Shown here piece by piece: positions 1 to 64,000 of a DNA stretch of 64,000 bases. The position numbers and the translations under genes were made by a program. A model generated the notes under the pieces. It did not search any database and was not told the origin of the DNA. It saw only the letters and a list, made by a program, of their open reading frames with translations. The DNA is from Fibrobacter sp. UWB16 (GTDB lineage: Bacteria; Fibrobacterota; Fibrobacteria; Fibrobacterales; Fibrobacteraceae). The DNA lies in the NCBI RefSeq assembly GCF_900215325.1, contig NZ_OCMS01000001.1, forward strand, positions 682,001 through 746,000, in the 5' to 3' direction. Within the stretch, counting starts at the first letter, position 1. The number at the start of each line of letters is the position of its first letter.

Positions 1-908
1 TGACTTAATTCTACAGGCGCAGCATCAATAAACAAATTGAACTTTTCATCGTCAAAAAATTTTGCATATAACAAATTCAAAGAACCGCCATACATTGCCA
101 AAACACACGCACAAAAAGCAAACAATGCCACAGCGCCCATCGTCCAGCGCCTACGTTCACAAGGTTTCATTGAATCACACGCGTCTAAATCCTTGCCACA
201 CCAAAACGGATCGCGTGCAGCCACTTGAAAGAGATCTTTCACATGCAGCGATTCCTCGACAGTCCCAACTTTCTCACAGCAAACAACAAACTCCCCCACG
301 TCATTCATTTTCGCAAACAGTTCATCGGCTTTCAAGAATTCCTTAAAGCGCGCTACACGTTCCCGACAAGCGTCATCAAACGTTTCTCCGTAGCCGTATT
401 CTTCTGACCAATGACATAAACGACCTTCCATAAAAACGAGGATGTACACGCAATGTTCGCAAAGCGCGACAAACAACAAATTTCCATTATCCGCAACCTC
501 CGCACATTCGCAGCCACACTCCGCGCACGCTTCATCATACTTCAAGCAATTCTCACCATCCCATTCGCCTCGCAATATTTTGTCAGCAATTGCATACAAC
601 GCAATTTGTTTTGGCAAGCAACAGTCAAACGTTTTTCGGTAATTTTCCAAAGGTTCATCCGCTACCGCCACGAGATAGCGATGCTTGCGTCCATCCGACG
701 CATTGAACGAAACTAGCGGCCAAAAGAAAACCGCGCACTCGCCATCTGCAAAACCGGCATTAAATACATCTCTAAAATCTTCGTCAAATCGCTTGCGCAA
801 TTCCGTTTCCGTGAGAGTCCCGTCAAAAGACGTCGTTACCTCCCACGTCATCATCCGCGCTGTAACAGGCGAGATTCGCTTTTTCCAATACAAAAATTTA
901 CCCTCCAT
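1..908 (-). CDS. Partial membrane protein, possibly GspL/PilM-like (3' end outside window)
   Basis: This minus-strand frame is open from an ATG at 908 to the window edge, 302 codons without a stop. The first ~245 residues look cytoplasmic and Cys-rich. A hydrophobic segment at roughly residues 247-270 (starting WTMGAVALFAF) would be a single membrane span, and the visible remainder would be periplasmic. It lies 150 bp downstream of the secretin gene on the same strand, so both may belong to one pilus or secretion locus. The stretch ending VFMEGRLCHW is reminiscent of the actin-like fold of PilM/GspL, and the layout (cytoplasmic domain, one span, periplasmic tail) is that of GspL. That assignment is inference. 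There is no good ribosome-binding site before the ATG. It may simply be an uncharacterised lineage-specific protein. Confidence 0.6.
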   Translation of the reverse strand, partial: MEGKFLYWKKRISPVTARMMTWEVTTSFDGTLTETELRKRFDEDFRDVFNAGFADGECAVFFWPLVSFNASDGRKHRYLVAVADEPLENYRKTFDCCLPKQIALYAIADKILRGEWDGENCLKYDEACAECGCECAEVADNGNLLFVALCEHCVYILVFMEGRLCHWSEEYGYGETFDDACRERVARFKEFLKADELFAKMNDVGEFVVCCEKVGTVEESLHVKDLFQVAARDPFWCGKDLDACDSMKPCERRRWTMGAVALFAFCACVLAMYGGSLNLLYAKFFDDEKFNLFIDAAPVELS

Positions 909-940
909 TTTTTTATTTCGTTTACTAGACTTCACTGGAT

Positions 941-1044
941 GGGGCTAAAGCCCCAACTCTTTGGCTCGGTTATAAAAATGAGTAAACTCATTTTTGCAAC
1001 ACTCGCCTTCTGAGTTGTCTTCCCCTTTCAGGGTCAGGATGACG
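941..1044. repeat. Mosaic intergenic palindromic repeat
   Basis: The gap between the secretin and the partial gene holds a GGGGCT/AGCCCC palindrome (941-954). It also holds a perfect 10-bp stem with a 2-nt loop (974-995) flanked by GGCTC on the left and CTCGCC on the right, and it ends in the GGATGACG motif. The same flanks with different stem sequences recur at 59187-59228 (inverted), 63285-63325 and, imperfectly, 8530-8585 and 63915-63960. Confidence 0.7.
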
Positions 1045-1058
1045 AAGAAAAAAAACAT

Positions 1059-2828
1059 TTATCGTTTAACTTCAACTGTTGGCGTAATGAAAATCGCGAG
1101 TTCACTTTCGTCCTCTTCTTCGGAGGTGTAACTGAATAACCGCCCAAGAATCGGAATACTCCCCAAGAACGGCACCGCCTGCCGCACCTCCGTCTTGTTC
1201 TTGCGAATAAGCCCACCCAAGCACAAAGTTTCGCCATCACGCAACACCACAGTTGTCTTCATGTTCCGAGAACTGATGTCTCGCGGCCCATCGCCAGTGC
1301 TCCTGCCCGCCGTCTTGATTTCTGGAGACACAGACAACGTTATCAAACCGTCTTGCGTCATCGTTGGAGTGAGTTCCAATGAAATACCATCGTTAAACGA
1401 GCGGTAATCCGTAATCGGGTACCCATCCGCAGAAACTTGACTGACAAGATAATAGACCGTATTCGTCACGTTGAGTTCCGACTTATTGCCGTTCAGCGTT
1501 GTCACGCGTGGGCGCGCAAGAACCTTCGCCTCATTGTTCTCTTCCATCGACGAAAGCTCCAGCTCAAAGCGATCCGGCAAGATTCCAATTTTTCCGAACG
1601 CCCCCGATTTGGAAATATCCTTGCCCAAGAAATCAAAGAATCCGCGCGCCTGAATATCGCGCTCTCCCACATTTCGCGTTGCCCCACTCCGCACACCAAT
1701 CGCAAAACCACGTCCCTTGCGAAACTCCACAATCACACACGCAAGCGTCACCTGCATTTGGGGCACATCGACCATTTTCAAGAGCTCCGCAGCACGCGCA
1801 ATCGCTCGCGGCGAACCTCCAAGCACCAGTGAATTCTGCTCGCGATATTCCGAAACATTCAGTTCCGATCCTTTCATAAACTTCGAAAGCTGCGCCATAG
1901 CCTTCTCAGGCGACACATGCTTTAGCGGGAATACCTGTACATCGGCAAGCGCTTTCGCCCCTTCTTCCGAGACCCAAAGCGACGACGAATCTAGCCGAAA
2001 CGTGAACGCACTTCCGCGAAAAAGTGACGCTAAAAGTTCCGGCAACGAAACATCCTTGAACGACATCTGCACTATTTCATTCAAATCGCCATAAACCGCC
2101 AAATTGAGCCCCGCTTCTTCAGCAATTGCCTTAAGCACCGATTTGAGCGAAGCCGACTGCAAATCCACCGAATAAAGGTCTCCCGCACGTTCCACAGAAA
2201 CTTCCGCGCCATCCGGCGAACCGTTCAGAGCTTTCCCGCCGTCCCCCGCTTTTGCACGAGAAACCCGCAAACACCCGCGCTTCCCGCGTACCTTAAACCC
2301 GTTAGATTCCATCAGCACGCGAAACGCCATTTCCGGAACCATTCCCCTCAGATTTCCACTCACCACACCATCCACGTCGTAATCCGCAAGCACATTCACG
2401 CCCGTGTTCAGCCCAAATTCCTTCACAAACTCGCGCACGTTCATGTTTTGGACATCAACGACTACGCCTGAATCCGTGAGTGCAATCGAACCATTTTGCA
2501 CGCGCGAACGCCGAATATGGTACACACGCCCCTCCAGCACCACATCTAGCCCATGCGCCGCGCAAAGCGAAGTCAGCCCCTCGAAAAGACTCACCCCCTC
2601 CAAGTGAAACGTCACGCGCACATCGCCAACATCATCCGTCAAAATCGACGTTCCATACGCAAGCGAAAGCGTCCGCGCCACCTCCGAGAGCGCGACATCC
2701 GCAAAATCAAGCATAACCGCCCCCGGCGAAGTCCGAACAGACTTCGGCTTTTCAACCGAACGCGCTCCCGCCACCGACGAAGACAACAACAATGTCAAAA
2801 GGGAAATTCCCAAGATCCTTAGAAGCAC
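1059..2828 (-). CDS. Secretin (GspD/PilQ family) outer-membrane channel
   Basis: This is a 589-residue secretin that would form the outer-membrane ring of a type IV pilus or type II secretion machine. The C-terminal third has the family signature: a VLARPRVTTLNG strand, the LELTPTM and VVLRDGETLCLGGLI motifs, and VPFLGSIPILGRLF close to the end. Upstream lie three consecutive STN/N0-like modules (about residues 38-108, 118-195 and 215-290) and an N1-type domain (about 300-365). An N-terminal signal peptide is visible (MLLRILGISLLTLLL). The start is a GTG at 2828 with AGGAG six bases upstream. The next gene on the strand is the partial membrane protein, consistent with a pilus/secretion locus. 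PilQ and GspD cannot be told apart with certainty from this sequence alone. Confidence 0.88.
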   Translation of the reverse strand: MLLRILGISLLTLLLSSSVAGARSVEKPKSVRTSPGAVMLDFADVALSEVARTLSLAYGTSILTDDVGDVRVTFHLEGVSLFEGLTSLCAAHGLDVVLEGRVYHIRRSRVQNGSIALTDSGVVVDVQNMNVREFVKEFGLNTGVNVLADYDVDGVVSGNLRGMVPEMAFRVLMESNGFKVRGKRGCLRVSRAKAGDGGKALNGSPDGAEVSVERAGDLYSVDLQSASLKSVLKAIAEEAGLNLAVYGDLNEIVQMSFKDVSLPELLASLFRGSAFTFRLDSSSLWVSEEGAKALADVQVFPLKHVSPEKAMAQLSKFMKGSELNVSEYREQNSLVLGGSPRAIARAAELLKMVDVPQMQVTLACVIVEFRKGRGFAIGVRSGATRNVGERDIQARGFFDFLGKDISKSGAFGKIGILPDRFELELSSMEENNEAKVLARPRVTTLNGNKSELNVTNTVYYLVSQVSADGYPITDYRSFNDGISLELTPTMTQDGLITLSVSPEIKTAGRSTGDGPRDISSRNMKTTVVLRDGETLCLGGLIRKNKTEVRQAVPFLGSIPILGRLFSYTSEEEDESELAIFITPTVEVKR

Positions 2829-2989
2829 ACGATTCTCCTAAAATGCGCATGCCCGCTTTTTCAATGCGAACGCTCTTTGGCGCTACAATTGCGGCCCCTG
2901 CCCGGGATAATATTAAGGATCTAAGAAATGATATAATAAGTTGCGGAGTCAATGTACAAAATTGCGAACGCAAAAGCAAGGCGGAGGCC

Positions 2990-3055
2990 TTTAGTCATTG
3001 GTCATTAGTTATTGATTTATAATCTAAGAACCATTGACCAAAAACCAACAACCAA
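2990..3055. repeat. Inverted heptanucleotide repeat
   Basis: Loose 7-nt units of the type TAGTCAT/TGGTCAT run rightward from 2990. After a short A+T spacer the complementary units (CCATTGACC, then CCAACAACC) follow, so the block can fold on itself. A second copy with a different core is at 62245-62344. It lies in the 420-bp gap between the divergent secretin and coiled-coil genes. Confidence 0.55.
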
Positions 3056-3150
3056 ATAAATTTTCGGAACTTTTATCCCCACTGAGGCGAATTACCTCGT
3101 TTTTTCATGGGTTTTAAGACCAGCAAAAAGGACTTTTCGAACAAAAACAT

Positions 3151-3169
3151 CGAAATTTACGCAATTTCG
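3151..3169. promoter_or_regulatory. 7-bp dyad upstream of the sigma-54 promoter
   Basis: CGAAATT and AATTTCG form a perfect inverted repeat with a 5-nt centre. It sits about 15 bp upstream of the -24 element at 3184, so it could be an activator or repressor site. Bacterial enhancer-binding proteins usually bind further upstream, so this is tentative. Confidence 0.3.
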
Positions 3170-3183
3170 CCACATTTCCAAAA

Positions 3184-3200
3184 TTGGCACGGTTCTTGCT
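3184..3200 (+). promoter_or_regulatory. Sigma-54 (RpoN) type promoter
   Basis: TTGGCACG-GTTC-TTGCT matches the RpoN -24/-12 consensus (TGGCAC-N5-TTGC) at every key base, with the invariant GG (3186-3187) and GC (3198-3199) separated by exactly 10 bp. Transcription would start near 3211, about 38 nt before the ATG at 3249. This also argues against a translation start at 3210, which would be at the RNA 5' end. Confidence 0.75.
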
Positions 3201-3248
3201 AAATACAGGGTGGAAACAAAAAATCCACCCACAATCATAGGAAAAATC

Positions 3249-4148
3249 ATGAAAACAAAATTCATTGCAATCCTCACAATCTCTACGCTTGCCTTTTTTG
3301 CCAATGCATCTGCCAAGAGCGATGCCTCTGACATGAAGAGCGTCAAGGCCGAAATTACCGCTGAAATTTCAGCAGAAGTCCAATCCGAAGTTGTCGACAA
3401 GGCAGACTTCAAGAAGATGCGCGAAGAAAGCAAGGAAGCTCGCAAGGGTCTCCTCGACAAGATCAAGCTCGAAAAGGACGAAGCTAAGGTAGAAGCTCCG
3501 AAGCCGCCGAAGCCGGAAATCGAACCGCCGACCCCGAAGACGGAAGAAGAACTCCAGGCCGAACGCGAAGCTCACAAGGCTGAACTCGAAGCCAAGAAGG
3601 CCGAACGTGAAGCTAAGAAGGCTGAAGAAGAAGCAAAGCGTGCTGAACGTGAAGAAGCTTTGAAAGCTGAACGCGAAGCAAAGAAGGCCGAAATGGAAGC
3701 AAAGCGCGCCGAAGAAGAAGCTAAGCGTGCTGAACGCGAAGAAGCCCGCAAGGCCGAACGCGAAGCCAAGAAGGCCGAAATGGAAGCAAAGCGTGCTGAA
3801 CTCGAAGCACAGCGCGCAGAACGCGAAGAAGCTTTGAAGGCTGAACGCGAAGCTCGCAAGGCTGAAATGGAAGCAAAGCGTGCTGAACTTGAAGCACAGC
3901 GCGCAGAACGCGAAGAAGCTTTGAAGGCCGAACGCGAAGCTAAGAAGGCCGAAATGGAAGCCAAGCGTGCTGAACTCGAAGCTCAGCGTGCAGAACGCGA
4001 AGAAGCTTTGAAGGCTGAACGTGAAGCTCGCAAGGCTGAAATGGAAGCTAAAAAGGCTGAACGCGAAGCACAGAAAGCAGAACGCGAAGCTTTGAAGGCT
4101 GAAAAAGAAACTGTAAAAGAAGAAAAGACCGTAGCACAGGTTGAATAA
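3249..4148 (+). CDS. Secreted charged repeat protein, predicted single alpha-helix
   Basis: This is a 299-residue protein with a signal peptide (MKTKFIAILTISTLAFFANA). A linker rich in Pro/Lys/Glu (about residues 80-105) follows, then a Lys/Arg/Glu/Ala repeat to the end built from units such as AEREAKKAEMEAKRAELEAQ. The longer period is about 30 residues (90 bp), visible as a near-exact DNA tandem repeat from about 3650 to 4030. Such sequence usually folds as a coiled coil or a stable single alpha-helix, suggesting a periplasmic spacer or a cell-wall-associated rod. The start is chosen at 3249 because AGGAA lies just upstream and the signal peptide begins there. Expression appears to depend on the sigma-54-type promoter at 3184. 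The segment MREESKEARKGLLDKIK is shared with the next gene. The specific function is unknown. Confidence 0.8.
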   Translation: MKTKFIAILTISTLAFFANASAKSDASDMKSVKAEITAEISAEVQSEVVDKADFKKMREESKEARKGLLDKIKLEKDEAKVEAPKPPKPEIEPPTPKTEEELQAEREAHKAELEAKKAEREAKKAEEEAKRAEREEALKAEREAKKAEMEAKRAEEEAKRAEREEARKAEREAKKAEMEAKRAELEAQRAEREEALKAEREARKAEMEAKRAELEAQRAEREEALKAEREAKKAEMEAKRAELEAQRAEREEALKAEREARKAEMEAKKAEREAQKAEREALKAEKETVKEEKTVAQVE

Positions 4149-4169
4149 GGACTTTCCTCCTAAAAATCT

Positions 4170-4203
4170 GGGCGACGGGAGCATCCGTCGCCCTCTTTTT
4201 TCC
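4170..4203 (+). terminator. Rho-independent terminator/attenuator
   Basis: GGGCGACGG pairs with CCGTCGCCC around a 6-nt loop and is followed by a T-rich tract. Only about 22 bp separate it from the next start codon, so the downstream gene may be reached by partial read-through. Confidence 0.85.
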
Positions 4204-4225
4204 GAGTCTTTTCAAGGTTAACGCT

Positions 4226-4672
4226 ATGAAAAACGCAAACAAACTTATTGCACTTTTGACCAGCTCGGTATTCGTGGCGGTTCCGTTTGCTCAACCGGAA
4301 TCCGATATCGCGACGCCTGCAGAAAGGTCAGAAATTTCGCAAGACGTTCCTGACCTTGGACAGAAACAGAAAGAGGACTGGCAGCGCTTACGTGAAGAAC
4401 GCAAGCAAGCACGGCAACAAATTCTCTCGGACATCAAGGCAAATGCCCATGCCGAAATCAAGGATATCCAGCAAGACATCAACTTGCAAAAAATGAGCAA
4501 CAACGCGCTAAACGAAAACAAGAATATCGCGAAAGAAAATATTATCAACAAAGAAAAAGGGCAAATCGAAAAGAATCGCGACGAATGGGAAAAACAGCAC
4601 CCAGAAAACCCGCCGTTCGATGTTCCACGTCCAAACGAACACGTCCCTTTCCCTAAAGGTCCTAAATTTTAA
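4226..4672 (+). CDS. Small secreted coiled-coil protein, paralogue of the preceding gene
   Basis: This is a 148-residue protein with a signal peptide (MKNANKLIALLTSSVFVAVP) and a highly charged Asn/Lys/Glu-rich helical body. It ends in a Pro-rich tail (PPFDVPRPNEHVPFPKGPKF). Residues around LREERKQARQQILSDIK match the MREESKEARKGLLDKIK segment of the upstream protein, so the two are probably diverged paralogues. No promoter is obvious in the 22 bp after the upstream terminator, so transcription probably comes from 3184 through leaky termination. AAGG about 10 bases before the ATG can serve as the ribosome-binding site. The function is not known. Confidence 0.75.
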   Translation: MKNANKLIALLTSSVFVAVPFAQPESDIATPAERSEISQDVPDLGQKQKEDWQRLREERKQARQQILSDIKANAHAEIKDIQQDINLQKMSNNALNENKNIAKENIINKEKGQIEKNRDEWEKQHPENPPFDVPRPNEHVPFPKGPKF

Positions 4673-4704
4673 GACCAAAGATTTGAATTTTACCAACCCA
4701 CACA

Positions 4705-4735
4705 AAAGCGACGCCGAATGGCGTCGCTTTTTTTT
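4705..4735. terminator. Bidirectional terminator between convergent genes
   Basis: An 11-bp stem (AAAGCGACGCC/GGCGTCGCTTT) with a 4-nt loop has T runs on the plus side and four T's on the minus side. It separates the small coiled-coil gene from the convergent lipoprotein gene. Confidence 0.85.
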
Positions 4736-4752
4736 GATCAATTTTTAGCTTA

Positions 4753-6348
4753 TCACCACGGTGCCGGAGCGTAGATGAATTGACCGGCGCTGCAAAAGAA
4801 CACGCAGCCATCGATATCGCTAGCCTCGCCTTCGTTTTCGCAAGCGGTTCCGATTACAGGGCTTGCCTGGCAACGCAGAGACGGGCGGTCGCAATCGACT
4901 TCTTCACCGCATTCGTAATACCTGAAGCGTTCCACCCACTTGTTATTGACGCAGATGTAGTTTTCGATTCTGAAACTATTATTGGATTCCACGATGCGGA
5001 GGTCTCTGCTAGATTCGGAGCCATCGCAAGGTTCGCTCAGCCACTTGTCATTGCAGTATCTATCGATGCCATACTTGTTGCAAAGTTCGTATTCGCTATA
5101 GCCGCATTCTGGAGCAAGGGCATTACAGACCGGAATTGCGCATCCATCTCCAATTCCGTTTTCGCAATCCTTGACATTCAAAGTCCAGAATCCACGATCA
5201 CACATAAATTCATTTCCTGTCTCGCAATCAATTGCGATTTCGCCTTGGTTTCCACCACAAGAACGGCAGCCTTGCACAGTTTCATCGCACTTGATATCAG
5301 AGATGTGTAGGCAGGTTTCGTCACCCATGCCGAACTTTTTCCATTTGCCTTTCTCGCACTTGTAATGACCATTAATGGCACCTATGTTAAAGCATGCTTC
5401 GCAGTATTCAAGTTCACCTTGGGCGCAACGTTTGTTATCGGCATTTCCATTCACTTGCCAAATTTCTCCGTCGCAATAATACTTCACAGATGTTTCGCAA
5501 TCGGCAATTTCGCGGATGCCCTTCGGTTGGCAAAGAGTATATCCACAGCCACCCATTCCCGGCTTGCATTCACTTGGCTTGATATTCAGGCAAGCAACCG
5601 GCTTCCAATAATTGTCTTTACATTCATAATTCGCTTCCGTCTCGCAGTCAACAGCAGTAAGGCCGTTTTGACCTACGCAGTTTCCCTGCTCCGTCATGCC
5701 ATCGTAATCCGAAATATGCTTGCAGGTTCTGAAAGACGATTCCGTGCAACAAATAGGTTCATAAGTTTCAACGCCATTACAGCTCGTGGTCCATCGACCA
5801 TTCGGACACATTTCTGCAGGAGTTTTCCATTCACCGTCTTCACAATAAAGACTTTCGCCAGTAATGCAATCATTGCTTTTTCGTTCCATGTTCAATTCAC
5901 ACGGATGGCAAACGCACTTTTCCCCAGGAGGGCATGGTTCACATACGACATCGCTCACATGCTTGCATGTTTCAAAAACGCTCGAACTCGACACGCGCAC
6001 AGAAGATGAACTAGCAACAACAGAACTGGAACTCATCGACTTATCAGAAGAAGAGCTACTTGTGCAATAGTTGGTCACCCCAAATTCACAAAGTTGTTCG
6101 ACGGTGTAACCACACTCAGGGAGCAATGCGGCACACTGCGAGCTGAGCGGGATATCGGATGAAGAACTTACAACAAGCTCAGAACTAGAGGATTGCGGGC
6201 CAGATTGTTCAACAGACGAGGACTTTCCGTCGCCTCCTCCGTTATAATCAGGGCCGCTTAAAGCATCGTTATCGCAGGCAACGACCGCAAAAGAGGTAGC
6301 CGCCATAACGGCAAGGCTCATCGCCTTGACATAATGATTCTTTTTCAT
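4753..6348 (-). CDS. Cys-rich lipoprotein with poly-serine linkers
   Basis: This is a 531-residue predicted lipoprotein: a signal peptide ends in a lipobox-like FAVVAC, followed by linkers of repeated SSSS blocks (about residues 42-125). The rest is built of short Cys-rich modules with recurring C-x-x-G-x-W and 'YCEDGEW/YYCDGEIW' patterns. The many cysteines suggest disulphide-stabilised surface modules. Ser-rich linkers like these are typical of Fibrobacter secreted proteins. AAGGAG precedes the ATG at 6348. It starts 17 bp after the previous lipoprotein gene and is the last gene of a three-gene operon. No enzymatic domain is recognisable; a role in surface attachment is speculation. Confidence 0.85.
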   Translation of the reverse strand: MKKNHYVKAMSLAVMAATSFAVVACDNDALSGPDYNGGGDGKSSSVEQSGPQSSSSELVVSSSSDIPLSSQCAALLPECGYTVEQLCEFGVTNYCTSSSSSDKSMSSSSVVASSSSVRVSSSSVFETCKHVSDVVCEPCPPGEKCVCHPCELNMERKSNDCITGESLYCEDGEWKTPAEMCPNGRWTTSCNGVETYEPICCTESSFRTCKHISDYDGMTEQGNCVGQNGLTAVDCETEANYECKDNYWKPVACLNIKPSECKPGMGGCGYTLCQPKGIREIADCETSVKYYCDGEIWQVNGNADNKRCAQGELEYCEACFNIGAINGHYKCEKGKWKKFGMGDETCLHISDIKCDETVQGCRSCGGNQGEIAIDCETGNEFMCDRGFWTLNVKDCENGIGDGCAIPVCNALAPECGYSEYELCNKYGIDRYCNDKWLSEPCDGSESSRDLRIVESNNSFRIENYICVNNKWVERFRYYECGEEVDCDRPSLRCQASPVIGTACENEGEASDIDGCVFFCSAGQFIYAPAPW

Positions 6349-6365
6349 GATGTTTTCTCCTTAAT

Positions 6366-7376
6366 TTATAAGTTCTTTTTTGATGGCGCAGGCGATCTTT
6401 CGCTCACCCATTCATTACCCACCTTAAGAATCGGGCAATTATCAGACAAATCCATATCAATCTTTACATGTTCCGTTTCGGCATGGCTATTGAGTTTTCC
6501 ACAGTAGTAGAACAGGAACCTAGACACTTCGCTTGAAGACATCGCCTTGCAATCGCCTGCAGGAACATCAAGCACCTTGATGACATTCTCGGTAATTTCA
6601 GCAACGATATAGGCTGCAGTCAATCCATCGCTATACACATTGAACGTATAAAGTCCACAATTTTCGTCCAAAGTTTCATTCTTTATCGCACTGATGATTT
6701 GAGGATACATCGCAAATGCCATCGGGAAGTATTCTTGCAACGCATCGACATTCTGCTTTACAATTTTGTGCGGCCAAGGAGAATCAAATTCGGGCGTCAT
6801 CGGCGGATTCGGTTCTTGTGAATGAGCATCATTGTTTTGACCAATTGATGTCGACATAACACCACTGTCAAAAGAGACCGACTTGAGATTGAGCAAATCC
6901 AAGTAATAGTCTAGCGTATTCGGCTTTGCTGATCCTTCAACAGGTCTTTCGGAACTACTAGAACCATCTTCTATTTTACCTGGATTCACAGAACTGCTAG
7001 AATTATTATTCACATCAACACCAGTAGAAGAACTTGTGGCTCCAGGAGGCGTACTATTCGAGGACTCCATATAAGAGCTGCTGGATACAGCCTTCGAACT
7101 GCTAGACGATTTTGCAGTAGAACTCGACGATTTTACAGAACTACTAGATTTTTCGGAGCTACTCGAAACTGCACGCGAGCTGCTAGATTTTTCGACATCC
7201 TTAGATTCATTGGAAGAACTAGACAATTCCTCTTCAGAGCTAGAGGAATCCTCATAAGCCATTTCGTTCGTCTCTTCGGACGTACCTGCAATTTTATCCG
7301 AAGAACACCCCGCAAAGAAGCTCAGCGAAAAGATTACCGTGAGCGTTATAAGTTCATACAAACTACACTTCTTCAT
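6366..7376 (-). CDS. Ser-rich lipoprotein
   Basis: This is a 336-residue predicted lipoprotein (signal peptide ending FFAGC). About 100 residues consist largely of repeated SSSS blocks, followed by a compact C-terminal domain of about 180 residues with few cysteines and no family I recognise. The ATG at 7376 has AAGGAG seven bases upstream and lies inside the last codons of the TIGR02147-like gene (14-bp overlap), so translation is probably coupled. The next gene, another Ser-rich lipoprotein, follows after 17 bp. Co-expression suggests the two lipoproteins act together at the cell surface. Confidence 0.85.
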   Translation of the reverse strand: MKKCSLYELITLTVIFSLSFFAGCSSDKIAGTSEETNEMAYEDSSSSEEELSSSSNESKDVEKSSSSRAVSSSSEKSSSSVKSSSSTAKSSSSSKAVSSSSYMESSNSTPPGATSSSTGVDVNNNSSSSVNPGKIEDGSSSSERPVEGSAKPNTLDYYLDLLNLKSVSFDSGVMSTSIGQNNDAHSQEPNPPMTPEFDSPWPHKIVKQNVDALQEYFPMAFAMYPQIISAIKNETLDENCGLYTFNVYSDGLTAAYIVAEITENVIKVLDVPAGDCKAMSSSEVSRFLFYYCGKLNSHAETEHVKIDMDLSDNCPILKVGNEWVSERSPAPSKKNL

Positions 7377-8196
7377 TTTCGTTCTCCTTCACGTTTTTCG
7401 TCAGGGGGAATAATTGCAAATTCAAACGATAAACTTGTTCAATATTCTTTTCTTCAGCAGCGATGGCAATAATCTGGCGACGGCATTCATTCAGCACACA
7501 TTCGATTTTGTGGAACGACTCGCGCGAAAGCCCCATGGTCACTCCACTAAAATTACGAATTTCCTTGGGGAGTTCAAGCGCCGAAGTCGCAAGCCTGGAC
7601 ATTTGGCGATGCATATTTCTCATGGCAAGCCGCGTTGCATCCGTTGTGCCCTTGATCGAAGTTTCGGACTGGACAAAATTTTCATCTTCTTTTTTCAGAA
7701 GTCCCGATTTCGTGAGAAAATCGAGAGAATCGCGAACCTCCGCAGCAGAAATTTGCGGATAGCACATCTTAGCCATTTCGCCCGGAGTGGCGCCCGGCAT
7801 AATCGGGGCAAGTTCCCTGACAACCGAGTTGTGCCAAGTATCGTAGTACTTGAAGAACTCGCCTTCAATCGTACGGACTTTGTACGTCTTTGCGATGGAA
7901 AGCATTTCTTCGTAGGCGGCTTTTTTACTTTCTTCCGTTTCGGCTTGGCCGAACTTGACCATCGCCCTGAAATAATCCATCTCGAAACCGGCAAGTCCCA
8001 TGGCGGCACCCGTGCGTTCTACACCGATACGGCTCAACTTGCTTTTACCATCGCAAACGACCTTCATGTACGAGGGAGAACTGAATCCTGCGTTCTTGGA
8101 GAATTCTCTCCAAGAGAACGCGGAACAGCGCTTGCGTTCCTCGTAGTAATCACGCATGAACATGCGGAAATCGGTATATTCGATGATCGGTTTCAT
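7363..8196 (-). CDS. TIGR02147 family protein (putative regulator)
   Basis: This 277-residue protein resembles the Fibrobacter paralogous family TIGR02147. The N-terminus KPIIEYTDFRMFMRDYYEER and the following FSWREFSKNAGFSSPSY segment are typical as I remember the family. The central and C-terminal parts are helical and resemble DUF4423-type sequences. I chose the ATG at 8196 because the further upstream candidate at 8232 is TTG and the family begins here. No strong ribosome-binding site is visible. It overlaps the first of two lipoprotein genes by 14 bp, an arrangement suggesting that it controls or assists their production. A DNA-binding role is proposed for such proteins but I cannot demonstrate it here. 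Confidence 0.8.
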   Translation of the reverse strand: MKPIIEYTDFRMFMRDYYEERKRCSAFSWREFSKNAGFSSPSYMKVVCDGKSKLSRIGVERTGAAMGLAGFEMDYFRAMVKFGQAETEESKKAAYEEMLSIAKTYKVRTIEGEFFKYYDTWHNSVVRELAPIMPGATPGEMAKMCYPQISAAEVRDSLDFLTKSGLLKKEDENFVQSETSIKGTTDATRLAMRNMHRQMSRLATSALELPKEIRNFSGVTMGLSRESFHKIECVLNECRRQIIAIAAEEKNIEQVYRLNLQLFPLTKNVKENENEEV

Positions 8197-8362
8197 ATTA
8201 AAAAATATAAAACCGTATTTTTCAAAAATCAAGTCTTTCTATGCTACAAAATTAAAGATTTTTGCAAAATTTAAGCATTTTTCTAAAATCCTCTCACAAA
8301 AATTTTGCATATACTACATCATGTAGCATATAGAGAATCTATTATAGCAACACTTATTCATC

Positions 8363-8638
8363 CGTCATTCCCCTAACGGGGCTTGACTGCTGCGGTTATC
8401 CAATACGAACGCAAGCGTTCGTGCAGTCTAACCTTGCACGTCTTTCCGAACGAAGTGAGGAATCCAGTTAAGTTTATTTATGCTTTACAAGACTTTACTG
8501 GATTGACGGCTACGCCGTCCGAGGCTTTGGCTCAAAAATAAGCCTGCAAGCAGTCTTGCTTTGTTCGCCTCGCACTCGTTTCTTCGGGGTAACCCCCTCA
8601 GGATGACAGCGCTGAAGATAACAGGCGTCAGGATGACG
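8363..8638. repeat. Large mosaic of intergenic palindromic repeats
   Basis: The 468-bp gap between the TIGR02147-like gene and the racemase gene has no convincing ORF. It contains GTCATTCCCC, a palindrome GAACGCAAGCGTTC, the AATCCAGTTAAG/TTTACTGGATT inverted pair, a GACGGCTACGCCGTC hairpin, a GGCTC-CTGCAAGCAG-CTCG block and terminal CTCAGGATGACAG and GTCAGGATGACG motifs. These modules recur at 15273-15421, 40018-40202 and 43243-43365. Confidence 0.7.
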
Positions 8639-8664
8639 TAAAAAAGCATGACAATGGAAAAAGC

Positions 8665-9354
8665 TTATTCTAGCGCTTGGCGGGCGGCTTCTTTGGCATG
8701 GATGATGGTCGTGTCGTACACGGGGAGCACGCTATCCTCTGCGGAGATGAGCATGCCGATTTCCGTGCAACCAAGAACCACGCATTCAGCACCACGTTCT
8801 TTCAAGCTCTCAATGATGCGCTGGTATTCTGCACGCGATGCATCAAGAACCTTGCCCAAGCAAAGTTCATTGAAAATCACGTTGTTCACAATTTCAATGT
8901 CCGGAGCTTCCGGCACAATCACTTCGAGGCCAGCGCTCTTAAGGCGGTCCTTGATAAAGTCCTGTGTCATCGTGAATTTGGTGCCGAGCAACGCGACTTT
9001 CGTAAAGCCATCGCGAATAACGCTTGTTGCAGCCGCATCGGCAATGTGCAGAATCGGGATATGAATTTCACGTTCGATTTGCGGGACCAGCTTGTGCATC
9101 GTATTCGTAGCAATCACGATAAAGTCAGCACCAGCACTTTCGAGACGCTTTGCAGCATCCGCGAGAATCGCCGCATTGCCATCCCAATCGCCAATGGACA
9201 TATTCGCCTCGAGTTCTGCAAAATCGACACTGTACATCAAAATTTTTGCACTGTGGAAACCGCCCAACGCGCTGACAACTTCTTTATTCAAAACTTCATA
9301 GTACGTGATTGTACTTTCCCAGCTCATGCCGCCAATCAAACCAATCGTCTTCAT
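8665..9354 (-). CDS. Aspartate/glutamate racemase family protein
   Basis: This 229-residue enzyme belongs to the Asp/Glu racemase superfamily, which interconverts L- and D-amino acids without a cofactor using two facing acid/base residues. The N-terminus MKTIGLIGGMSWEST and the motifs ATNTMHKL and GCTEIGML are characteristic of the YgeA/RacX branch. The second catalytic cysteine is present in GCTE. At the first position there is Thr (TNTMH), not the Cys of classical aspartate racemases; as I recall, the E. coli YgeA-type enzyme also has Thr there. The start at 9354 is supported by GGAG six bases upstream. D-amino acids for peptidoglycan are a plausible use, but the substrate is not determined. 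Confidence 0.88.
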   Translation of the reverse strand: MKTIGLIGGMSWESTITYYEVLNKEVVSALGGFHSAKILMYSVDFAELEANMSIGDWDGNAAILADAAKRLESAGADFIVIATNTMHKLVPQIEREIHIPILHIADAAATSVIRDGFTKVALLGTKFTMTQDFIKDRLKSAGLEVIVPEAPDIEIVNNVIFNELCLGKVLDASRAEYQRIIESLKERGAECVVLGCTEIGMLISAEDSVLPVYDTTIIHAKEAARQALE

Positions 9355-9437
9355 AAATTTCTCCGTTAACATTCATTAAAGGCTAATATTCATTAGCCAA
9401 ACACAACGCCGTAAATAATAGGCGTCAGGATGACATT

Positions 9438-9581
9438 TTACGGAAGGGTAACAACTTCGCGGTCCAAGGACTTAAATACGTCTTTGGACGAAATCACTTT
9501 GCCCATGGCTACATCACGGCCATTTTGGGCTAGCAACTTGATGATTTTTAAACGTTCACGCGCAACCTGAATTGCGTCCAT
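9438..9581 (-). CDS. Small 47-residue protein
   Basis: A short ORF starts with ATG at 9581, preceded by a strong ribosome-binding site (AAGGAG, seven-base spacer). It encodes 47 residues beginning MDAIQVARERLKIIKLL and ending in DREVVTLP. It lacks a signal peptide or membrane segment and is predicted to be mostly helical. It lies 83 bp upstream of the racemase gene on the same strand, with a small repeat (GGCGTCAGGATGACA) between. I do not recognise a family. It may be a real small protein or a truncated remnant of a longer gene. Confidence 0.55.
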   Translation of the reverse strand: MDAIQVARERLKIIKLLAQNGRDVAMGKVISSKDVFKSLDREVVTLP

Positions 9582-9689
9582 AAAAAATCTCCTTCTATCA
9601 AAGCTCCCAACAGCCAATTAAAAAATAAAATAAATTAACAAAAACGTCAAACATATTTATGTATATTACGTAATAATAAAGGGGGAAAA

Positions 9690-11348
9690 ATGAATCATTC
9701 AAATAACGCATCTGCAATTTTTCCAATAACATTATTTATCATTGCAGCGTTTTTCACAGGTTGCGACGAAGATAGTGTCAGTGCACCAGCGCCAGAACCT
9801 GCCCCCGCTGTTTCATATACATCATCCTCCGTATCATATACCAACTTATCGTCATCCGAGACCTCATCTTCCAACATTTCTTCATCTGAAGTCGCGATAT
9901 CAGGCTTTTCATCTTCGAGCGTTATAGAGCAAAAAACCTCATCAAGCACTCCTGCATCAAATACTTCATCATCGAGCGATGCGTTGAAAAAAGATTCATC
10001 CTCCAGCAAGCAAACCCCCGAAACAAAAGTATCGAGCAGTTCTACAGCACCAAGTTCAGCAAGAACAAACTGCATTACCTACACGAATTCCTTTGATCCA
10101 GACAGTTACAACGAGGACCCCGAATGCGTCATCAGGCAGCTAACAGCTGGCGTCGTTGAAAATCTTGTAAAGCAAGGCATGGATTCCACCAGCGCGTTCA
10201 ATACGGCAAAGCTAAAACTTTATTCCATATTCTCCCTAGACACACTGCTACAGCACCAGTCTTTACATTCCACATCTATCGGCTATACATTTTCACATTT
10301 AATCCCTCCCGACAACGATTCTTCAAAGACGAGAAGCGATTTCATCGAGAAATTTACGAAAGGCGAGACCTTTGACGAGACATTTATATGTTCCGTCTAT
10401 GAAAATTTTTCTATCGAGAAATTCTTAAGCTCAATCACCCCGACATCAACCTGGGGAGATTACGGAAGATACAGCACCAATTACGCCGTTCAAGAACCGC
10501 AATACATTTTAAGAAACTTGTGGAGACATTGCGGACAGCTCCCCTATTGCGACTCCTCCCATTACGAACTTTTCAAAACGTACCGTTGCAGTTCGGACAA
10601 GGTCAATTGCAAAGACAACGGCAAGGATTTCGTCTGCGCCTACAACAGTTGGAGAACACCAAACGCAAAGGAATACGAAACACACGACAAGGAATGCACA
10701 ACAAACAACACGCGCTTCCCGAGCGATTCGTTCCCAAGCGAGTTCTACATTTGCTACGAAGGGCGGTGGTACCTTTCTAGAGACAATCTCGTCGATAGCC
10801 TGCCTCAGGAATACTTTTTCAACGAGAACATCAAATACGATACATTGACCGATCCGAGAGACGGCAAGAAATACAGAACCGTCGTTTTCGAGAACCAAGT
10901 CTGGATGGCAGAAAACATCAACTACTACAGCGAAAGCGACTCCCTCATCAAGAATTTCAGCAAATGCGCACAAAAAATCGGTTGCAGATACGGGCGCTTC
11001 TACAATGCCGACGCCGCCACCCACGCATGCCCCGAAGGCTGGCACCTGCCAAAAGAAGCGGACGTTTCCAGCTGGGATGAAATGCCCTACGACGAAGCGA
11101 CCGTTTTCTTGCCAAAACTATTTTCACGCCTGACTGGCGAACGCGGCGCGAAAAATGAATCCGGACTTTCCCTTTTATCCATCAATGCTGTCGATCCGTA
11201 TGGTTGGGATTATATCGGCGTGACATACGGATACTTTTGGGTAGACTCAAGGAAAGAATTCTACATCGCCACAACGCATGCCAACTTCAGCAATGTTGAC
11301 CCGCGCGAAAAAGGGCAGTTCGTGCCCGTCCGGTGTATAAAGGATTAG
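9690..11348 (+). CDS. FISUMP-domain lipoprotein with poly-serine linker
   Basis: This is a 552-residue predicted lipoprotein: the signal peptide ends FFTGC, and about 100 residues rich in SSS blocks follow. A middle region carries Cys pairs (for example CNTx-type spacing around YLCDG-like segments). The C-terminal ~180 residues resemble the Fibrobacter major paralogous (FISUMP) domain. Its hallmarks are DPRDGKKYRTVVFENQVWMA, then ACPEGWHLP, and the closing FVPVRCIKD. The ATG at 9690 follows a GGGGG ribosome-binding site by four bases. It stands alone between the small-protein gene and a convergent lipoprotein gene. The biochemical role of FISUMP domains is unknown as far as I know; surface location is inferred from the lipobox. 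Confidence 0.88.
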   Translation: MNHSNNASAIFPITLFIIAAFFTGCDEDSVSAPAPEPAPAVSYTSSSVSYTNLSSSETSSSNISSSEVAISGFSSSSVIEQKTSSSTPASNTSSSSDALKKDSSSSKQTPETKVSSSSTAPSSARTNCITYTNSFDPDSYNEDPECVIRQLTAGVVENLVKQGMDSTSAFNTAKLKLYSIFSLDTLLQHQSLHSTSIGYTFSHLIPPDNDSSKTRSDFIEKFTKGETFDETFICSVYENFSIEKFLSSITPTSTWGDYGRYSTNYAVQEPQYILRNLWRHCGQLPYCDSSHYELFKTYRCSSDKVNCKDNGKDFVCAYNSWRTPNAKEYETHDKECTTNNTRFPSDSFPSEFYICYEGRWYLSRDNLVDSLPQEYFFNENIKYDTLTDPRDGKKYRTVVFENQVWMAENINYYSESDSLIKNFSKCAQKIGCRYGRFYNADAATHACPEGWHLPKEADVSSWDEMPYDEATVFLPKLFSRLTGERGAKNESGLSLLSINAVDPYGWDYIGVTYGYFWVDSRKEFYIATTHANFSNVDPREKGQFVPVRCIKD

Positions 11349-11371
11349 GATAAGGACTTGAATTTAGGAAT

Positions 11372-11405
11372 AAGAAAATCGGCTTTTTATCGCCGATTTT
11401 CTTTT
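11372..11405. terminator. Bidirectional terminator
   Basis: GAAAATCGGC pairs with GCCGATTTTC and T-rich runs lie on both sides. It separates two convergent lipoprotein genes. Confidence 0.85.
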
Positions 11406-11430
11406 GTGTAGTCGCAATGAGATAAACCTC

Positions 11431-13176
11431 TTAGTCTTCCACTTTATTCGAGACTTTCTTGAATATGAGCCGGTGGGTAACAGTCATATAGCTGGCGTCC
11501 GTCACCGTCTCCATCGTCATCGTAATTCCATCCGTCGCTACTTGCGCCGTATATTTATTTCCAGAAGCATCGGAGTAGGTGAACGTACCATTCTTGCTGT
11601 TATAGGAATAGCTAAACGAATCGGTCGAGCCATTACGTGCTATATAGTCTATAGAGCCATCGGAATAGACGTTCATTGACTGGCCAACGCAATAGTCATC
11701 TTCAACCTCGCTGTCCACACATTCCTCGGAAGATCCACCCCAAATTTCAGTGCACATTTTCTTGTTCGTAATCTTGTGGATGTAAAGTTCCGTCGTAACA
11801 GTCCACTTTCCACGGACATCATTTGGGAATTTACCACCCTTCGCCACGGAAGAAGAAGACTTCACTACAGCCTTACTCGAAGAGCTCCTGCCGTATTTTT
11901 TCGAAGAGGAACTTTTCACCTGGCTTTCACGAATTTCCTTTTCATTCAATTTTCCTTCTAGTTTGATATCTTTACCAGGCTTGGCATCTACCGACTGAGT
12001 GAATTTTTTCCCGCTTTCATCAACAAAGGAAACAACATGTTCACCACCTTCTTTAAGCACAATCTCGTGATCGCCTTTATCATTGACACCCAAGGCTATA
12101 GTCACCTTGCCGGTCTCATTTGAAATAGCAACAGTCATTTTACCATCTTTAAGAGCCGTTTCACCTTTATCTGTAAAGGTCACTGTCGAAGATGCGGCAT
12201 CAGTCAAAGAACTATTATCATCTAAGATTTTTTTGGTCAAGTTGGAAATAGCTTCCACATCTTCACCCAACATTTCAGAAGCCTTTTTCACATCGTCATA
12301 ATCTTCGATAAAGACATCTAGGACCTTATCCTTTAATTCGTCCGCAGACATATCCTTACCCTGAGTAATGATAGTATTGATTTTTTCCGCAGTCTCTATT
12401 TTACCCATGGCATCCGTAACGGCGTCAGGCAAAGCGGTCTTTAGGATTTCCACTTCAAAGGCCGCGGCCTTTTCTGACAATTCCACTCCAGTTTTTGCCA
12501 CCGTCTTATTGATAAATTCCGCTTCTTCAGCAAAGGAGCTTTCTGTATTATAGTACATTCTGTTGTATATCTGGAGCGAGGCGTCATCGTAATCCCCGTT
12601 ATTAAATTTTTTCCACCAGCTCAGATAATCCGTTTCCCCTCTCTTTTGATTAGCATCAAGGCCATCGAAAAGAATTTTCAGTTGATTTTTATCCTTCAGT
12701 TCGCCAGCAACCGCCATGGCCTTTTCGCGGGTCGCCTTGCCACACCCTCTTAGGGAACGGAAGAAATCCCTCATGGCGTAGAAAAGGCCCACTTTCTGGA
12801 GGGCAGCCGGAGTTTCGCTCATAAAAGCCTGCTTACTGTCTATACGCGACAAGGCAGACTCGTATTCATCAGCCTTTTCACTCATTTTGGTCAACACACC
12901 AAAAAACTCCCCAGCTTCGCTACTATCCACATTATCGGTGAACAGTCCCTTGCTAGAAGCCATGAAGGCTATGGGAGCAACCTTGATGTATTCGGTGTAG
13001 TAGGCGAATTCGGCCAGGTTTCCCAGATCGCTTTGGATGTCCTTCGTTTCGAGGTAGCCGACCAGAGAATCCCCACCATTTCCAGAAACACCACCACCGC
13101 CGCCGCCACAGGCGTTGAGGGTAGCAATGAAGGCAGCCATAGCTGCAGAGAAAAATATGTTTTTAGTAATATTCAT
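11431..13176 (-). CDS. Large lipoprotein of unknown function
   Basis: This is a 581-residue predicted lipoprotein. The signal peptide ends in a lipobox-like LNAC followed by six glycines. Residues ~35-330 are mostly helical and Lys/Glu/Asp-rich. A small Ig-like stretch follows (about 335-405, ending VDAKPGKDIKLEG), then a short SSSS linker region. The C-terminal ~120 residues (from GKWTVTTELYIHK) look like a lipocalin-like or beta-rich small domain with one Cys pair. The ATG at 13176 has no clear Shine-Dalgarno sequence. I do not recognise the family. It is transcribed divergently from parE and convergently with the FISUMP gene. Confidence 0.8.
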   Translation of the reverse strand: MNITKNIFFSAAMAAFIATLNACGGGGGGVSGNGGDSLVGYLETKDIQSDLGNLAEFAYYTEYIKVAPIAFMASSKGLFTDNVDSSEAGEFFGVLTKMSEKADEYESALSRIDSKQAFMSETPAALQKVGLFYAMRDFFRSLRGCGKATREKAMAVAGELKDKNQLKILFDGLDANQKRGETDYLSWWKKFNNGDYDDASLQIYNRMYYNTESSFAEEAEFINKTVAKTGVELSEKAAAFEVEILKTALPDAVTDAMGKIETAEKINTIITQGKDMSADELKDKVLDVFIEDYDDVKKASEMLGEDVEAISNLTKKILDDNSSLTDAASSTVTFTDKGETALKDGKMTVAISNETGKVTIALGVNDKGDHEIVLKEGGEHVVSFVDESGKKFTQSVDAKPGKDIKLEGKLNEKEIRESQVKSSSSKKYGRSSSSKAVVKSSSSVAKGGKFPNDVRGKWTVTTELYIHKITNKKMCTEIWGGSSEECVDSEVEDDYCVGQSMNVYSDGSIDYIARNGSTDSFSYSYNSKNGTFTYSDASGNKYTAQVATDGITMTMETVTDASYMTVTHRLIFKKVSNKVED

Positions 13177-13398
13177 ATAAGCAATATATCATAATTTTCA
13201 AAAAAAGTTTACAATAATTCATTTTTTTCGCATTTGCTCCGTTTGGAGACTATTTTCACACGTTTTTTCTTAGTTTACATCATTTTATTTTGCCCTTATG
13301 AGCACTATTCAAAATTTTTATATATTTGTTACGGTTTATTGAAACGAAAGCCAGGGAGCCTCAAAACATAGAGACGACCTAATAAAAGAGATTGATTA

Positions 13399-15243
13399 AT
13401 GGCAGCTACGAAATATACAGAAGACAGCATCAAATCCCTAGAGTGGCATGAACACATCCGTCTGCGCCCCGGTATGTACATCGGTAAACTAGGCGACGGA
13501 CAGAGCCCGGACGACGGCATTTACGTGCTCGTCAAGGAAATTATCGACAACTCCATCGACGAATTCGTGATGGGTGCGGGCAAGAAGATTGAAATCAATA
13601 TTGACGACCATGCAGCCCGTGTGCGCGACTACGGGCGCGGCATTCCTCTCGGCAAGGTCATCGACTGCGTATCGAAGATCAACACGGGTGGTAAGTACGA
13701 TTCCGAAGCGTTCCAGAAATCCGTCGGCTTGAACGGCGTGGGTACAAAGGCTGTAAACGCTCTTTCTACCAAATTCATTGTCAAAAGCTACCGCGATGGC
13801 CGCATGAAGCAGGCCGAATTCTGCCGCGGCGTGCTAGTGCAGGACTATAAGGAATGCGCTACAACCGAAAAGAACGGTACCGAAATTTACTTTGAACCGG
13901 ATGCCGACATTTTCAAGAACTACCGCTTCCTCCCGGCCTACATGGAAGAGAAGGTCTGGAACTACGCTTACCTGAACAACGGCCTCCAGCTCGTGATGAA
14001 CGACAAGGTCTACACGAGCCCGAACGGCCTTTTGGACCTTTTGAACAAGCACGTGGACGATTCCATCCGCTACCCGGTGATCCACTTCAAGGGCAAGGAT
14101 ATCGAATGCGCCTTCACGCACGGGAACCAGTACGGCGAACATTACTACAGCTTTGTGAACGGTCAGCACACCACGCAGGGCGGTACGCACCAGCAGGCAT
14201 TCCGCGAAGGTCTTGTCAAAGGCGCCCGCGACCATTTCAAGAAGGACTTGGACCCGCAAGACGTGCGCAACTGCGTCATTGGCGCAATTTCCGTGCGCAT
14301 CCAGGAACCGGTTTTCGAATCCCAGACCAAGACAAAGCTCGGCTCGACGACGGTCGCTCCGGGTGGCGCCCAGCTGCGCTCCTGGGTTGTGGATTACGTG
14401 GCCAGCGAATTCGACAACTTTTTGCACAAGAATCCCGAAACCGAAAAGGCGCTCCTCAACCGCATCACGCAGAACGAACGTGAACGCAAGGAAATCGCAG
14501 GCATCAAGAAGCTTGCAAACGAACGCGCCAAGAAGGCGAACTTACACAACCGCAAGCTGCGCGACTGCAAGATCCACCTCACCGACGTGAAGAACGCGCT
14601 CAACCGCGAATCGATGATTTTCATTACAGAAGGTGACTCCGCATCCGGCTCTATCACCAAGGCTCGTAACGTGCAGACGCAGGCTGTGTTTAGCCTCCGC
14701 GGTAAGCCGCTCAACAGCTTTGGCATGACGAAGAAGGTCGTGTACGAGAACGAAGAATTCAACTTGTTGCAGCACGCGCTCGATATCGAAAACGGTCTCG
14801 AGAACTTGCGTTACGACAAAGTGATTATCGCGACCGATGCTGATGTGGACGGTATGCACATTCGCCTTTTGCTCATGACGTTCTTCTTGCAGTTCTTCCC
14901 GGAACTTGTGGAACAGAAGCACTTGTACATCTTGCAGACGCCGCTTTTCCGCGTGCGCAACAAGCAGGTGACCAAGTACTGCTACGACGAAGCAGAACGC
15001 GACAAGGCCGCCAAAGAAATCGGCAAGACAGGTCTCGAGATTACACGATTCAAAGGTCTTGGCGAAATCAGCCCGGAAGAATTCGGACAGTTCATCAACG
15101 AAGACATGCGCCTTGAAACGGTGAGCATTCCGCCCGACGCTTCGCTTGGCAAGATGCTGGAATACTATATGGGCAATAACACGCCAATGCGCCAGGAACA
15201 CATCGTGCTGAACCTAAGAGCAGAAGCAGTGGAAGAACTGTAA
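13399..15243 (+). CDS. parE: DNA topoisomerase IV subunit B (ParE)
   Basis: This is a 614-residue type IIA topoisomerase ATPase subunit that works with ParC to decatenate daughter chromosomes. The GHKL ATPase domain starts with [12 protein letters not shown] and has the [10 protein letters not shown] helix and the GRGIP and [16 protein letters not shown]-lid motifs. The transducer domain follows. The Toprim domain carries [16 protein letters not shown] and DADVDGMHI, the last holding the metal-binding aspartates. Length and the absence of a GyrB-type insertion fit the ParE type common in Bacteroidota and relatives. parC is not adjacent in this window. The start codon at 13399 has only a weak GAG upstream. 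GyrB is the alternative, less likely because of the DGIYVLVKE-type signature. Confidence 0.9.
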
Positions 15244-15272
15244 GCGGCATCACTGCGGCCAACCGCAGTCAA

Positions 15273-15421
15273 CGTCATTCTGAGCCTGATAAGGGCGATA
15301 TAGAATTGTTAGCAACTTGTTGCTTTACAATTCTTAGGTTCGTAGGAGCAGAATCCAGTCAAATTTTATACTGAATAGGCAAGAAATAACTGGATCCTTC
15401 GGCTTCGCCTCAGGATGACGA
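15273..15421. repeat. Intergenic repeat with long terminal inverted ends
   Basis: The left end CGTCATTCTGAG and right end CTCAGGATGACG are near-perfect inverted copies. Inside are the AATCCAGT and ACTGGATCC inverted pair. Another inverted pair, ACTGCGG/CCGCAGT, precedes it (15252-15269). It is the same family as 40018-40202 and 43243-43365. Confidence 0.7.
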
Positions 15422-15447
15422 GACGCAGGTCAAAATGACTAGAAACG

Positions 15448-15476
15448 AAAAAATCCCGCTTGAAGCGGGATTTTTT
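15448..15476. terminator. Bidirectional terminator
   Basis: ATCCCGC pairs with GCGGGAT around TTGAA, extended by A5/T5 on both sides. It serves the minus operon ending at 15507 and possibly read-through from parE. Confidence 0.88.
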
Positions 15477-15506
15477 GCATTGTCATTGTCGCGGGAATCG
15501 CGAGAC

Positions 15507-16832
15507 TTACACCTTATGGAGTGTCTGCGTTTTGGGGCCTTTCACGCCGGCAGGGAGGATCATCATGACCTTTTCCATGCGGGTGCCGTCCATGCGCAGA
15601 ACGCGGAACGTGTAACCCTGAATCTTGACTTCGGCGCCTGGCGACGGGATGATACCAAGCGTTGCCTGAATCAAACCAGAGAGCGTTTCCACATGGGAAT
15701 TCTCAGGCGGCTTGAGTTCCACATCGAGTTCGTATTCCAAATCCGAGAGCGTCATCAGCGGGTCGAGAATGTAGCGTCCGTCCTTCAACTTCTGCACGTC
15801 CTCATCTTCGTCCATGTCGTCTTCGTCGCGGATTTCACCAACGATTTCTTCGAGAATATCTTCGAGCGTCACAAGGCCAGCCGTGCCGCCGTATTCGTCC
15901 ACGACAATCGCGAGCTGGTTACCCGTCTTGCGGAGTTCCGTCAAAAGATCATCAATCTTCTTGTGGTACGGCACGTAGACCGGCGGCATCACGAGCTTCA
16001 TCAAGTCAAACGGTTCGTCACGATGTTCCGTGTACCATTCCAAGAAGTCGCGGTTCGAAAGGATACCGACAATGTTGTCGACCGTTTCCTTGTACACCGG
16101 CAATCGAGAATGGCGTTCGTTGTTCAAGACCTTCACCAAGTCCTCAAGCGACGTGTCCACATCGATGGCGCACATGTCCACACGTGGCGTCATGATTTCG
16201 CGCACCGGCGTTTCCACGAAGTCGAAGATATTGAGAATCATCTGGCGTTCTTCTTTTTCGAGGCCCTCGCCTTCAGAGAGCGAAGAATCCGAAAGGTCCG
16301 CCTGCACAGCGTCACGGCGTTCTTCGGGCAAGAAGCTGAGCTTAGCGTCGTAACCCAAGGCGTTCAGCAACTTGAGGTAAATGGTATGGCAAACGCGTCC
16401 CACCGGCACGAACGGCATGCGGATAAGCCTGTACAGCGGCACAAGCACCACAGACAAAGTATCCGGCTTCAAGTTGCCAATCAGGTTCGGGCAGAAGATG
16501 GTCACTATATAAATCACGGCACAGGCGCAAAGCATGTACGCCATGATCCCGAGCAGCCAGAAGTCGTGCGTCCACTGCCACGGAGCATTCGAGAACAGAT
16601 AAAATCCGAACACGCCAATGCCCACGTCCGAAAAGATTCGGCCGATGGAGACGGTTTCGTTGTAGCCTCGGTTTTCGACAATCTTTGCAATCTTCGCTTC
16701 GCGGTCCGTGCGGTCGTGGTCTTCTCGCTTGGCATAGATGGCGGCAAAGACTGCCTTGATTAAAGTAAACGATGCCGAAACTAAAAGAAAGAAAACGAGA
16801 AGAACAATCGCAATGGTGTTCGTATCACCCAT
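15507..16832 (-). CDS. CNNM/CBS-domain membrane protein (CorC/HlyC family)
   Basis: This is a 441-residue member of the family of predicted cation-efflux or Mg2+/Co2+ homeostasis proteins. The N-terminus has hydrophobic spans of the DUF21/CNNM type (about residues 5-30 and 68-140). A CBS-domain pair follows, from VREIMTPRVDM to GTAGLVTLEDILEEIVGEI. The C-terminal CorC_HlyC (transporter-associated) domain starts near GRYILDPLMTLSDL. The acidic stretch DEDDMDEDED links the last two. Its start overlaps the end of ybeY by 8 bp, and ybeY next to a CorC-type gene is a common arrangement. It is the last gene of the minus operon. Ion specificity cannot be inferred from sequence. Confidence 0.88.
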   Translation of the reverse strand: MGDTNTIAIVLLVFFLLVSASFTLIKAVFAAIYAKREDHDRTDREAKIAKIVENRGYNETVSIGRIFSDVGIGVFGFYLFSNAPWQWTHDFWLLGIMAYMLCACAVIYIVTIFCPNLIGNLKPDTLSVVLVPLYRLIRMPFVPVGRVCHTIYLKLLNALGYDAKLSFLPEERRDAVQADLSDSSLSEGEGLEKEERQMILNIFDFVETPVREIMTPRVDMCAIDVDTSLEDLVKVLNNERHSRLPVYKETVDNIVGILSNRDFLEWYTEHRDEPFDLMKLVMPPVYVPYHKKIDDLLTELRKTGNQLAIVVDEYGGTAGLVTLEDILEEIVGEIRDEDDMDEDEDVQKLKDGRYILDPLMTLSDLEYELDVELKPPENSHVETLSGLIQATLGIIPSPGAEVKIQGYTFRVLRMDGTRMEKVMMILPAGVKGPKTQTLHKV

Positions 16833-17310
16833 TTTCCATGCTCTCCTTGTCCTTGTACGGATCCAGTCCCAAGAACTCGCATTCGCGGGCGCGCATCACC
16901 TTGCGGTCGGCAGCCTTGATATGGTCGTACCCCGACAGGTGGAGTAGTCCGTGAACAATCACACGCTTCATCTCGGCAAAAAAGCTATTGCCGTACTGCG
17001 GGGCCTGGCGCTTGACCTGGTCCCTGGCGATGTAGATTTCGCCGAGCATCTCTTCTTCGCCCGGGATTTCTTCGTGCCATTCGAACGAAAGCACGTCCGT
17101 CACCTTGTCGAGCCCGCGGTAGTTCTTGTTCATCTCGCGAACGAACTCGTCGGTGCAGAGCACGATGTTGACGTTGTTCTCCGTGCCTTCTTCGGCAAGG
17201 AGCTTGCGGGCCATAGCTTCGAACTTATCCTTCCACGGGAAGGACTCGATATTCCCCTCGCACAGGAAATCGATAGTGTAGTCTTTCTTTTTACTAGCAG
17301 GGTCTGGCAT
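16825..17310 (-). CDS. ybeY: Endoribonuclease YbeY (rRNA maturation factor)
   Basis: This is a 161-residue YbeY, a zinc metalloprotein for 16S rRNA 3'-end maturation and ribosome quality control. The family motif H-G-x-L-H-L-x-G-Y-D-H is intact (HGLLHLSGYDH). The segment LSFEWHEEIPGEEEMLGEIYIA precedes it, written here in two parts: LSFEWHEEIPG and EEEMLGEIYIA. The start ATG at 17310 shares its A with the TAA of the upstream small gene, so translation is probably coupled. It overlaps the downstream CBS protein by 8 bp. Confidence 0.95.
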   Translation of the reverse strand: MPDPASKKKDYTIDFLCEGNIESFPWKDKFEAMARKLLAEEGTENNVNIVLCTDEFVREMNKNYRGLDKVTDVLSFEWHEEIPGEEEMLGEIYIARDQVKRQAPQYGNSFFAEMKRVIVHGLLHLSGYDHIKAADRKVMRARECEFLGLDPYKDKESMENG

Positions 17311-17600
17311 TAAATGTTATACCACTTTTTTAAGACGTTGATAATGGCTTCGGCTTGCGCCTTGCCTGTAATCTTGAACTTGCCTTGGGGCTTGAAAGTG
17401 CCTTGCATCTTGCGGTAACGGCGCAGAGAGACCTTCGGTTCGCTGAACTCGCCCGTTTTCGGGTCACGGTCCTGGTAGAAGAACATCACGGTCGGCCAGG
17501 CGCCCTTCGAAAGGACTTCCTTGCTCAATTCCTTGATGACGACTTCGCCGGTTTCTTCGTCAGTGTATTCGACGGTCAAATCTTCGACTTCTGCACTCAT
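17310..17600 (-). CDS. Conserved-looking small protein of unknown function
   Basis: This is a 96-residue soluble protein beginning MSAEVEDLTVEYTDEETGEV. The C-terminal half is basic (RRYRKMQGTFKPQGKFKI) and ends in an Ala/Ile helix and KKWYNI. The start at 17600 is preferred over an in-frame upstream one at 17633 because GGAGG lies five bases before it. It sits 44 bp downstream of znuC, and its stop codon overlaps the ybeY start by one base, suggesting a link to translation or a purely operonic neighbour. I do not recognise a family. Confidence 0.8.
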   Translation of the reverse strand: MSAEVEDLTVEYTDEETGEVVIKELSKEVLSKGAWPTVMFFYQDRDPKTGEFSEPKVSLRRYRKMQGTFKPQGKFKITGKAQAEAIINVLKKWYNI

Positions 17601-17644
17601 TTTTACCTCCAATGAAACACAAGTACGATACAATTATAACATTA

Positions 17645-18430
17645 TTATGGAGAGTGTGGGTGCACCACATCGTGGTGATGATGCTCGCAGCAGCCACCAT
17701 GGGTATGGTCATGGCTCCCGAGAACGCGATGCGGCACTCCGTGGGCAATCAAATCGACTTCACAACCGTAAGTGCTATGGAGCATTTCTTCGGTCAGGTT
17801 CGCCCCTTCGTGGTAATGCACAGAATGGTTCACGCAAACGACGCTTTTCACCTTGTGCGAAAGAGCCATCAGGTCGTGCGTCACGATCACAATCGTCATC
17901 GTTTCGCTAAATTCTGCAAGCATGCTATAAAGCGCCTCAATCCCCGCGACGTCAATGTTATTGGACGGTTCATCCAAAAAGAGAATCTTCGGATTGCAGA
18001 CAAGAGAACGGGCAATCAGCACGCGTTGGCGTTCACCGCCACTCAGTTCACCCAGACGACGGTCCAAAAAGGTGCCAATATGCACGCGTTCAAGCGCCGC
18101 CTTCACTTCATCCGACTTGGGAGAAAGCCCCGCCTTGCCTGTGGCAACGCACTCGCCCACCGTAATCGGGAAATCGATATTCTTGTTCGTGTTCTGCGGC
18201 ACATAGCCAATAGCCACTTTCTTTGTCGGAACCTTTTCACCAAAAACGCGCACTGTTCCAGACGTAGGCTTCAAGAGCCCGACCATCAGTCTCATCAGTG
18301 TAGACTTGCCACCGCCATTCGGCCCGATAATAGCAACAAAGTCATTTTCGTCAATGGACAAGTTCACGTCCGTAAGCACGGGCGACTTACCATAGCCAAA
18401 CGAAAGATTTTTGATGTCAATGGCAGACAT
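17645..18430 (-). CDS. znuC: Zinc ABC transporter ATP-binding protein (ZnuC-like)
   Basis: This is a 261-residue ABC ATPase that would energise metal uptake with ZnuA and a ZnuB permease. Walker A is GPNGGGKS, the signature is LSGGERQR, and Walker B is ILFLDEP followed by the switch His in VTHD. The C-terminal ~25 residues are His/Cys-rich (ending EHHHHDVVHPHSP), which fits a zinc- or manganese-handling system. The start at 18430 shares a base with the znuA stop. No permease gene follows; the next gene is the 96-residue protein. The substrate could also be manganese. Confidence 0.88.
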   Translation of the reverse strand: MSAIDIKNLSFGYGKSPVLTDVNLSIDENDFVAIIGPNGGGKSTLMRLMVGLLKPTSGTVRVFGEKVPTKKVAIGYVPQNTNKNIDFPITVGECVATGKAGLSPKSDEVKAALERVHIGTFLDRRLGELSGGERQRVLIARSLVCNPKILFLDEPSNNIDVAGIEALYSMLAEFSETMTIVIVTHDLMALSHKVKSVVCVNHSVHYHEGANLTEEMLHSTYGCEVDLIAHGVPHRVLGSHDHTHGGCCEHHHHDVVHPHSP

Positions 18431-19308
18431 TACTTTTCACCAGCTGCTTTAAGAGCATCGACAAACGTCTGTATATTAGCGAGGAAATCAGCCGCAAGCG
18501 GGTCTGTTTCGACCACAACGGCACCAAGTTCCTTTGCAATCGTTTCTGCAGCGCGCTTGCTAAACTGGGGCTGCACAAAAACAGTCTTTACATCGTTCTT
18601 GCGACCAACCTGAATAAGCTTAGCCAAGTCCTTCGGCTTTGGCTCCTTGCCATTCACCTCAATCGAATACTGCGTAAGATTATAATCGTTTGCCAGATAC
18701 CCATACGACGGGTGGAACACAATAAACGAGCGACGGTTCAAGGGCAGGCCCACAACGGCCCCCACAATCTTACGATCCGCCCTGCGCAAAATTTCCTGCG
18801 TACTCATAAATCGATTCGTATAGTACGCGATATGATCCGGATCCAGAGCCTTAAAGGATTCGTAGATATTCAAGGCCAAAAGTTGCAAACGCATCGGAGA
18901 AGTCCAAATATGCGGATCAAGTTCATTTTCATCATCATGATGGTGGTGATGATCATCATCATGCTCCGCCTTCATCCATTTAATATTTCTGGAAATATCA
19001 ATAACCTTGACATTCTTGTTCGCACCCAAGAAGCGAGGCAACCAGGCCTTGTCCAAGCCAGAGCCATCCGTAAAGTAAGCCTCAGCCAACGAAAAAGCCT
19101 TGATCACGGCAGGCTTCGGTTCGTAATTGTGCGGGTCTGCCCCCGGCGGCAAAAGCGTCACCACGTTCACGCGGGCACCGCCAAGCATCTTTAACAGAGT
19201 CGCATAAGGCTGCAAAGAAACTGCAACTGTAATTTCTTTTTCGCTGGCAAACAGAACCGCAGCCGGGAGAACAACAAGCAGCAGCAAAAGACGTGCTATA
19301 CGACGCAT
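18430..19308 (-). CDS. znuA: Zinc-binding ABC transporter solute-binding protein (ZnuA-like)
   Basis: This is a 292-residue cluster A-I metal-binding receptor with a signal peptide (MRRIARLLLLLVVLPAAVLF). Metal-ligand histidines are recognisable in PPGADPHNYEPKP, in DPHIWTSP and in VFHPSYGYLA. Between the first two lies a mobile His/Asp-rich loop (EHDDDHHHHHDDE), typical of zinc-specific members. The start codon overlaps the HAD-phosphatase stop by one base and the stop overlaps the znuC start by one base, so the three are translationally coupled. Confidence 0.92.
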   Translation of the reverse strand: MRRIARLLLLLVVLPAAVLFASEKEITVAVSLQPYATLLKMLGGARVNVVTLLPPGADPHNYEPKPAVIKAFSLAEAYFTDGSGLDKAWLPRFLGANKNVKVIDISRNIKWMKAEHDDDHHHHHDDENELDPHIWTSPMRLQLLALNIYESFKALDPDHIAYYTNRFMSTQEILRRADRKIVGAVVGLPLNRRSFIVFHPSYGYLANDYNLTQYSIEVNGKEPKPKDLAKLIQVGRKNDVKTVFVQPQFSKRAAETIAKELGAVVVETDPLAADFLANIQTFVDALKAAGEK

Positions 19309-20099
19309 TATTTTTTTCCTTCTAAAAAGGCGTTGAAATCAATTTCACTAACATTATTGACAATAAATTCGGGCTTCACGTCGAGAAGCTCGACATCCGC
19401 CATTTTCGATTCGCCGCACAAGGGCAGCACAAATCGACAGCCGGAACGTTTTGCAAGTTCAAAGTCCGTATAAAGTCGGTCACCCACAAACAAGATTTCT
19501 TCGGGGCGGTAAAGTTTCAAAAGTCCCGAAAGCATTGCCGGATTCGGCTTGCCAAAGCTCATCTCGGGTTCGACGCCGTAAGCCGTCTTGAGGAGAGCCA
19601 TGAAGCTACCGATATCGGGCACCGGGCCGCGTTCGTCGGGGCAGACAAAATCCGTATGCGTGACCCAGAACGGGATACCGCGCTGCACGCGGAAAGAGAG
19701 CTCGCAAAGTTCACGGTAGTCAAAGCTATTGTGGTAAGCAACAAGTACGAGTTCGGTTTCTTCGACCGAAGGGCGCAAATTGAGACTCGGATCCTGTGCT
19801 GCAAACCATTCGTACACTTCCGGGTTTGCAAAGAAAAAGACGTTCTTGATCTTGCGTTCGTGAATCGCATCGAGCGAGAGGTACAGCGCCGAGATGATAG
19901 AATCATCAGCCAGCGGAAGCCCCATGACCTTGAGGCGGTTTTCGTAAAAGACCGGAGACTTGCTCGTGTTGTTGCTCAAGTAATAGACCGGCACGCGCTT
20001 AGAGACGCGATTGACCGTTTCGACCGCACCAGGGTATGGGCGGCCACTCAAATAGAGAGTTCCGTCTAAATCGAAGACAACAGCTTTTACTTTTTTCAC
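19308..20099 (-). CDS. HAD-superfamily phosphatase, NagD/type IIA-like
   Basis: This is a 263-residue HAD hydrolase. Motif I is VFDLDGTLY with the nucleophile and acid aspartates. Motif II is YLSNNTSKS, motif III contains the Lys of SFGKPNPAM, and motif IV is VGDRLYTDFELAKRSG. A type IIA cap domain lies between motifs II and III, as in NagD and p-nitrophenylphosphatases. Likely substrates are small sugar or nucleotide phosphates, not deducible here. It is the first gene of the znu-ybeY operon and starts only 35 bp from the divergent rsmE, so the two promoters must overlap. Confidence 0.88.
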   Translation of the reverse strand: MKKVKAVVFDLDGTLYLSGRPYPGAVETVNRVSKRVPVYYLSNNTSKSPVFYENRLKVMGLPLADDSIISALYLSLDAIHERKIKNVFFFANPEVYEWFAAQDPSLNLRPSVEETELVLVAYHNSFDYRELCELSFRVQRGIPFWVTHTDFVCPDERGPVPDIGSFMALLKTAYGVEPEMSFGKPNPAMLSGLLKLYRPEEILFVGDRLYTDFELAKRSGCRFVLPLCGESKMADVELLDVKPEFIVNNVSEIDFNAFLEGKK

Positions 20100-20134
20100 G
20101 GGATGTAATATAGAAATTTTCTATTTTAGCGTAC

Positions 20135-20860
20135 ATGAAAACTCCCGACAGTCGTTTCTATTGCCCGCTCATTAGCGTTGGCACCATTATCTTGGATGAA
20201 AATGAAAGCAGCCATGCCGTACGCGTTTGCCGTGCAGCAAATGGCGATACGCTACAGCTCTGCGACGGCCTCGGGCATTATGCCGATGCAACAATCACCA
20301 AGGCCGATTCCAAAGCCTGCGAAGTCCGCGTAGATACAGTCGAAGACGCCCCGTTCAAGCGTCCGCGCCTAAATCTTGGCATCTCCTGCCTCAAGGATGA
20401 CGCCCTCGAAGAGGTCGTTTTCCATGCGGCACAGACCGAAACGGACAGCATCATCTTTTTGCGTACGGACTACTCGCAAGAGCCCAAGAACTCCGACCTG
20501 AAAAAGACAGTTCGACGCGCTGAGCTCAAATCGCTCGTGAGCCTCAAGCAATCCAAGAAGCCCTGGATGACGCGCATCGAAGGGCCGATTGAATTCGACA
20601 AGTGGCTCAAGGATTATCAGGGAGACTTGATTCTCTGCGATATCGATGGAGAACGCAAGTTGGATTTGAGTGAAGGTTCCGCAGATGGAACGCCCGCCAA
20701 GCCGATTACTTTACTTGTAGGCCCGGAAGGTGGATTTTCGCCACGAGAGGTCGAAGCAATAAAGACCTTCCAGAACGGGAAGGTCTACTTGCTGAACTTG
20801 GGCAATACACGCTTGCGAGCACGCACTGCCGCGGTTATTGCATTAGGAAAAGTGTTATAA
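20135..20860 (+). CDS. rsmE: 16S rRNA m3U1498 methyltransferase RsmE
   Basis: This is a 241-residue SPOUT-class methyltransferase that N3-methylates U1498 of 16S rRNA using SAM. An N-terminal PUA-like domain (about residues 15-75, starting HAVRVCRAANGD) is followed by the SPOUT domain. The latter has the trefoil-knot motifs LLVGPEGGFSPREVEA and LNLGNTRLRARTAAV. Length is normal for the family. It is divergent from the HAD phosphatase gene and convergent with purT. Confidence 0.95.
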   Translation: MKTPDSRFYCPLISVGTIILDENESSHAVRVCRAANGDTLQLCDGLGHYADATITKADSKACEVRVDTVEDAPFKRPRLNLGISCLKDDALEEVVFHAAQTETDSIIFLRTDYSQEPKNSDLKKTVRRAELKSLVSLKQSKKPWMTRIEGPIEFDKWLKDYQGDLILCDIDGERKLDLSEGSADGTPAKPITLLVGPEGGFSPREVEAIKTFQNGKVYLLNLGNTRLRARTAAVIALGKVL

Positions 20861-20863
20861 TGG

Positions 20864-20891
20864 ATCGCCACGGGGCTTCGCCCCTCGCGAT
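20864..20891. repeat. REP-like palindrome between convergent genes
   Basis: ATCGC-CACGGGGC-TTC-GCCCCTC-GCGAT forms a long imperfect palindrome, followed by GATGACG. Lying between the ends of rsmE and purT it may also act as a transcription barrier, though it lacks a T tract. Confidence 0.6.
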
Positions 20892-20910
20892 GACGTATTA
20901 GCGAAAGAAA

Positions 20911-22095
20911 CTACAGAGTCACCTTCACTTTTTCGCGCATAGCCATGACGGTTGCCTTGGCTTCTTCAACGGTGTCGCGACGAGCAAGGAGAACGCCCAT
21001 ACGGCGGTGGCCCTTGAGTTCCGGCTTTCCGAACAAGCGAAGGCCCGTATCCGGTTCTGCAAGAACTTCTTCGAGGCCGCTGAACTTCACGTGGTCAGAA
21101 TTGCCATCGACGACGATTGCCTTTGATGCGCTCGGGCCGTGGAAAGCGATGTTCGGGATCGGGAGACCGAGAATAGCGCGTGCGTGCAAAGCAAATTCGG
21201 AGAGGTCCTGAGAAATGAGCGTCACCATGCCCGTATCGTGCGGACGCGGAGAGACTTCGCTGAACAAGACCTCGTCCTTGCAAACAAAAAGTTCCACACC
21301 AAAGATGCCGCGACCGCCAAGAGCGTCCGTGACTTTCTTTGCAATCACCTTTGCCTGTTCCAAGAGTTCCGGCTTCATCGGCTGCGGCTGCCAAGATTCC
21401 TGATAGTCACCGCCCACTTGATGGTGACCAATCGGTTCCAAGAAGCTGGTGCCGCCCACATGGCGCACCGTAAGCAAAGTAATTTCGTAATCGAACGGCA
21501 CAAAGCCTTCAACAATCACGCGGCTGGCAGCACCAGTGCGACCACCCGTCTGGGAAATGTTCCAGGAATTTTCAATGTCGGCTTCGGTCTTGATGACGCT
21601 CTGACCGTGACCGGAAGAACTCATCACCGGCTTCACCACGCACGGGATGCCGATTTCCTTGACCGCAGCCTTGAAATCTTCGTAGTTATCCGCAAAGCGG
21701 TACGGGCTCGTCTTGAGTCCGAGCTCTTCGGCAGCCAGGCGGCGGATACCTTCGCGGTTCATCGTGAGCTTCGTGGCCTTGGCGGTCGGGATGACGTTGT
21801 AGCCTTCCTTTTCAAGTTCCACGAGAGTGTCCGTTGCAATCGCTTCGACTTCCGGCACGATGTAGTCCGGCTTTTCTTTTTCAATGACAGCACGGAGTTC
21901 CTTACCATCGAGCATGTTAATCACGTAGCTACGATGAGCCACCTGCATGCCCGGAGCGTTGGCGTAACGATCCACAGCAATCACTTCGACGCCAAGACGC
22001 ATCATTTCGATGATGACTTCCTTGCCCAATTCACCAGAACCGCAAAAAAGAACCTTTGTTGCGGTAGAACTAAGAGGTGTACCGATTTCTGCCAT
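20911..22095 (-). CDS. purT: Formate-dependent GAR transformylase PurT
   Basis: This is a 394-residue ATP-grasp enzyme making formyl-glycinamide ribonucleotide from GAR, formate and ATP in purine synthesis, an alternative to folate-dependent PurN. The N-terminal Rossmann part carries [15 protein letters not shown]. The ATP-grasp core has [16 protein letters not shown] and the metal-binding segment [20 protein letters not shown] followed by HDTGMVTL. Length matches E. coli PurT (about 392). AAGGAG lies five bases before the ATG at 22095. It stands as a single gene. Confidence 0.95.
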
Positions 22096-22146
22096 AAAAA
22101 CTCCTTGTTGTGACTACAAATATAAAATTATTAGGCTTCCATTAAC

Positions 22147-22221
22147 GGAGATGCCCTCCCGGAACCCCGGAACTTGTCCGGGGCAAGCTCAGTCCGGGAT
22201 GACAAGTGGCGGGCATGACAA
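22147..22221. repeat. Nested GGAGATGCCC...GGGCATGACA repeat
   Basis: GGAGATGCCCTCC opens and GGCGGGCATGACA closes the element. A second hairpin (CCCCGG...CCGGGG) and a CCGGGATGACA copy are nested inside. Related simple copies lie at 25445-25475 and 43436-43463, and an interrupted one at 58590-58700. Confidence 0.6.
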
Positions 22222-22234
22222 TGAAATTTCGCAG

Positions 22235-23839
22235 TTAATTACTTTCGGCGTTTTTTATGCAACGGACTGAAAACTGAGAATTCGGAGAAAAATCCTCTAT
22301 CGAAGCTTCGTTGACATTATTTTGGTGAGTTGTTTGATTTATTAAATGCACGCACATTCCAGAATTACGAGAACTCCAAAAATACGCATCCGTTCCTAAA
22401 CCACCTTCATGGTACACACCTTCAATAAAAGCTCTCGCTCCCCCAGGAAGCGCCGTAAAGCCATACAAATCAGAACCTTCCCCTATATTCCATATCTTTG
22501 AAGACTTGAGAACTTCACCAGCATTATTTTTTGCGTCTGGATTTTGATCTAATTCATTAACAGCGTAAATAAGTCCATCCCAATCCGCTAAGCTAGGCAA
22601 ACGCCAACCATTAGGGCAAGCATTTTTAGCGGCCGCCAATGAATAGAGTCTCCCATATATTTCACAATTCGATTCTTTATTTTCATAGCAACGACTATTT
22701 TCTGTTTCATAATTCAAGTTTTCGGCCATCCATGTTTCGGAATAATCTTTACTCTTAACTTCAATTGTCGTGTACTTGTAAATTTGATAAGTTTTTTCTT
22801 CAGTGTCTTTATTTTCAAATTCGGCACAGAACAAATGATCCGCATCCTCTGCTTTGTATTTTTCATCACCGCATTTTTCATAAACCACAACTTTTTTGCC
22901 ATTTTCGCAAGTCTCTAATTCCACATCATATTCTTCCCCATTACACAGAGGATACGTTTTATTGTTAAAACAGAATTTTGCATGTACGTTATATAATTCG
23001 TCACCACAAGATTTCAAAACTTTTACAGGTTCGCCATTAACGCATTCATACGTCGCTGGGTCATATTTTTTGCCATTGCAAAGTGGATACGCTTCCCCCT
23101 CTGCCGTGCAGAAACTTTTTTCAGGGTCATAAGGCTTTGTTCCGCATATGGCCTTGTAAAGCTTTGTCGTTGTCGCATCTTTGCCTTCGCCGCACTGGAT
23201 TTGAACAACACCATCCATGTCGCTCACGATCTTGCAGCTGGCGCCGTCACTACCATTTGTGCCGTTAGTGCCGTTCGTACCGTCTGTGCCTTTTGTACCA
23301 GGAGCACCCGGTTTACCATCAACGCCATTGTGAATCGTTACGGATGTTTTACCGCAGGTCACAACAGCATCATCGCTATCTTCGGCTTTAGCAACAGAAC
23401 AAGAAGTTCCATCCTTACCATTAGAACCATCTTTACCGTCAGCACCATCAGCACCGTTCTTCACACTTCCAATAGACTTGCCATCACAAACAACATCAAA
23501 TCCTGTACCATCCTTAAAAGCAGTCATGGTGCAAGACTTTCCGTCGGTACCGTCTTTACCATCAGCGCCATCTTTTCCGTTCTTGCCATTTGTACCATTT
23601 TTACCATTGGAGCCATCAGTGCCAGTAACAGCAGTCCATCCATCGTCTGTGCAAGCATAGACCTTCACAGAGTCAGACACATAGACAAACTTACCTATAG
23701 CAGACTTATCACATTTGCCCAAATCTTTAAACGCCTTAACGGTGTCAGCGCCGCCATATTCAGAGATATTGGTCACTTCATCACCGCACGCCATCAAAAG
23801 CAATGCCGTTCCAAAAAACGGAATAAGACAATTTTTCAT
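22235..23839 (-). CDS. Collagen-like FISUMP-domain lipoprotein
   Basis: This is a 534-residue predicted lipoprotein (signal peptide ending LLMAC). After a short VYACTDDGW module come three collagen-like Gly-X-X blocks (about residues 75-205) separated by short Cys-containing modules of the type SCTMTAF...VVCDGKSIG. Next come four Cys-rich repeats with YPLCNG and KYDPATYECVNG patterns. The C-terminal ~150 residues resemble a FISUMP domain (ETWMAENLNY, ACPNGWRLPS, FSVRCIKN). It follows the outer-membrane barrel gene by 20 bp in the same operon. Collagen-like stalks usually extend a domain from the surface; a binding role for the head is inference. Confidence 0.87.
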   Translation of the reverse strand: MKNCLIPFFGTALLLMACGDEVTNISEYGGADTVKAFKDLGKCDKSAIGKFVYVSDSVKVYACTDDGWTAVTGTDGSNGKNGTNGKNGKDGADGKDGTDGKSCTMTAFKDGTGFDVVCDGKSIGSVKNGADGADGKDGSNGKDGTSCSVAKAEDSDDAVVTCGKTSVTIHNGVDGKPGAPGTKGTDGTNGTNGTNGSDGASCKIVSDMDGVVQIQCGEGKDATTTKLYKAICGTKPYDPEKSFCTAEGEAYPLCNGKKYDPATYECVNGEPVKVLKSCGDELYNVHAKFCFNNKTYPLCNGEEYDVELETCENGKKVVVYEKCGDEKYKAEDADHLFCAEFENKDTEEKTYQIYKYTTIEVKSKDYSETWMAENLNYETENSRCYENKESNCEIYGRLYSLAAAKNACPNGWRLPSLADWDGLIYAVNELDQNPDAKNNAGEVLKSSKIWNIGEGSDLYGFTALPGGARAFIEGVYHEGGLGTDAYFWSSRNSGMCVHLINQTTHQNNVNEASIEDFSPNSQFSVRCIKNAESN

Positions 23840-23859
23840 TTATTTTCTCCTAAAAATAT

Positions 23860-25413
23860 TTAAAATTTCATATCAACAGGATTGAAGTTAAACTTCACGC
23901 CCGAACGTATCCAAGCATCCGAGCCATCTTCTTTTTTGTCATGCGAGAGATTGCGATAGACGCGGAAGCCCCCGCCAAAGTAAAATCTGAACCAATCTTG
24001 CACTTTCCTTTCGTACAAAGCATCTACGACAAACTGTTTTTCCACAACACCAGAAAGAGCATCTTCAGATTTCAAAGCAACATCATAGTCCGTATAAAGT
24101 TCCTTATCGCCCTGACGAAGCCATGCAAGCGTAAGCGTTGCCGAATGAACGCCACCGTTCCAATTCATGTCAAACCAGAGATCCAGAGCATCGCCACCCC
24201 TGCGGTATCCAATAGGGTAATCGACAAAGTAGGCATCGGCATAATCGCGGTCGCCCTGTTCGCGATAATTGCTGCGGTAATTACGGCGACCCGTGTATTT
24301 TAACAGCGGGAGTCTACTATTGTTTGATGCCGGGTCCGTTTTCACGACATCCAAACGCCAAGAGAATTTGCCGTAGTTGCGAGTTTCAAGTTCATGATAG
24401 TAGCCGACCATGTAATTGATAATGGAGCGGTTCGTCCCCATCTTTTTATCTTCGCCGACAGGGCTTGCAATATCTTCCATATTAATTTGGCTGTAGAACT
24501 TGGCACCATTGGAAGTCTTGTAACCAAATTCAACAGAAGTCGCCGCCGAAGTGTATCCCGTTGCATAATTATCATGCCAGTACATGAATGGATTGAAAGA
24601 GCGGAATTCCAAAGACTTGCCGCCAATCACACTTTGTTCGACCAAATAAATCCAGAACTTTTTCGTCTCGACACCAAACCTGTGGAACACCATATTTTTC
24701 ACGTTCTCGGTATAAGTGCGATTGCGCTGGTTGCTCACTTGGCGCTCCGTACACTTTTGAGCGTACGCTTCGCTATCCTTACTTTCCGGGCACCCCGTCT
24801 CGTGATTCATCACATCGCCAAATAGCCAAGCATTCAACGAGCTCAACATAAAATCGTAACGGAAAATGCCGATACTCAAATTCCAGTGGATTCCATCGTG
24901 ATAAGGCAATCCACCAAGGAAAATATCGTTCTTGGAAACCTTCAAGTCTTCGGGATTAAAACGGCCAAACTGCACAAAGCCAATAGGATTATACCACTTG
25001 GCATAAGCATTTATCGGCACATTGATATCAAGCTCGCTAGGCTTGTAAGTAAAGTTCGTCTTCAGTTCGCTATTGTACCAAGCTTCCAGATCCTTGCGAA
25101 GCGGAGCCTCCAGCAAAAAATGGAAGTCCTTGTATCCAGCACGGAAACTGAGAGTAAAGAAAGGATTGATGCGTTCCTCGTAATTGCGAGCCGTTTCAAG
25201 AGGAATGCGGAGTCCGCGCCAATTTTTCCCATAATATTCGGCAGTATCCACAGCAAAAACGGGATCCGTCGGGCCACCATTAAAGCCAAAATTGAAATCG
25301 GTCCCGATTTGAAAATAGCCAACCTTTTTCGCAGGCTTTTCCGAAACGTTTTCAGCCGAGGCAAACGCCACCACTGCCATCAAACAAACAAACAATAAAG
25401 TACGAGATAACAT
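23860..25413 (-). CDS. Predicted outer-membrane beta-barrel protein
   Basis: This is a 517-residue exported protein with a signal peptide (MLSRTLLFVCLMAVVAFASA). The rest is an alternation of amphipathic strands rich in Tyr, Phe, Trp and Asn, and it ends in a phenylalanine (VKFNFNPVDMKF), which is the usual signal for BAM-mediated insertion. The pattern suggests a porin-like barrel with long extracellular loops (for example around the two Cys of TGCPESKDSEAYAQKC). I cannot assign a specific family. No clear Shine-Dalgarno sequence precedes the ATG at 25413. It is the first gene of a pair with the collagen-like FISUMP lipoprotein (20-bp gap). Confidence 0.78.
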   Translation of the reverse strand: MLSRTLLFVCLMAVVAFASAENVSEKPAKKVGYFQIGTDFNFGFNGGPTDPVFAVDTAEYYGKNWRGLRIPLETARNYEERINPFFTLSFRAGYKDFHFLLEAPLRKDLEAWYNSELKTNFTYKPSELDINVPINAYAKWYNPIGFVQFGRFNPEDLKVSKNDIFLGGLPYHDGIHWNLSIGIFRYDFMLSSLNAWLFGDVMNHETGCPESKDSEAYAQKCTERQVSNQRNRTYTENVKNMVFHRFGVETKKFWIYLVEQSVIGGKSLEFRSFNPFMYWHDNYATGYTSAATSVEFGYKTSNGAKFYSQINMEDIASPVGEDKKMGTNRSIINYMVGYYHELETRNYGKFSWRLDVVKTDPASNNSRLPLLKYTGRRNYRSNYREQGDRDYADAYFVDYPIGYRRGGDALDLWFDMNWNGGVHSATLTLAWLRQGDKELYTDYDVALKSEDALSGVVEKQFVVDALYERKVQDWFRFYFGGGFRVYRNLSHDKKEDGSDAWIRSGVKFNFNPVDMKF

Positions 25414-25444
25414 AACATAAATGTATTAAAAAGTCTTTTAAACA

Positions 25445-25475
25445 TGGAGATGCCCGCTCAAGGCGGGCATGACAA
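25445..25475. repeat. GGAGATGCCCGC...GCGGGCATGACA palindromic repeat
   Basis: TGCCCGC and GCGGGCA pair around a short loop, flanked by GGAGA and TGACA. A copy with a different loop is at 43436-43463. Confidence 0.65.
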
Positions 25476-25503
25476 ATCAGGCATGAAGCGGAGCGGACAC
25501 ACC

Positions 25504-25790
25504 GTGAGCCATAAGCGGCACGGCGTAAGCGTGCCGTGTTGGCGAGAGCGGAGCGCCGACGGAGCTTTTCTATTAAATCAAAGCGAAGCGGGTACTCTGT
25601 GAGCCGGAGGTGACTCGTATTGACGAGTCATCGAAGGCGAGAGCTAGGCGAAGAAGGAACTTGTCCTTTGCACAAGAGCCGAACGGTGCGCATTAGTGAG
25701 CCACAAGTGCCTCGTATCAACGAGGCATGGTGGCGAGAGCGAGACGACGATGGATGTTCCATATTACACAAGAGTCGAGCGGACATCAGA
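25504..25790. repeat. Three tandem ~96-bp units with covarying hairpins
   Basis: Units start at 25504, 25599 and 25696, each with GTGAGCC. Each has a hairpin and then GGCGAGAGC and a less conserved tail. The stems are CGGCACG/CGTGCCG (25516-25536), TGACTCGT/ACGAGTCA (25611-25630) and TGCCTCGT/ACGAGGCA (25708-25727). Stem sequences differ but pairing is kept. Further hairpins without the unit flanks follow (GGGTGCG/CGCACCC at 25837-25856 and TCGAGG/CCTCGA near 25875-25898). The 539-bp gap between the barrel gene and ftsZ holds no convincing ORF. Confidence 0.7.
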
Positions 25791-25935
25791 AGGACCACCC
25801 AGGCAGGGAGACCCGGGTGATCCCTTGTGTTGTGGTGGGTGCGCACTCACGCACCCGTGTGTGTGTGTTCTTTCTCGAGGGCGTGTTCGAAAACCTCGAA
25901 CATACCTGGTCGAATTTCGTTATTGCAATGTAGGG

Positions 25936-25956
25936 CTAATCGTTATTCACGATTAG
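25936..25956. terminator. Hairpin overlapping the ftsZ stop codon
   Basis: CTAATCG and CGATTAG form a perfect 7-bp stem with a 7-nt loop that includes the ftsZ TAA. No T tract follows on the minus strand, so it may stabilise the mRNA end rather than terminate. Confidence 0.4.
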
Positions 25957-27608
25957 AACAAGTCATTCATACGCATGAAGGCCGGCAAGTCATAATCGAC
26001 ATTGCTTTCCTTGAGTGCGTCTTCAGAACCCTTCTGGTTACGCATGAAAGCCGGAGTGCCATAGTCCACAGCGCTGACCTGTTCGGTCTGAGCCGGGCGG
26101 GATTCCTGCTTGATGGTATTTGCGTAGTTGCCGTTAGAAAGCGGATCTGCATCGGCAGCACCCGGCATTTCTTCGGTTTCACGAGCAGTCTTAACAGCAG
26201 CAACAGCCTCTTCAGCATAGCCAGCCTTAGCGTCAAAGCTCGGAGAAGCGAAAGAAGAAGCCGGAGCAAACATAGCGGCAGCGGTATTCACCGGGGCAGC
26301 CTGGCGAGCGGTTGCGCTTGCGTAAGTGCTCTGCGGAGCCGTGTAAGACGGAGTTGCCGGAGCCGTAGCCGGGACAACGCGCTGCGTGACAGCCGGAGTT
26401 GCAACCGTCGGAGCGGCGCTCATAGAAGCGGTCGGCATGGCGGCAGTGTTACGGCCAGCAAGGGCAAGGAAGTTCGTGGTCGGACGCGGAGTAGCAGCCT
26501 GCACCGGAGCAGCAGAGGCCTGATACTGAGCCTGAGCCGGATTCATCTGATAAGCAGCGGTACCGATACCAGCATAGTTCACTGCAGCAGCATTGTTCGT
26601 GCCACCGCAACCCGTTGCAATGATGGTGATGCAAACCTTGTCGCCAAGTTCCGGAAGAGTGATATCACCGACGATGATGTTCGGGTTGCCTTCTTCGCCC
26701 ACAGCGTCGTAAATGTGTTCCATAGCTTCGTTGTGTTCGAGCAAAGAGTAATTTTCGCCATGAGAAACGTTGATGAGCACGCCAGAAGCACCCTGGATGT
26801 CGATATCTTCGAGAAGCGGAGAAGAGAGAGCTGCATCGGCAGCGGCAACACCGCGGCCTTCGCCTTCTGCAGTACCCGTACCCATAAGAGCAGAACCACC
26901 CTTGAGCATAACCTTGCGGATATCAGCAAAGTCAACGTGTACGAGACCATGACGGAACATGATGCTGCAGATGCTCTGCACTGCATTACCGAGGATTTCG
27001 TCAGCCATCTTGAAGGCTTCATCGACAGTTGCGTTCTTGTTCGTATTCTGGATGAGGTTCAAGAGCTTCTTGTTTTCGATAACGATGATCGTATCAGCGG
27101 CTTCGCGGAGAGCGCGAACACCATTCTGAGCCAAGGAATTACGGACGTTACCTTCAAAGCGGAACGGCTTTGTGACAACGGCAACCGTAAGGATTCCGAG
27201 TTCACGTGCAACAGTAGCAACGATCGGAGCAGCACCCGTACCGGTACCACCGCCCATACCAGCGGTAACGAACACGAGGTCCGCACCCATCATAGCCTTC
27301 TTCAAGTCATCGATATTTTCTTCGACAGCCTTACGACCCATTTCCGGATCCATGCCAGCGCCGAGATTTCTCGTGCTCTTTTCACCGATAAGAATCTTGT
27401 GATCGGCAAGGCTCTGGTCAAGTGCCATAGCATCAGTATTGATGGCGTAGTATTCTACACCTTCAATATTCATCTGCTTCATGCGGTTCACAGTGTTACC
27501 GCCAGCACCGCCGACGCCAAACACCTTGACCTTAGCGTTTCTGGAAGGGGTGTCATCACCCGTGATACGAGACATTGCCTCGAAGTTGATGTTTTCAAAG
27601 TCACTCAT
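25953..27608 (-). CDS. ftsZ: Cell division protein FtsZ with duplicated C-terminal peptide
   Basis: This is a 551-residue tubulin-like GTPase that forms the division ring. The nucleotide-binding start KVFGVGGAGGNTVNRM and the tubulin signature GGGTGTGAAP are intact, as is the T7-loop region. The globular part ends near residue 335, followed by an unusually long Ala/Thr/Pro-rich linker (about 335-510). The conserved C-terminal peptide that normally binds FtsA appears twice: VDYGTPAFMR (about residues 514-523) and VDYDLPAFMR (about 537-546, four to five residues from the end). GGGAG precedes the ATG at 27608. It is the last gene of the dcw cluster, 32 bp after ftsA. Confidence 0.97.
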   Translation of the reverse strand: MSDFENINFEAMSRITGDDTPSRNAKVKVFGVGGAGGNTVNRMKQMNIEGVEYYAINTDAMALDQSLADHKILIGEKSTRNLGAGMDPEMGRKAVEENIDDLKKAMMGADLVFVTAGMGGGTGTGAAPIVATVARELGILTVAVVTKPFRFEGNVRNSLAQNGVRALREAADTIIVIENKKLLNLIQNTNKNATVDEAFKMADEILGNAVQSICSIMFRHGLVHVDFADIRKVMLKGGSALMGTGTAEGEGRGVAAADAALSSPLLEDIDIQGASGVLINVSHGENYSLLEHNEAMEHIYDAVGEEGNPNIIVGDITLPELGDKVCITIIATGCGGTNNAAAVNYAGIGTAAYQMNPAQAQYQASAAPVQAATPRPTTNFLALAGRNTAAMPTASMSAAPTVATPAVTQRVVPATAPATPSYTAPQSTYASATARQAAPVNTAAAMFAPASSFASPSFDAKAGYAEEAVAAVKTARETEEMPGAADADPLSNGNYANTIKQESRPAQTEQVSAVDYGTPAFMRNQKGSEDALKESNVDYDLPAFMRMNDLF

Positions 27609-27640
27609 AGTTTATCTCCCTGATTTGAGTGGTTTAACGA

Positions 27641-28882
27641 TTAAAAGTAAGTTCTAAAGATGTCGCGAATGCGCTGCATACCCTTCTTGACGGTAACGAG
27701 CAATTGGGTATCTGTGTCACGCTGTTTTCTTTCGCGATGTTTCTTGTTCGCGTAGTACAAGAGGCCAATGCCCGTTGCATAAGACGGATTCTGGAAAGCT
27801 TCCTGGATGCCACTCATGCCCCTCGGCTTGCCGATATGGACAGGCTTCTTGAATACTTTAGCTGCAATTTCTTCAATGCCGGCAAGATTGCAGCAGCCAC
27901 CCGTAAGAACGATACCGCCATCAATGACCGTATCAAGGTGGTGCTTTTCCAAATCCTTTGCCAAGAGCTTGAAGATTTCCGCAACACGAGCTGTAATAAT
28001 CTGCGCTAAAAGCTTACGAGAACAAAGAACTTCTCCGCGGTCTCCCACACCAGGGACCGGGAAGGTTTCATCTTCAATCAAATTGTTGAGCGAGCAGGTG
28101 CCATACTTTTTCTTGAGTTCTTCGGCCTTCGTGAGAGAGACCGGAACCTTGAGGCACTTGCTAATGTCACTAGTAATAATATTGCCTGCAATGTCGAGCG
28201 AAGCCGTGTAACGTACGGAATCCTTGACAAAAACGGCCACGTCAGCAGAACCGGCGCCAATATCGATCAGAGCCACACCGAGTTCGCGTTCGTCTTCGGA
28301 CAAGACGGCAGAGGCGGCGGCAAGCGGTTCAAGCACAAAGCCTGCCACATTGAGGCCTGCGCGGTTCACACATTTTGCGATATCCTGGAGAGCGTTCGGG
28401 CGTGAGGTAACCACCTGAACTTCAACTCCCAAGCGACGGCCAGAATAGCCTTTCGGATTGCGGATGCCCGTTCTATCGTCCAGCGTATATTCACCCGGGA
28501 AAATATGGATAATTTCGCCAGCCTTATCCGGAAGCGTGCTTGCCAGTCTCTGGACGTTGATAATATCTTCATCACGGACTTCGTTTGTCGGGAGCGATAC
28601 AAGTCCCTTATAGCTGTAAGACGACACATGCTTACCCGCAATGCCTACGTAGACATCGCGCACATCGACACCTGCCGACGATTCCAGCATATGGACGGCC
28701 TTCTGCAACGTTTCCACGACGGAATCGTATTCATCGGAAGATTCCAACGGGAAATCGCCACATTCCACAACTCGGACAGATTCGCCTTCCGAGATGCCGA
28801 CGAATAAATTCACTTTCGAAGCGCCAATATCAAGCCCGAAAATGTAGTCTTCTTTCTTGACCGATTGCTTATTGTCATCCAT
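27641..28882 (-). CDS. ftsA: Cell division protein FtsA
   Basis: This is a 413-residue actin-like protein that tethers FtsZ to the membrane. Phosphate-binding loops are GLDIGASKVNLFVG and LIDIGAGSADVAVF, and the adenosine motif is VLTGGCCNLAGI. The C-terminal amphipathic helix for membrane binding is visible (KKGMQRIRDIFRTYF). I chose ATG 28882 (MDDNKQ...) because AGAGGTG lies just upstream; an in-frame ATG at 28900 would add six residues. It overlaps the end of ftsQ by 8 bp. Confidence 0.95.
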   Translation of the reverse strand: MDDNKQSVKKEDYIFGLDIGASKVNLFVGISEGESVRVVECGDFPLESSDEYDSVVETLQKAVHMLESSAGVDVRDVYVGIAGKHVSSYSYKGLVSLPTNEVRDEDIINVQRLASTLPDKAGEIIHIFPGEYTLDDRTGIRNPKGYSGRRLGVEVQVVTSRPNALQDIAKCVNRAGLNVAGFVLEPLAAASAVLSEDERELGVALIDIGAGSADVAVFVKDSVRYTASLDIAGNIITSDISKCLKVPVSLTKAEELKKKYGTCSLNNLIEDETFPVPGVGDRGEVLCSRKLLAQIITARVAEIFKLLAKDLEKHHLDTVIDGGIVLTGGCCNLAGIEEIAAKVFKKPVHIGKPRGMSGIQEAFQNPSYATGIGLLYYANKKHRERKQRDTDTQLLVTVKKGMQRIRDIFRTYF

Positions 28883-29696
28883 TGGTACACCTCTTATCAA
28901 TGTTTTTTATATACGCAAATCCATGAAATCTCATATCTACCTCGCTAGCGCAAAGAAGATCTTTTCTAAAGCCCTTTCCGATAGCATCGTACAAAGTAAA
29001 CAATTCCTTATTCCAGTTCGATTCCGGAAACATCACGCGGAATCCGGCATCCTTGAAAAAAACTTCAAACCCAGAATCTTCTTCGGACCAGCCCACTTGC
29101 GATACGCGATCGTAAAGCGGCTTATCTTCCTTACGCATGGCGAACAAGAACTGGGCCACCTGTTTCACCTTCCCTACGGATTCATTTTCAAGAATCGGCA
29201 GGTGCAAAGCAGTCATCATCGACATCGGGAGCGAAAGGCCTCTTTCGGAATAAACCGTACCCTTGCCATTTTCAAGAACAGACAAGATAGGCGATGCTTC
29301 CTGAAGCTTGATGTAAAGCGACGAAGGGAACTTACTTTCGACTTCTGCAGAATGGATGAGCGGGATCTGCAAGAGAGACTTCTTGACAGAGTCTGCATCC
29401 AGTTCCGACATGAGCATTCCAGTTTCCACCTGAGCGCCCTGCACCACGTCTTCCCACGAAAGCATGCGATTGCCTTCGATTTCGATGTACTGCAGATGCC
29501 TGAGTTCAAGCGGGTTGATCTGGTGTAGATAGAAACGACTCTGCCACAGTGCGACGGTAGCCAAGACAAGGAGCAAAGTCAAAACCCAGCCCTTGCGCTT
29601 GAACCAACGGACAGCGTTAGCAATGCGCATCCGTCTCATACGGGCACGCTTACGCTTGCGCTTGCGTTCGTTGTATCCGATCCGTCGACCGAACAT
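28875..29696 (-). CDS. ftsQ: Cell division protein FtsQ
   Basis: This is a 273-residue bitopic division protein. It has a very basic cytoplasmic N-terminus (ERKRKRKRARMRRMR) and one membrane span (GWVLTLLLVLATVALW). The POTRA domain starts around LRHLQYIEIEGNRMLSWEDV, and an FtsQ-type beta domain follows. The ATG at 29696 is preferred; an in-frame TTG at 29753 would overlap murC by 40 bp and has no ribosome-binding site. The gap to the murC stop is 17 bp. FtsQ organises the FtsL/FtsB subcomplex; no ftsB gene is visible here. Confidence 0.88.
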   Translation of the reverse strand: MFGRRIGYNERKRKRKRARMRRMRIANAVRWFKRKGWVLTLLLVLATVALWQSRFYLHQINPLELRHLQYIEIEGNRMLSWEDVVQGAQVETGMLMSELDADSVKKSLLQIPLIHSAEVESKFPSSLYIKLQEASPILSVLENGKGTVYSERGLSLPMSMMTALHLPILENESVGKVKQVAQFLFAMRKEDKPLYDRVSQVGWSEEDSGFEVFFKDAGFRVMFPESNWNKELFTLYDAIGKGFRKDLLCASEVDMRFHGFAYIKNIDKRCTNG

Positions 29697-29713
29697 GTTC
29701 GTATCATCTAAAG

Positions 29714-31096
29714 TCAAACGCTCTTCTCCAAAATCGTCTGGCCAAGTTTCCAAATGTTACCGGCACCCATCAGAACAATCACATCGTTCGGCTTAAGCAA
29801 ATCCTTGCAGACCGGGATCAGGTTGTTCACATCACCGATAAAGCGGGCATCGCGGTGACCACGGTCAGCAGCGCTGTTCGCTACCATTGCACCGGTCACG
29901 CCTTCAATCGGCTTTTCGCGGGACGGATAGATATCGGTCACCAAAAGCACATCGCAGTTCGAGAATGCGCTACCAAAAGCTTCGTGCTGATCGCGGGTAC
30001 GCGTAAACAAGTGCGGCTGGAAAGCGACAATGATGCGCTTGTCCGGGAATGCTTCGCGGAAACCGAGCAAAGTTGCAGTGGCTTCAGTCGGGTGGTGAGC
30101 ATAGTCATCAAAGACCATGACTCCGTTCTTTTCGCCGATGAATTCAAAGCGGCGCTTCACACCTTCGAATGCAGCCACGGCCTTGCGGGCAACTTCAATC
30201 GAAATGCCTTCTTCGACAGCAAGAGCAACAGCAGCCGTTGCGTTCAAAACGTTGTGGCGGCCCGGAATCTGGAGTTTGAACTCACCGAGGCTTTGGCCAT
30301 CGTTGAGGATTTCAAACTGCGGATAGCCCTTCACGAACTTGAGATTTTCAATGCGATACTTTGCCTGGCGAGTAAAGCCGTACGTAATCACCGGCTTCTT
30401 GAGGTGCGACAAAATCTGCTGCACGTTCGGATCGTCGAGGCATACAATCACCTGACCGTAGAACGGAATCTTGTTTGCAAACTGAGTGAACGCATCCTTG
30501 ATGGCATCGATGTTCTCGTATGTATCGAGATGGTCGGCATCGATGTTCGTGATGATTGCCGAAGACGGCATCATCGAAAGGAAGCTGCGGTCAAATTCGT
30601 CACTTTCGGCAATGAGGTAGTCGCCGTGGCCAACCTTAGCGCCACTGCACTTGCCCTTCACAATGCCGCCCACGATAATCGTCGGGTCAAGGCCAGCTTC
30701 TTCCCAGATGGCGCCAACGATAGACGTCGTCGTGGTCTTGCCATGCGTACCGGCAATAGAGAGCGTGTACTTGAGGCGCATCAGTTCACCGAGCATTTCG
30801 GCGCGGCGAATCACCGGGATACGGCGGTTGCGAGCTTCGACAAGTTCCGGATTGTCAAATGGAATGGCAGAGGAATAAACGACCAAGTCCGCATCTACGA
30901 CATTTTTTGCTTCGTGCTTCGGGTCAATGCGAATGCCAAGGCCTTTCAAGTAATCAATGACAGCACCTTCGCCCATATCGGAACCCGTCACCACAAAGCC
31001 GTTTTCATGGAGCACTTCGGCAATACCGGACATACCGGCGCCACCGATGCCCACAAAATGAAGGCGACGAACACGTTTACAATCATTAATCTGCAT
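29714..31096 (-). CDS. murC: UDP-N-acetylmuramate--L-alanine ligase MurC
   Basis: This is a 460-residue Mur ligase adding the first amino acid to UDP-MurNAc. The N-terminal UDP-binding motif is FVGIGGAGMSGIAEVL, the ATP loop is AGTHGKTTTTS, and the carbamylated-lysine/Mg region and DYAHHPTE motif are present. The start ATG shares a base with the murG stop. In many bacteria murB and ddl follow murC; here ftsQ follows directly. Confidence 0.97.
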   Translation of the reverse strand: MQINDCKRVRRLHFVGIGGAGMSGIAEVLHENGFVVTGSDMGEGAVIDYLKGLGIRIDPKHEAKNVVDADLVVYSSAIPFDNPELVEARNRRIPVIRRAEMLGELMRLKYTLSIAGTHGKTTTTSIVGAIWEEAGLDPTIIVGGIVKGKCSGAKVGHGDYLIAESDEFDRSFLSMMPSSAIITNIDADHLDTYENIDAIKDAFTQFANKIPFYGQVIVCLDDPNVQQILSHLKKPVITYGFTRQAKYRIENLKFVKGYPQFEILNDGQSLGEFKLQIPGRHNVLNATAAVALAVEEGISIEVARKAVAAFEGVKRRFEFIGEKNGVMVFDDYAHHPTEATATLLGFREAFPDKRIIVAFQPHLFTRTRDQHEAFGSAFSNCDVLLVTDIYPSREKPIEGVTGAMVANSAADRGHRDARFIGDVNNLIPVCKDLLKPNDVIVLMGAGNIWKLGQTILEKSV

Positions 31097-32166
31097 TACG
31101 TTCTCTCCATATCCAGGATAATTTTTGCAATCTGGTCAGCGGCATCGGGCATGCCAAGCGATTTAGCGGCTTCGCCCATCTTCTCCAGGCGTTCAGAATC
31201 GTACAGGAGAGCTTCCACCTTGTTCCAAAGATCATTCGGTTCATCATCAAGTTCCACAAGAGCAGCGCCAGCCTTTTCGACCACACGTGCATTGTGTTCC
31301 TGATGGTTTGCAGTCGCATGTGGGTACGGGAGCAAAATAGACGGCTTGCCAAAAGCAAGGATTTCTGCAAGTCCCGATGCACCAGCGCGGCTGATAATCA
31401 AATCGGCATGCTTCATGTAAGCATAGATGTTGTCCAAGAATCCACGGACAGCGACGTTCGGCAAAATGCCAAGGCGTTCGTTAATGCTATCGACATTTTT
31501 GGCGCCCACCTGCCAAACCACGCTAATATCTTCGTGGGCAGCAATGCGGCCAATGCTTTCTTCAATCTTGTTGTTGATGCCAGCAGCGCCCTGCGAACCA
31601 CCAACGATAAACACAGCCTTGCGGCCTTCGCGGAATTCCACCGGACGGGCCAAGGAATCAGCAGAAGGCAAATCACGAATCGGGTTGCCAAGAATGCGGG
31701 TCTTTTCAATCGGGAAACCCTTCATGGCCTCTTCGGAAGTCACAAAGACAGTCTTTGCATAACGGGCACCAACCTTATTTGCGATACCGGCAACAGCATT
31801 CTGTTCCTGCAAATAAACCGGAATACCCATGGAACCTGCAGCAAGCACGATCGGGAGCGAAACATAGCCACCCGTTGCAATCACCACATCCGGATTCACT
31901 TTTTTAACAACACTCTTAGCGCGAATCAAGGACTTCGTCAAGTTGAACGGCAAAGCCAAATTCTTGAGGAACGGTCCACGGTGCAGCGGAACCGCAGAAA
32001 TATATTCGTACGGCCAGTTCTTTGCCACAAGGCGTTCTTCCATAGAATCCTTACGGCCCGCAAAAGTAATCTGAGTGACACCCATCTTCTTCAAACTCTC
32101 GGCAATAGCCACTGCCGGGAAAATGTGGCCACCCGTGCCACCGCAAACAAAGAGGAACTTTTTCAT
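31096..32166 (-). CDS. murG: UDP-GlcNAc:lipid I GlcNAc transferase MurG
   Basis: This is a 356-residue GT28 glycosyltransferase that converts lipid I to lipid II on the inner face of the membrane. The N-terminal G-loop is GGTGGHIFPAVAIAESL, the middle loop FIVGGSQGAAGIN, and the donor-binding region is ISRAGASGLAEILAFGKPS. AAGGAG lies six bases before the ATG at 32166. It overlaps ftsW by 4 bp (ATGA) and murC by one base. Confidence 0.97.
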   Translation of the reverse strand: MKKFLFVCGGTGGHIFPAVAIAESLKKMGVTQITFAGRKDSMEERLVAKNWPYEYISAVPLHRGPFLKNLALPFNLTKSLIRAKSVVKKVNPDVVIATGGYVSLPIVLAAGSMGIPVYLQEQNAVAGIANKVGARYAKTVFVTSEEAMKGFPIEKTRILGNPIRDLPSADSLARPVEFREGRKAVFIVGGSQGAAGINNKIEESIGRIAAHEDISVVWQVGAKNVDSINERLGILPNVAVRGFLDNIYAYMKHADLIISRAGASGLAEILAFGKPSILLPYPHATANHQEHNARVVEKAGAALVELDDEPNDLWNKVEALLYDSERLEKMGEAAKSLGMPDAADQIAKIILDMERT

Positions 32167-33335
32167 ATAGAACTCCTTCTTGTCCTAAAATTCATAAACC
32201 GACTTGTGTCAAACGAAAGCGTGCTGCTCATATAGGGTTCGCGAATGCTCTTACCGCTTGTCGAGCGGGAAATATTCAACAAAATCCCAATAAATGCAGC
32301 CGAGAACATCAGGTTCGTTCCGCCAAAGCTAAGGAACGGAAGCGGCTGACCCGTCGTCGGAATAAGACCAACACACACGCAAACGTGAATGACAAAATTC
32401 AAGAAAAGCGAAGTCGTAAGAGCCACAGCCATGTACCTGCCAAAGCGAGTCGTCGAAGACCTTGCAATGTTGTAGCCCTGCGAGAAAAGGATTGCAAAAG
32501 CGAGCAACACGGCAAATGTACCGACAAAGCCAAATTCCTCGCCAATCACAGAATAAACCACATCCTTATGGGCTTCGGGCAAGTATCCGAGTTTCTGTTC
32601 GCCCATGCCGATACCCGTTCCAAAGAACCCGCCATTGCCAAGCGCTTCAAGAGCGTGGCGTCCCTGCCACTGAGAAGCCGTCATCGTACCGTCTGCAGAG
32701 AAGTGCGCCAAAATACGGCTACGGGAATGCGGCTTCAAGAGAAGCGCAATAAGACCCAGCGGCATACTCACGAGAACACTCAAACCGACATACTTGTAGT
32801 TTGCACCAGCAATCATGAGCATCACGAGCAAAAGCACGCAGAACATGATGAGCATCGAGAAGTTCGGCTGGCAAACAAGCAAGATAGCAGAAATTGCCAA
32901 AGGAACCGCCGGCTGGACAATCGTGCACTTGATAGACTTGATTTCGTCACCCGCGTTCGAAAGCTTCGAGCAGACCCAAGTGATAAAGCCAAACTTCATA
33001 ATTTCAGAAGGCTGAATACCCCAGATCCAGCGAGAAGCACCCTTCACCTCGCCACCCGAAACGATAGCGGCCAAAGTGAGAATGGCGCCAAAGCCAAAGA
33101 TAACGCGGGCAAGCACCTTCCAAAGCGCATAGTCAATCTTGTAGAACACGCCAAGAATCACAACCGCCCCCAAGACCTTAAAGAGATGGGCCTTGAGGTA
33201 GTATTCTGCGGGCAAGTTACGAGAAGATGCCACCGGTGCCGAGGCAGAATAGATAACAGCGATGCCAAAGCACATTAATATTAATGTGACAATCAGCAAA
33301 AGCTTGTTCATTCCTATGGCTTGAGAGTTGGACAT
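32163..33335 (-). CDS. ftsW: Lipid II glycosyltransferase FtsW (SEDS family)
   Basis: This is a 390-residue SEDS protein with about ten hydrophobic spans, the septal peptidoglycan polymerase working with FtsI. The motif GIQPSEIMKFGFI and the extracellular-loop segment YLPEAHKDVVYSVIGEEFGF, which contains the conserved Asp, are intact. The closing GLIPTTGQPLPFLSFGGT is diagnostic. It starts 21 bp after murF, the position where mraY and murD usually lie. RodA is the alternative, less likely in this cluster. Confidence 0.94.
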   Translation of the reverse strand: MSNSQAIGMNKLLLIVTLILMCFGIAVIYSASAPVASSRNLPAEYYLKAHLFKVLGAVVILGVFYKIDYALWKVLARVIFGFGAILTLAAIVSGGEVKGASRWIWGIQPSEIMKFGFITWVCSKLSNAGDEIKSIKCTIVQPAVPLAISAILLVCQPNFSMLIMFCVLLLVMLMIAGANYKYVGLSVLVSMPLGLIALLLKPHSRSRILAHFSADGTMTASQWQGRHALEALGNGGFFGTGIGMGEQKLGYLPEAHKDVVYSVIGEEFGFVGTFAVLLAFAILFSQGYNIARSSTTRFGRYMAVALTTSLFLNFVIHVCVCVGLIPTTGQPLPFLSFGGTNLMFSAAFIGILLNISRSTSGKSIREPYMSSTLSFDTSRFMNFRTRRSSI

Positions 33336-33356
33336 CTTAACTTGTAAAACCTTACC

Positions 33357-34742
33357 TTAAAATCTGATTACCGGTACCATGCTGAGGAGTGCATCGACCA
33401 CCTGTTCCATGTGCATTCCGCGGCTGCCCTTCACCAAGACCACGTCACCTTCGGCAACCGTTTGACTCAAGTGATTCACAGCTTCATCGACGGAATCAAA
33501 ATGGAACACATTCTTCATGCCGCGAGACTTAGCGCCTTCCACGTACTTCTTAGCTTCCTTACCGACAGCAAGGAGCAAATCAAAATTCATTTCGGGCACC
33601 ATAGCGCCAATCTGCTTGTGCAAATTGCCACTTTCCTTGCCAAGTTCAAGCATGTCGCCAAGCACAGCAATACGTAAGCCTGCAACTTTCATGTTGCCAA
33701 GCGTCTGGAGCGCCATCTTCGTCGAAGACGGGTTGGCGTTGTAGCAGTCCGAAATCACCTTGAAGCCGTTGGCAACCTTAATTTCCATGCGCATGCTCGT
33801 GGAGGTAAAACCAGCCAAAGCCTTTGCAATGTCACCCTTCGGGATGCGGAGAGCTTCGCCCACGGCAATAGCGGCGAGAGCGTCATAAAGGTTATGGTCA
33901 CCCGGAACGTTCAACACAAAGTGCGTACGGCCGATGTAGAAATCAGCGCAGAGGTTTTCGGTCCACTTGAGCTTTTCGGGCTTCACGACACCACGGCGCA
34001 CACCGAACGTCACGACCTTGTAATTCTTGGTCGCCTTCACCTTGCAGAGGCGTTCGTCATCGGCATTCACAATCAATGTGCCACCTTTCTTGAGGCCTGC
34101 TACAATGTTGATCTTTTCATTGAACACGCCGTCCAAATCGCCAAGGCGTTCGAGGTGGCTTGCGCCAATGTTCGTAATCACGGCAATATCCGGTTCCGTA
34201 GCCAAGGAAAGCGGGCGGATTTCGTCCGGACCACTCGTACCCATTTCGACAACGGCAGCTTCGTGGCTATGCTTCAACTGGAACAGTGTCATCGGGACAC
34301 CGATATGGTTGTTGAAGTTACCCTTTGTTGCATGGGTATTGAACTTCATCGAAAGCACAGCCTTCGTCATTTCCTTTGTAGTGGTCTTGCCATTACTACC
34401 TGTAATAGCGACCTTCTTCAACTTGAAAAGTCTTTGATAGCCCTTGGCCAGTTTCAAGAGAGCCTTCGTCGTATCTTCGACCGGAGCGTACATCTTGAAA
34501 TTCGGATCGATAGCAGTTTGGTTAACAACGCTCATCAGAGCTCCATCCTTTTCCATTTGAGATACAAACTGGTGGGCGTCAAAGCGAGCACCCTTAATCG
34601 GCCAAAAGACAACGCCCTTGGCACTTTCACGAGAATCCATGCAGAGATTCACCTTGCGTTTCAAGGTGCGAGCAGGGACACCGACCGCTTCGGTTTCCAG
34701 AATCTTGAGCATTTCTGCAATAGTCAAATCAAGCTTCAGCAT
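33357..34742 (-). CDS. murF: UDP-MurNAc-tripeptide--D-Ala-D-Ala ligase MurF
   Basis: This is a 461-residue Mur ligase that adds D-Ala-D-Ala. The ATP loop is VAITGSNGKTTTKEM, with the middle-domain motifs NFNNHIGVPMTLF and SDCYNANPSSTKMAL. Its start at 34742 overlaps the 3' end of murE by 14 bp. The following gene is ftsW, not mraY. Confidence 0.96.
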   Translation of the reverse strand: MLKLDLTIAEMLKILETEAVGVPARTLKRKVNLCMDSRESAKGVVFWPIKGARFDAHQFVSQMEKDGALMSVVNQTAIDPNFKMYAPVEDTTKALLKLAKGYQRLFKLKKVAITGSNGKTTTKEMTKAVLSMKFNTHATKGNFNNHIGVPMTLFQLKHSHEAAVVEMGTSGPDEIRPLSLATEPDIAVITNIGASHLERLGDLDGVFNEKINIVAGLKKGGTLIVNADDERLCKVKATKNYKVVTFGVRRGVVKPEKLKWTENLCADFYIGRTHFVLNVPGDHNLYDALAAIAVGEALRIPKGDIAKALAGFTSTSMRMEIKVANGFKVISDCYNANPSSTKMALQTLGNMKVAGLRIAVLGDMLELGKESGNLHKQIGAMVPEMNFDLLLAVGKEAKKYVEGAKSRGMKNVFHFDSVDEAVNHLSQTVAEGDVVLVKGSRGMHMEQVVDALLSMVPVIRF

Positions 34743-36150
34743 CAGTCATCGCCTTCACCGCGATTTCGCGATCGTCAAAATGATGTTTGGTCTTACCAAT
34801 GATTTGGTAATCTTCGTGGCCCTTGCCCGCAATCACAAGCCAGTCGCCGCTCTTGAGTTCTGCACAAGCGCGAATAATGGCTTCTTCGCGGTTTTCGACC
34901 ACTTCAAACTTGTCCGTCGTCATGCCGGCGCGAACGTCAGCGATGATGTCTGCAGGCTTTTCGGTACGCGGATTGTCCGACGTAAGCCAAGCCTTGTCCG
35001 CAATGCGTTCGGCAATGCCACCCATGATCGGGCGCTTCGTCTTGTCACGGTCACCACCGCAGCCAAACACGGTCGAAAGCTTGCCGCGGCAGAGGCTACG
35101 AGCCACATTCAGCACGCGTTCAAGAGCATCCGGCGTGTGGGCGTAGTCCACAATCACATGCTTGCCGTCCTTGCTCCAGACTTTTTCAAAGCGACCCGGA
35201 ACGCGTACGGTCGCAATAGCCTTGCGCATGGCATTTTCAGGCACGCAGAGAGCGTGGGCCCATGCAAGCACCAGTAGCAAGTTGTCCACGTTAAAGTCGC
35301 CACAGAGCGGAGTTTCAAACTTTTCCGTTGCAATCATCGGGAGCGAAAATTCGAGACCGTCTTCGGTGCTCTTGATTTCGCCAAACGGCTTCACGTCAGC
35401 CTTTGCCTTGCCAAGTCTCGAAACAGCCACCTTGCGGCAATCGAGAGCGTTAAAGAGCTTTTCGCCGTGAGCATCGTCGATGTTGATGACAGCCACGCCA
35501 TTATCTGCAAGGTACTTCGTAAAGAGCAATTTCTTGGCCTCGAAGTAGGCATCCATCGTCTTGTGGTAATCGAGATGGTCCTGCGTCAAGTTGCTGAAAA
35601 GTCCACTTCTGAACTTGATGCCAGCCACACGGCCCTGATGGAGCGAATGAGAAGAAGCTTCCATCACGAGGTCCGTGCAACCCGCTTCAACAGCGCGAGA
35701 TGCAAATTCATAAAGGTCCAAAAGACCCGGAGTCGTAAGCGATGCCGGCACGGACTTGTCGCCAATCTTATTCTTGATGGTACCAAGCAAAGCCGTCTTG
35801 CGGCCTTCCGCTTCGAGCATGGCGTTCATGAGGAACGCACTCGTCGTCTTGCCGTTCGTGCCTGTAATGGCATGGCAAGTGAGTTTGCTGAACGGATCCT
35901 TGTAGAAAATTTTTGCCGCTTCGAGACGGGCAGCCTTCACATCGGGCACCTGGATCCACTTGGACGTCAGTCCTTCGGGAGCCATAGTCTCACCGACAAC
36001 AGCAACGGCACCAGCCGCGATAGCGCTACGGGCAAAGGCTTCATAGCCTTCCGCCGGAATGGAGAAGAACAAATTCCCCGGTTTCACACGGCGGGAATCA
36101 TCACAAAGCCCCGTCACGGACAACTTTTCCATAAGTCCTTCCGAAATCAT
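34729..36150 (-). CDS. murE: UDP-MurNAc-tripeptide synthetase MurE
   Basis: This is a 473-residue Mur ligase for the third residue of the stem peptide. The ATP loop is AITGTNGKTTSAFL. The substrate motif DNPR (SDNPRTEKP) is the version associated with meso-diaminopimelate, so the peptidoglycan is probably DAP type. I place the start at the ATG at 36150, which shares a base with the ftsI TGA and has AAGGAG eight bases upstream; a TTG at 36180 is less likely. Confidence 0.95.
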   Translation of the reverse strand: MISEGLMEKLSVTGLCDDSRRVKPGNLFFSIPAEGYEAFARSAIAAGAVAVVGETMAPEGLTSKWIQVPDVKAARLEAAKIFYKDPFSKLTCHAITGTNGKTTSAFLMNAMLEAEGRKTALLGTIKNKIGDKSVPASLTTPGLLDLYEFASRAVEAGCTDLVMEASSHSLHQGRVAGIKFRSGLFSNLTQDHLDYHKTMDAYFEAKKLLFTKYLADNGVAVINIDDAHGEKLFNALDCRKVAVSRLGKAKADVKPFGEIKSTEDGLEFSLPMIATEKFETPLCGDFNVDNLLLVLAWAHALCVPENAMRKAIATVRVPGRFEKVWSKDGKHVIVDYAHTPDALERVLNVARSLCRGKLSTVFGCGGDRDKTKRPIMGGIAERIADKAWLTSDNPRTEKPADIIADVRAGMTTDKFEVVENREEAIIRACAELKSGDWLVIAGKGHEDYQIIGKTKHHFDDREIAVKAMTDAEA

Positions 36151-38036
36151 CAGCTTTTCTCCTTTAAGGTCAGCTTGCAAATCATGCCCCTCTGCAAGGC
36201 TTCTTCGGCCTTGGGTTCCTGGGCTACAACGCGTCCCTTTCCTGTATATTCAACATTCATGCGGATGTTCCCCATCACTTCGAGAGCATCCTTTAACGAA
36301 AGTCCCTGCAAGTTCGGCATTTTGCTAGCCACAGCATCGCCGAGCAAAAGCGTCTTGCCATTCACAAGGCCTGCATCCACACGTTCCGAAATCACGCGGA
36401 GCCCCTTGCCTTCAAAGTGAACCACGCAGCTGTGCTTTCTTGCATAATCTTTAACGGCAGAAACCATCATTCCGCCAAAATCCTTGTCGCACGGAGAACC
36501 GAGCTTTACCTGCTTCAAGTTATGGGCAAGCGGCGAGAGCGCCGGATGGTAATAAATCCCTTCCATGATGCGGCGGAAAATCGGGCCAGCCGTAAGACCA
36601 CCGACGTGCTTACCCTGCGGGTCATCCACAAGTACGAGGCACACATAGCGCGTATCTTCGGACGGAGCAAGCCCAATAAACGAAGCCACCTGGGAATTAC
36701 GGTCATAAGAACGGGTCAAGTGATTGTACTTTTCAGCCGTACCCGTCTTGCCACCAAACAAGACATCGGGCAACTTCTGCGATGCAACACGCTTTGCCGT
36801 ACCGCTATTCACCACGCGGTTAAGCATCTTGCGGATTGTTGCAGCAGTCTTTTCAGAAACAACTCTGCGGAGTTCCACCGGCTTGTTCTTTTCAACGACA
36901 TCGCCATTGGAATTGCGCCATTCCTTCACAATCTGCGGACGCATAAGCTTACCACCATTAGCAATAGCAGCATAAGCCATGACCATCTGGATCGGAGTCA
37001 CAGAAACGGCGTGGCCAAAGCCCATCGTCTTTAACGTTCTATCATCACGAGTGAGTTCCGTCGGCGTCAAGAGTCTTCCGCTTTCTTCACCTTCGTAGTT
37101 GTCAAACGCTCTCGTACCAATGCCAAAGGCGCGTGCCATCTTGAATAGGCGATCAGCACCCACTTCAGAGGCAATCTTTGCAAAGACGATGTTCGAAGAC
37201 TGCACCATCGCTTCGCTCATGTCCATATCGCCATACACGTGGGTATCGCAAATTTTTTCGGACCTCGGATTCCATCTCCAGCAACGGCCTTCGTTTACAA
37301 AAATCTTGTTCGGGCTGACGGCGTTATTTTCAAGAGCCGCAGCAGCCGTAATGACCTTGAACGTAGAACCCGGTTCGTACGACATCGAAATAATTTCGTT
37401 CTTCGACATGCGACCGACACCCTGATTCTTGGAATTCGGGTCAAAAGTCGGGTAGCTAGCCATCGCAAGGATTTCACCCGTGTACGGGTCCACGACAACA
37501 GCACTTGCGCTCGTCGCCATAAATTCAGCAACGCCATCCTTCAAAGCCTTTTCGACAATTTCTTGCATGTTGCGGTCAATCGTCAGCACAAGATTCAAGC
37601 CAGACTTCGCTTCGACCACATTTTTCGAACGGTAATAGACTTCACGGCGATGAACATCCTGGACACTCACGCGAATGCCTTCGTCACCGCGGAGGCTATC
37701 GTCGAAAATCTTTTCCATGCCCATGCTGCCCGAACCATTATAGCCCACCTTGCCTACAATCTGAGAGGCCAAGGAGCCCTGCAAGAAGAGACGGCTATAA
37801 CCCAGGTTATCACTCGTATCGCGCATGCTTTCTGCAAATACGACACCATTGCGGTCCATGATCGTCCCGCGTTCGGCATACAAGTTCTTCGTATGCGTCA
37901 CCATCGACTTCGTATTGACCTGATAAACACTACGGTTCAAAACCTGGATGTCAAAAGTCTGCCAAACGAGCACACCAATCGTGCAAAGGACAAGGCTCTT
38001 CAAAATAAACAGAGGATCTGCGCCGTACTTATTCAT
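36150..38036 (-). CDS. ftsI: Septal transpeptidase FtsI/PBP3 with PASTA domain
   Basis: This is a 628-residue class B penicillin-binding protein. It has an N-terminal membrane anchor (about residues 9-27) and a pedestal domain. The transpeptidase domain has SxxK in EPGSTFKVI, SxN in VQSSNIVFAK and KTG in FGGKTGTAEK. The C-terminal ~60 residues, from MPNLQGLSLKDALEVMG to the end, form a PASTA-like domain, which proteobacterial FtsI lacks but Gram-positive PBP2x and SpoVD have. The start overlaps ftsL by 8 bp. Confidence 0.95.
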   Translation of the reverse strand: MNKYGADPLFILKSLVLCTIGVLVWQTFDIQVLNRSVYQVNTKSMVTHTKNLYAERGTIMDRNGVVFAESMRDTSDNLGYSRLFLQGSLASQIVGKVGYNGSGSMGMEKIFDDSLRGDEGIRVSVQDVHRREVYYRSKNVVEAKSGLNLVLTIDRNMQEIVEKALKDGVAEFMATSASAVVVDPYTGEILAMASYPTFDPNSKNQGVGRMSKNEIISMSYEPGSTFKVITAAAALENNAVSPNKIFVNEGRCWRWNPRSEKICDTHVYGDMDMSEAMVQSSNIVFAKIASEVGADRLFKMARAFGIGTRAFDNYEGEESGRLLTPTELTRDDRTLKTMGFGHAVSVTPIQMVMAYAAIANGGKLMRPQIVKEWRNSNGDVVEKNKPVELRRVVSEKTAATIRKMLNRVVNSGTAKRVASQKLPDVLFGGKTGTAEKYNHLTRSYDRNSQVASFIGLAPSEDTRYVCLVLVDDPQGKHVGGLTAGPIFRRIMEGIYYHPALSPLAHNLKQVKLGSPCDKDFGGMMVSAVKDYARKHSCVVHFEGKGLRVISERVDAGLVNGKTLLLGDAVASKMPNLQGLSLKDALEVMGNIRMNVEYTGKGRVVAQEPKAEEALQRGMICKLTLKEKS

Positions 38037-38346
38037 GCGACTCCCCCGTTATCATGATTTTTACCGGAACGCCATTCAATCCAAGGCCAGAACGTTCCGC
38101 GAACTTTGCAAGATGGTTCATAGACGTAAGCTTGTTGATTTCGTAATCCCTCAAAAGGATTTCACGATTGAGCAAGTTCGCCTTTTCCCTTAATCCATAG
38201 AAAGTGCCGTAAAGACGGTTGATGCGGTTCTGCATATATACAGGAACCATGCACACCATCGAACCAACAAGCACAAGGAGAAGCACAACACCCATCACGC
38301 CATGCTTCCCGGATTTTACGGATTCATTCTGCACGTTATCAGTCAT
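38029..38346 (-). CDS. ftsL: FtsL-like division protein
   Basis: This is a 105-residue bitopic protein. It has a short cytoplasmic N-terminus, one span (about residues 17-37, VMGVVLLLVLVGSMVCMVPV) and a periplasmic helix likely to form a coiled coil (about 45-75). Sequence similarity to known FtsL is weak, but size, topology and the position between rsmH and ftsI fit. It overlaps rsmH by 4 bp and ftsI by 8 bp. Confidence 0.8.
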   Translation of the reverse strand: MTDNVQNESVKSGKHGVMGVVLLLVLVGSMVCMVPVYMQNRINRLYGTFYGLREKANLLNREILLRDYEINKLTSMNHLAKFAERSGLGLNGVPVKIMITGESHE

Positions 38347-39356
38347 ACTCTTTCATACACCCTGAGTTTTGCAGAACGAGCCCGGCTGTTCCTGTTGATT
38401 TCGTCAGCCGAGGGCAAGATCGGCTTGCGGTTCACTTTTTTCAAACGCTGGTGGTTACCACCGCACATGCACACCGGCAAGTTTTCCGGGCAAATGCATG
38501 CCTTTTCAAATTCTGCTGCCGTTTCCTTAACACAGCGGTCTTCCACAGAATGGTAGCTCATCACGACCAAACGTCCGCCCACCTTGAGGCAATCGACTGC
38601 TGCGCGGAGGCTATCTTCAATCTGCTTGAGTTCGCCATTCACTTCCATGCGGATAGCCTGGAACACACGAGCCAAAAGGCTATTGGCGTCACGGCGCTTG
38701 TCCGGGAACACGGCTTCGACAACGGCCTTGATATCGCTCGGGAGCACATCGCGGCCCTGAGTGGCAATTTCTCCCACTTTTTCCTTGATGCGGGTGGCGA
38801 GTTTGAACGCACGATCCATATCGGCATTCTTGCGGAGCGCAGCGGCGAAATCATCTTCGCTCACCGTGCGGAGCCATTCCTGAGCAGAAACATTTTCGCG
38901 ACGGTCCATACGCAAATCGAGCGGATTGTCGCCAACAAACGTGAAACCACGGCTAGAGTCATCCACCTGATGGCTGCTGATGCCGAGATCGTAAAGGATA
39001 CCGTCAATAGTATTCGGTTCAATTTCGTTTCCGAGTTCAGCAAACGGAACCGGATGGACAATAAACTTGGGGAGAACGCCTGCAAGGCGCTTCGTTGCAA
39101 ACTGAACGGCTTCGTCATCACGGTCAAACGCATGGAGCGTTCCCGCTTCGTTCAGCTTTTGAGCAATAGCATAAGAATGGCCGCCACCGCCAAGGGTGCA
39201 GTCCACATACACTCCGTCAGCCTTAATATTCAGACCTTCAAGGCATTCTTGGAGCATTACCGGATCGTGATAGAATTCTCTCCCTTGAACTCCAGCGACC
39301 GCGGCTTCGGAAATTTCATTTACATGTACTGACTTGCGGAGATCGTTATCTGCCAT
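38343..39356 (-). CDS. rsmH: 16S rRNA m4C1402 methyltransferase RsmH (MraW)
   Basis: This is a 337-residue SAM-dependent methyltransferase that N4-methylates C1402 in the ribosomal decoding centre. Family motifs are HDPVMLQECLEGL, the SAM loop VDCTLGGGGHS, the LYDLGISSHQVDD segment and VMSYHSVEDR. The start at 39356 lies inside the last codons of mraZ (11-bp overlap), with a GAGGGGG ribosome-binding site. Confidence 0.96.
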   Translation of the reverse strand: MADNDLRKSVHVNEISEAAVAGVQGREFYHDPVMLQECLEGLNIKADGVYVDCTLGGGGHSYAIAQKLNEAGTLHAFDRDDEAVQFATKRLAGVLPKFIVHPVPFAELGNEIEPNTIDGILYDLGISSHQVDDSSRGFTFVGDNPLDLRMDRRENVSAQEWLRTVSEDDFAAALRKNADMDRAFKLATRIKEKVGEIATQGRDVLPSDIKAVVEAVFPDKRRDANSLLARVFQAIRMEVNGELKQIEDSLRAAVDCLKVGGRLVVMSYHSVEDRCVKETAAEFEKACICPENLPVCMCGGNHQRLKKVNRKPILPSADEINRNSRARSAKLRVYERV

Positions 39357-39819
39357 TATCCCCCTCCGTCAAGCCTTCACCATAGAACGCGGCATCGAAA
39401 GCGTCGATAGCTTCATTTGTCTGTAAGCCATACTTTTCGTTGTAACGTTCAGGATTCCATAATTCGAGAGTTTTACCGCTGGCCTGGACGTAAAGAACTT
39501 CGTCTTTAAGACCGGCATACTCCAGCAATATTTTGGGGAGTAAAATGCGATTCTGGCCATCCATCTCCACGACTGTGGGGCAGAGGCCTCTCCGAACTAA
39601 ATCGGCTTGACGGCGGTCGGACCGGCTGTCCAAGTCCGCCATGAATTTCTCAAACTCGGGTAGGACGAACAACCGGAGGGTGCGGTCCGGGCCACGGGTG
39701 ACCACGAACTCATTCCCTTCGGACGCCGAAAGCTGACGACGGAATTCCCTAGGGAAGGAGGTCCTTCCCTTTCCATCGATCGCCGTTTGGGCTTGTCCTA
39801 TGAAAGAAGTGAAATTCAT
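39346..39819 (-). CDS. mraZ: Transcriptional regulator MraZ
   Basis: This is a 157-residue AbrB-like double-repeat protein, first gene of the dcw cluster and usually its autoregulator. The two repeats are visible as DGKGRTSFPREFRRQL and DGQNRILLPKILLEYA. I chose ATG 39819; an in-frame GTG at 39828 would add three residues. Candidate binding repeats (GTGGK) lie immediately upstream. Confidence 0.93.
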   Translation of the reverse strand: MNFTSFIGQAQTAIDGKGRTSFPREFRRQLSASEGNEFVVTRGPDRTLRLFVLPEFEKFMADLDSRSDRRQADLVRRGLCPTVVEMDGQNRILLPKILLEYAGLKDEVLYVQASGKTLELWNPERYNEKYGLQTNEAIDAFDAAFYGEGLTEGDNGR

Positions 39820-39833
39820 ATTTGACACATTTT

Positions 39834-39879
39834 ACCACAACACTTATCACACACCACAAATATACCCACTTTCTACCAC
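39834..39879 (-). promoter_or_regulatory. Candidate MraZ operator
   Basis: Four direct copies of GTGGT/GTGGG on the minus strand occur at 39875-39879, 39865-39869, 39853-39857 and 39834-39838. The first two are exactly 10 bp apart. In studied bacteria MraZ binds TGGGN-type repeats about 10 bp apart upstream of its own gene. The later spacings (12 and 19) deviate. Confidence 0.45.
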
Positions 39880-40017
39880 TATGGCAACAGAAAACCGGGG
39901 TCGAGCTTAAAAAAAGCATACTTTTACCGTTTGTTAAAGAAATTTTTACACAAAAATCCAGTTTCAGACGCCATCGAGAGTAATATTTACGTAAGATTTT
40001 CGTTATAAAACATTTTC

Positions 40018-40202
40018 GTCACCCTGAGGAGCATAGCGACGGTCAGGTTTATCAAAAGCACCTTCGTCACCCTGAGGAGCGTAGCGACGAAGGGTCCAGT
40101 CAAGTCTCGTTAAAGTAACTGGATCCTGCTCCTTCGAACCTAATTCAACTAAGGGGCTAAAGTCCCAAGTTTCATATATCCGCTTACAGCGTCAGGATGA
40201 CG
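40018..40202. repeat. Intergenic repeat with doubled CGTCACCCTGAGGAGC end
   Basis: CGTCACCCTGAGGAGC occurs at 40018 and again at 40065. The right end is GTCAGGATGACG, with GTCCAGTCAAG/GTAACTGGATCC in the middle and a GGGGCT-AAAG-TCCC hairpin. It occupies most of the 428-bp gap between mraZ and the FliB-like gene. Confidence 0.7.
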
Positions 40203-40247
40203 AAATGAAAAACATCAAAACGACGGAAAGCATTCTATCTTTACCAC

Positions 40248-41321
40248 ATGCTTCTTCGAGTTCCTGATTTTTACGATTCGTTCCATTGCATCGCCGACAA
40301 ATGCACCGATACCTGCTGTGTCGGCTGGGAAATCGACATCGACGAAACTAGCGCCAAGCGCTACAAAACCGTCCAGGGAGAATTCGGCGAAAAGCTCCGC
40401 CAAAACATCGAAGACGATCATTTCAAATTGCTCCCCGGCGACCGCTGCCCATTCTTACGGCAAGACGGGCTCTGCGACATGATTTGCAACCTCGGCGAAG
40501 AGAGCCTTTGCGACATCTGTCGTGAACACCCGAGATTCGTCGAAGTCTACGGCGACATCATGGAAAAAGGAATCGGGCTCTGCTGCGAAGAAGGCGTACG
40601 CCTCCTGCTTGAGAGCAAAGGTACAGCCACCTCGCCCATCGCATTTATCGAGCGAGAAATCGACGACGCCCCCGATGAAATCCCCGACGACGCACTCGAA
40701 GCCCGCGATGTCATTTTCGAAGAACGTAATCATTTGTTCAAAATTCTAGCAGACCACAGCAAACCGCTGAACGTCCGACTCATCGAGTTATTGGATTACA
40801 CCATCGAGACAAGTGGTTTAGAACTGTCCGAACCCGGCGATTCCGAAGTTCGCACAAACTATAAAATTTCGAACAACATCCACCACTCGTGGATCGACGT
40901 CCTTGGCAAAGGCGAAAGCTACGGCCCCGCCTGGGATTCGGCGTACAAGAAGATCAAAGAAATCGGCTGGTCAGCACCAGCAAATTCAGAAGTCGCTCCA
41001 AATTCGGGCAGCTCAATCTTCACAGACAGCGACGGTGAAAAAATCATCGCCTACCTGCTATTCCGCTACTACGAAAAAAGCTTATTCGACGGCAACAGCC
41101 TCACCAAAGTGGAGTTTGCCATTTATTTCTGGATCATGTTGCAAAAATTCGGAAAAATCCTCGCTGGCAATTCGGCCCCGCAAACCGCCCCAATTGATGC
41201 CATCAAGTTGCTCAGCAAGCAAACCGAATATTCCGAAGAAATCATGGAGATTTTAGAGCAAGAATTCATGGAAAATCCAGCGTTTTTGCCCGCCATTTTC
41301 AAAAGAATTCTAGCGGAATAA
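40248..41321 (+). CDS. FliB-like protein (flagellin lysine-N-methylase family)
   Basis: This is a 357-residue soluble protein with a Cys-rich N-terminal half. The order HCIADKCTDTCCVGWEIDID, then CPFLRQDGLCDMI, then LCDICREHPRF matches the flagellin lysine-N-methylase (FliB) family as I know it, whose cysteines bind an Fe-S cluster. The C-terminal part is helical. No flagellar gene is in the window, and Fibrobacter is regarded as non-flagellated, so the substrate may be another surface protein such as a pilin. The ATG at 40248 has no clear ribosome-binding site. It appears monocistronic. Confidence 0.75.
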   Translation: MLLRVPDFYDSFHCIADKCTDTCCVGWEIDIDETSAKRYKTVQGEFGEKLRQNIEDDHFKLLPGDRCPFLRQDGLCDMICNLGEESLCDICREHPRFVEVYGDIMEKGIGLCCEEGVRLLLESKGTATSPIAFIEREIDDAPDEIPDDALEARDVIFEERNHLFKILADHSKPLNVRLIELLDYTIETSGLELSEPGDSEVRTNYKISNNIHHSWIDVLGKGESYGPAWDSAYKKIKEIGWSAPANSEVAPNSGSSIFTDSDGEKIIAYLLFRYYEKSLFDGNSLTKVEFAIYFWIMLQKFGKILAGNSAPQTAPIDAIKLLSKQTEYSEEIMEILEQEFMENPAFLPAIFKRILAE

Positions 41322-41466
41322 CGCCGTCGAGCGAGAATCGCTAATTTTTACATTATTTTTGCCTTTTTTTGACGAAAATCACAATTCATCCCCTTATTTT
41401 TTGGTATTTTACAACTGTTTAAAATAGAATCCCTGGGATCAACCAAAAATCTTTAGGAGTATGAGC

Positions 41467-42009
41467 ATGTTTAGACGAATTCTCAGTTTGATTGTACTTG
41501 CAGCAGCAATGGGTTTTGCACAGTTTGCACCTGAACCACAGGTTGCCGACATCAAGTTAATGATGGATCCCAAGACTGAACAACCCATGAAAATGGACTT
41601 TTCAACGCACCTTTCGGGCATCAGCGATCCGGGCATTTTGTTCGCGCATTTCAGCAACCGACCGCTGCTCATCTATTATTTCAGCCCCAAGTGCCCGCAC
41701 TGCCAAAAGCACTTCCCCGAGATCCAGAACCTCATCAAGGAATATGAATCCAAGGGACTCACAGGCATTGCCATCGGCTTGAACGGCGGCATCAAGAAGA
41801 ACGACATCCGTCTGTTCATCGACCAGTACCACGCTGTTATTCCGGTATTCCAGGACACGGATAGTAAGTTTGGGCCGGCTTATGGCACGGGTTACATCCC
41901 GGTGGTCTACCTCGTGCAGAAGGACGGCACGTTCTACCGCTACGAAACACTCAACGAAGCGAACATGAACCATTTGCGCGCTACGCTGAACAAGATTTTG
42001 AAGAAGTAA
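41467..42009 (+). CDS. Exported thioredoxin-fold protein (TlpA/ResA-like)
   Basis: This is a 180-residue protein with a signal peptide (MFRRILSLIVLAAAMGFA) and a thioredoxin fold carrying a CPHC active site (SPKCPHCQKHF) and a cis-proline loop (GTGYIPVVYLV). It probably acts as a periplasmic disulphide reductase or oxidoreductase. An ATG at 41461 is only one base from AGGAGT, so the ATG at 41467, seven bases from AGGAG, is the better start. It is a single gene followed by a strong hairpin terminator shared with tRNA-Arg. Confidence 0.85.
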   Translation: MFRRILSLIVLAAAMGFAQFAPEPQVADIKLMMDPKTEQPMKMDFSTHLSGISDPGILFAHFSNRPLLIYYFSPKCPHCQKHFPEIQNLIKEYESKGLTGIAIGLNGGIKKNDIRLFIDQYHAVIPVFQDTDSKFGPAYGTGYIPVVYLVQKDGTFYRYETLNEANMNHLRATLNKILKK

Positions 42010-42047
42010 TAAAAACGGCCGTCGAACCTGGCGCCCCTGGGCGCCAG

Positions 42048-42090
42048 ACGGTATGAAAAAAGCCCCACAAGGGGGCTTTTTTCATACCGT
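42048..42090. terminator. Perfect bidirectional terminator including the tRNA 3' end
   Basis: A perfect inverted repeat spans 42048-42066 and 42072-42090 with a 5-nt loop, giving A6/T6 tracts on both sides of GCCCC/GGGGC. Its outer arm on the right is the 3' end of tRNA-Arg (CGGT); the left arm is an exact copy. A second palindrome (TGGCGCC/GGCGCCA, 42029-42046) adjoins it. Confidence 0.85.
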
Positions 42091-42158
42091 CGGCGGGAGT
42101 CGAACCCACGACCCGTTGCTTAGAAGGCAACTGCTCTATCCAACTGAGCTACGACGGC
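42085..42158 (-). tRNA. tRNA-Arg (anticodon TCT)
   Basis: A full cloverleaf can be drawn on the minus strand: acceptor GCCGTCG, D-stem GCTC/GAGC, anticodon stem GTTGC/GCAAC with loop CTTCTAA (anticodon TCT), variable loop GGGTC and T-arm GTGGG-TTCGACT-CCCGC. The first acceptor pair would be a G-U, which is unusual. CCA is not encoded. Confidence 0.93.
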
Positions 42159-42172
42159 GTTTGTGAGCACAC

Positions 42173-42202
42173 AATATAGTAAATAATTTGATTTTTCGTC
42201 AA
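42173..42202 (-). promoter_or_regulatory. Sigma-70 type promoter of tRNA-Arg
   Basis: TTGACG (42202-42197) and TATATT (42178-42173) are separated by 18 bp. The predicted start is about 8 nt upstream of the mature tRNA 5' end. Confidence 0.75.
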
Positions 42203-42278
42203 TTCTCGCACAGTCCGTCCCACAATCTCTCTAAAAAATTACGTAATCCCCATTGCCATTATCGGGAATTTTATCTAC

Positions 42279-42310
42279 ATTTATGCATGAATTTAAATAT
42301 TTGCATAAAT
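42279..42310. promoter_or_regulatory. 9-bp dyad upstream of metF
   Basis: ATTTATGCA and TGCATAAAT form a perfect inverted repeat with a 14-nt centre, ending 33 bp before the metF start. It could be an operator; no known site is matched. Confidence 0.3.
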
Positions 42311-42343
42311 CAAAAGCGCGATATACAATCGCACGGAGATACA

Positions 42344-43234
42344 ATGAAGATTATCGACATCCTGAAGCAAGACAAGATGAGCCTCTCCTTCGAGGTGTTC
42401 CCGCCTAAAAAAGAAACGAGTTTTGAAAACGTTAAAGCAGCTACCGAAGCAATTGCAAAGCTTAACCCCGCATTTATGAGCGTCACATACGGCGCAGGCG
42501 GCGGCGTGAGCCAGTACACGCTCGAAATTGCGAAGAATCTCAAGTACAATTTCAACATTCCGATGCTCGCCCACCTCACCTGCATTTCGAGCACCAAGGA
42601 AACCATCCACCAGCGCATCGAAGACATGAAGGCCGCCGGCATCAAGAACGTGATGGCCCTCCGTGGCGACCTCACGCCGGAACTCATTGCAAATGGCCGT
42701 GGCGACTGCGACTACCACCACGCCGTCGAGCTTATCCGCGAACTCAAAGCCGCTGATGCCGATTTTTGCATTGGCGCCGCCTGCTACCCGGAAAAACACC
42801 CGGAAAGTCCAAACCAAGCCGAAGATATCAAGCACCTCAAGGAAAAGGTCGATGCAGGCGCCGACTTCCTCACGACGCAGATGGTCTTCGACAACAACCT
42901 TTTCTTCAGCTTCCTTTACAAGCTCCGCGATGCAGGCGTGAACTGCCCGGTGCTCCCCGGCATTATGCCCATCACGAACGCAAACCAGGTCGAACGCGCC
43001 ATTAAGCTTTCGGGTTCGTTCATGCCGCAGCGTTTCAAGTCGCTCGTGGACAAGTTCGGTAGCGATCCGGAAGCCATGAAGCAGGCTGGCATCATCTACG
43101 CCACCGACCAGATCATCGACCTCTACGCGAACGGCATCACGAACGTCCACGTTTATTCCATGAACAAGCCGGACGTCGCCGAAGGTATCCTCAAGAACGT
43201 CTCTGCCATCCTCGGCAAGAACTTTGCAGGGTAA
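42344..43234 (+). CDS. metF: 5,10-methylenetetrahydrofolate reductase MetF
   Basis: This is a 296-residue FAD-dependent TIM-barrel enzyme making 5-methyl-THF for methionine synthesis. The N-terminal SFEVFPPKKE carries the catalytic Glu. AHLTCISST, NVMALRGD and the TTQMVFDN and CPVLPGIMPIT segments are typical. The start at 42344 has GGAG five bases upstream; an in-frame extension back to 42188 has no family support. A dyad at 42279-42310 could regulate it. Confidence 0.95.
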   Translation: MKIIDILKQDKMSLSFEVFPPKKETSFENVKAATEAIAKLNPAFMSVTYGAGGGVSQYTLEIAKNLKYNFNIPMLAHLTCISSTKETIHQRIEDMKAAGIKNVMALRGDLTPELIANGRGDCDYHHAVELIRELKAADADFCIGAACYPEKHPESPNQAEDIKHLKEKVDAGADFLTTQMVFDNNLFFSFLYKLRDAGVNCPVLPGIMPITNANQVERAIKLSGSFMPQRFKSLVDKFGSDPEAMKQAGIIYATDQIIDLYANGITNVHVYSMNKPDVAEGILKNVSAILGKNFAG

Positions 43235-43242
43235 TTAACGCG

Positions 43243-43365
43243 TCGTCATTATGACGCCATTCTCAACGGCGTCATGTTGAGAGGCAAAGCCTCGAAACAT
43301 CCAGTAATTTCTCGCATAACAAGATTTAACTGGATTCTTCGTCCTCACGGACTCAGAATGACGAG
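43243..43365. repeat. Intergenic repeat CGTCATTATGACG...CTCAGAATGACG
   Basis: CGTCATTATGACG is itself palindromic, ATCCAGTAATTT pairs imperfectly with AGATTTAACTGGAT, and the right end is CTCAGAATGACG. It belongs to the family at 15273-15421 and 40018-40202. Confidence 0.65.
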
Positions 43366-43390
43366 ATGCAAAAAGACTCAGATTGACATC

Positions 43391-43422
43391 AAAAAAAGAC
43401 CTGACGATAAGCCAGGTCTTTT
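43391..43422. terminator. Bidirectional terminator
   Basis: AAAAGACCTG pairs with CAGGTCTTTT around a 9-nt loop. It serves the OmpA-type gene ending at 43472 and possibly metF. Confidence 0.85.
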
Positions 43423-43435
43423 GAATTTCTAATAG

Positions 43436-43463
43436 GGAGATGCCCGCTCGGTGGCGGGCATGA
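43436..43463. repeat. GGAGATGCCCGC...GCGGGCATGACA palindromic repeat
   Basis: TGCCCGC (43441-43447) pairs with GCGGGCA (43454-43460), with GGAGA and TGACA flanks. It is the same family as 25445-25475. Confidence 0.65.
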
Positions 43464-43471
43464 CAATCACC

Positions 43472-45757
43472 CTACGGAGCCGGAGCAGGCGCACTTGCCT
43501 TTGCCGGAGCAGTCTCGACCGGTTTCGGCGTTTCAACCGGCTTCGGCGTTTCAGCAGGCTTTGCAGCGGCAGCAGCTTCCGACTTCATTTCGACAACAGC
43601 CTTTTCAGCTCTGTCGCGCATGTTCTTCAAGCGCTTCAGGCCAGCCTTAGAAGCAGACCTCACCTTCTTTTCGGCATTGGCCTTGAGCTTCACCTTCACT
43701 TCGGGCTTTACGTTCGGCTTCACATCTGCTTTTGCCGGAGGCACCAAGGTGCTATCCTTCAAAAGCGAATCAGACGGAGCGGCAGCAGTGCTATCGCCTT
43801 CGGTGTAGTAACCGAACGGGATGAGTTCCACGCGGCGGTTCTTCGCACGGCCAGCATCCGTTACGTTATCAGCAACAGGCACGCGAGTACCGAAGCCAAT
43901 AGCGCGGAGGCGTTCCGCAGGGATTCCCTTAGACTCGAAGTAATCCGTCACGGAGTGGGCACGGTCTTCAGAAAGCTTCTGGTTGTAGTCTTCGGTACCC
44001 ACGATATCCGTATGGCCCTGGACTTCAAGCTTCACTTCCGGAATCTTTTCCAAAAGCGCGATGATGTCATCCAAAGTCGGGTAACTGGACTTGAGGAGCT
44101 TTGCCGAGTCGAATTCGAACTGGATGCCCTTCTTGAGGTAGTCCAGGTCTTCCTTGCGGCGCAGCGGGCAGCCACGCTTGTTCACCTGAATTCCCGGGAG
44201 CGTATTCGGGCACTTGTCCTTGTAATCGGGCACGCCATCCTTATCGGTATCGAGCGGGCAGCCGTCAGCATCCACGGCGACACCTTCCGGCGTATCCGGG
44301 CACTTGTCCGGCCCATCAAAGACTCCGTCCTTGTCGCTGTCGAGCGGGCAACCAACAGAATCAACCTTGACACCCTTCGGCGTATTCGGGCACTGGTCCT
44401 TGTAATCCAACACGCCGTCTTCGTCCGTATCAAACGGGCAACCGACGCTATCCACAGGCACACCCTTCGGAGTATCCGGGCACATATCCTTGTAGTCATA
44501 GACGCCATCTTCGTCCGTATCGAACGGGCAACCGACAGAATCCACGGCGACACCCTTCGGCGTATCTGGGCACTTGTCGAGACCGTCAAAGACCTTGTCT
44601 TCGTCAGTATCGATGCCGCAGCCGTCTTCGTCCACGACTATCGGCGGGAACGTTTCCGGGCACTTGTCCTTGCGGTTCTTTACGCCATCGTTATCGTCGT
44701 CGCCGTCAAAGCCAAACGTCCACGTGAGCTTTGCGATACCGGCAATAAGCGGCTGAGCCACATAGCAGTAGCTTGCGCGGTAGCCATTTTCGCCCTTGTA
44801 CTTGATCTGGAAATCCTTGCAGTTGTCCATGGCGTCTTTGCGATCATAGCCATCCACGAGGTTTCCGATACCGATATCGATACCCGCAGCAAAGTCAATG
44901 TTGAAGAACGGAATCTTCACATTGATACCCGGCGTGAGTACCATCGGGTCGGTAATCGGGCTGAACGGATACGCATCGTTACCGAAGCGCATTTCGCCAC
45001 TGAATTCGAGGAACGGCTGGAAATAATCGTTCACGAGCCAGTTCACGCCAGTGCTATACACGAGCGTATTCGAAGCATCGCCAAAACCGAGCATCAGGCC
45101 AAGAGAAGAATTCCAAGTAAGAGGAACTCCCTTCTTGGAGTAATCGACAGAGACAACCCCCGTAAGGCCGAGCATCACGCTGTTTGCCGTGTAGGCATAC
45201 GTCGGGCCACCTTCGTTATCGAGGAACCAGGCGTGACGCGGGCGGATACCCACGCCCCTCCAGCCAGTCGGGACCGTCAAATCCACAACGGCGGCAGTTG
45301 TCATGTAATCCGGGCCAAACAAATGCGGCGTGCGGTACTTGGCGTAAAACTGCAAGTCGCCGAGGCCTCCCTTGCCCATGTGAGCGCGAATCGCTTCGCC
45401 AGAGTAATCCTTTGCGTGGTCGTAGTAAATCGGGAGGCTCACGCCGATATCCAAGTCATCACGGAGGCCAAACGCAAAGTTGAAGTTACCGGCCAAAGCG
45501 CCGTCAATGCGGCCCTTTTCCATACGGGCATCCCACACATCGAGTTCCTGGGTACGACCATGTTGGTCCGTAAACAAGGCGCCACGGGTGTAGCCCCAGT
45601 TATCGGTCGCAATTGTACCGCCCGTCCCTAAACGGAAGTGGAAAAATCCAAGCGTATTCGCATCTTGCTGGTGGAGGCCGGTTTTACCCCCCAGGAGGCC
45701 GGTCTGTGCAAAGACCGCCGCCTGCGCAAGTGCAAGTATAAGGGTAAGTTTTTTCAT
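43472..45757 (-). CDS. OmpA-family outer-membrane protein with TSP3 repeats (copy 1)
   Basis: This is a 761-residue exported protein with a signal peptide (MKKLTLILALAQAAVFA). About 330 residues of beta-rich sequence probably form an outer-membrane barrel. Six thrombospondin type 3-like calcium-binding repeats follow (D-x-D-x-D-G-V...CP units, about residues 345-530), then an OmpA_C peptidoglycan-binding domain with GHTDIVGTEDYNQKLSEDRA and the NRRVEL end. The tail is Lys/Ala then Pro-rich (repeats of PKPVET). It follows the 1389-residue lipoprotein gene by 18 bp. The copy at 50187-52469 is nearly identical apart from the tail. It likely anchors the surface complex to the wall; calcium binding is inference. 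Confidence 0.9.
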   Translation of the reverse strand: MKKLTLILALAQAAVFAQTGLLGGKTGLHQQDANTLGFFHFRLGTGGTIATDNWGYTRGALFTDQHGRTQELDVWDARMEKGRIDGALAGNFNFAFGLRDDLDIGVSLPIYYDHAKDYSGEAIRAHMGKGGLGDLQFYAKYRTPHLFGPDYMTTAAVVDLTVPTGWRGVGIRPRHAWFLDNEGGPTYAYTANSVMLGLTGVVSVDYSKKGVPLTWNSSLGLMLGFGDASNTLVYSTGVNWLVNDYFQPFLEFSGEMRFGNDAYPFSPITDPMVLTPGINVKIPFFNIDFAAGIDIGIGNLVDGYDRKDAMDNCKDFQIKYKGENGYRASYCYVAQPLIAGIAKLTWTFGFDGDDDNDGVKNRKDKCPETFPPIVVDEDGCGIDTDEDKVFDGLDKCPDTPKGVAVDSVGCPFDTDEDGVYDYKDMCPDTPKGVPVDSVGCPFDTDEDGVLDYKDQCPNTPKGVKVDSVGCPLDSDKDGVFDGPDKCPDTPEGVAVDADGCPLDTDKDGVPDYKDKCPNTLPGIQVNKRGCPLRRKEDLDYLKKGIQFEFDSAKLLKSSYPTLDDIIALLEKIPEVKLEVQGHTDIVGTEDYNQKLSEDRAHSVTDYFESKGIPAERLRAIGFGTRVPVADNVTDAGRAKNRRVELIPFGYYTEGDSTAAAPSDSLLKDSTLVPPAKADVKPNVKPEVKVKLKANAEKKVRSASKAGLKRLKNMRDRAEKAVVEMKSEAAAAAKPAETPKPVETPKPVETAPAKASAPAPAP

Positions 45758-45775
45758 ATTCTAGTACAATTTCTA

Positions 45776-48700
45776 TCAGCTGTTCGGGCACCACCCAGCC
45801 CATTTACTTAAACCTTCGCAATAAATGTAAACTGCAAAATTAAATATGCAGGTCTTATTATGTTCCGGATTAAACGCATCGCAATATTCTTCCACAGTTT
45901 CTGCTTTCTTATAAACTTGATTTGTCTTTACGTAGTATTCCGTTTGTTCGTAATACCTAAGAGTAGACTCAGTTATATTTTCACCTACATGATTGACAAA
46001 TTCACAGGCGGAACCTGTAGAATGGTCTTCGCAATATTCTGCCACAGATTGCCACATGCTCTCCAATTTGACGAAAGACTCGGTACCGACATGGCAGATT
46101 TTCTTGTCGGTTTCCGTTTGACATTCAATATATTCACCACAGTGAGACATACTAGAAGAACTACGCGGATTGTTATGATACCCACCATATATCAAATTTT
46201 CACCATGAGTTTCGCAGTACTCATCAGAAGTAATCCACTGATACATGGATGATTCATCCTTGTACGCACAGACATAGGTTACGCTTTCTTTGGTAACAGT
46301 TGCACCTTCTTTATCTCTGTTGCAAATCTGGTCGAGAGCAATGTCTGTGGAGGCGTCAACCCACTTACCATTGCCATTTTCGACTTCTTTAGCTATAGAG
46401 CACTTGAAACTGTGGCTTTCACCATCCTTGAGGGTTTCGCTCTTAATGTCTGCAATGTTTTTAGTATCACCTCTATCGGTATCGCAATTATCAAACTTGG
46501 CGTTAAGGGACTCGTTAAGGTACTCATTTTCACCAATTTCTTTCCAATCTGTGGAGGAAGAACTTTCGGGGATTCCTTCTACGTCACCATTACTAAGACA
46601 TTCATAGTATGCGTTACCGACTATAGCGACATCTTTTATTCGATTTCTCGTGCAAATTCCAAGCGTAGCGTCTTCATCCAAAACACTTGCTTTAACCCAA
46701 GAGTATCCGCTGGAAACTCCAGAAATGTAGTTACACTTGTATTTTTTCCCTTCGTAAACAGCTACTTTGGTTTGATTTTTCATCTTATCTTCATCGCACT
46801 CGCCATAATCCTCAAAGGTAGGTTCGTGCCAATCATCTCTCTTGGCACTAGCGACAAACGTCTTCGGATTTTCGCCATTCTTTAACGTTACGTTGACTTC
46901 AAAGGCGATGCCGTCGGCGTAGCCACTAGCACGCTTGTAATCGCCATAGTTGCAAAGGACATTAATCCATTTCTGTTTTTCGACTTCTGGCATATTCGAG
47001 GCAATTGCACCCTGCACGACTTCTACAGAAACAGAATCACAGTACCAACTGTTACAAGTGTAAATTACATTATCCTTATAACCATTCAAGAACAAGAAAA
47101 CGCTGTTTCTTGTGCTTTCGTTGATAAAATTACCGTAATACACCCATTCCTTGGCCCCGCTAGCAGTATTGTTTCTCGCATAGGTAGAACCGTGGTAGCT
47201 ACACTTTTCGTTGAAGGTCGATTCGCCGAGGTCTTCGTCTTCAAGCTTCTGCACTGTAGCCTTGACGCGGTCACCCACGCAATATTCATCAGCAGTCGTT
47301 TCACGCCATTCATGGGTATGGTTACCGTTGTTGTCTAAATCCTCTACTGTTTCACAAACATATTCATAACCGGATTCAGTAACCACTTTTTCATTGACAT
47401 AGCCATAATGGCAAGCTTTATCTAAATACGAGTCAAGCCAATCAGTAGCGATCCATTCGTATTTTTCCTGTTTATCAAGGTAATCGCATTTGTACCAAGC
47501 GGAACCATTTTCATCCTTGACGACTCCCTTTCCCATCACGGTTTTTGTGCATATTCCATATTTCTCATCATGATAATCTTTCTGTCTCCATTTGGAGCCA
47601 TCGCATACAAAGGTTGTTTTGCTCGTTGCCGTGGCAAGTTCCGCATTCTTGGTGTCGAACAGCTTTTCTTTGCCTTCGTTTACTGTAGCGCTGCATTCAC
47701 CGAGGTAAAGCTTAGAAGACGGATCATTTGCAAGTTCTTCTGGAGTCTTGCCACTTGCAGCGCTAGAAGAGGACGCAACAGAGCTCGAAGAGTTCGGAAT
47801 ACCAGGCACAAGAGCATCGCAAGTAGAAGAAGCTGATAGATCACATTCGCACTCATACTCTTGAATTTCCCCGTCAAAGAACGCCGATCCCTTATCTCCT
47901 TTATTACGGCCCAAGCATACATTTTCAGTATCTTGCCAGTAGCATTTTCCATTGTCGCATACACAAACGGCATTGTCATCAAGACCTTCAAAGCTATAGA
48001 AGAAGGTCGAATTAACTGCGTCAGCATCGCAAACTTGTTCCACCGTTGCAACACCTACAGCCCAAAGTGTTACAGGATACCAAACTTGTTCGTTTTCGAT
48101 ATATTCAAAGTAACGGAAATATCCCCCTTCGACATCAGACTTATACACCTTGCTGCTATAGCCAGACGGATCATTGAAAACCTTTGCGTCTTCGACTTTA
48201 AGCTTATAGGCTTCCACAAATCCATTCTGCAAAATCTTGTAATAGACGGCATCCGTACCACTCCAGACATTCGTTTCAGCAGTATAGTCGCCATGCTGCA
48301 TTTGGTTCCACTTGAAGAAGTTCGCGTCGATAAGCAAAGCGAGGTAATCAACAAAGAACATGCTGTGTTCCTTGCCTGCGTAGGTCGTATTGACGGCGGT
48401 GTTAAAGTTGCCGTTTTCGGCAAAGACATTGCGGAAAGCGTTATAGACCGAGTTAAAACCCGGAGTCTTGTCCTTTTGGTCAATGAGGGCCATTACCCAC
48501 ACGATGCTGTTGAAGTTTTCGGCCAGGCCAATCTGATCGGGGGCATAATGTTCGAAAGACGGATATTCTTCGCCGTTTTCCAAATAAAGGGCGTGGGCAA
48601 GGTCCTTGTTTGCCTGCACGTTTGCAGTTGCAAAATCAGTTTCGCCTTCGCCAGCGGTTATCAACTTCTTTACGCGGGCGGCCTTGTAGTCGGTCAAGAA

Positions 48701-49945
48701 GTCGATGACAACCGTATCGGACGCATCGGACAAGTCTGCATAGGCGTTGTAAATGACATCCGTTGCGTTCGAGCCAAATCCGCCAAAGGCGCCGAAAGCG
48801 TTGTTACTCAAGTTCAGCTTGACACGGAGCTTCACAACCGGGGTCGTAAGGTTCGTGATGTCGAGATCCCCTTCAAGGCGTGCAACCTTGTATTCCACCG
48901 CCTTTTCGTTAGTTTCTTCGATTGTCACAAAGGATTTATTGGCAGAGGCGAACAAGTCCTGCATAAACACCTTGCCGCTCGGGGCGAACTTTTCGTCAAG
49001 ATCCGTCACGGTAAGCTCTGCATTATCGCCACCCTTGAGGTTCTTCCAGATTTCTTCATAGATGTCGTCAGTTTTTGTTTCCTTGTTGGCCTGCACCGGG
49101 AAACGCACGACAACATGCTTCTTGTACACCTTGGCGAGATTCTCGTTCACGGGCGTGAACGGGATTTCCATCTTGGTTTCGGCTTCGCCGCAACGGATTG
49201 TCACGGTGATAATAGCCTTTTCGTTGTCACGAACCGTATCGACGATGGCGCAAGACTTGTCTTCTAGTTCTGCATTCCAGCTGCTGTAGGCGTCGTTGAA
49301 CTTGCTGTCGATATCTTCGCCGAACTTGTCCGTTGCAGAGCTCAAGTTCTTGAGGGCGTCATCGACGTCCTTCTGGCTCTTGGCAGAAGCACTGCTCAAA
49401 TTCTTGAGAGCTTCGTCAATTTCGCTCTGGCTCTTGGCAGAGGCGCTGCTCAAGGCATCCTTGATAGCCTTGTTGATTGCAGCAGAATCGACACTTGCGC
49501 CATTTTGACCGTCAGAGCCGTTAGACCCGTTTGTACCATTGGAACCATTCTTGCCGTCTTTACCGTCAGTACCATTGGTACCATTTTTACCGTCAGAACC
49601 GTCCTTACCATCTTTACCGTTTTTCACAACGCCAATCGTATCGCCATCGCAAATAATCGCAAATCCGGACTTGTCCTTGAGTTCCTTGGATTCGCATCGA
49701 TACTGGACTGCTTCGTGATCGCTCATGGCAACCCATTCGCCATCAGAGCACACGTACATCGTAGCCTTGGACTTCACAAAGGCCATGGAGCCTTCGGTCG
49801 AATCGCTACAGTCTTTTGCATCGAGAGAGTTAACCGTAGAAAATTGAGAAGCTTCCTCAGAAACGAGGACATCATCGCCGCAACCAGCGAAATAAAGAGA
49901 CATTGCAGAAATTGCAAAGCCTAACTTAATATATTTGTTATTCAT
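45776..49945 (-). CDS. Giant collagen-like Cys/Trp-rich lipoprotein (copy 1)
   Basis: This is a 1389-residue predicted lipoprotein: MNNKYIKLGFAISAMSLYFA then a lipobox Cys. It has a TMYVCSDGEWVAM module and a collagen-like run of G-K/S/T-D/N triplets (about residues 115-150). A helical segment with repeated SSASAKSQ blocks follows, then a ~330-residue conserved region (from VYKKHVVVRFPVQ). Next come a short SSSS linker and a long series of C...W modules (for example YVCDGSKWRQ, YVCETVEDL, YKCNYISG). The ATG at 49945 aligns with the start of the 1302-residue paralogue; an ATG at 49957 is possible. It is the first gene of a pair with the OmpA-type barrel. No enzymatic domain is recognised; it looks like a surface fibre with a disulphide-rich head. 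Confidence 0.85.
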   Translation of the reverse strand: MNNKYIKLGFAISAMSLYFAGCGDDVLVSEEASQFSTVNSLDAKDCSDSTEGSMAFVKSKATMYVCSDGEWVAMSDHEAVQYRCESKELKDKSGFAIICDGDTIGVVKNGKDGKDGSDGKNGTNGTDGKDGKNGSNGTNGSNGSDGQNGASVDSAAINKAIKDALSSASAKSQSEIDEALKNLSSASAKSQKDVDDALKNLSSATDKFGEDIDSKFNDAYSSWNAELEDKSCAIVDTVRDNEKAIITVTIRCGEAETKMEIPFTPVNENLAKVYKKHVVVRFPVQANKETKTDDIYEEIWKNLKGGDNAELTVTDLDEKFAPSGKVFMQDLFASANKSFVTIEETNEKAVEYKVARLEGDLDITNLTTPVVKLRVKLNLSNNAFGAFGGFGSNATDVIYNAYADLSDASDTVVIDFLTDYKAARVKKLITAGEGETDFATANVQANKDLAHALYLENGEEYPSFEHYAPDQIGLAENFNSIVWVMALIDQKDKTPGFNSVYNAFRNVFAENGNFNTAVNTTYAGKEHSMFFVDYLALLIDANFFKWNQMQHGDYTAETNVWSGTDAVYYKILQNGFVEAYKLKVEDAKVFNDPSGYSSKVYKSDVEGGYFRYFEYIENEQVWYPVTLWAVGVATVEQVCDADAVNSTFFYSFEGLDDNAVCVCDNGKCYWQDTENVCLGRNKGDKGSAFFDGEIQEYECECDLSASSTCDALVPGIPNSSSSVASSSSAASGKTPEELANDPSSKLYLGECSATVNEGKEKLFDTKNAELATATSKTTFVCDGSKWRQKDYHDEKYGICTKTVMGKGVVKDENGSAWYKCDYLDKQEKYEWIATDWLDSYLDKACHYGYVNEKVVTESGYEYVCETVEDLDNNGNHTHEWRETTADEYCVGDRVKATVQKLEDEDLGESTFNEKCSYHGSTYARNNTASGAKEWVYYGNFINESTRNSVFLFLNGYKDNVIYTCNSWYCDSVSVEVVQGAIASNMPEVEKQKWINVLCNYGDYKRASGYADGIAFEVNVTLKNGENPKTFVASAKRDDWHEPTFEDYGECDEDKMKNQTKVAVYEGKKYKCNYISGVSSGYSWVKASVLDEDATLGICTRNRIKDVAIVGNAYYECLSNGDVEGIPESSSSTDWKEIGENEYLNESLNAKFDNCDTDRGDTKNIADIKSETLKDGESHSFKCSIAKEVENGNGKWVDASTDIALDQICNRDKEGATVTKESVTYVCAYKDESSMYQWITSDEYCETHGENLIYGGYHNNPRSSSSMSHCGEYIECQTETDKKICHVGTESFVKLESMWQSVAEYCEDHSTGSACEFVNHVGENITESTLRYYEQTEYYVKTNQVYKKAETVEEYCDAFNPEHNKTCIFNFAVYIYCEGLSKWAGWCPNS

Positions 49946-50130
49946 TTTCGTTCCCATTTTTTTACAATTGTAAAATCGTGGCGGAATTTAGTTTTTTTTG
50001 CAAAAAAGTAAAGACTAAATGCATAGCCCATTTGGGTTACGCCAACGCAAAAAAAGGATTTTTTTACATCAAATTACGACTTTTTGACCTATATAAAATT
50101 TTTATCACTTTTCCTATTTCTTAATAAGAC

Positions 50131-50162
50131 AAAAAGACCTAGCGAATTTGCTAGGTCTTTTT
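50131..50162. terminator. Bidirectional terminator
   Basis: AAAAAGACCTAGC pairs perfectly with GCTAGGTCTTTTT around a 6-nt loop. It ends the second cassette (50187-56399); the core GACCT/AGGTC is shared with the terminator at 43391. Confidence 0.88.
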
Positions 50163-50186
50163 ACATTCATCGAGAAGGGTGCGCTT

Positions 50187-52469
50187 CTATTGCGCGGGCG
50201 CTTCGGCGGGCTTTTCAGCCTTCGGAGAGGCGAGCTTCTTTACAGCGTTCTTCACCTTTTCGGCAACCGGAGCAGCTTTAGCCTTTACTTCGGCGTCCAG
50301 CTCTTCAACAGCCTTGGCTGCCTTCGCCTCGATATCCTTTTTCTTTTTAGAAGCAGCCTTCGAGGTCGTAGACTTCACCTTCTTCTGCACATCGCCCTTC
50401 TGCTTGCCCTTTACTTCGGGCTTAGCTTCCGGTGCGACCTTCGGCTTCGGCGGAGCAAGGGTGCTATCCTGCAAGAGCGAGTCAGACGGAGCAGCTACAG
50501 TCCCATCACCTTCGGTGTAGTAGCCGAACGGGATGAGTTCCACACGGCGGTTTTTCGCACGGCCAGCATCCGTTACGTTATCAGCAAGCGGCATACGAGT
50601 ACCGAAGCCAATAGCGCGGAGGCGTTCCGCAGGGATTCCCTTAGACTCGAAGTAGTCCGTCACGGAGTGTGCGCGGTCTTCAGAAAGCTTCTGGTTGTAG
50701 TCTTCGGTACCCACGATATCCGTATGGCCCTGGACTTCAAGCTTCACCTCCGGAATCTTCACAAGGAGCGCAATGATGTCGTCCAAAGTCGGGTAACTGG
50801 ATTGCAAGAGCTTTGCAGAACCGAATTCGAACTGGATGCCCTTCTTGAGGTAATCCAAGTCTTCCTTGCGGCGCAGCGGGCAGCCACGCTTGTTCACCTT
50901 GATCCCCGGGAGCGTATTCGGGCACTGATCCAAGTAATCCGGCACGCCGTCCTTGTCGGTATCGAGCGGGCAACCGTCTGCATCCACGGCGACACCTTCC
51001 GGCGTATCCGGGCACTTGTCGAAGCCGTCAAACACACCGTCCTTGTCACTGTCGAGCGGGCAACCCACGCTATCCACAACGGCACCCTTCGGCGTATTCG
51101 GGCACTGGTCCTTGTAATCCAAGACACCGTCTTCGTCCGTATCAAACGGGCAACCGACAGAGTCGACAGGCACGCCCTTCGGCGTATCCGGGCACATATC
51201 CTTGTAGTCATAGACGCCATCTTCGTCCGTATCGAACGGGCAACCGACGCTATCCACAGGCACACCCTTCGGCGTATCCGGGCACTTGTCGAGACCGTCA
51301 AAGACCTTGTCTTCGTCAGTATCGATGCCGCAGCCGTATTCGTCCACGACGATCGGCGGGAACGTATCCGGACACTTGTCCTTGCGGTTCTTTACACCGT
51401 CGTTGTCGTCGTCACCGTCAAAGCCAAACGTCCAGGTCAGCTTTGCAATACCGGCAATAAGCGGCTGGGACACATAGCAATACTTGGCACGGTAACCAGT
51501 CTCGCCCTTGTACTTGATCTGGAAATCCTTGCAGTTGTCCATGGCATCATTCTTGTCGTAGCCATCGACAAGGTTTCCGATACCGATATCGAGACCTGCA
51601 GCAAAGTCAATGTCGAAGAACGGAATCTTCACATTGATACCCGGCGTGAGTACCATCGGGTCGGTAATCGGGCTGAACGGATACGCATCGTTGCCAAAGC
51701 GCATTTCGCCACTGAATTCAAGGAACGGCTGGATGTAATCATTCACGAGCCAGTTCACTCCCGTGCTATACACAAGCGTGTTCGAGGCATCGCCAAAGCC
51801 GAGCATAAGGCCAAGAGAAGAATTCCAGACAAGCGGAACACCCTTCTTGGTGTAATCGACAGAGACGATTCCCGTAAGGCCGAGCATCACGCTGTTTGCC
51901 GTGTAGGCGTACGTCGGGCCACCTTCGTTATCGAGGAACCAGGCGTGACGCGGACGCATACCCACGCCCCTCCAACCAGTCGGGATCGTGAGATCGACAA
52001 CGGCTGCAGTCGTCATGTAGTCCGGGCCGAACAAGTGCGGTGTACGATACTTGCCATAGAACTGCAAGTCGCCGAGACCACCCTCGCCCATATGGGCACG
52101 GATTGCTTCGCCAGAGTAATCCTTTGCGTGGTCGTAGTAAATCGGGAGGCTCACGCCGATGTCCAAGTCATCGCGGAGCCCAAAGGCAAAGTTGAAGTTG
52201 CCGGTAAGGGCACCATCAATACGGCCCTTTTCCATTCGGGCATCCCACACGTCGAGCTGCTGGACACGGCCCTTGCGGTCTGTGAACTGGGCGCCACGAG
52301 TATAGCCCCAGTTGTCGGTCGCAATCGTACCGCCCGTCCCCACGCGGAAATGGAAAAAGCCAAGCGTATTTGCATCTTGCTGGTGAAGGCCTGTTTTACC
52401 CCCCAGGAGGCCGGTCTGTGCAAAGACCGCCGCCTGCGCAAGTGCAAGTATAAGGGTAAGTTTTTTCAT
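50187..52469 (-). CDS. OmpA-family outer-membrane protein with TSP3 repeats (copy 2)
   Basis: This is a 760-residue paralogue of the protein at 43472-45757 with the same order: signal peptide, beta-rich barrel, six TSP3-like repeats, OmpA_C domain (GHTDIVGTEDYNQKLSEDRA intact) and a charged tail. Protein and DNA are almost identical through the barrel and repeats; the first ~70 nt of coding sequence match base for base. The tail differs: Lys/Ala-rich with PKAEKPAEAPAQ instead of PKPVET repeats. The linker residue in FEFGSAKL is Gly where copy 1 has Asp. It follows its lipoprotein partner by 21 bp. Confidence 0.9.
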   Translation of the reverse strand: MKKLTLILALAQAAVFAQTGLLGGKTGLHQQDANTLGFFHFRVGTGGTIATDNWGYTRGAQFTDRKGRVQQLDVWDARMEKGRIDGALTGNFNFAFGLRDDLDIGVSLPIYYDHAKDYSGEAIRAHMGEGGLGDLQFYGKYRTPHLFGPDYMTTAAVVDLTIPTGWRGVGMRPRHAWFLDNEGGPTYAYTANSVMLGLTGIVSVDYTKKGVPLVWNSSLGLMLGFGDASNTLVYSTGVNWLVNDYIQPFLEFSGEMRFGNDAYPFSPITDPMVLTPGINVKIPFFDIDFAAGLDIGIGNLVDGYDKNDAMDNCKDFQIKYKGETGYRAKYCYVSQPLIAGIAKLTWTFGFDGDDDNDGVKNRKDKCPDTFPPIVVDEYGCGIDTDEDKVFDGLDKCPDTPKGVPVDSVGCPFDTDEDGVYDYKDMCPDTPKGVPVDSVGCPFDTDEDGVLDYKDQCPNTPKGAVVDSVGCPLDSDKDGVFDGFDKCPDTPEGVAVDADGCPLDTDKDGVPDYLDQCPNTLPGIKVNKRGCPLRRKEDLDYLKKGIQFEFGSAKLLQSSYPTLDDIIALLVKIPEVKLEVQGHTDIVGTEDYNQKLSEDRAHSVTDYFESKGIPAERLRAIGFGTRMPLADNVTDAGRAKNRRVELIPFGYYTEGDGTVAAPSDSLLQDSTLAPPKPKVAPEAKPEVKGKQKGDVQKKVKSTTSKAASKKKKDIEAKAAKAVEELDAEVKAKAAPVAEKVKNAVKKLASPKAEKPAEAPAQ

Positions 52470-52490
52470 ACTGCTAGATTATCTCTGCGA

Positions 52491-55400
52491 TTAGACTCCA
52501 CTACTCCAACGCCATCCTTCAGGAGACAAGCCACACTGCCCAACCAACGATTCTTCACTGGGATCAACACTTTCAGGCCATGTTAAACCAGACGGAACAA
52601 AGCATGTATAATCAAACACAAGCATTTCCCATTGTTGACAGCCGGCATCATCCTCTGCACATTCATTAGGATGTTCTACAGCAGCAATTGCTTCGTAGCT
52701 ACATTCAGCCCAGCCTTTTTCTTTTTTCATCATCAGATTGCAGTATTCTTCCGCAGTAGTTATCTTTTTCCACTCGCCTTCTGTAGCAGTACCTTCATAA
52801 CGATAATATTCCTTCATGTACTTACAAATATCAGTCTTTTCGAAGGCCGCGTTACATGCTTCTTGTTCGTCAGCCGCTTCAGCAACATTGCCTTTCTCAT
52901 TGCAAATAAAGTCATGAACCAAAGAATTATCCGTGTACTTATACTGGTCTTCGCTGTAATCATTGTAGTATCCAAATTGGTACGATGCGAGATCACCAAT
53001 AAAGTGCGGTTCTTCAGCGCAGTCAACATTAAAGAAAGATTCAGCAGTTACTGTTTCAACTTCTCCAGAAGTAGAACGTTTAATATAGGTTTTACCACTT
53101 CCTTCAATACCTTCAGGAATATTATCACATATAGTGCAAACTTCTTCGCCAGCTAGGCATTCTTCATCATGGCCTGCAAGAAGTTTACGATTTTCAGCGC
53201 ACCATGCTTCCCTAGTAGCTTCGACAAGGTCATGAGCACCAAGATTATCCGGAATAGGAGTATACTTGCAAAGGTAAACCTTGCTATTCGGGCCATTAAA
53301 CAAAGTAACTGTTTCAGCATCGGCAATGTTCTTAGTACAGGGTTTGTCCACCGCAGTTTCTGTAGCGGTACCCTTACGCCAATCACATTCTAATTTATCA
53401 CCATTCTGATTACAGTCGCATGCATACTTTTGACCACCGACAGTAACCCAGTTTGCTTCGGCATTTTTCATCACGCTCTCACTGCACTCGCCATACAAGT
53501 CAGAAGGTCCAACTTCGTGCCAGTCTTTTCTATTGGCAGAAGCGACATACTTCGTCTTGCTAGCAGCATTACCCAGTTCAACTTCATATGCAATTCCTGC
53601 CACATAGCCGCTAGCAGCCTTCTTGTATTCAGCCTTGTTGCAGAAGATGCTCAAGCTGTCCGTCGAAGTGAAAGAATTTTTTCCTTTTTCATCACGGAAT
53701 TGATCAACGAATTTCGTAATAGCATTATCATCAGAAAGTTCCGAGCATTCGCCATCGATGCACTTATAGATAGCATTTTCCTTGTAACCGTTCATGAATA
53801 CGTACACGGAATCTCTAATACCCAATTTGTTAACAAGAGTTTCATAACCAACAGGAATGTCGATGATACGAGCTCCGTTGATGGCGCGAGGAACGAATCT
53901 TCTACCGGCTCTGCGAATGTAGCCCGTAGCATCGGCCCATTCGCTACCAGCTTCTTCACTATTCCTGACATAAAGTACATCTTCAAATTCGCATTTTTGG
54001 TCGTATTTCAAGCCCAAAGCAGCGAGATCTTCATCTGCAACTTTCTGTTCGGTAGCCTTAACATTGTCACCGACGCAATAAAGGTCCACCGGGCTTGCCT
54101 TGACCCACTTTGCGCCATTGCATATATAATCGCCATAACCAGTCGTGGTAGAGCGTTCAGCATCCTTTTCGTCAAAGGACTTCACTACATCCTTGTTGGC
54201 TGCAGTACACTTGCCGAGCGGGCCTTCGCCTTCAGCCGGGTTCAAAATTTCGTCAATAGTCTTGCCGTTCGGAACAACATCTTCAAGAGAAGGGCTAGAA
54301 GGATCATAACTTACAATGTTGCAAGTACCAGACTGACCGTCCGTCAAATTGCCATCGCTATCATAGCATTCCTTCTTACACACGTAAGCGCTTAAATCAG
54401 GATCCGTACCGAAATAAGCGAAACCCTCATAACCCTCATCGCGTCCCTGGCAAGGATCCACCATTCCATAGCGGCACTCACCCCTTTCGCACTGGCACAG
54501 CATGCTGAAATCAGCTTTATCAACCGTGAATACAGCACGTATTCCTGCATTTGCAGCAGTTGCATCGCACTTTCCAGTTTCAGCAAAAGCAATTTGGTCA
54601 AGATTATTTGCCGGATACCAAATCCTATCGCGGCGATAGTATTCGAAATAACGGAAATGGCCACCTTCGACTTCGGACTTCTGTATCTTGGAGTCCTTAT
54701 CAAATTCAACAGCCTTAGTCGTATCAAGCTTGTAGGCGCTAACAAAGCCATCCTGAAGGATCTTGTAATAGATTTCATCATGACCGCGATAATCATCCGT
54801 TTCGCATTCGCCATTATAAAGCATCATCGGTCTCACATTGCCATCTGCATCCAATGCGCAATTCCACTTGAAGAAGTTTGCATTGATGAGCAAAGCAAGG
54901 TAATCCACAAAGAACATGCTCTGCTTTTTGCCAGCGTAAGTCGTTTCGATAGCTTGGTTAAAGTCACCATTTTCGGCAAAGACCTTGCGGTATTCATTGT
55001 AAATCTTATTGAAGTCCGGGACCTTGTTTCCCTGATCGATAAGAGCCATCACCCAGACAACGCCATTGAAGTATTCGGTAAGGCCAATACCATCGCCGCT
55101 ACCCGGCAGGTAGTGTTCAAAGGCAGCAAGCGTTGACGGATCCTTAACCAAGGAGAGAGCCTTAGCAAGTTCTATATTAGCCTGAGCGCCGGCCTTAGCA
55201 AATGTTTCATCGCCCTTCTGGACCAGTTTTTTCACACGTTCGGCCTTGTAGTCCGTAAGGAAGTCGATTACGACCGTTTCGGATTCATCGGAAAGGTCCG
55301 TGAAGGCATTGTAGATTACCTCTGTCGAAGAGGAACCATTGCCGCCAAACGTAAACCCACCATTAGCATTCGTCATGTTCATCTTGATGCGGAGCTGAGC

Positions 55401-56399
55401 AAGCGGATTGCTCAAGTTCGTCACTTCAATATCGCCTTCAAGACGTGCAACCTTGTATTCCACTTTTTTCTTGTTCGTCTCTTCGACCGTCACAAACGCA
55501 CCGCTCTTGGTAGCATCTGCAAACAGGTCCGTCACGAACATCTTGCCGGTCGCATTGAGCTTTTCGTCAAGATCCACCACGGTAAGTTCGGTGTGGTTAC
55601 CGCCCTTGATGTTCTTCCAGATTTCTTCGTACACATCTTCGGAACTCGTCGTCTTTTCGGCATACACCGGGAAACGCACGACGATGTGCTTCTTATAGAC
55701 TTTTTTAAGGTTTTCGTCATCGAGATTGGCGACGAATTTCTTTTCGACTTCACCGCACTTCACCGAGATCGTGACGGTCTTGCCGTCTTTGCTATACTCC
55801 GGTTCGGCGTTGAGCTTACAGGACTTGTCGTATTCTTCGGCGAGGCTGCTCAACTTCTTATCGAGTTCGTCGTTATCCTGTTCGCTCTTGGCAGAGGCAC
55901 TGCTCAGCTTATCGTCGACTTCCTTACCCAATTCCTCGGAAGCATCCTTCAAGCCATCCTTGATAGCCTTTTCGACAGCTTTCATGTCGGCATTATCGCC
56001 ATTTTCACCATTCTTGCCATTCTCGCCGGGATCTCCCTGTTTGCCCTTGGCGCCTTTTTCACCATTATAGACAGTGCCGATCGTATCACCATCGCAAATG
56101 ATTTTAACGCCGGACTTTTCACCTTCGGTAAAAGACTTGGTTTCGCAACGGTATTCGATAGCGTCCTGGTCATTCAAAGCAATCCATTCGCCATCGGTAC
56201 AGACGTACATCGTGGATTCATCTTTCACAAAGGCCATCGAGCCTTCAGTCTTATCATTACAATCTTTAGGATTGATTGATTTAACAGTCGTGAAAGACTG
56301 CGCGACTTCCTCAGACACGAGAACGTCGTCACCGCAACCGGCAAAAATCATTGTCATCGCAGAAGCTGCAACGGCAAGTTTCAGGGTATTTTTTTTCAT
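52491..56399 (-). CDS. Giant collagen-like Cys/Trp-rich lipoprotein (copy 2)
   Basis: This is a 1302-residue predicted lipoprotein: MKKNTLKLAVAASAMTMIFA then a lipobox Cys. Architecture parallels copy 1: GSMAFVKDESTMYVCTDGEW, a shorter collagen-like run (GEKGAKGKQGDPGENGKNG), a helical segment and the conserved region from VYKKHIVVRFPVY. A long Cys/Trp-rich part with its own set of modules (YICNGAKWVKA, YACDCNQNGD, YLCKYTPI) ends it. The N-terminal half is well conserved with copy 1 while the C-terminal modules have diverged, as expected if the C-terminal head contacts the environment. AAGGA precedes the ATG. It is the first gene of the second cassette. Confidence 0.87.
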   Translation of the reverse strand: MKKNTLKLAVAASAMTMIFAGCGDDVLVSEEVAQSFTTVKSINPKDCNDKTEGSMAFVKDESTMYVCTDGEWIALNDQDAIEYRCETKSFTEGEKSGVKIICDGDTIGTVYNGEKGAKGKQGDPGENGKNGENGDNADMKAVEKAIKDGLKDASEELGKEVDDKLSSASAKSEQDNDELDKKLSSLAEEYDKSCKLNAEPEYSKDGKTVTISVKCGEVEKKFVANLDDENLKKVYKKHIVVRFPVYAEKTTSSEDVYEEIWKNIKGGNHTELTVVDLDEKLNATGKMFVTDLFADATKSGAFVTVEETNKKKVEYKVARLEGDIEVTNLSNPLAQLRIKMNMTNANGGFTFGGNGSSSTEVIYNAFTDLSDESETVVIDFLTDYKAERVKKLVQKGDETFAKAGAQANIELAKALSLVKDPSTLAAFEHYLPGSGDGIGLTEYFNGVVWVMALIDQGNKVPDFNKIYNEYRKVFAENGDFNQAIETTYAGKKQSMFFVDYLALLINANFFKWNCALDADGNVRPMMLYNGECETDDYRGHDEIYYKILQDGFVSAYKLDTTKAVEFDKDSKIQKSEVEGGHFRYFEYYRRDRIWYPANNLDQIAFAETGKCDATAANAGIRAVFTVDKADFSMLCQCERGECRYGMVDPCQGRDEGYEGFAYFGTDPDLSAYVCKKECYDSDGNLTDGQSGTCNIVSYDPSSPSLEDVVPNGKTIDEILNPAEGEGPLGKCTAANKDVVKSFDEKDAERSTTTGYGDYICNGAKWVKASPVDLYCVGDNVKATEQKVADEDLAALGLKYDQKCEFEDVLYVRNSEEAGSEWADATGYIRRAGRRFVPRAINGARIIDIPVGYETLVNKLGIRDSVYVFMNGYKENAIYKCIDGECSELSDDNAITKFVDQFRDEKGKNSFTSTDSLSIFCNKAEYKKAASGYVAGIAYEVELGNAASKTKYVASANRKDWHEVGPSDLYGECSESVMKNAEANWVTVGGQKYACDCNQNGDKLECDWRKGTATETAVDKPCTKNIADAETVTLFNGPNSKVYLCKYTPIPDNLGAHDLVEATREAWCAENRKLLAGHDEECLAGEEVCTICDNIPEGIEGSGKTYIKRSTSGEVETVTAESFFNVDCAEEPHFIGDLASYQFGYYNDYSEDQYKYTDNSLVHDFICNEKGNVAEAADEQEACNAAFEKTDICKYMKEYYRYEGTATEGEWKKITTAEEYCNLMMKKEKGWAECSYEAIAAVEHPNECAEDDAGCQQWEMLVFDYTCFVPSGLTWPESVDPSEESLVGQCGLSPEGWRWSSGV

Positions 56400-56702
56400 T
56401 TTTTTCCTTCAATAAAAAAAGGCGTGCTTCCGTTCAACAGTTTCCTGTGATCGACCGCACACCCGCTTGTTACAAAATTCTGTCAAAATATAGTTTTTAT
56501 AAGTTAATTTGTAAAGTTTATCACATTTTTTAATTATTTAAAGCTTACAATGTAAATTTTCAGTTACAAAACAACATAAAGTGGGGTTATCCCGCTTTTT
56601 CTCTCGAATTGTCGAAAAAACAGGCACATTTTTATCCAAGCTTTATGTATATTCATGGCATGGGCATCGTCGATGCTCGAAGTTTTTAAAAAAAGGTTAA
56701 TA
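56400..56702. other. A+T-rich intergenic region with divergent promoters
   Basis: This 303-bp gap separates the lipoprotein gene (minus) and the HD-like gene (plus). I see no ORF, repeat or strong terminator in it. TATATT at 56648-56653 could be the -10 element for the plus gene but no good -35 is spaced correctly. Confidence 0.4.
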
Positions 56703-57227
56703 ATGCTTTCTTATCAAGACGCCTACAAAATTGCAGAATCCGTACACAAAGGCCAGCAAGACAAGGCCGGTGGCCCATACATCGATTTCCTCCAGAACGT
56801 CGCCGATTATCTCAAGAACAAAGGCGAATCCGAAGATGTCCAGGTTCTCGCCATTTTGCAGGATTCCATTACATCCGCCACTAAAAAGACTCCGGACGAC
56901 ATGATCCAGATGGGTGTTCCTGCCGATATGGTCGACCTCATCCAGAAGATGACCTACCACAAGAACCAGGCATGGATCGACGAATATAGCTGCCACCTCA
57001 TGGAAAAGGGTGTGCCGGCCGAAGACGCCACCTACGACGCCCGTGAAAAGGACTTTGTACGCTTTGTCGAAACACTCAAGGACAATCCGACTGCAGCAAA
57101 GGCAAAGAGCGCTATCTTGAACGTGCTCATGGACGATAAGTACATCCACCGCCAGGAACGCCGCGAACTCAAGACGAAGTTCCGTCTCAAGAAGTACAAG
57201 GCCGCAATTCAGGCACTTGGAGTTTAA
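56703..57227 (+). CDS. Degenerate HD-domain (RSH-hydrolase-like) protein
   Basis: This is a 174-residue soluble protein that resembles the N-terminal (p)ppGpp hydrolase domain of RelA/SpoT homologues: AYKIAESVHKGQQDKAGGPY corresponds to the usual A..A...H.GQ.RK.G.PY block. The metal ligands are altered: the His after PYI is Phe29 (PYIDF for PYIxHP), the HD pair is Gln53-Asp54 (LAILQD) and the following ED is Thr-Ser. It is therefore probably not an active hydrolase and may bind a nucleotide or partner. The ATG at 56703 has AAGG six bases upstream; an in-frame ATG at 56655 would add 16 residues. It is followed by a terminator and serC. Confidence 0.72.
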   Translation: MLSYQDAYKIAESVHKGQQDKAGGPYIDFLQNVADYLKNKGESEDVQVLAILQDSITSATKKTPDDMIQMGVPADMVDLIQKMTYHKNQAWIDEYSCHLMEKGVPAEDATYDAREKDFVRFVETLKDNPTAAKAKSAILNVLMDDKYIHRQERRELKTKFRLKKYKAAIQALGV

Positions 57228-57242
57228 TTCAAAATTAGGAAG

Positions 57243-57274
57243 AACCCGCCATTTACGGCGGGTTTCTCGTTTTT
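57243..57274 (+). terminator. Rho-independent terminator
   Basis: AACCCGCC and GGCGGGTT pair around ATTTAC, followed by TCTCG and six T's. Confidence 0.8.
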
Positions 57275-57377
57275 TGGAGCAATATATTCTATTGCCACTC
57301 CACCGCCTATTTACTAATTTTACACCGTATTTTTTTAGCCCCTAAAAAGGGCACAACCCCTAAAAAGGAACACAACA

Positions 57378-58484
57378 ATGGCAAATAAAGTCTATAACTT
57401 TAGCGCAGGACCGTCGGTCTTGCCGGAACAGGCACTCAAGGAAGCATCTGCTGCATGCATCGACTTCGAAAACAGCGGCATCAGTATCCTCTCCATGAGT
57501 CACCGTTCAAAGCCGATTGAAAACATGTTCGCCCAGACGGAACAGTACCTCCGTGAATTGATGGGCATCCCGGAAGATTACGACATCGTGTTCCTCGGTG
57601 GTGGTTGCTCACTTTTGTTCTGCATGCTCCCGATGAACTTCTTGGACCAGAACGCTACGGCCGACTACGCTTTGACCGGCGTTTGGGCAAACAAGGCTTA
57701 CAAGGAAGCTAAGCAGTTCGGTAACGCTCTCGCCGCTTGCGACACCAAGTCTGAAACTTACAGCCGCATCGACAAGAACTTGAAGCTCAGCGACAACGCT
57801 AGCTACCTCCACGTGACCGCCAACAACACAATCTACGGTACGGAATGGCACAACTTCCCGAAGCCGAAGTCCGGCTTCCTCATGGCTGACGTGAGCTCCG
57901 ACTTCCTCGCCCGTAAGATCAACGTGTCTGACTTCGGTGTCGTCTATGGCGGCGCTCAGAAGAACATCAGCTGCGCTGGCGTGACTGTCACGATCATCAA
58001 GAAGGGCCTTCTCGGCAAGGTGAACCGCACCATCCCGACGATGCTCAACTTCCAGACCCACATCGACGCTGCCAACATGTTCAACACTCCTCCGGTATTC
58101 GCCGTGTACGTGATGAACCGCACCCTCAAGTGGCTCAAGGATTTCGGTGGCGTGGACGCTATCGAAAAGGTGAACCGCTCCAAGGCCGCTCTCCTCTACA
58201 GCGCACTCGACAACTCCAAGGTGTTCGTCGGTACGGCTGCTAAGGAAGATCGTTCTATCATGAACGTTCCGTTCGTGTTCAACAAGGACGTCGTTGCAGC
58301 AGACAAGGCCGATGACCTCGCCAAGGAATTCCTCGAATTCGCAAAGGCTCGCGGTCTGCAGCAGCTCAAGGGTCACCGTTCTGTCGGCGGCTTCCGCGCT
58401 TCTATCTACAACGCCATGCCGGTCGAAGGCGTGCAGGCTCTCGTTGACTGCCTCGGCGACTTCGAAAAGAAAGTTCTCGGCTAA
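57378..58484 (+). CDS. serC: Phosphoserine aminotransferase SerC
   Basis: This is a 368-residue PLP-dependent class V aminotransferase converting 3-phosphohydroxypyruvate and glutamate to phosphoserine. The N-terminus YNFSAGPSVLPEQAL, SMSHRSKPIE and the PLP-lysine segment VYGGAQKNI are diagnostic, as is the ending GHRSVGGFRASIYNAMP. An imperfect direct repeat (CCCCTAAAAAGG, twice within 57340-57370) lies upstream; the second copy provides the AAAGGAA ribosome-binding site. Confidence 0.96.
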   Translation: MANKVYNFSAGPSVLPEQALKEASAACIDFENSGISILSMSHRSKPIENMFAQTEQYLRELMGIPEDYDIVFLGGGCSLLFCMLPMNFLDQNATADYALTGVWANKAYKEAKQFGNALAACDTKSETYSRIDKNLKLSDNASYLHVTANNTIYGTEWHNFPKPKSGFLMADVSSDFLARKINVSDFGVVYGGAQKNISCAGVTVTIIKKGLLGKVNRTIPTMLNFQTHIDAANMFNTPPVFAVYVMNRTLKWLKDFGGVDAIEKVNRSKAALLYSALDNSKVFVGTAAKEDRSIMNVPFVFNKDVVAADKADDLAKEFLEFAKARGLQQLKGHRSVGGFRASIYNAMPVEGVQALVDCLGDFEKKVLG

Positions 58485-58487
58485 AAC

Positions 58488-58531
58488 GTGTCATCCTGAG
58501 CAGAGCAACGCAAGTTGCGAAGTCGAAGGAC
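58488..58531. repeat. GTCATCCTGAG...GTCGAAGGACCT repeat
   Basis: GTCATCCTGAGC is followed by a GCAACGCAAGTTGC palindrome and GAAGTCGAAGGACCT. It is a truncated member of the family at 15273-15421. Confidence 0.55.
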
Positions 58532-58545
58532 CTAACGCATTTGAG

Positions 58546-58575
58546 AAAGCCTCGGTCATAGACCGGGGCTTTTTC
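58546..58575 (+). terminator. Rho-independent terminator after serC
   Basis: AAAGCCTCGGTC pairs with GACCGGGGCTTT (one G-T pair) around ATA, followed by T's. Confidence 0.85.
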
Positions 58576-58589
58576 GTTTACCTCATTTA

Positions 58590-58700
58590 ATGGAGATGCC
58601 CTCCCCATACGCGGATCATGACTACTAAGCAGCATAGCTGCAAGTAGTCAAAGACATCAAGTGGGGCATAACAAAAAAAAAACAAAGGCGGGCATGACAG
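58590..58700. repeat. GGAGATGCCC...GGCGGGCATGACA repeat, interrupted
   Basis: GGAGATGCCCTCCCC and GTGGGGCATAAC/GGCGGGCATGAC flank an inner GACTACT-AAGCAGCATAGCTGCA-AGTAGTC hairpin, so one palindromic repeat seems to contain another. Confidence 0.5.
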
Positions 58701-58737
58701 AGCGTGCCGGCAGAAGGCCCGGGCGCATAAACGAAGA

Positions 58738-58770
58738 ACCTCCTCATGGAGCATGAGGAGGTCCTATTTT
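58738..58770. terminator. Hairpin with T tract on plus, weak T tract on minus
   Basis: ACCTCCTCATG pairs with CATGAGGAGGT around GAG. On the plus strand CCTATTTTTTG follows; on the minus strand TCTTCGTTT follows. It may end the ncRNA candidate. Confidence 0.6.
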
Positions 58771-58967
58771 TTGTGTTAGGAGTACGCCATTACGGCGCCT
58801 TGGAGGAGGATTTCGTGGCACGTATGTCCCCGTGCCGGGTATTTTGCAAGGCCCCAACAACCAAACACGGCCTTGCAAAACTCGCGAGATAAGTTTAGAA
58901 CCTTCTTTTTGTTCTCAAAATTACTAACCCATATTCACCCAAAGGCTTTCACTTTCTCGTTTTTACA
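58738..58967 (-). ncRNA. Candidate structured non-coding RNA
   Basis: A consensus minus-strand promoter (58974-59002) is followed by about 230 bp without an ORF but with strong hairpins. These are a 12-bp perfect stem TTTTGCAAGGCC/GGCCTTGCAAAA (58842-58880), a 6-bp GGCACG/CGTGCC stem (58817-58836), GAAC/GTTC (58898-58914), and an 11-bp stem at 58738-58762 that could end the transcript. GTTAG near the 5' end could pair with CTAAC near the 3' end, closing the molecule. No known family is matched; 6S RNA was considered because of size and possible closing stem, but is not shown. Confidence 0.5.
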
Positions 58968-58973
58968 TGAATA

Positions 58974-59002
58974 AAGATACTCTATTAAACAGCGAATGTC
59001 AA
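58974..59002 (-). promoter_or_regulatory. Sigma-70 type promoter without a downstream CDS
   Basis: TTGACA (59002-58997) and TATCTT (58979-58974) are separated by exactly 17 bp. The predicted start is near 58967. No minus-strand gene follows before the convergent serC, so the product would be non-coding. Confidence 0.7.
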
Positions 59003-59149
59003 TAGAAAAACGCATTTTTAAATATTATTTTGCAAATACACCACCTAAACACACTCCCAAAATGTTCTCAAAAATCTAACAAAGTTCTTAAAAAGGTTAA
59101 AACAGAGAAAAAGACCAATAAATACACGTTTTAAACCAAAAATACAAGA

Positions 59150-59228
59150 CGGAGATTCCCGGTCAAGCCGGGAATGACACGCAAGGCGAGTGCAGCAAGA
59201 ATGAGTATACTCATTCTTATTGCCGAGC
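59150..59228. repeat. GGAGATTCCCGG...CCGGGAATGACA repeat plus 22-bp palindrome
   Basis: TTCCCGG and CCGGGAA pair, and TGACA follows. Immediately after, GGCGAGTGCAGC, a perfect 22-bp palindrome (59197-59218, AAGAATGAGTA and its complement) and GCCGAGCC follow, an inverted copy of the element at 963-1005 with a different stem. Confidence 0.65.
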
Positions 59229-59253
59229 CGAGCGATGCAGAAAAAACAGGCGC

Positions 59254-59281
59254 AAAAAAAATGTCCGCACAAAGGCGGACA
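59254..59281 (-). terminator. Terminator of the GerW-like gene cluster
   Basis: On the minus strand TGTCCGC and GCGGACA pair around a 6-nt loop, followed by eight T's. Confidence 0.88.
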
Positions 59282-59313
59282 CAACAAACTCAGGAGAGCT
59301 CAATGACAACAGC

Positions 59314-59649
59314 TTAATTGTCAGCGGGCTTCTTTGCAAATTTATTTGTAATATCGGGAACGATATCCATAATTTTCGAAACGAGGGAGCTATCCTTGGT
59401 AATCGGCATGACGCGCACGTCATCGCCCTTGATAACAAGGAACGCCACCGGATCGACCGAAGCACCACCGCCAGACGCAGACGTATCGCCCTTGCCCTGA
59501 TGGCCGCCAAAGCCAAAGCCTACGGAAACGCGACTCACAGGCACCACAGTCGTATCACCGGCCTGAATCGGTTCACCAATGACAGTTTCCGCCTTCGTGA
59601 TGAAGCGGAGTTTTTCTAAAAGAGTTTCTGCAAGTTTTTCAATAGCCAT
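59314..59649 (-). CDS. GerW/YtfJ family protein
   Basis: This is a 111-residue protein of the GerW (sporulation protein YtfJ) family: AIEKLAETLLEKLRF, then IGEPIQAGDTTVVPVSRVSVGFGFGG, given here in parts (IGEPIQAGDTTVVPVSRV and SVGFGFGG). A Gly/Ser-rich loop, DPVAFLVIKGDDVRVMPI and a C-terminal amphipathic helix follow. The family was named from spore formers but is widespread in non-sporulating bacteria, where its role is unclear. I chose ATG 59649, where the family begins. It is the last gene of a minus operon, 16 bp after a lipoprotein gene. Confidence 0.85.
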   Translation of the reverse strand: MAIEKLAETLLEKLRFITKAETVIGEPIQAGDTTVVPVSRVSVGFGFGGHQGKGDTSASGGGASVDPVAFLVIKGDDVRVMPITKDSSLVSKIMDIVPDITNKFAKKPADN

Positions 59650-59665
59650 ATTCTGAATATAGTAA

Positions 59666-60541
59666 TTAGTATCGCGCGCTGTAGACGCGATCGCTCGCGG
59701 TAAAGAATTTACGCTCCAAATCGGACCAGTCAAGATAGCCCCAAGCCGCCACGACACGTCCACCGGGGAGTCTCGTCGCCATGCCGTTCACCCCCTCTCC
59801 TGCGGTAAAATAAAGCGTCGAGGTTTCGCGGTAAATGCCTTTGGGGTGTACAATATTCAACTGACGGCCCCAGGCGATAAAATCGTTTTCTTCAACCTGG
59901 TCCCAACTGCGAGCGACATTCCACTGCAAGTCGGAGTCGCGATAGCTTTGGGCAAGCACCGGGAAATAAGCCTTAACGCCAATAAAATACTTTGTCAGGA
60001 TCGATGTGTGCCCCAGTTCACGATGTTCAAACGGGAGACTCAGGAATTCCTGCGGGAAACCGCCATGACGGGCATTCGGAAACTGACGGACGTAGTTTTC
60101 AAGATCGCTGCGTTCATAACGGCGGAAGCTATCGTGCTTGAAGATGAAGATTCGCGCCGCAGATCGAATACTCTGTTCCAAGAACGAGCCACGCAAGATC
60201 GGGACAATTCCCTGAAAACGCCCACTGTTCATGTAATAATCAAGCGCATAGACGTCGCTCTTGAATTCCAGAATCGTCACATCAAGCGTATCACCCGTCA
60301 TCCCCATCGGATAACGCAAATCGACGCGCTTCACAAGAGCTTTAATATCATCGTTCGGATGTTCATCGATACGGATATCATCCATCGGCCACCTGTCGTT
60401 GTAGCACAGCTCCGTATAATCAACAGATTCCTCTTCTTTCGGTTCGCAAGCACACAAAACAAACGTGGCCGCACAAGCACAAGCGCAAACAAACTTAGGC
60501 AACACCGAAAGGAAACGATTCATACTCATAAAATTTAGCAT
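59666..60541 (-). CDS. Predicted lipoprotein of unknown function
   Basis: This is a 291-residue exported protein with a Cys-rich signal segment (FVCACACAATFVLCAC), the last Cys being a plausible lipidation site. The mature part has mixed alpha/beta character with conserved-looking aromatics and DLENYVRQFPNARHGGFP; no family is recognised. Three in-frame ATGs occur (60541, 60529 and 60523) without clear ribosome-binding sites; 60523 (MNRFLS...) would give the most normal signal peptide. It starts 3 bp after the upstream gene, so it is part of the psd operon. Confidence 0.75.
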   Translation of the reverse strand: MLNFMSMNRFLSVLPKFVCACACAATFVLCACEPKEEESVDYTELCYNDRWPMDDIRIDEHPNDDIKALVKRVDLRYPMGMTGDTLDVTILEFKSDVYALDYYMNSGRFQGIVPILRGSFLEQSIRSAARIFIFKHDSFRRYERSDLENYVRQFPNARHGGFPQEFLSLPFEHRELGHTSILTKYFIGVKAYFPVLAQSYRDSDLQWNVARSWDQVEENDFIAWGRQLNIVHPKGIYRETSTLYFTAGEGVNGMATRLPGGRVVAAWGYLDWSDLERKFFTASDRVYSARY

Positions 60542-60544
60542 ACA

Positions 60545-61375
60545 TCAATCACGTTTGCGGACTTCGGCATAATTACAATACTCATAAAGCGGGCACTTGG
60601 AACAATGCGACGTGAGCTCGCGGCAAATGAAGCATTCGCTACCGTTCTCCAAAAAGAACTGGAGGGAATGCGCTGCAAAATACGGATTCTCCGGAGCAAG
60701 CGCCACAAAATACTCATTCGCAAGTTTTTGTTTTTGTGAAGGTTCAAGTTCCGCAAAGCTAGATTCCTTCGCGGGGCCGAGCATCGCGAGGAAACGGCGA
60801 GCGCCCATCGTAAGCGGGAGCGGCGGCATTCTAGAACTGTCACGACACGCAAGGCCAAGGCCAAGCGGTTGCGGGGCAAGCAAGCGGTAAATTGCGGCAC
60901 AAGCTTTGGGGCGCGGATTCGAACGGCCCATAAAATAGATTTCGCCCAAGTCCCGCCACATCTCTTCGGGAGTCCGTTCTCGCATCCAAGCGACCAAATC
61001 CGGGTGATGGCGCACAAAAAGCCCAACACTCCAGAAAATTCCGGAGACATGTTCAAAGACAGTCCAGTTGCGGCTATTGAACGTCTGTTCCACGACCTCT
61101 TCAATTTCACCGCCCTTCGGCACGGGGAGCGACCAAAGCTTATCGCCCGGGAAACGCTCGTGCAACTTCACGAGGAGGCGCAAGATATCGGGGTAAGAAC
61201 GATCCTGGAATAAGACCGAACCAAGCAATGTCCACGCAATTTGTTCATTTGCCGTGGGCATTTTTTGAGCAACATAAACTACGGGGTCAGCGCACTTGAA
61301 AAGGAGCGCTACAAAGGCTTTCGAAGCCTTGAATAGCGCTGGTTCATCGTGAATAAAACGCTTTACCGAGACCAA
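60545..61375 (-). CDS. Fe-S HhH-GPD-like protein, catalytic residues apparently missing
   Basis: This is a 276-residue helical protein. Its C-terminus has Cys251-x6-Cys258-x2-Cys261-x5-Cys267, exactly the [4Fe-4S] spacing of endonuclease III and MutY. The preceding region can be laid over an HhH-GPD fold: FMGRSNPRPKACAAIYRLL at the HhH position and PLTMGARRFLAMLG where glycosylases have vDTHvxRvxxRLG. The catalytic Asp of that motif and an HhH Lys are not evident, so base excision activity is doubtful. It begins at the base next to the psd stop. An unrelated Fe-S protein family is the alternative. Confidence 0.6.
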   Translation of the reverse strand: MVSVKRFIHDEPALFKASKAFVALLFKCADPVVYVAQKMPTANEQIAWTLLGSVLFQDRSYPDILRLLVKLHERFPGDKLWSLPVPKGGEIEEVVEQTFNSRNWTVFEHVSGIFWSVGLFVRHHPDLVAWMRERTPEEMWRDLGEIYFMGRSNPRPKACAAIYRLLAPQPLGLGLACRDSSRMPPLPLTMGARRFLAMLGPAKESSFAELEPSQKQKLANEYFVALAPENPYFAAHSLQFFLENGSECFICRELTSHCSKCPLYEYCNYAEVRKRD

Positions 61376-62233
61376 CTAGAGAGCCTCGCCCACCCTCACC
61401 GCCTGTCCAAGACGGGACTTGAACAAGTCCGGATGGCGTTCGCGAATTTTCTTGTCGACCACGAGAATCACGGTGCTGCCCATTTCAAAGCGGCCAAGTT
61501 CATCGCCACGGTCAAAAGAGAACTGCTGATTCGGAATCCAGTCCAAGCGCTTTTTGTCGCGCGGGAGCTTGCCTGCGTTCGTCAAGATGGAATCGTTATA
61601 CACGACGCCAATGCGGCCAACGTTTGTCGCACCGACCTTGACCACGAGCACTTCGGAACCATCCGCCAAGCGGAGTTCACTCGTCAAGCGTTCATTGATG
61701 CTGAAAAGACCTTCAACACGTTCGACACTGCCTGCGTTGACCGGCCAAAGCGTCCCCGGGCAATAGCTCGAAAGCACGAGGTCGCCCTTGACGGGGCTGT
61801 GGATGCGGTGGTAGTTGAACGGAGCCAAGTAAATCGTAGCAAAGGCGCCGCCCTTGAAACGTTCTGCAAGTTCTTCGCTACGCAAAAGGCTCTTGAGCGT
61901 GTAAGTCTTGCCCTTCGCCTGGATCAAGTTCTGGTCATCGCCATCGAACGTTCCCGTCTGCGAAAGCACACCATCGACCGGGCTCACGATTTCGGCACCG
62001 TCGGCAACCGGGCGCATACCCGGCTTGAGCTTGCGGATAAAAAGTTCACCGATGTTCTTGTAATGGCTGAGCGGGTATTCCGATTCAGACATGTCGAGCT
62101 TGTAATAGCTAGCAAAGGCGTTGCGAGCGATTTTGCTCAGGAACGGGATGCGTAAACGCGTAAAGGCACCGAAAATGCGGCTTGCGGCATTCTTCGGCAA
62201 AAGCTTCATAAAAACGTAGAAAGGAGTGTTCAT
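61376..62233 (-). CDS. psd: Phosphatidylserine decarboxylase
   Basis: This is a 285-residue proenzyme that makes phosphatidylethanolamine. The catalytic Asp lies in IVSPVDGVLSQ, the His in NYHRIHSPVKG, and the self-cleavage motif is RFEMGSTVIL (Met-Gly-Ser-Thr where LGST is usual), whose Ser becomes the pyruvoyl group. Length fits the bacterial membrane-associated type. It starts the psd/HhH/lipoprotein/GerW operon. Confidence 0.94.
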   Translation of the reverse strand: MNTPFYVFMKLLPKNAASRIFGAFTRLRIPFLSKIARNAFASYYKLDMSESEYPLSHYKNIGELFIRKLKPGMRPVADGAEIVSPVDGVLSQTGTFDGDDQNLIQAKGKTYTLKSLLRSEELAERFKGGAFATIYLAPFNYHRIHSPVKGDLVLSSYCPGTLWPVNAGSVERVEGLFSINERLTSELRLADGSEVLVVKVGATNVGRIGVVYNDSILTNAGKLPRDKKRLDWIPNQQFSFDRGDELGRFEMGSTVILVVDKKIRERHPDLFKSRLGQAVRVGEAL

Positions 62234-62244
62234 AACTTAAAAAG

Positions 62245-62344
62245 TAGTAATTAGTCTTTAGTCAATGGTCTGTAGTTATTTATAATCGCGCCGAAGGCGC
62301 CAAAAATTAATCTAATAACTAATGACTAAGAACTAGTAACTAAA
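62245..62344. repeat. Inverted heptanucleotide repeat
   Basis: TAGTCTT-TAGTCAA-TGGTCTG-TAGTTAT units run rightward, then a GCGCCGAAGGCGC palindromic core, then complementary units (CTAATAACTAATGACTAAGA). It is related to 2990-3055 with a different centre and lies between psd and the stop of the upstream lipoprotein gene. Confidence 0.6.
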
Positions 62345-63172
62345 TTAGTGGTTTTCGAAATGCGCGACGTCAGTGTTGAGCAGTTTCCAGAGTCTAGAGG
62401 CAAACGGCGTCGTCCATTCCTTTTCGGGCGCCACGCGAGTTGTCGTTGCAGCGGTGAATTTGGAGTAAGTGAGGGCGACAAGTTCACCGTAGCGGGCATC
62501 CCACATGCTCCACACGATTTGCCATGTGAATCCGCCTTTCTTGCCTAAATCCGGATCCATTTCCACATTCAGCACAAGCGGAATCGTCAAGTAGCGCAGT
62601 TCATAACGGCTAGCAATGCCATTCAGCAATTCTTTAAGTTTAAACGGCAACTGGCGTGCAATCGTCTGTTCCACGCCATCGCGCTCTTCCCACGGAGTCA
62701 CATCATCCAGACGCTTGCCTTCCACGAATTTTTCAGCTAGAATCTTTGCAGACAACGAATCGACGTAAGCGGAATCTGCATCCGGCACGCGCATGCCGAC
62801 AATCATCAAGTCTCGCTGCATTTTCGGGAACGCTTTGGCAAACAAGGAATCTTCGACACGTGCAAGGTCAAAGTCGAGAGCGTCAGCACTAAAGCTGTGG
62901 CACATTTTGCAATCTTCGGGACGGGTAGCCGTCACCTTAAGCGCAGGGAATACACCCACAACCGCATTGGAATCGATACGACTAAACGCGACCTGGTTCC
63001 ATTCGCGGTAGAATTTTTCGTCCGTGATTTTCAGCACGATATCGCCTTGCGTGCCACATTCCGTGCACGGAGCATCGGCCATGTCGCCGCCTTCGGGAGC
63101 GCTATCGCGCGACCCCGCACAAGCGATGAAAAGCGTTGAGGCGAACAAGAACATAAATTGACAAAACTTCAT
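62345..63172 (-). CDS. Predicted lipoprotein with CxxC motifs
   Basis: This is a 275-residue exported protein: MKFCQFMFLFASTLFIAC with a lipidation Cys. A short CTECG motif follows, then KMCHSF. CTECG and the CKMCH segment (C-x-x-C-H) resemble metal- or haem-binding motifs; one CxxCH could bind a c-type haem, but there is no other cytochrome feature. The remainder is mixed alpha/beta. The ATG at 63172 has GGAG six bases upstream. A heptad repeat separates it from psd downstream. Function unknown. Confidence 0.75.
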   Translation of the reverse strand: MKFCQFMFLFASTLFIACAGSRDSAPEGGDMADAPCTECGTQGDIVLKITDEKFYREWNQVAFSRIDSNAVVGVFPALKVTATRPEDCKMCHSFSADALDFDLARVEDSLFAKAFPKMQRDLMIVGMRVPDADSAYVDSLSAKILAEKFVEGKRLDDVTPWEERDGVEQTIARQLPFKLKELLNGIASRYELRYLTIPLVLNVEMDPDLGKKGGFTWQIVWSMWDARYGELVALTYSKFTAATTTRVAPEKEWTTPFASRLWKLLNTDVAHFENH

Positions 63173-63207
63173 AATAAACTCCAAATATTCCACGTATAAT
63201 CTTCTAC

Positions 63208-63358
63208 TTGTCATGCCTGCCTCCGAGCAGGCATCACCCTTTCAGTTTTACAAGAAGGAGATGGGGCTATAGCCCACTCCAATCGGCTCAGCTATGAAAA
63301 TGCAAGCATTTTCGCAGCATTCGCCTTTAAGGAGATTCCCGGTTAAACCGGGAATGAC
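63208..63358. repeat. Mosaic of intergenic palindromic repeats
   Basis: In order: TCATGCCTGCCTCCGAGCAGGCATCA hairpin region (TGCCTGC/GCAGGCA), a GGGCTATAGCCC palindrome (63264-63275), GGCTC...GAAAATGC-AA-GCATTTTC (63296-63313)...TTCGCC, and GGAGATTCCCGGTT-AAACCGGGAATGACA (63331-63358). It fills the gap between the lipoprotein gene and dtd. Confidence 0.7.
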
Positions 63359-63377
63359 AAAAGCAATAAGACTCGTG

Positions 63378-63815
63378 CTATTCAAGCATTATAGTAAATG
63401 GGCCGTCGTTGACGAGGCTCACTTGCATATCGGCACCGAATTTTCCGGTTTCGACAACGGCAACTTCTTTTTTGCACTGTTCAATAATATACTCGTAAAG
63501 TTCATTAGCGAGCGTCGGGTTGCCAGCACCATTGAATGTCGGGCGATTGCCCTTATTGCAGTTGGCATACAACGTAAATTGGGAAACAAGCAAAAGTGAA
63601 CCGCCGACATCCTTGATGGAGAGGTTCGTCTTTCCGTTTTCGTCAGCAAAAATGCGGAGCGCAAGCATTTTCTTGATGAAGCGGTCAGCGATTTCGCGGG
63701 TATCGCCCTCGCCTACGCCAATCAACACAAGGAATCCCTTGTTATCAATTTTACCGACGGTTTGACCTTCAATATCAACTTGAGCCTTAGTGACTCGCTG
63801 TATTAAAAATTTCAT
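63378..63815 (-). CDS. dtd: D-aminoacyl-tRNA deacylase (Dtd)
   Basis: This is a 145-residue enzyme that hydrolyses D-aminoacyl-tRNA. Family motifs are MKFLIQRVTKAQVDIEG, the catalytic SQFTLYANCNKGNRPTF and the C-terminal NDGPFTIMLE, where NxGPxT forms the chiral selector. Length is normal. No Shine-Dalgarno sequence is evident at 63815. It sits apart from its neighbours, flanked by repeats on both sides. Confidence 0.95.
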   Translation of the reverse strand: MKFLIQRVTKAQVDIEGQTVGKIDNKGFLVLIGVGEGDTREIADRFIKKMLALRIFADENGKTNLSIKDVGGSLLLVSQFTLYANCNKGNRPTFNGAGNPTLANELYEYIIEQCKKEVAVVETGKFGADMQVSLVNDGPFTIMLE

Positions 63816-63859
63816 TTTTAATTACTCTAAAATTAATTGTTTTTGAAACGCAAAAGTAC

Positions 63860-63985
63860 GTCATGCGGGCGGGGCCCCAGCTCGGAGTTGACGCCTACGG
63901 CGTCAGCGGCTTCACTCGGTTATGCCGGTCTGCAAGCAGCCCGTCGCAACACTCGTTTTGCACGCTACTGCGAAGAAAACATCTC
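63860..63985. repeat. Intergenic palindromic repeats at the window edge
   Basis: TCATGCGGGCGGGGCCCC, a GACGCCTACGGCGTC hairpin (63889-63903), and an imperfect CTGCAAGCAG stem within an ACTCGGTTATGC...GCAACACTCG frame like that at 963-1005. The element may continue beyond the window. Confidence 0.6.
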
Positions 63986-64000
63986 CTGAATAGTTGCAGG

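Follow-up and report, generated by a model that had tools for sequence, protein, structure and literature searches.

A small RNA gene beside serC in the Fibrobacter succinogenes lineage, with two invariant CU-rich linkers

The region between serC and the ytfJ-like gene

The window considered here is the whole 64-kb stretch of the Fibrobacter sp. UWB16 genome that was analysed (64,000 nucleotides). Between the phosphoserine aminotransferase gene serC, which is convergent with it, and a YtfJ/GerW-like gene located upstream of its promoter, the minus strand very probably carries a non-coding small RNA gene (Table 1). The strong minus-strand promoter proposed by the first-pass annotation was borne out. 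Indeed, the exact pattern TTGACA-N16-18-TATCTT has a single occurrence in the window (0.01 expected from shuffles), and TTGACA and TATCTTT are spaced and placed alike in all 15 homologues of an alignment of distinct sequences. From the promoter position, transcription would start at about 58967. The length of ~230 nt given by that annotation should read ~235-245 nt; the terminator-like hairpin does end the RNA, but with a T tract that is weak here (TTCTTCGTTT) and better in relatives (TTCTTCTTTT). Consistent with its statement that no reading frame is present, there is no ORF of at least 60 aa in any frame of the minus strand after the promoter, and the longest small frames vary between homologues, none being common to all.

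On the serC side, a terminator-like GCCTCGGTCATAGACCGGGGCTTTTT belonging to serC itself precedes the RNA gene. On the other side, a terminator-like hairpin (59282-59261) separates the YtfJ-like gene from the RNA. This region downstream of the ytfJ-like gene (59261-59303, minus strand) consists of the hairpin GTGTCCGCCTTTGTGCGGACAT and T8; its weak match to the RyhB model (26.1 bits, E 0.019) looks like the terminator alone.

Table 1. Features of the serC/ytfJ region (window coordinates) and 6S genes found in other genomes of the phylum
Feature	Position	Strand	Basis or remarks
serC (phosphoserine aminotransferase)	57378..58484	+	PF00266, E 1e-35; convergent neighbour
Small RNA gene, non-coding, absent from Rfam 15	58733..58967	-	homologues (L002-L007 etc.), covariation, no conserved ORF
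P5, intrinsic terminator hairpin, 13-14 bp, then TTCTTCGTTT	58735..58765	-	2 covarying pairs
Linker 2, UACUCCUAACACAAAAAAU, second anti-Shine-Dalgarno-like motif, then A-rich stretch	58766..58784	-	unpaired 0.64
P4, small hairpin CGCC-GUAAU-GGCG	58785..58797	-	invariant
Linker 1, AUCCUCCUCCAA, anti-Shine-Dalgarno-like	58800..58811	-	invariant; mean unpaired probability 0.72
P3, hairpin GGCACG-GGGACAUA-CGUGCC, 6 bp	58817..58836	-	stem invariant in 15 sequences
P2, 13-bp perfect hairpin	58841..58881	-	arms 58881-58869 and 58853-58841
5' domain closed by P1, GAGAAUGG/CCAUUCUC-type helix	58885..58959	-	arms ~58959-58951 and 58894-58885
Conserved GCCUUUGGG in 5' domain	58938..58946	-	can pair with CUCCAAGGC (58806-58798)
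Promoter, sigma-70-type TTGACA-N17-TATCTT	58974..59002	-	-35 at 59002-58997, -10 at 58979-58974
YtfJ/GerW-like gene	59314..59649	-	PF09579, E 9.6e-22; upstream of RNA promoter
6S gene missed by Rfam	G056:C18:178207-178322		model R3
6S gene missed by Rfam	G052:C8:168309-168429		model R3

The element TTTTGAGAACA is found in the 5' domain of the RNA (58910-58920, minus strand) and again upstream of the promoter (59063-59073, minus strand). It is also present at G000:C1:631331, C3:72473, C5:58240/58436 and C5:170734/171069, as well as at L080-L083, where a TTGACA-17-TATATT promoter is followed by TTTGAGAAC; at other genomic sites it is often found directly upstream of genes. TTTTGAGAACA may serve as a site for a regulator or as a leader element shared among genes. 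No paralogous RNA genes were found at the paired TTTTGAGAACA sites, which are coding or upstream of protein genes.

Structure, strand and distribution

The several long stems proposed earlier were recovered as hairpins of 13 bp, 6 bp and 13-14 bp, and the minus-strand folding energy of the ~235 bases after the promoter is below that of all 200 dinucleotide shuffles (z = -2.9). The plus strand of the same region folds well too (z = -4.4), so the strand cannot be read from folding alone. In the alignment, which contains 15 distinct full-length homologous sequences, both-sided changes affect 10 pairs of the proposed structure versus 4.6 in shuffles; this covariation exceeds all 500 shuffles, and versions of the structure slid along the alignment are all far lower. 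P2 has both-sided changes at 7 pairs, with 99.5% of its cells paired and 32 G-U versus 0 A-C cells, and P5 has 21 G-U versus 2 A-C cells. Taken together, the 53 G-U versus 2 A-C cells of P2 and P5 place the RNA on the minus strand, as a plus-strand reading would turn all 53 G-U cells into A-C mismatches. Indels interrupt P1 in the alignment; for this helix, arms were therefore exchanged among the sequences, and they pair best within their own sequence, which none of 5000 permutations equalled. Direct covariation thus supports P2 and P5, and the arm-swap test supports P1. The first-pass annotation had named a lack of stem conservation in close relatives as one result that would speak against its RNA; these three helices are conserved there. 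Two other candidate pairings, GCCUUU/AAGGC within the 5' domain and GGGUUAG/AUCCUC, were rejected since covariation gives them no support.

Conservation is concentrated in the 3' half. The 39 nt of AUCCUCCUCCAAGGCGCCGUAAUGGCGUACUCCUAACAC, composed of two CU-rich stretches that flank a small hairpin, show zero variation across homologues, and linker 2 is invariant except for the length of its A run. Mean identity reaches 96% in the 82-nt core, compared with 70% in the 5' part and 84% at serC third codon positions. The linkers have predicted mean unpaired probabilities of 0.72 and 0.64 versus 0.42 for the whole RNA. Both resemble the anti-Shine-Dalgarno (anti-SD) tail of 16S rRNA in its general form. 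In the 5' domain, the sole variation of GCCUUUGGG is a C-to-U change in two rows that retains the pair with CUCCAAGGC as G-U. This pairing, next to linker 1, is a possible pseudoknot or switch, and covariation is absent from it because the only change on either side is C to U.

A DNA search of 61 genomes detected the RNA in 7, each of the same genus. With a covariance model of the 3' core, 4 further genomes were recovered; reading of the region downstream of serC in 30 Fibrobacter genomes gave 3 more copies, and the full-length model one further copy on another contig of G099. The RNA adjoins serC wherever flanks are readable, mostly in the serC/ytfJ gap. All matches in a scan of GTDB genome contigs are Fibrobacter records, several of them named F. 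succinogenes. Among the genomes searched, those in which the RNA was detected (~16) are all of the F. succinogenes type. Nearly complete Fibrobacter genomes, among them G003, G005, G010 and G029, possess serC with no RNA beside it and give only chance matches elsewhere. Distant homologues in other Fibrobacter were sought with the full-length model (R2), whose weak matches there fall on small ORFs, on promoter regions and on the 3' flank of a tRNA. The serC tree intermixes RNA-bearing and RNA-less genomes, with at least 3 changes in RNA presence; the serC genes of G029 and G020 (L045, L046), both without adjacent RNA, group with those of RNA-bearing genomes. An exchange of serC between lineages is one possible cause of this grouping, and gain or repeated loss of the RNA may also fit the tree. 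A mobile origin of the RNA was also considered, and searches of plasmids, phages and viral contigs left it unmatched.

Nature of the RNA and its possible function

The kept promoter, the covariation, the G-U strand signal and the invariant 39 nt together lead us to regard the RNA, with high confidence, as a genuine small RNA gene of the F. succinogenes lineage; conservation and covariation thus give good support to the earlier proposal of a small RNA gene that has a strong promoter of its own and lacks an ORF. It is a new, lineage-restricted sRNA family, of an otherwise ordinary kind of RNA. The region might instead be the mRNA of a small protein or a leader peptide, as suggested by a 57-58-codon frame ending TAC TCC TAA in L002, L004, L012 and L013. 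However, neither the window sequence nor most of the other homologues keep this frame intact, and silent changes are absent from the 39-nt invariant run, so that the conservation is not due to coding and we give this explanation hardly any weight. We give no more to the proposal that a bidirectional terminator and chance hairpins simply lie between convergent genes without any RNA gene: the hairpin at 58738-58762 does have a T run in the plus-strand direction too, and the plus strand also folds well, but the promoter is conserved, the G-U changes are strand-specific, covariation is present, conservation extends over ~240 nt, and serC ends in its own terminator ahead of the RNA gene.

The suggestion of the first-pass annotation that the RNA might be 6S did not survive the comparison. 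In the Rfam scan that it had proposed, RF00013 matches neither the RNA, even at E = 10, nor anything else in the genome. Of 81 genomes of the phylum, 21 have a 6S-like RNA that this model detects, but 0 of 35 in the Fibrobacter family (f1). A phylum 6S model (R3) built from 18 of these Fibrobacterota 6S RNAs finds 6S in two further families missed by Rfam (G056, 83.6 bits; G052, 56.3 bits); across the 38 Fibrobacter-class genomes tested (families f1-f3) it finds no 6S at a convincing level, and its best score against the RNA region (5.9 bits, filters off, shifted onto the promoter) is no meaningful match. Published 6S RNA forms a rod with a closing stem, a single-stranded central bubble and a terminal loop (PMC4064990). 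Here the supported helices (5' domain, hairpin and terminator) follow one another along the RNA with no central bubble; the closing pairing GCCUUUGGG/CUCCAAGGC, though possible, would cross P1 and not span the RNA. That the RNA is a diverged Fibrobacter 6S, which would bind the RNA polymerase holoenzyme by mimicking a promoter, would fit its size, its strong promoter and its terminator, and the 6S place is vacant in Fibrobacter, as no other 6S was found there. Yet a phylum model able to find families on which it was not trained leaves it unmatched, its architecture is different, and the RNA is patchy within the genus, many of whose genomes lack it, nearly complete ones among them; we consider this identity very improbable. 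One candidate for the missing Fibrobacter 6S is thereby removed, and 6S is undetected in all tested Fibrobacter-class genomes, although other classes of the phylum have a recognisable one.

The RNA combines its own promoter, an intrinsic terminator and the absence of a conserved ORF with a conserved region that, from its invariance and predicted unpaired probability, would be accessible for pairing, as expected of a regulatory sRNA. We infer, at about even confidence, an anti-SD mechanism in which a stand-alone trans-acting sRNA pairs with mRNAs through its CU-rich linkers. In detail, the two invariant, mostly unpaired linkers AUCCUCCUCC and ACUCCUAAC (also delimited as UCCUCCUCC and CUCCUAAC), CU-rich, conserved and flanking the small hairpin, would pair with Shine-Dalgarno (SD) regions and so block or tune the translation of several mRNAs; the 5' block GCCUUUGGG may mask linker 1 by pseudoknot-like pairing. 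SD use in this genome is moderate: in a roughly defined set of genes, an SD-like motif accompanies 13 of 42 first ATGs versus 7% of internal ones. Among the complementary sequences found, the best is GTTAGGAGGA, which lies ahead of genes for TIGR02147-like regulators and lipoproteins. Definition of a target class by GTTAGGAGGA was abandoned, the sequence being about equally frequent whether the RNA is absent (8.6 per genome) or present (10.9). In one 13-kb region (L103, G000:C1:1281500-1294500), GTTAGGAG occurs 8 times on one strand, as an SD-like site before TIGR02147-like regulator and lipoprotein genes, and four copies lie directly before terminator hairpins with no following gene.

The main rival to mRNA pairing is a protein-binding role, in which the frozen 3' half of a structured RNA would be a binding site (sponge or ribonucleoprotein part) and not a pairing region. 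The invariance of all 39 nt, small hairpin and flanks included, while other stems are free to vary in sequence, fits such a site, as does the lack of a match for Hfq; against it, no repeated binding motif of a CsrB-type sponge was seen, and the unpaired parts that never vary are rich in C and U and complementary to SD sequences. We hold this role possible but somewhat doubtful. As regards Hfq, a common but not required partner of sRNAs, PF17209 is unmatched in the genome. A bolder form of the anti-SD proposal, which we think improbable, is that of a global regulator acquired by the F. succinogenes lineage, whose two frozen linkers would mimic the anti-SD tail of 16S rRNA, with one of them hidden by an internal pseudoknot switch. 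If true, a global anti-SD regulator would sit in a class without recognisable 6S and in a genome without recognisable Hfq.

F. succinogenes is a leading rumen cellulose degrader, and our literature search found no study of its small RNAs. The present work supplies a specific and testable pairing hypothesis for an sRNA of this lineage and describes a concrete, well-conserved sRNA gene with a covariance model that could go to Rfam.

Relation to known RNAs

With 6S (RF00013), the RNA shares a similar size and a gene of its own, but differs in architecture, gives no match and is not kept through the genus. Its 3' end has a weak likeness to ftsZ-DE (RF02985), with a hairpin, an AACACAA linker and a terminator hairpin; however, it scores 23.3 bits versus a gathering score of 72.2 and adjoins serC, not ftsZ. 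A true ftsZ-DE RNA (97.5 bits), a known motif, is present in the window at 25788-25856 (minus strand), in the 3' region or downstream of ftsZ (ORF 25953-27608, minus strand). CUCCUCC-type anti-SD motifs are shared with alpha-r14 (RF02344) of alphaproteobacteria, where they lie in hairpin loops and not, as here, in linkers; the weak match of 21.2 bits is far below the gathering score of 58.8. The Rhizobiales sRNAs SmelA075 and SmelA099 likewise carry an anti-SD loop motif, CCUCCUCCC (PMC3927594). In the NmsR sRNAs of Neisseria, two completely conserved UC-rich anti-SD regions repress targets, one of them being the stretch between stem-loops (PMC5362039). No evident sequence relation links our RNA to NmsRA and NmsRB, and it is longer, with a 5' domain, in a genome where Hfq is unmatched. 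Nevertheless, the stem-loops, the invariant UC-rich anti-SD segments, the own promoter and the intrinsic terminator are alike, and NmsR is the clearest precedent for the anti-SD pairing proposed here.
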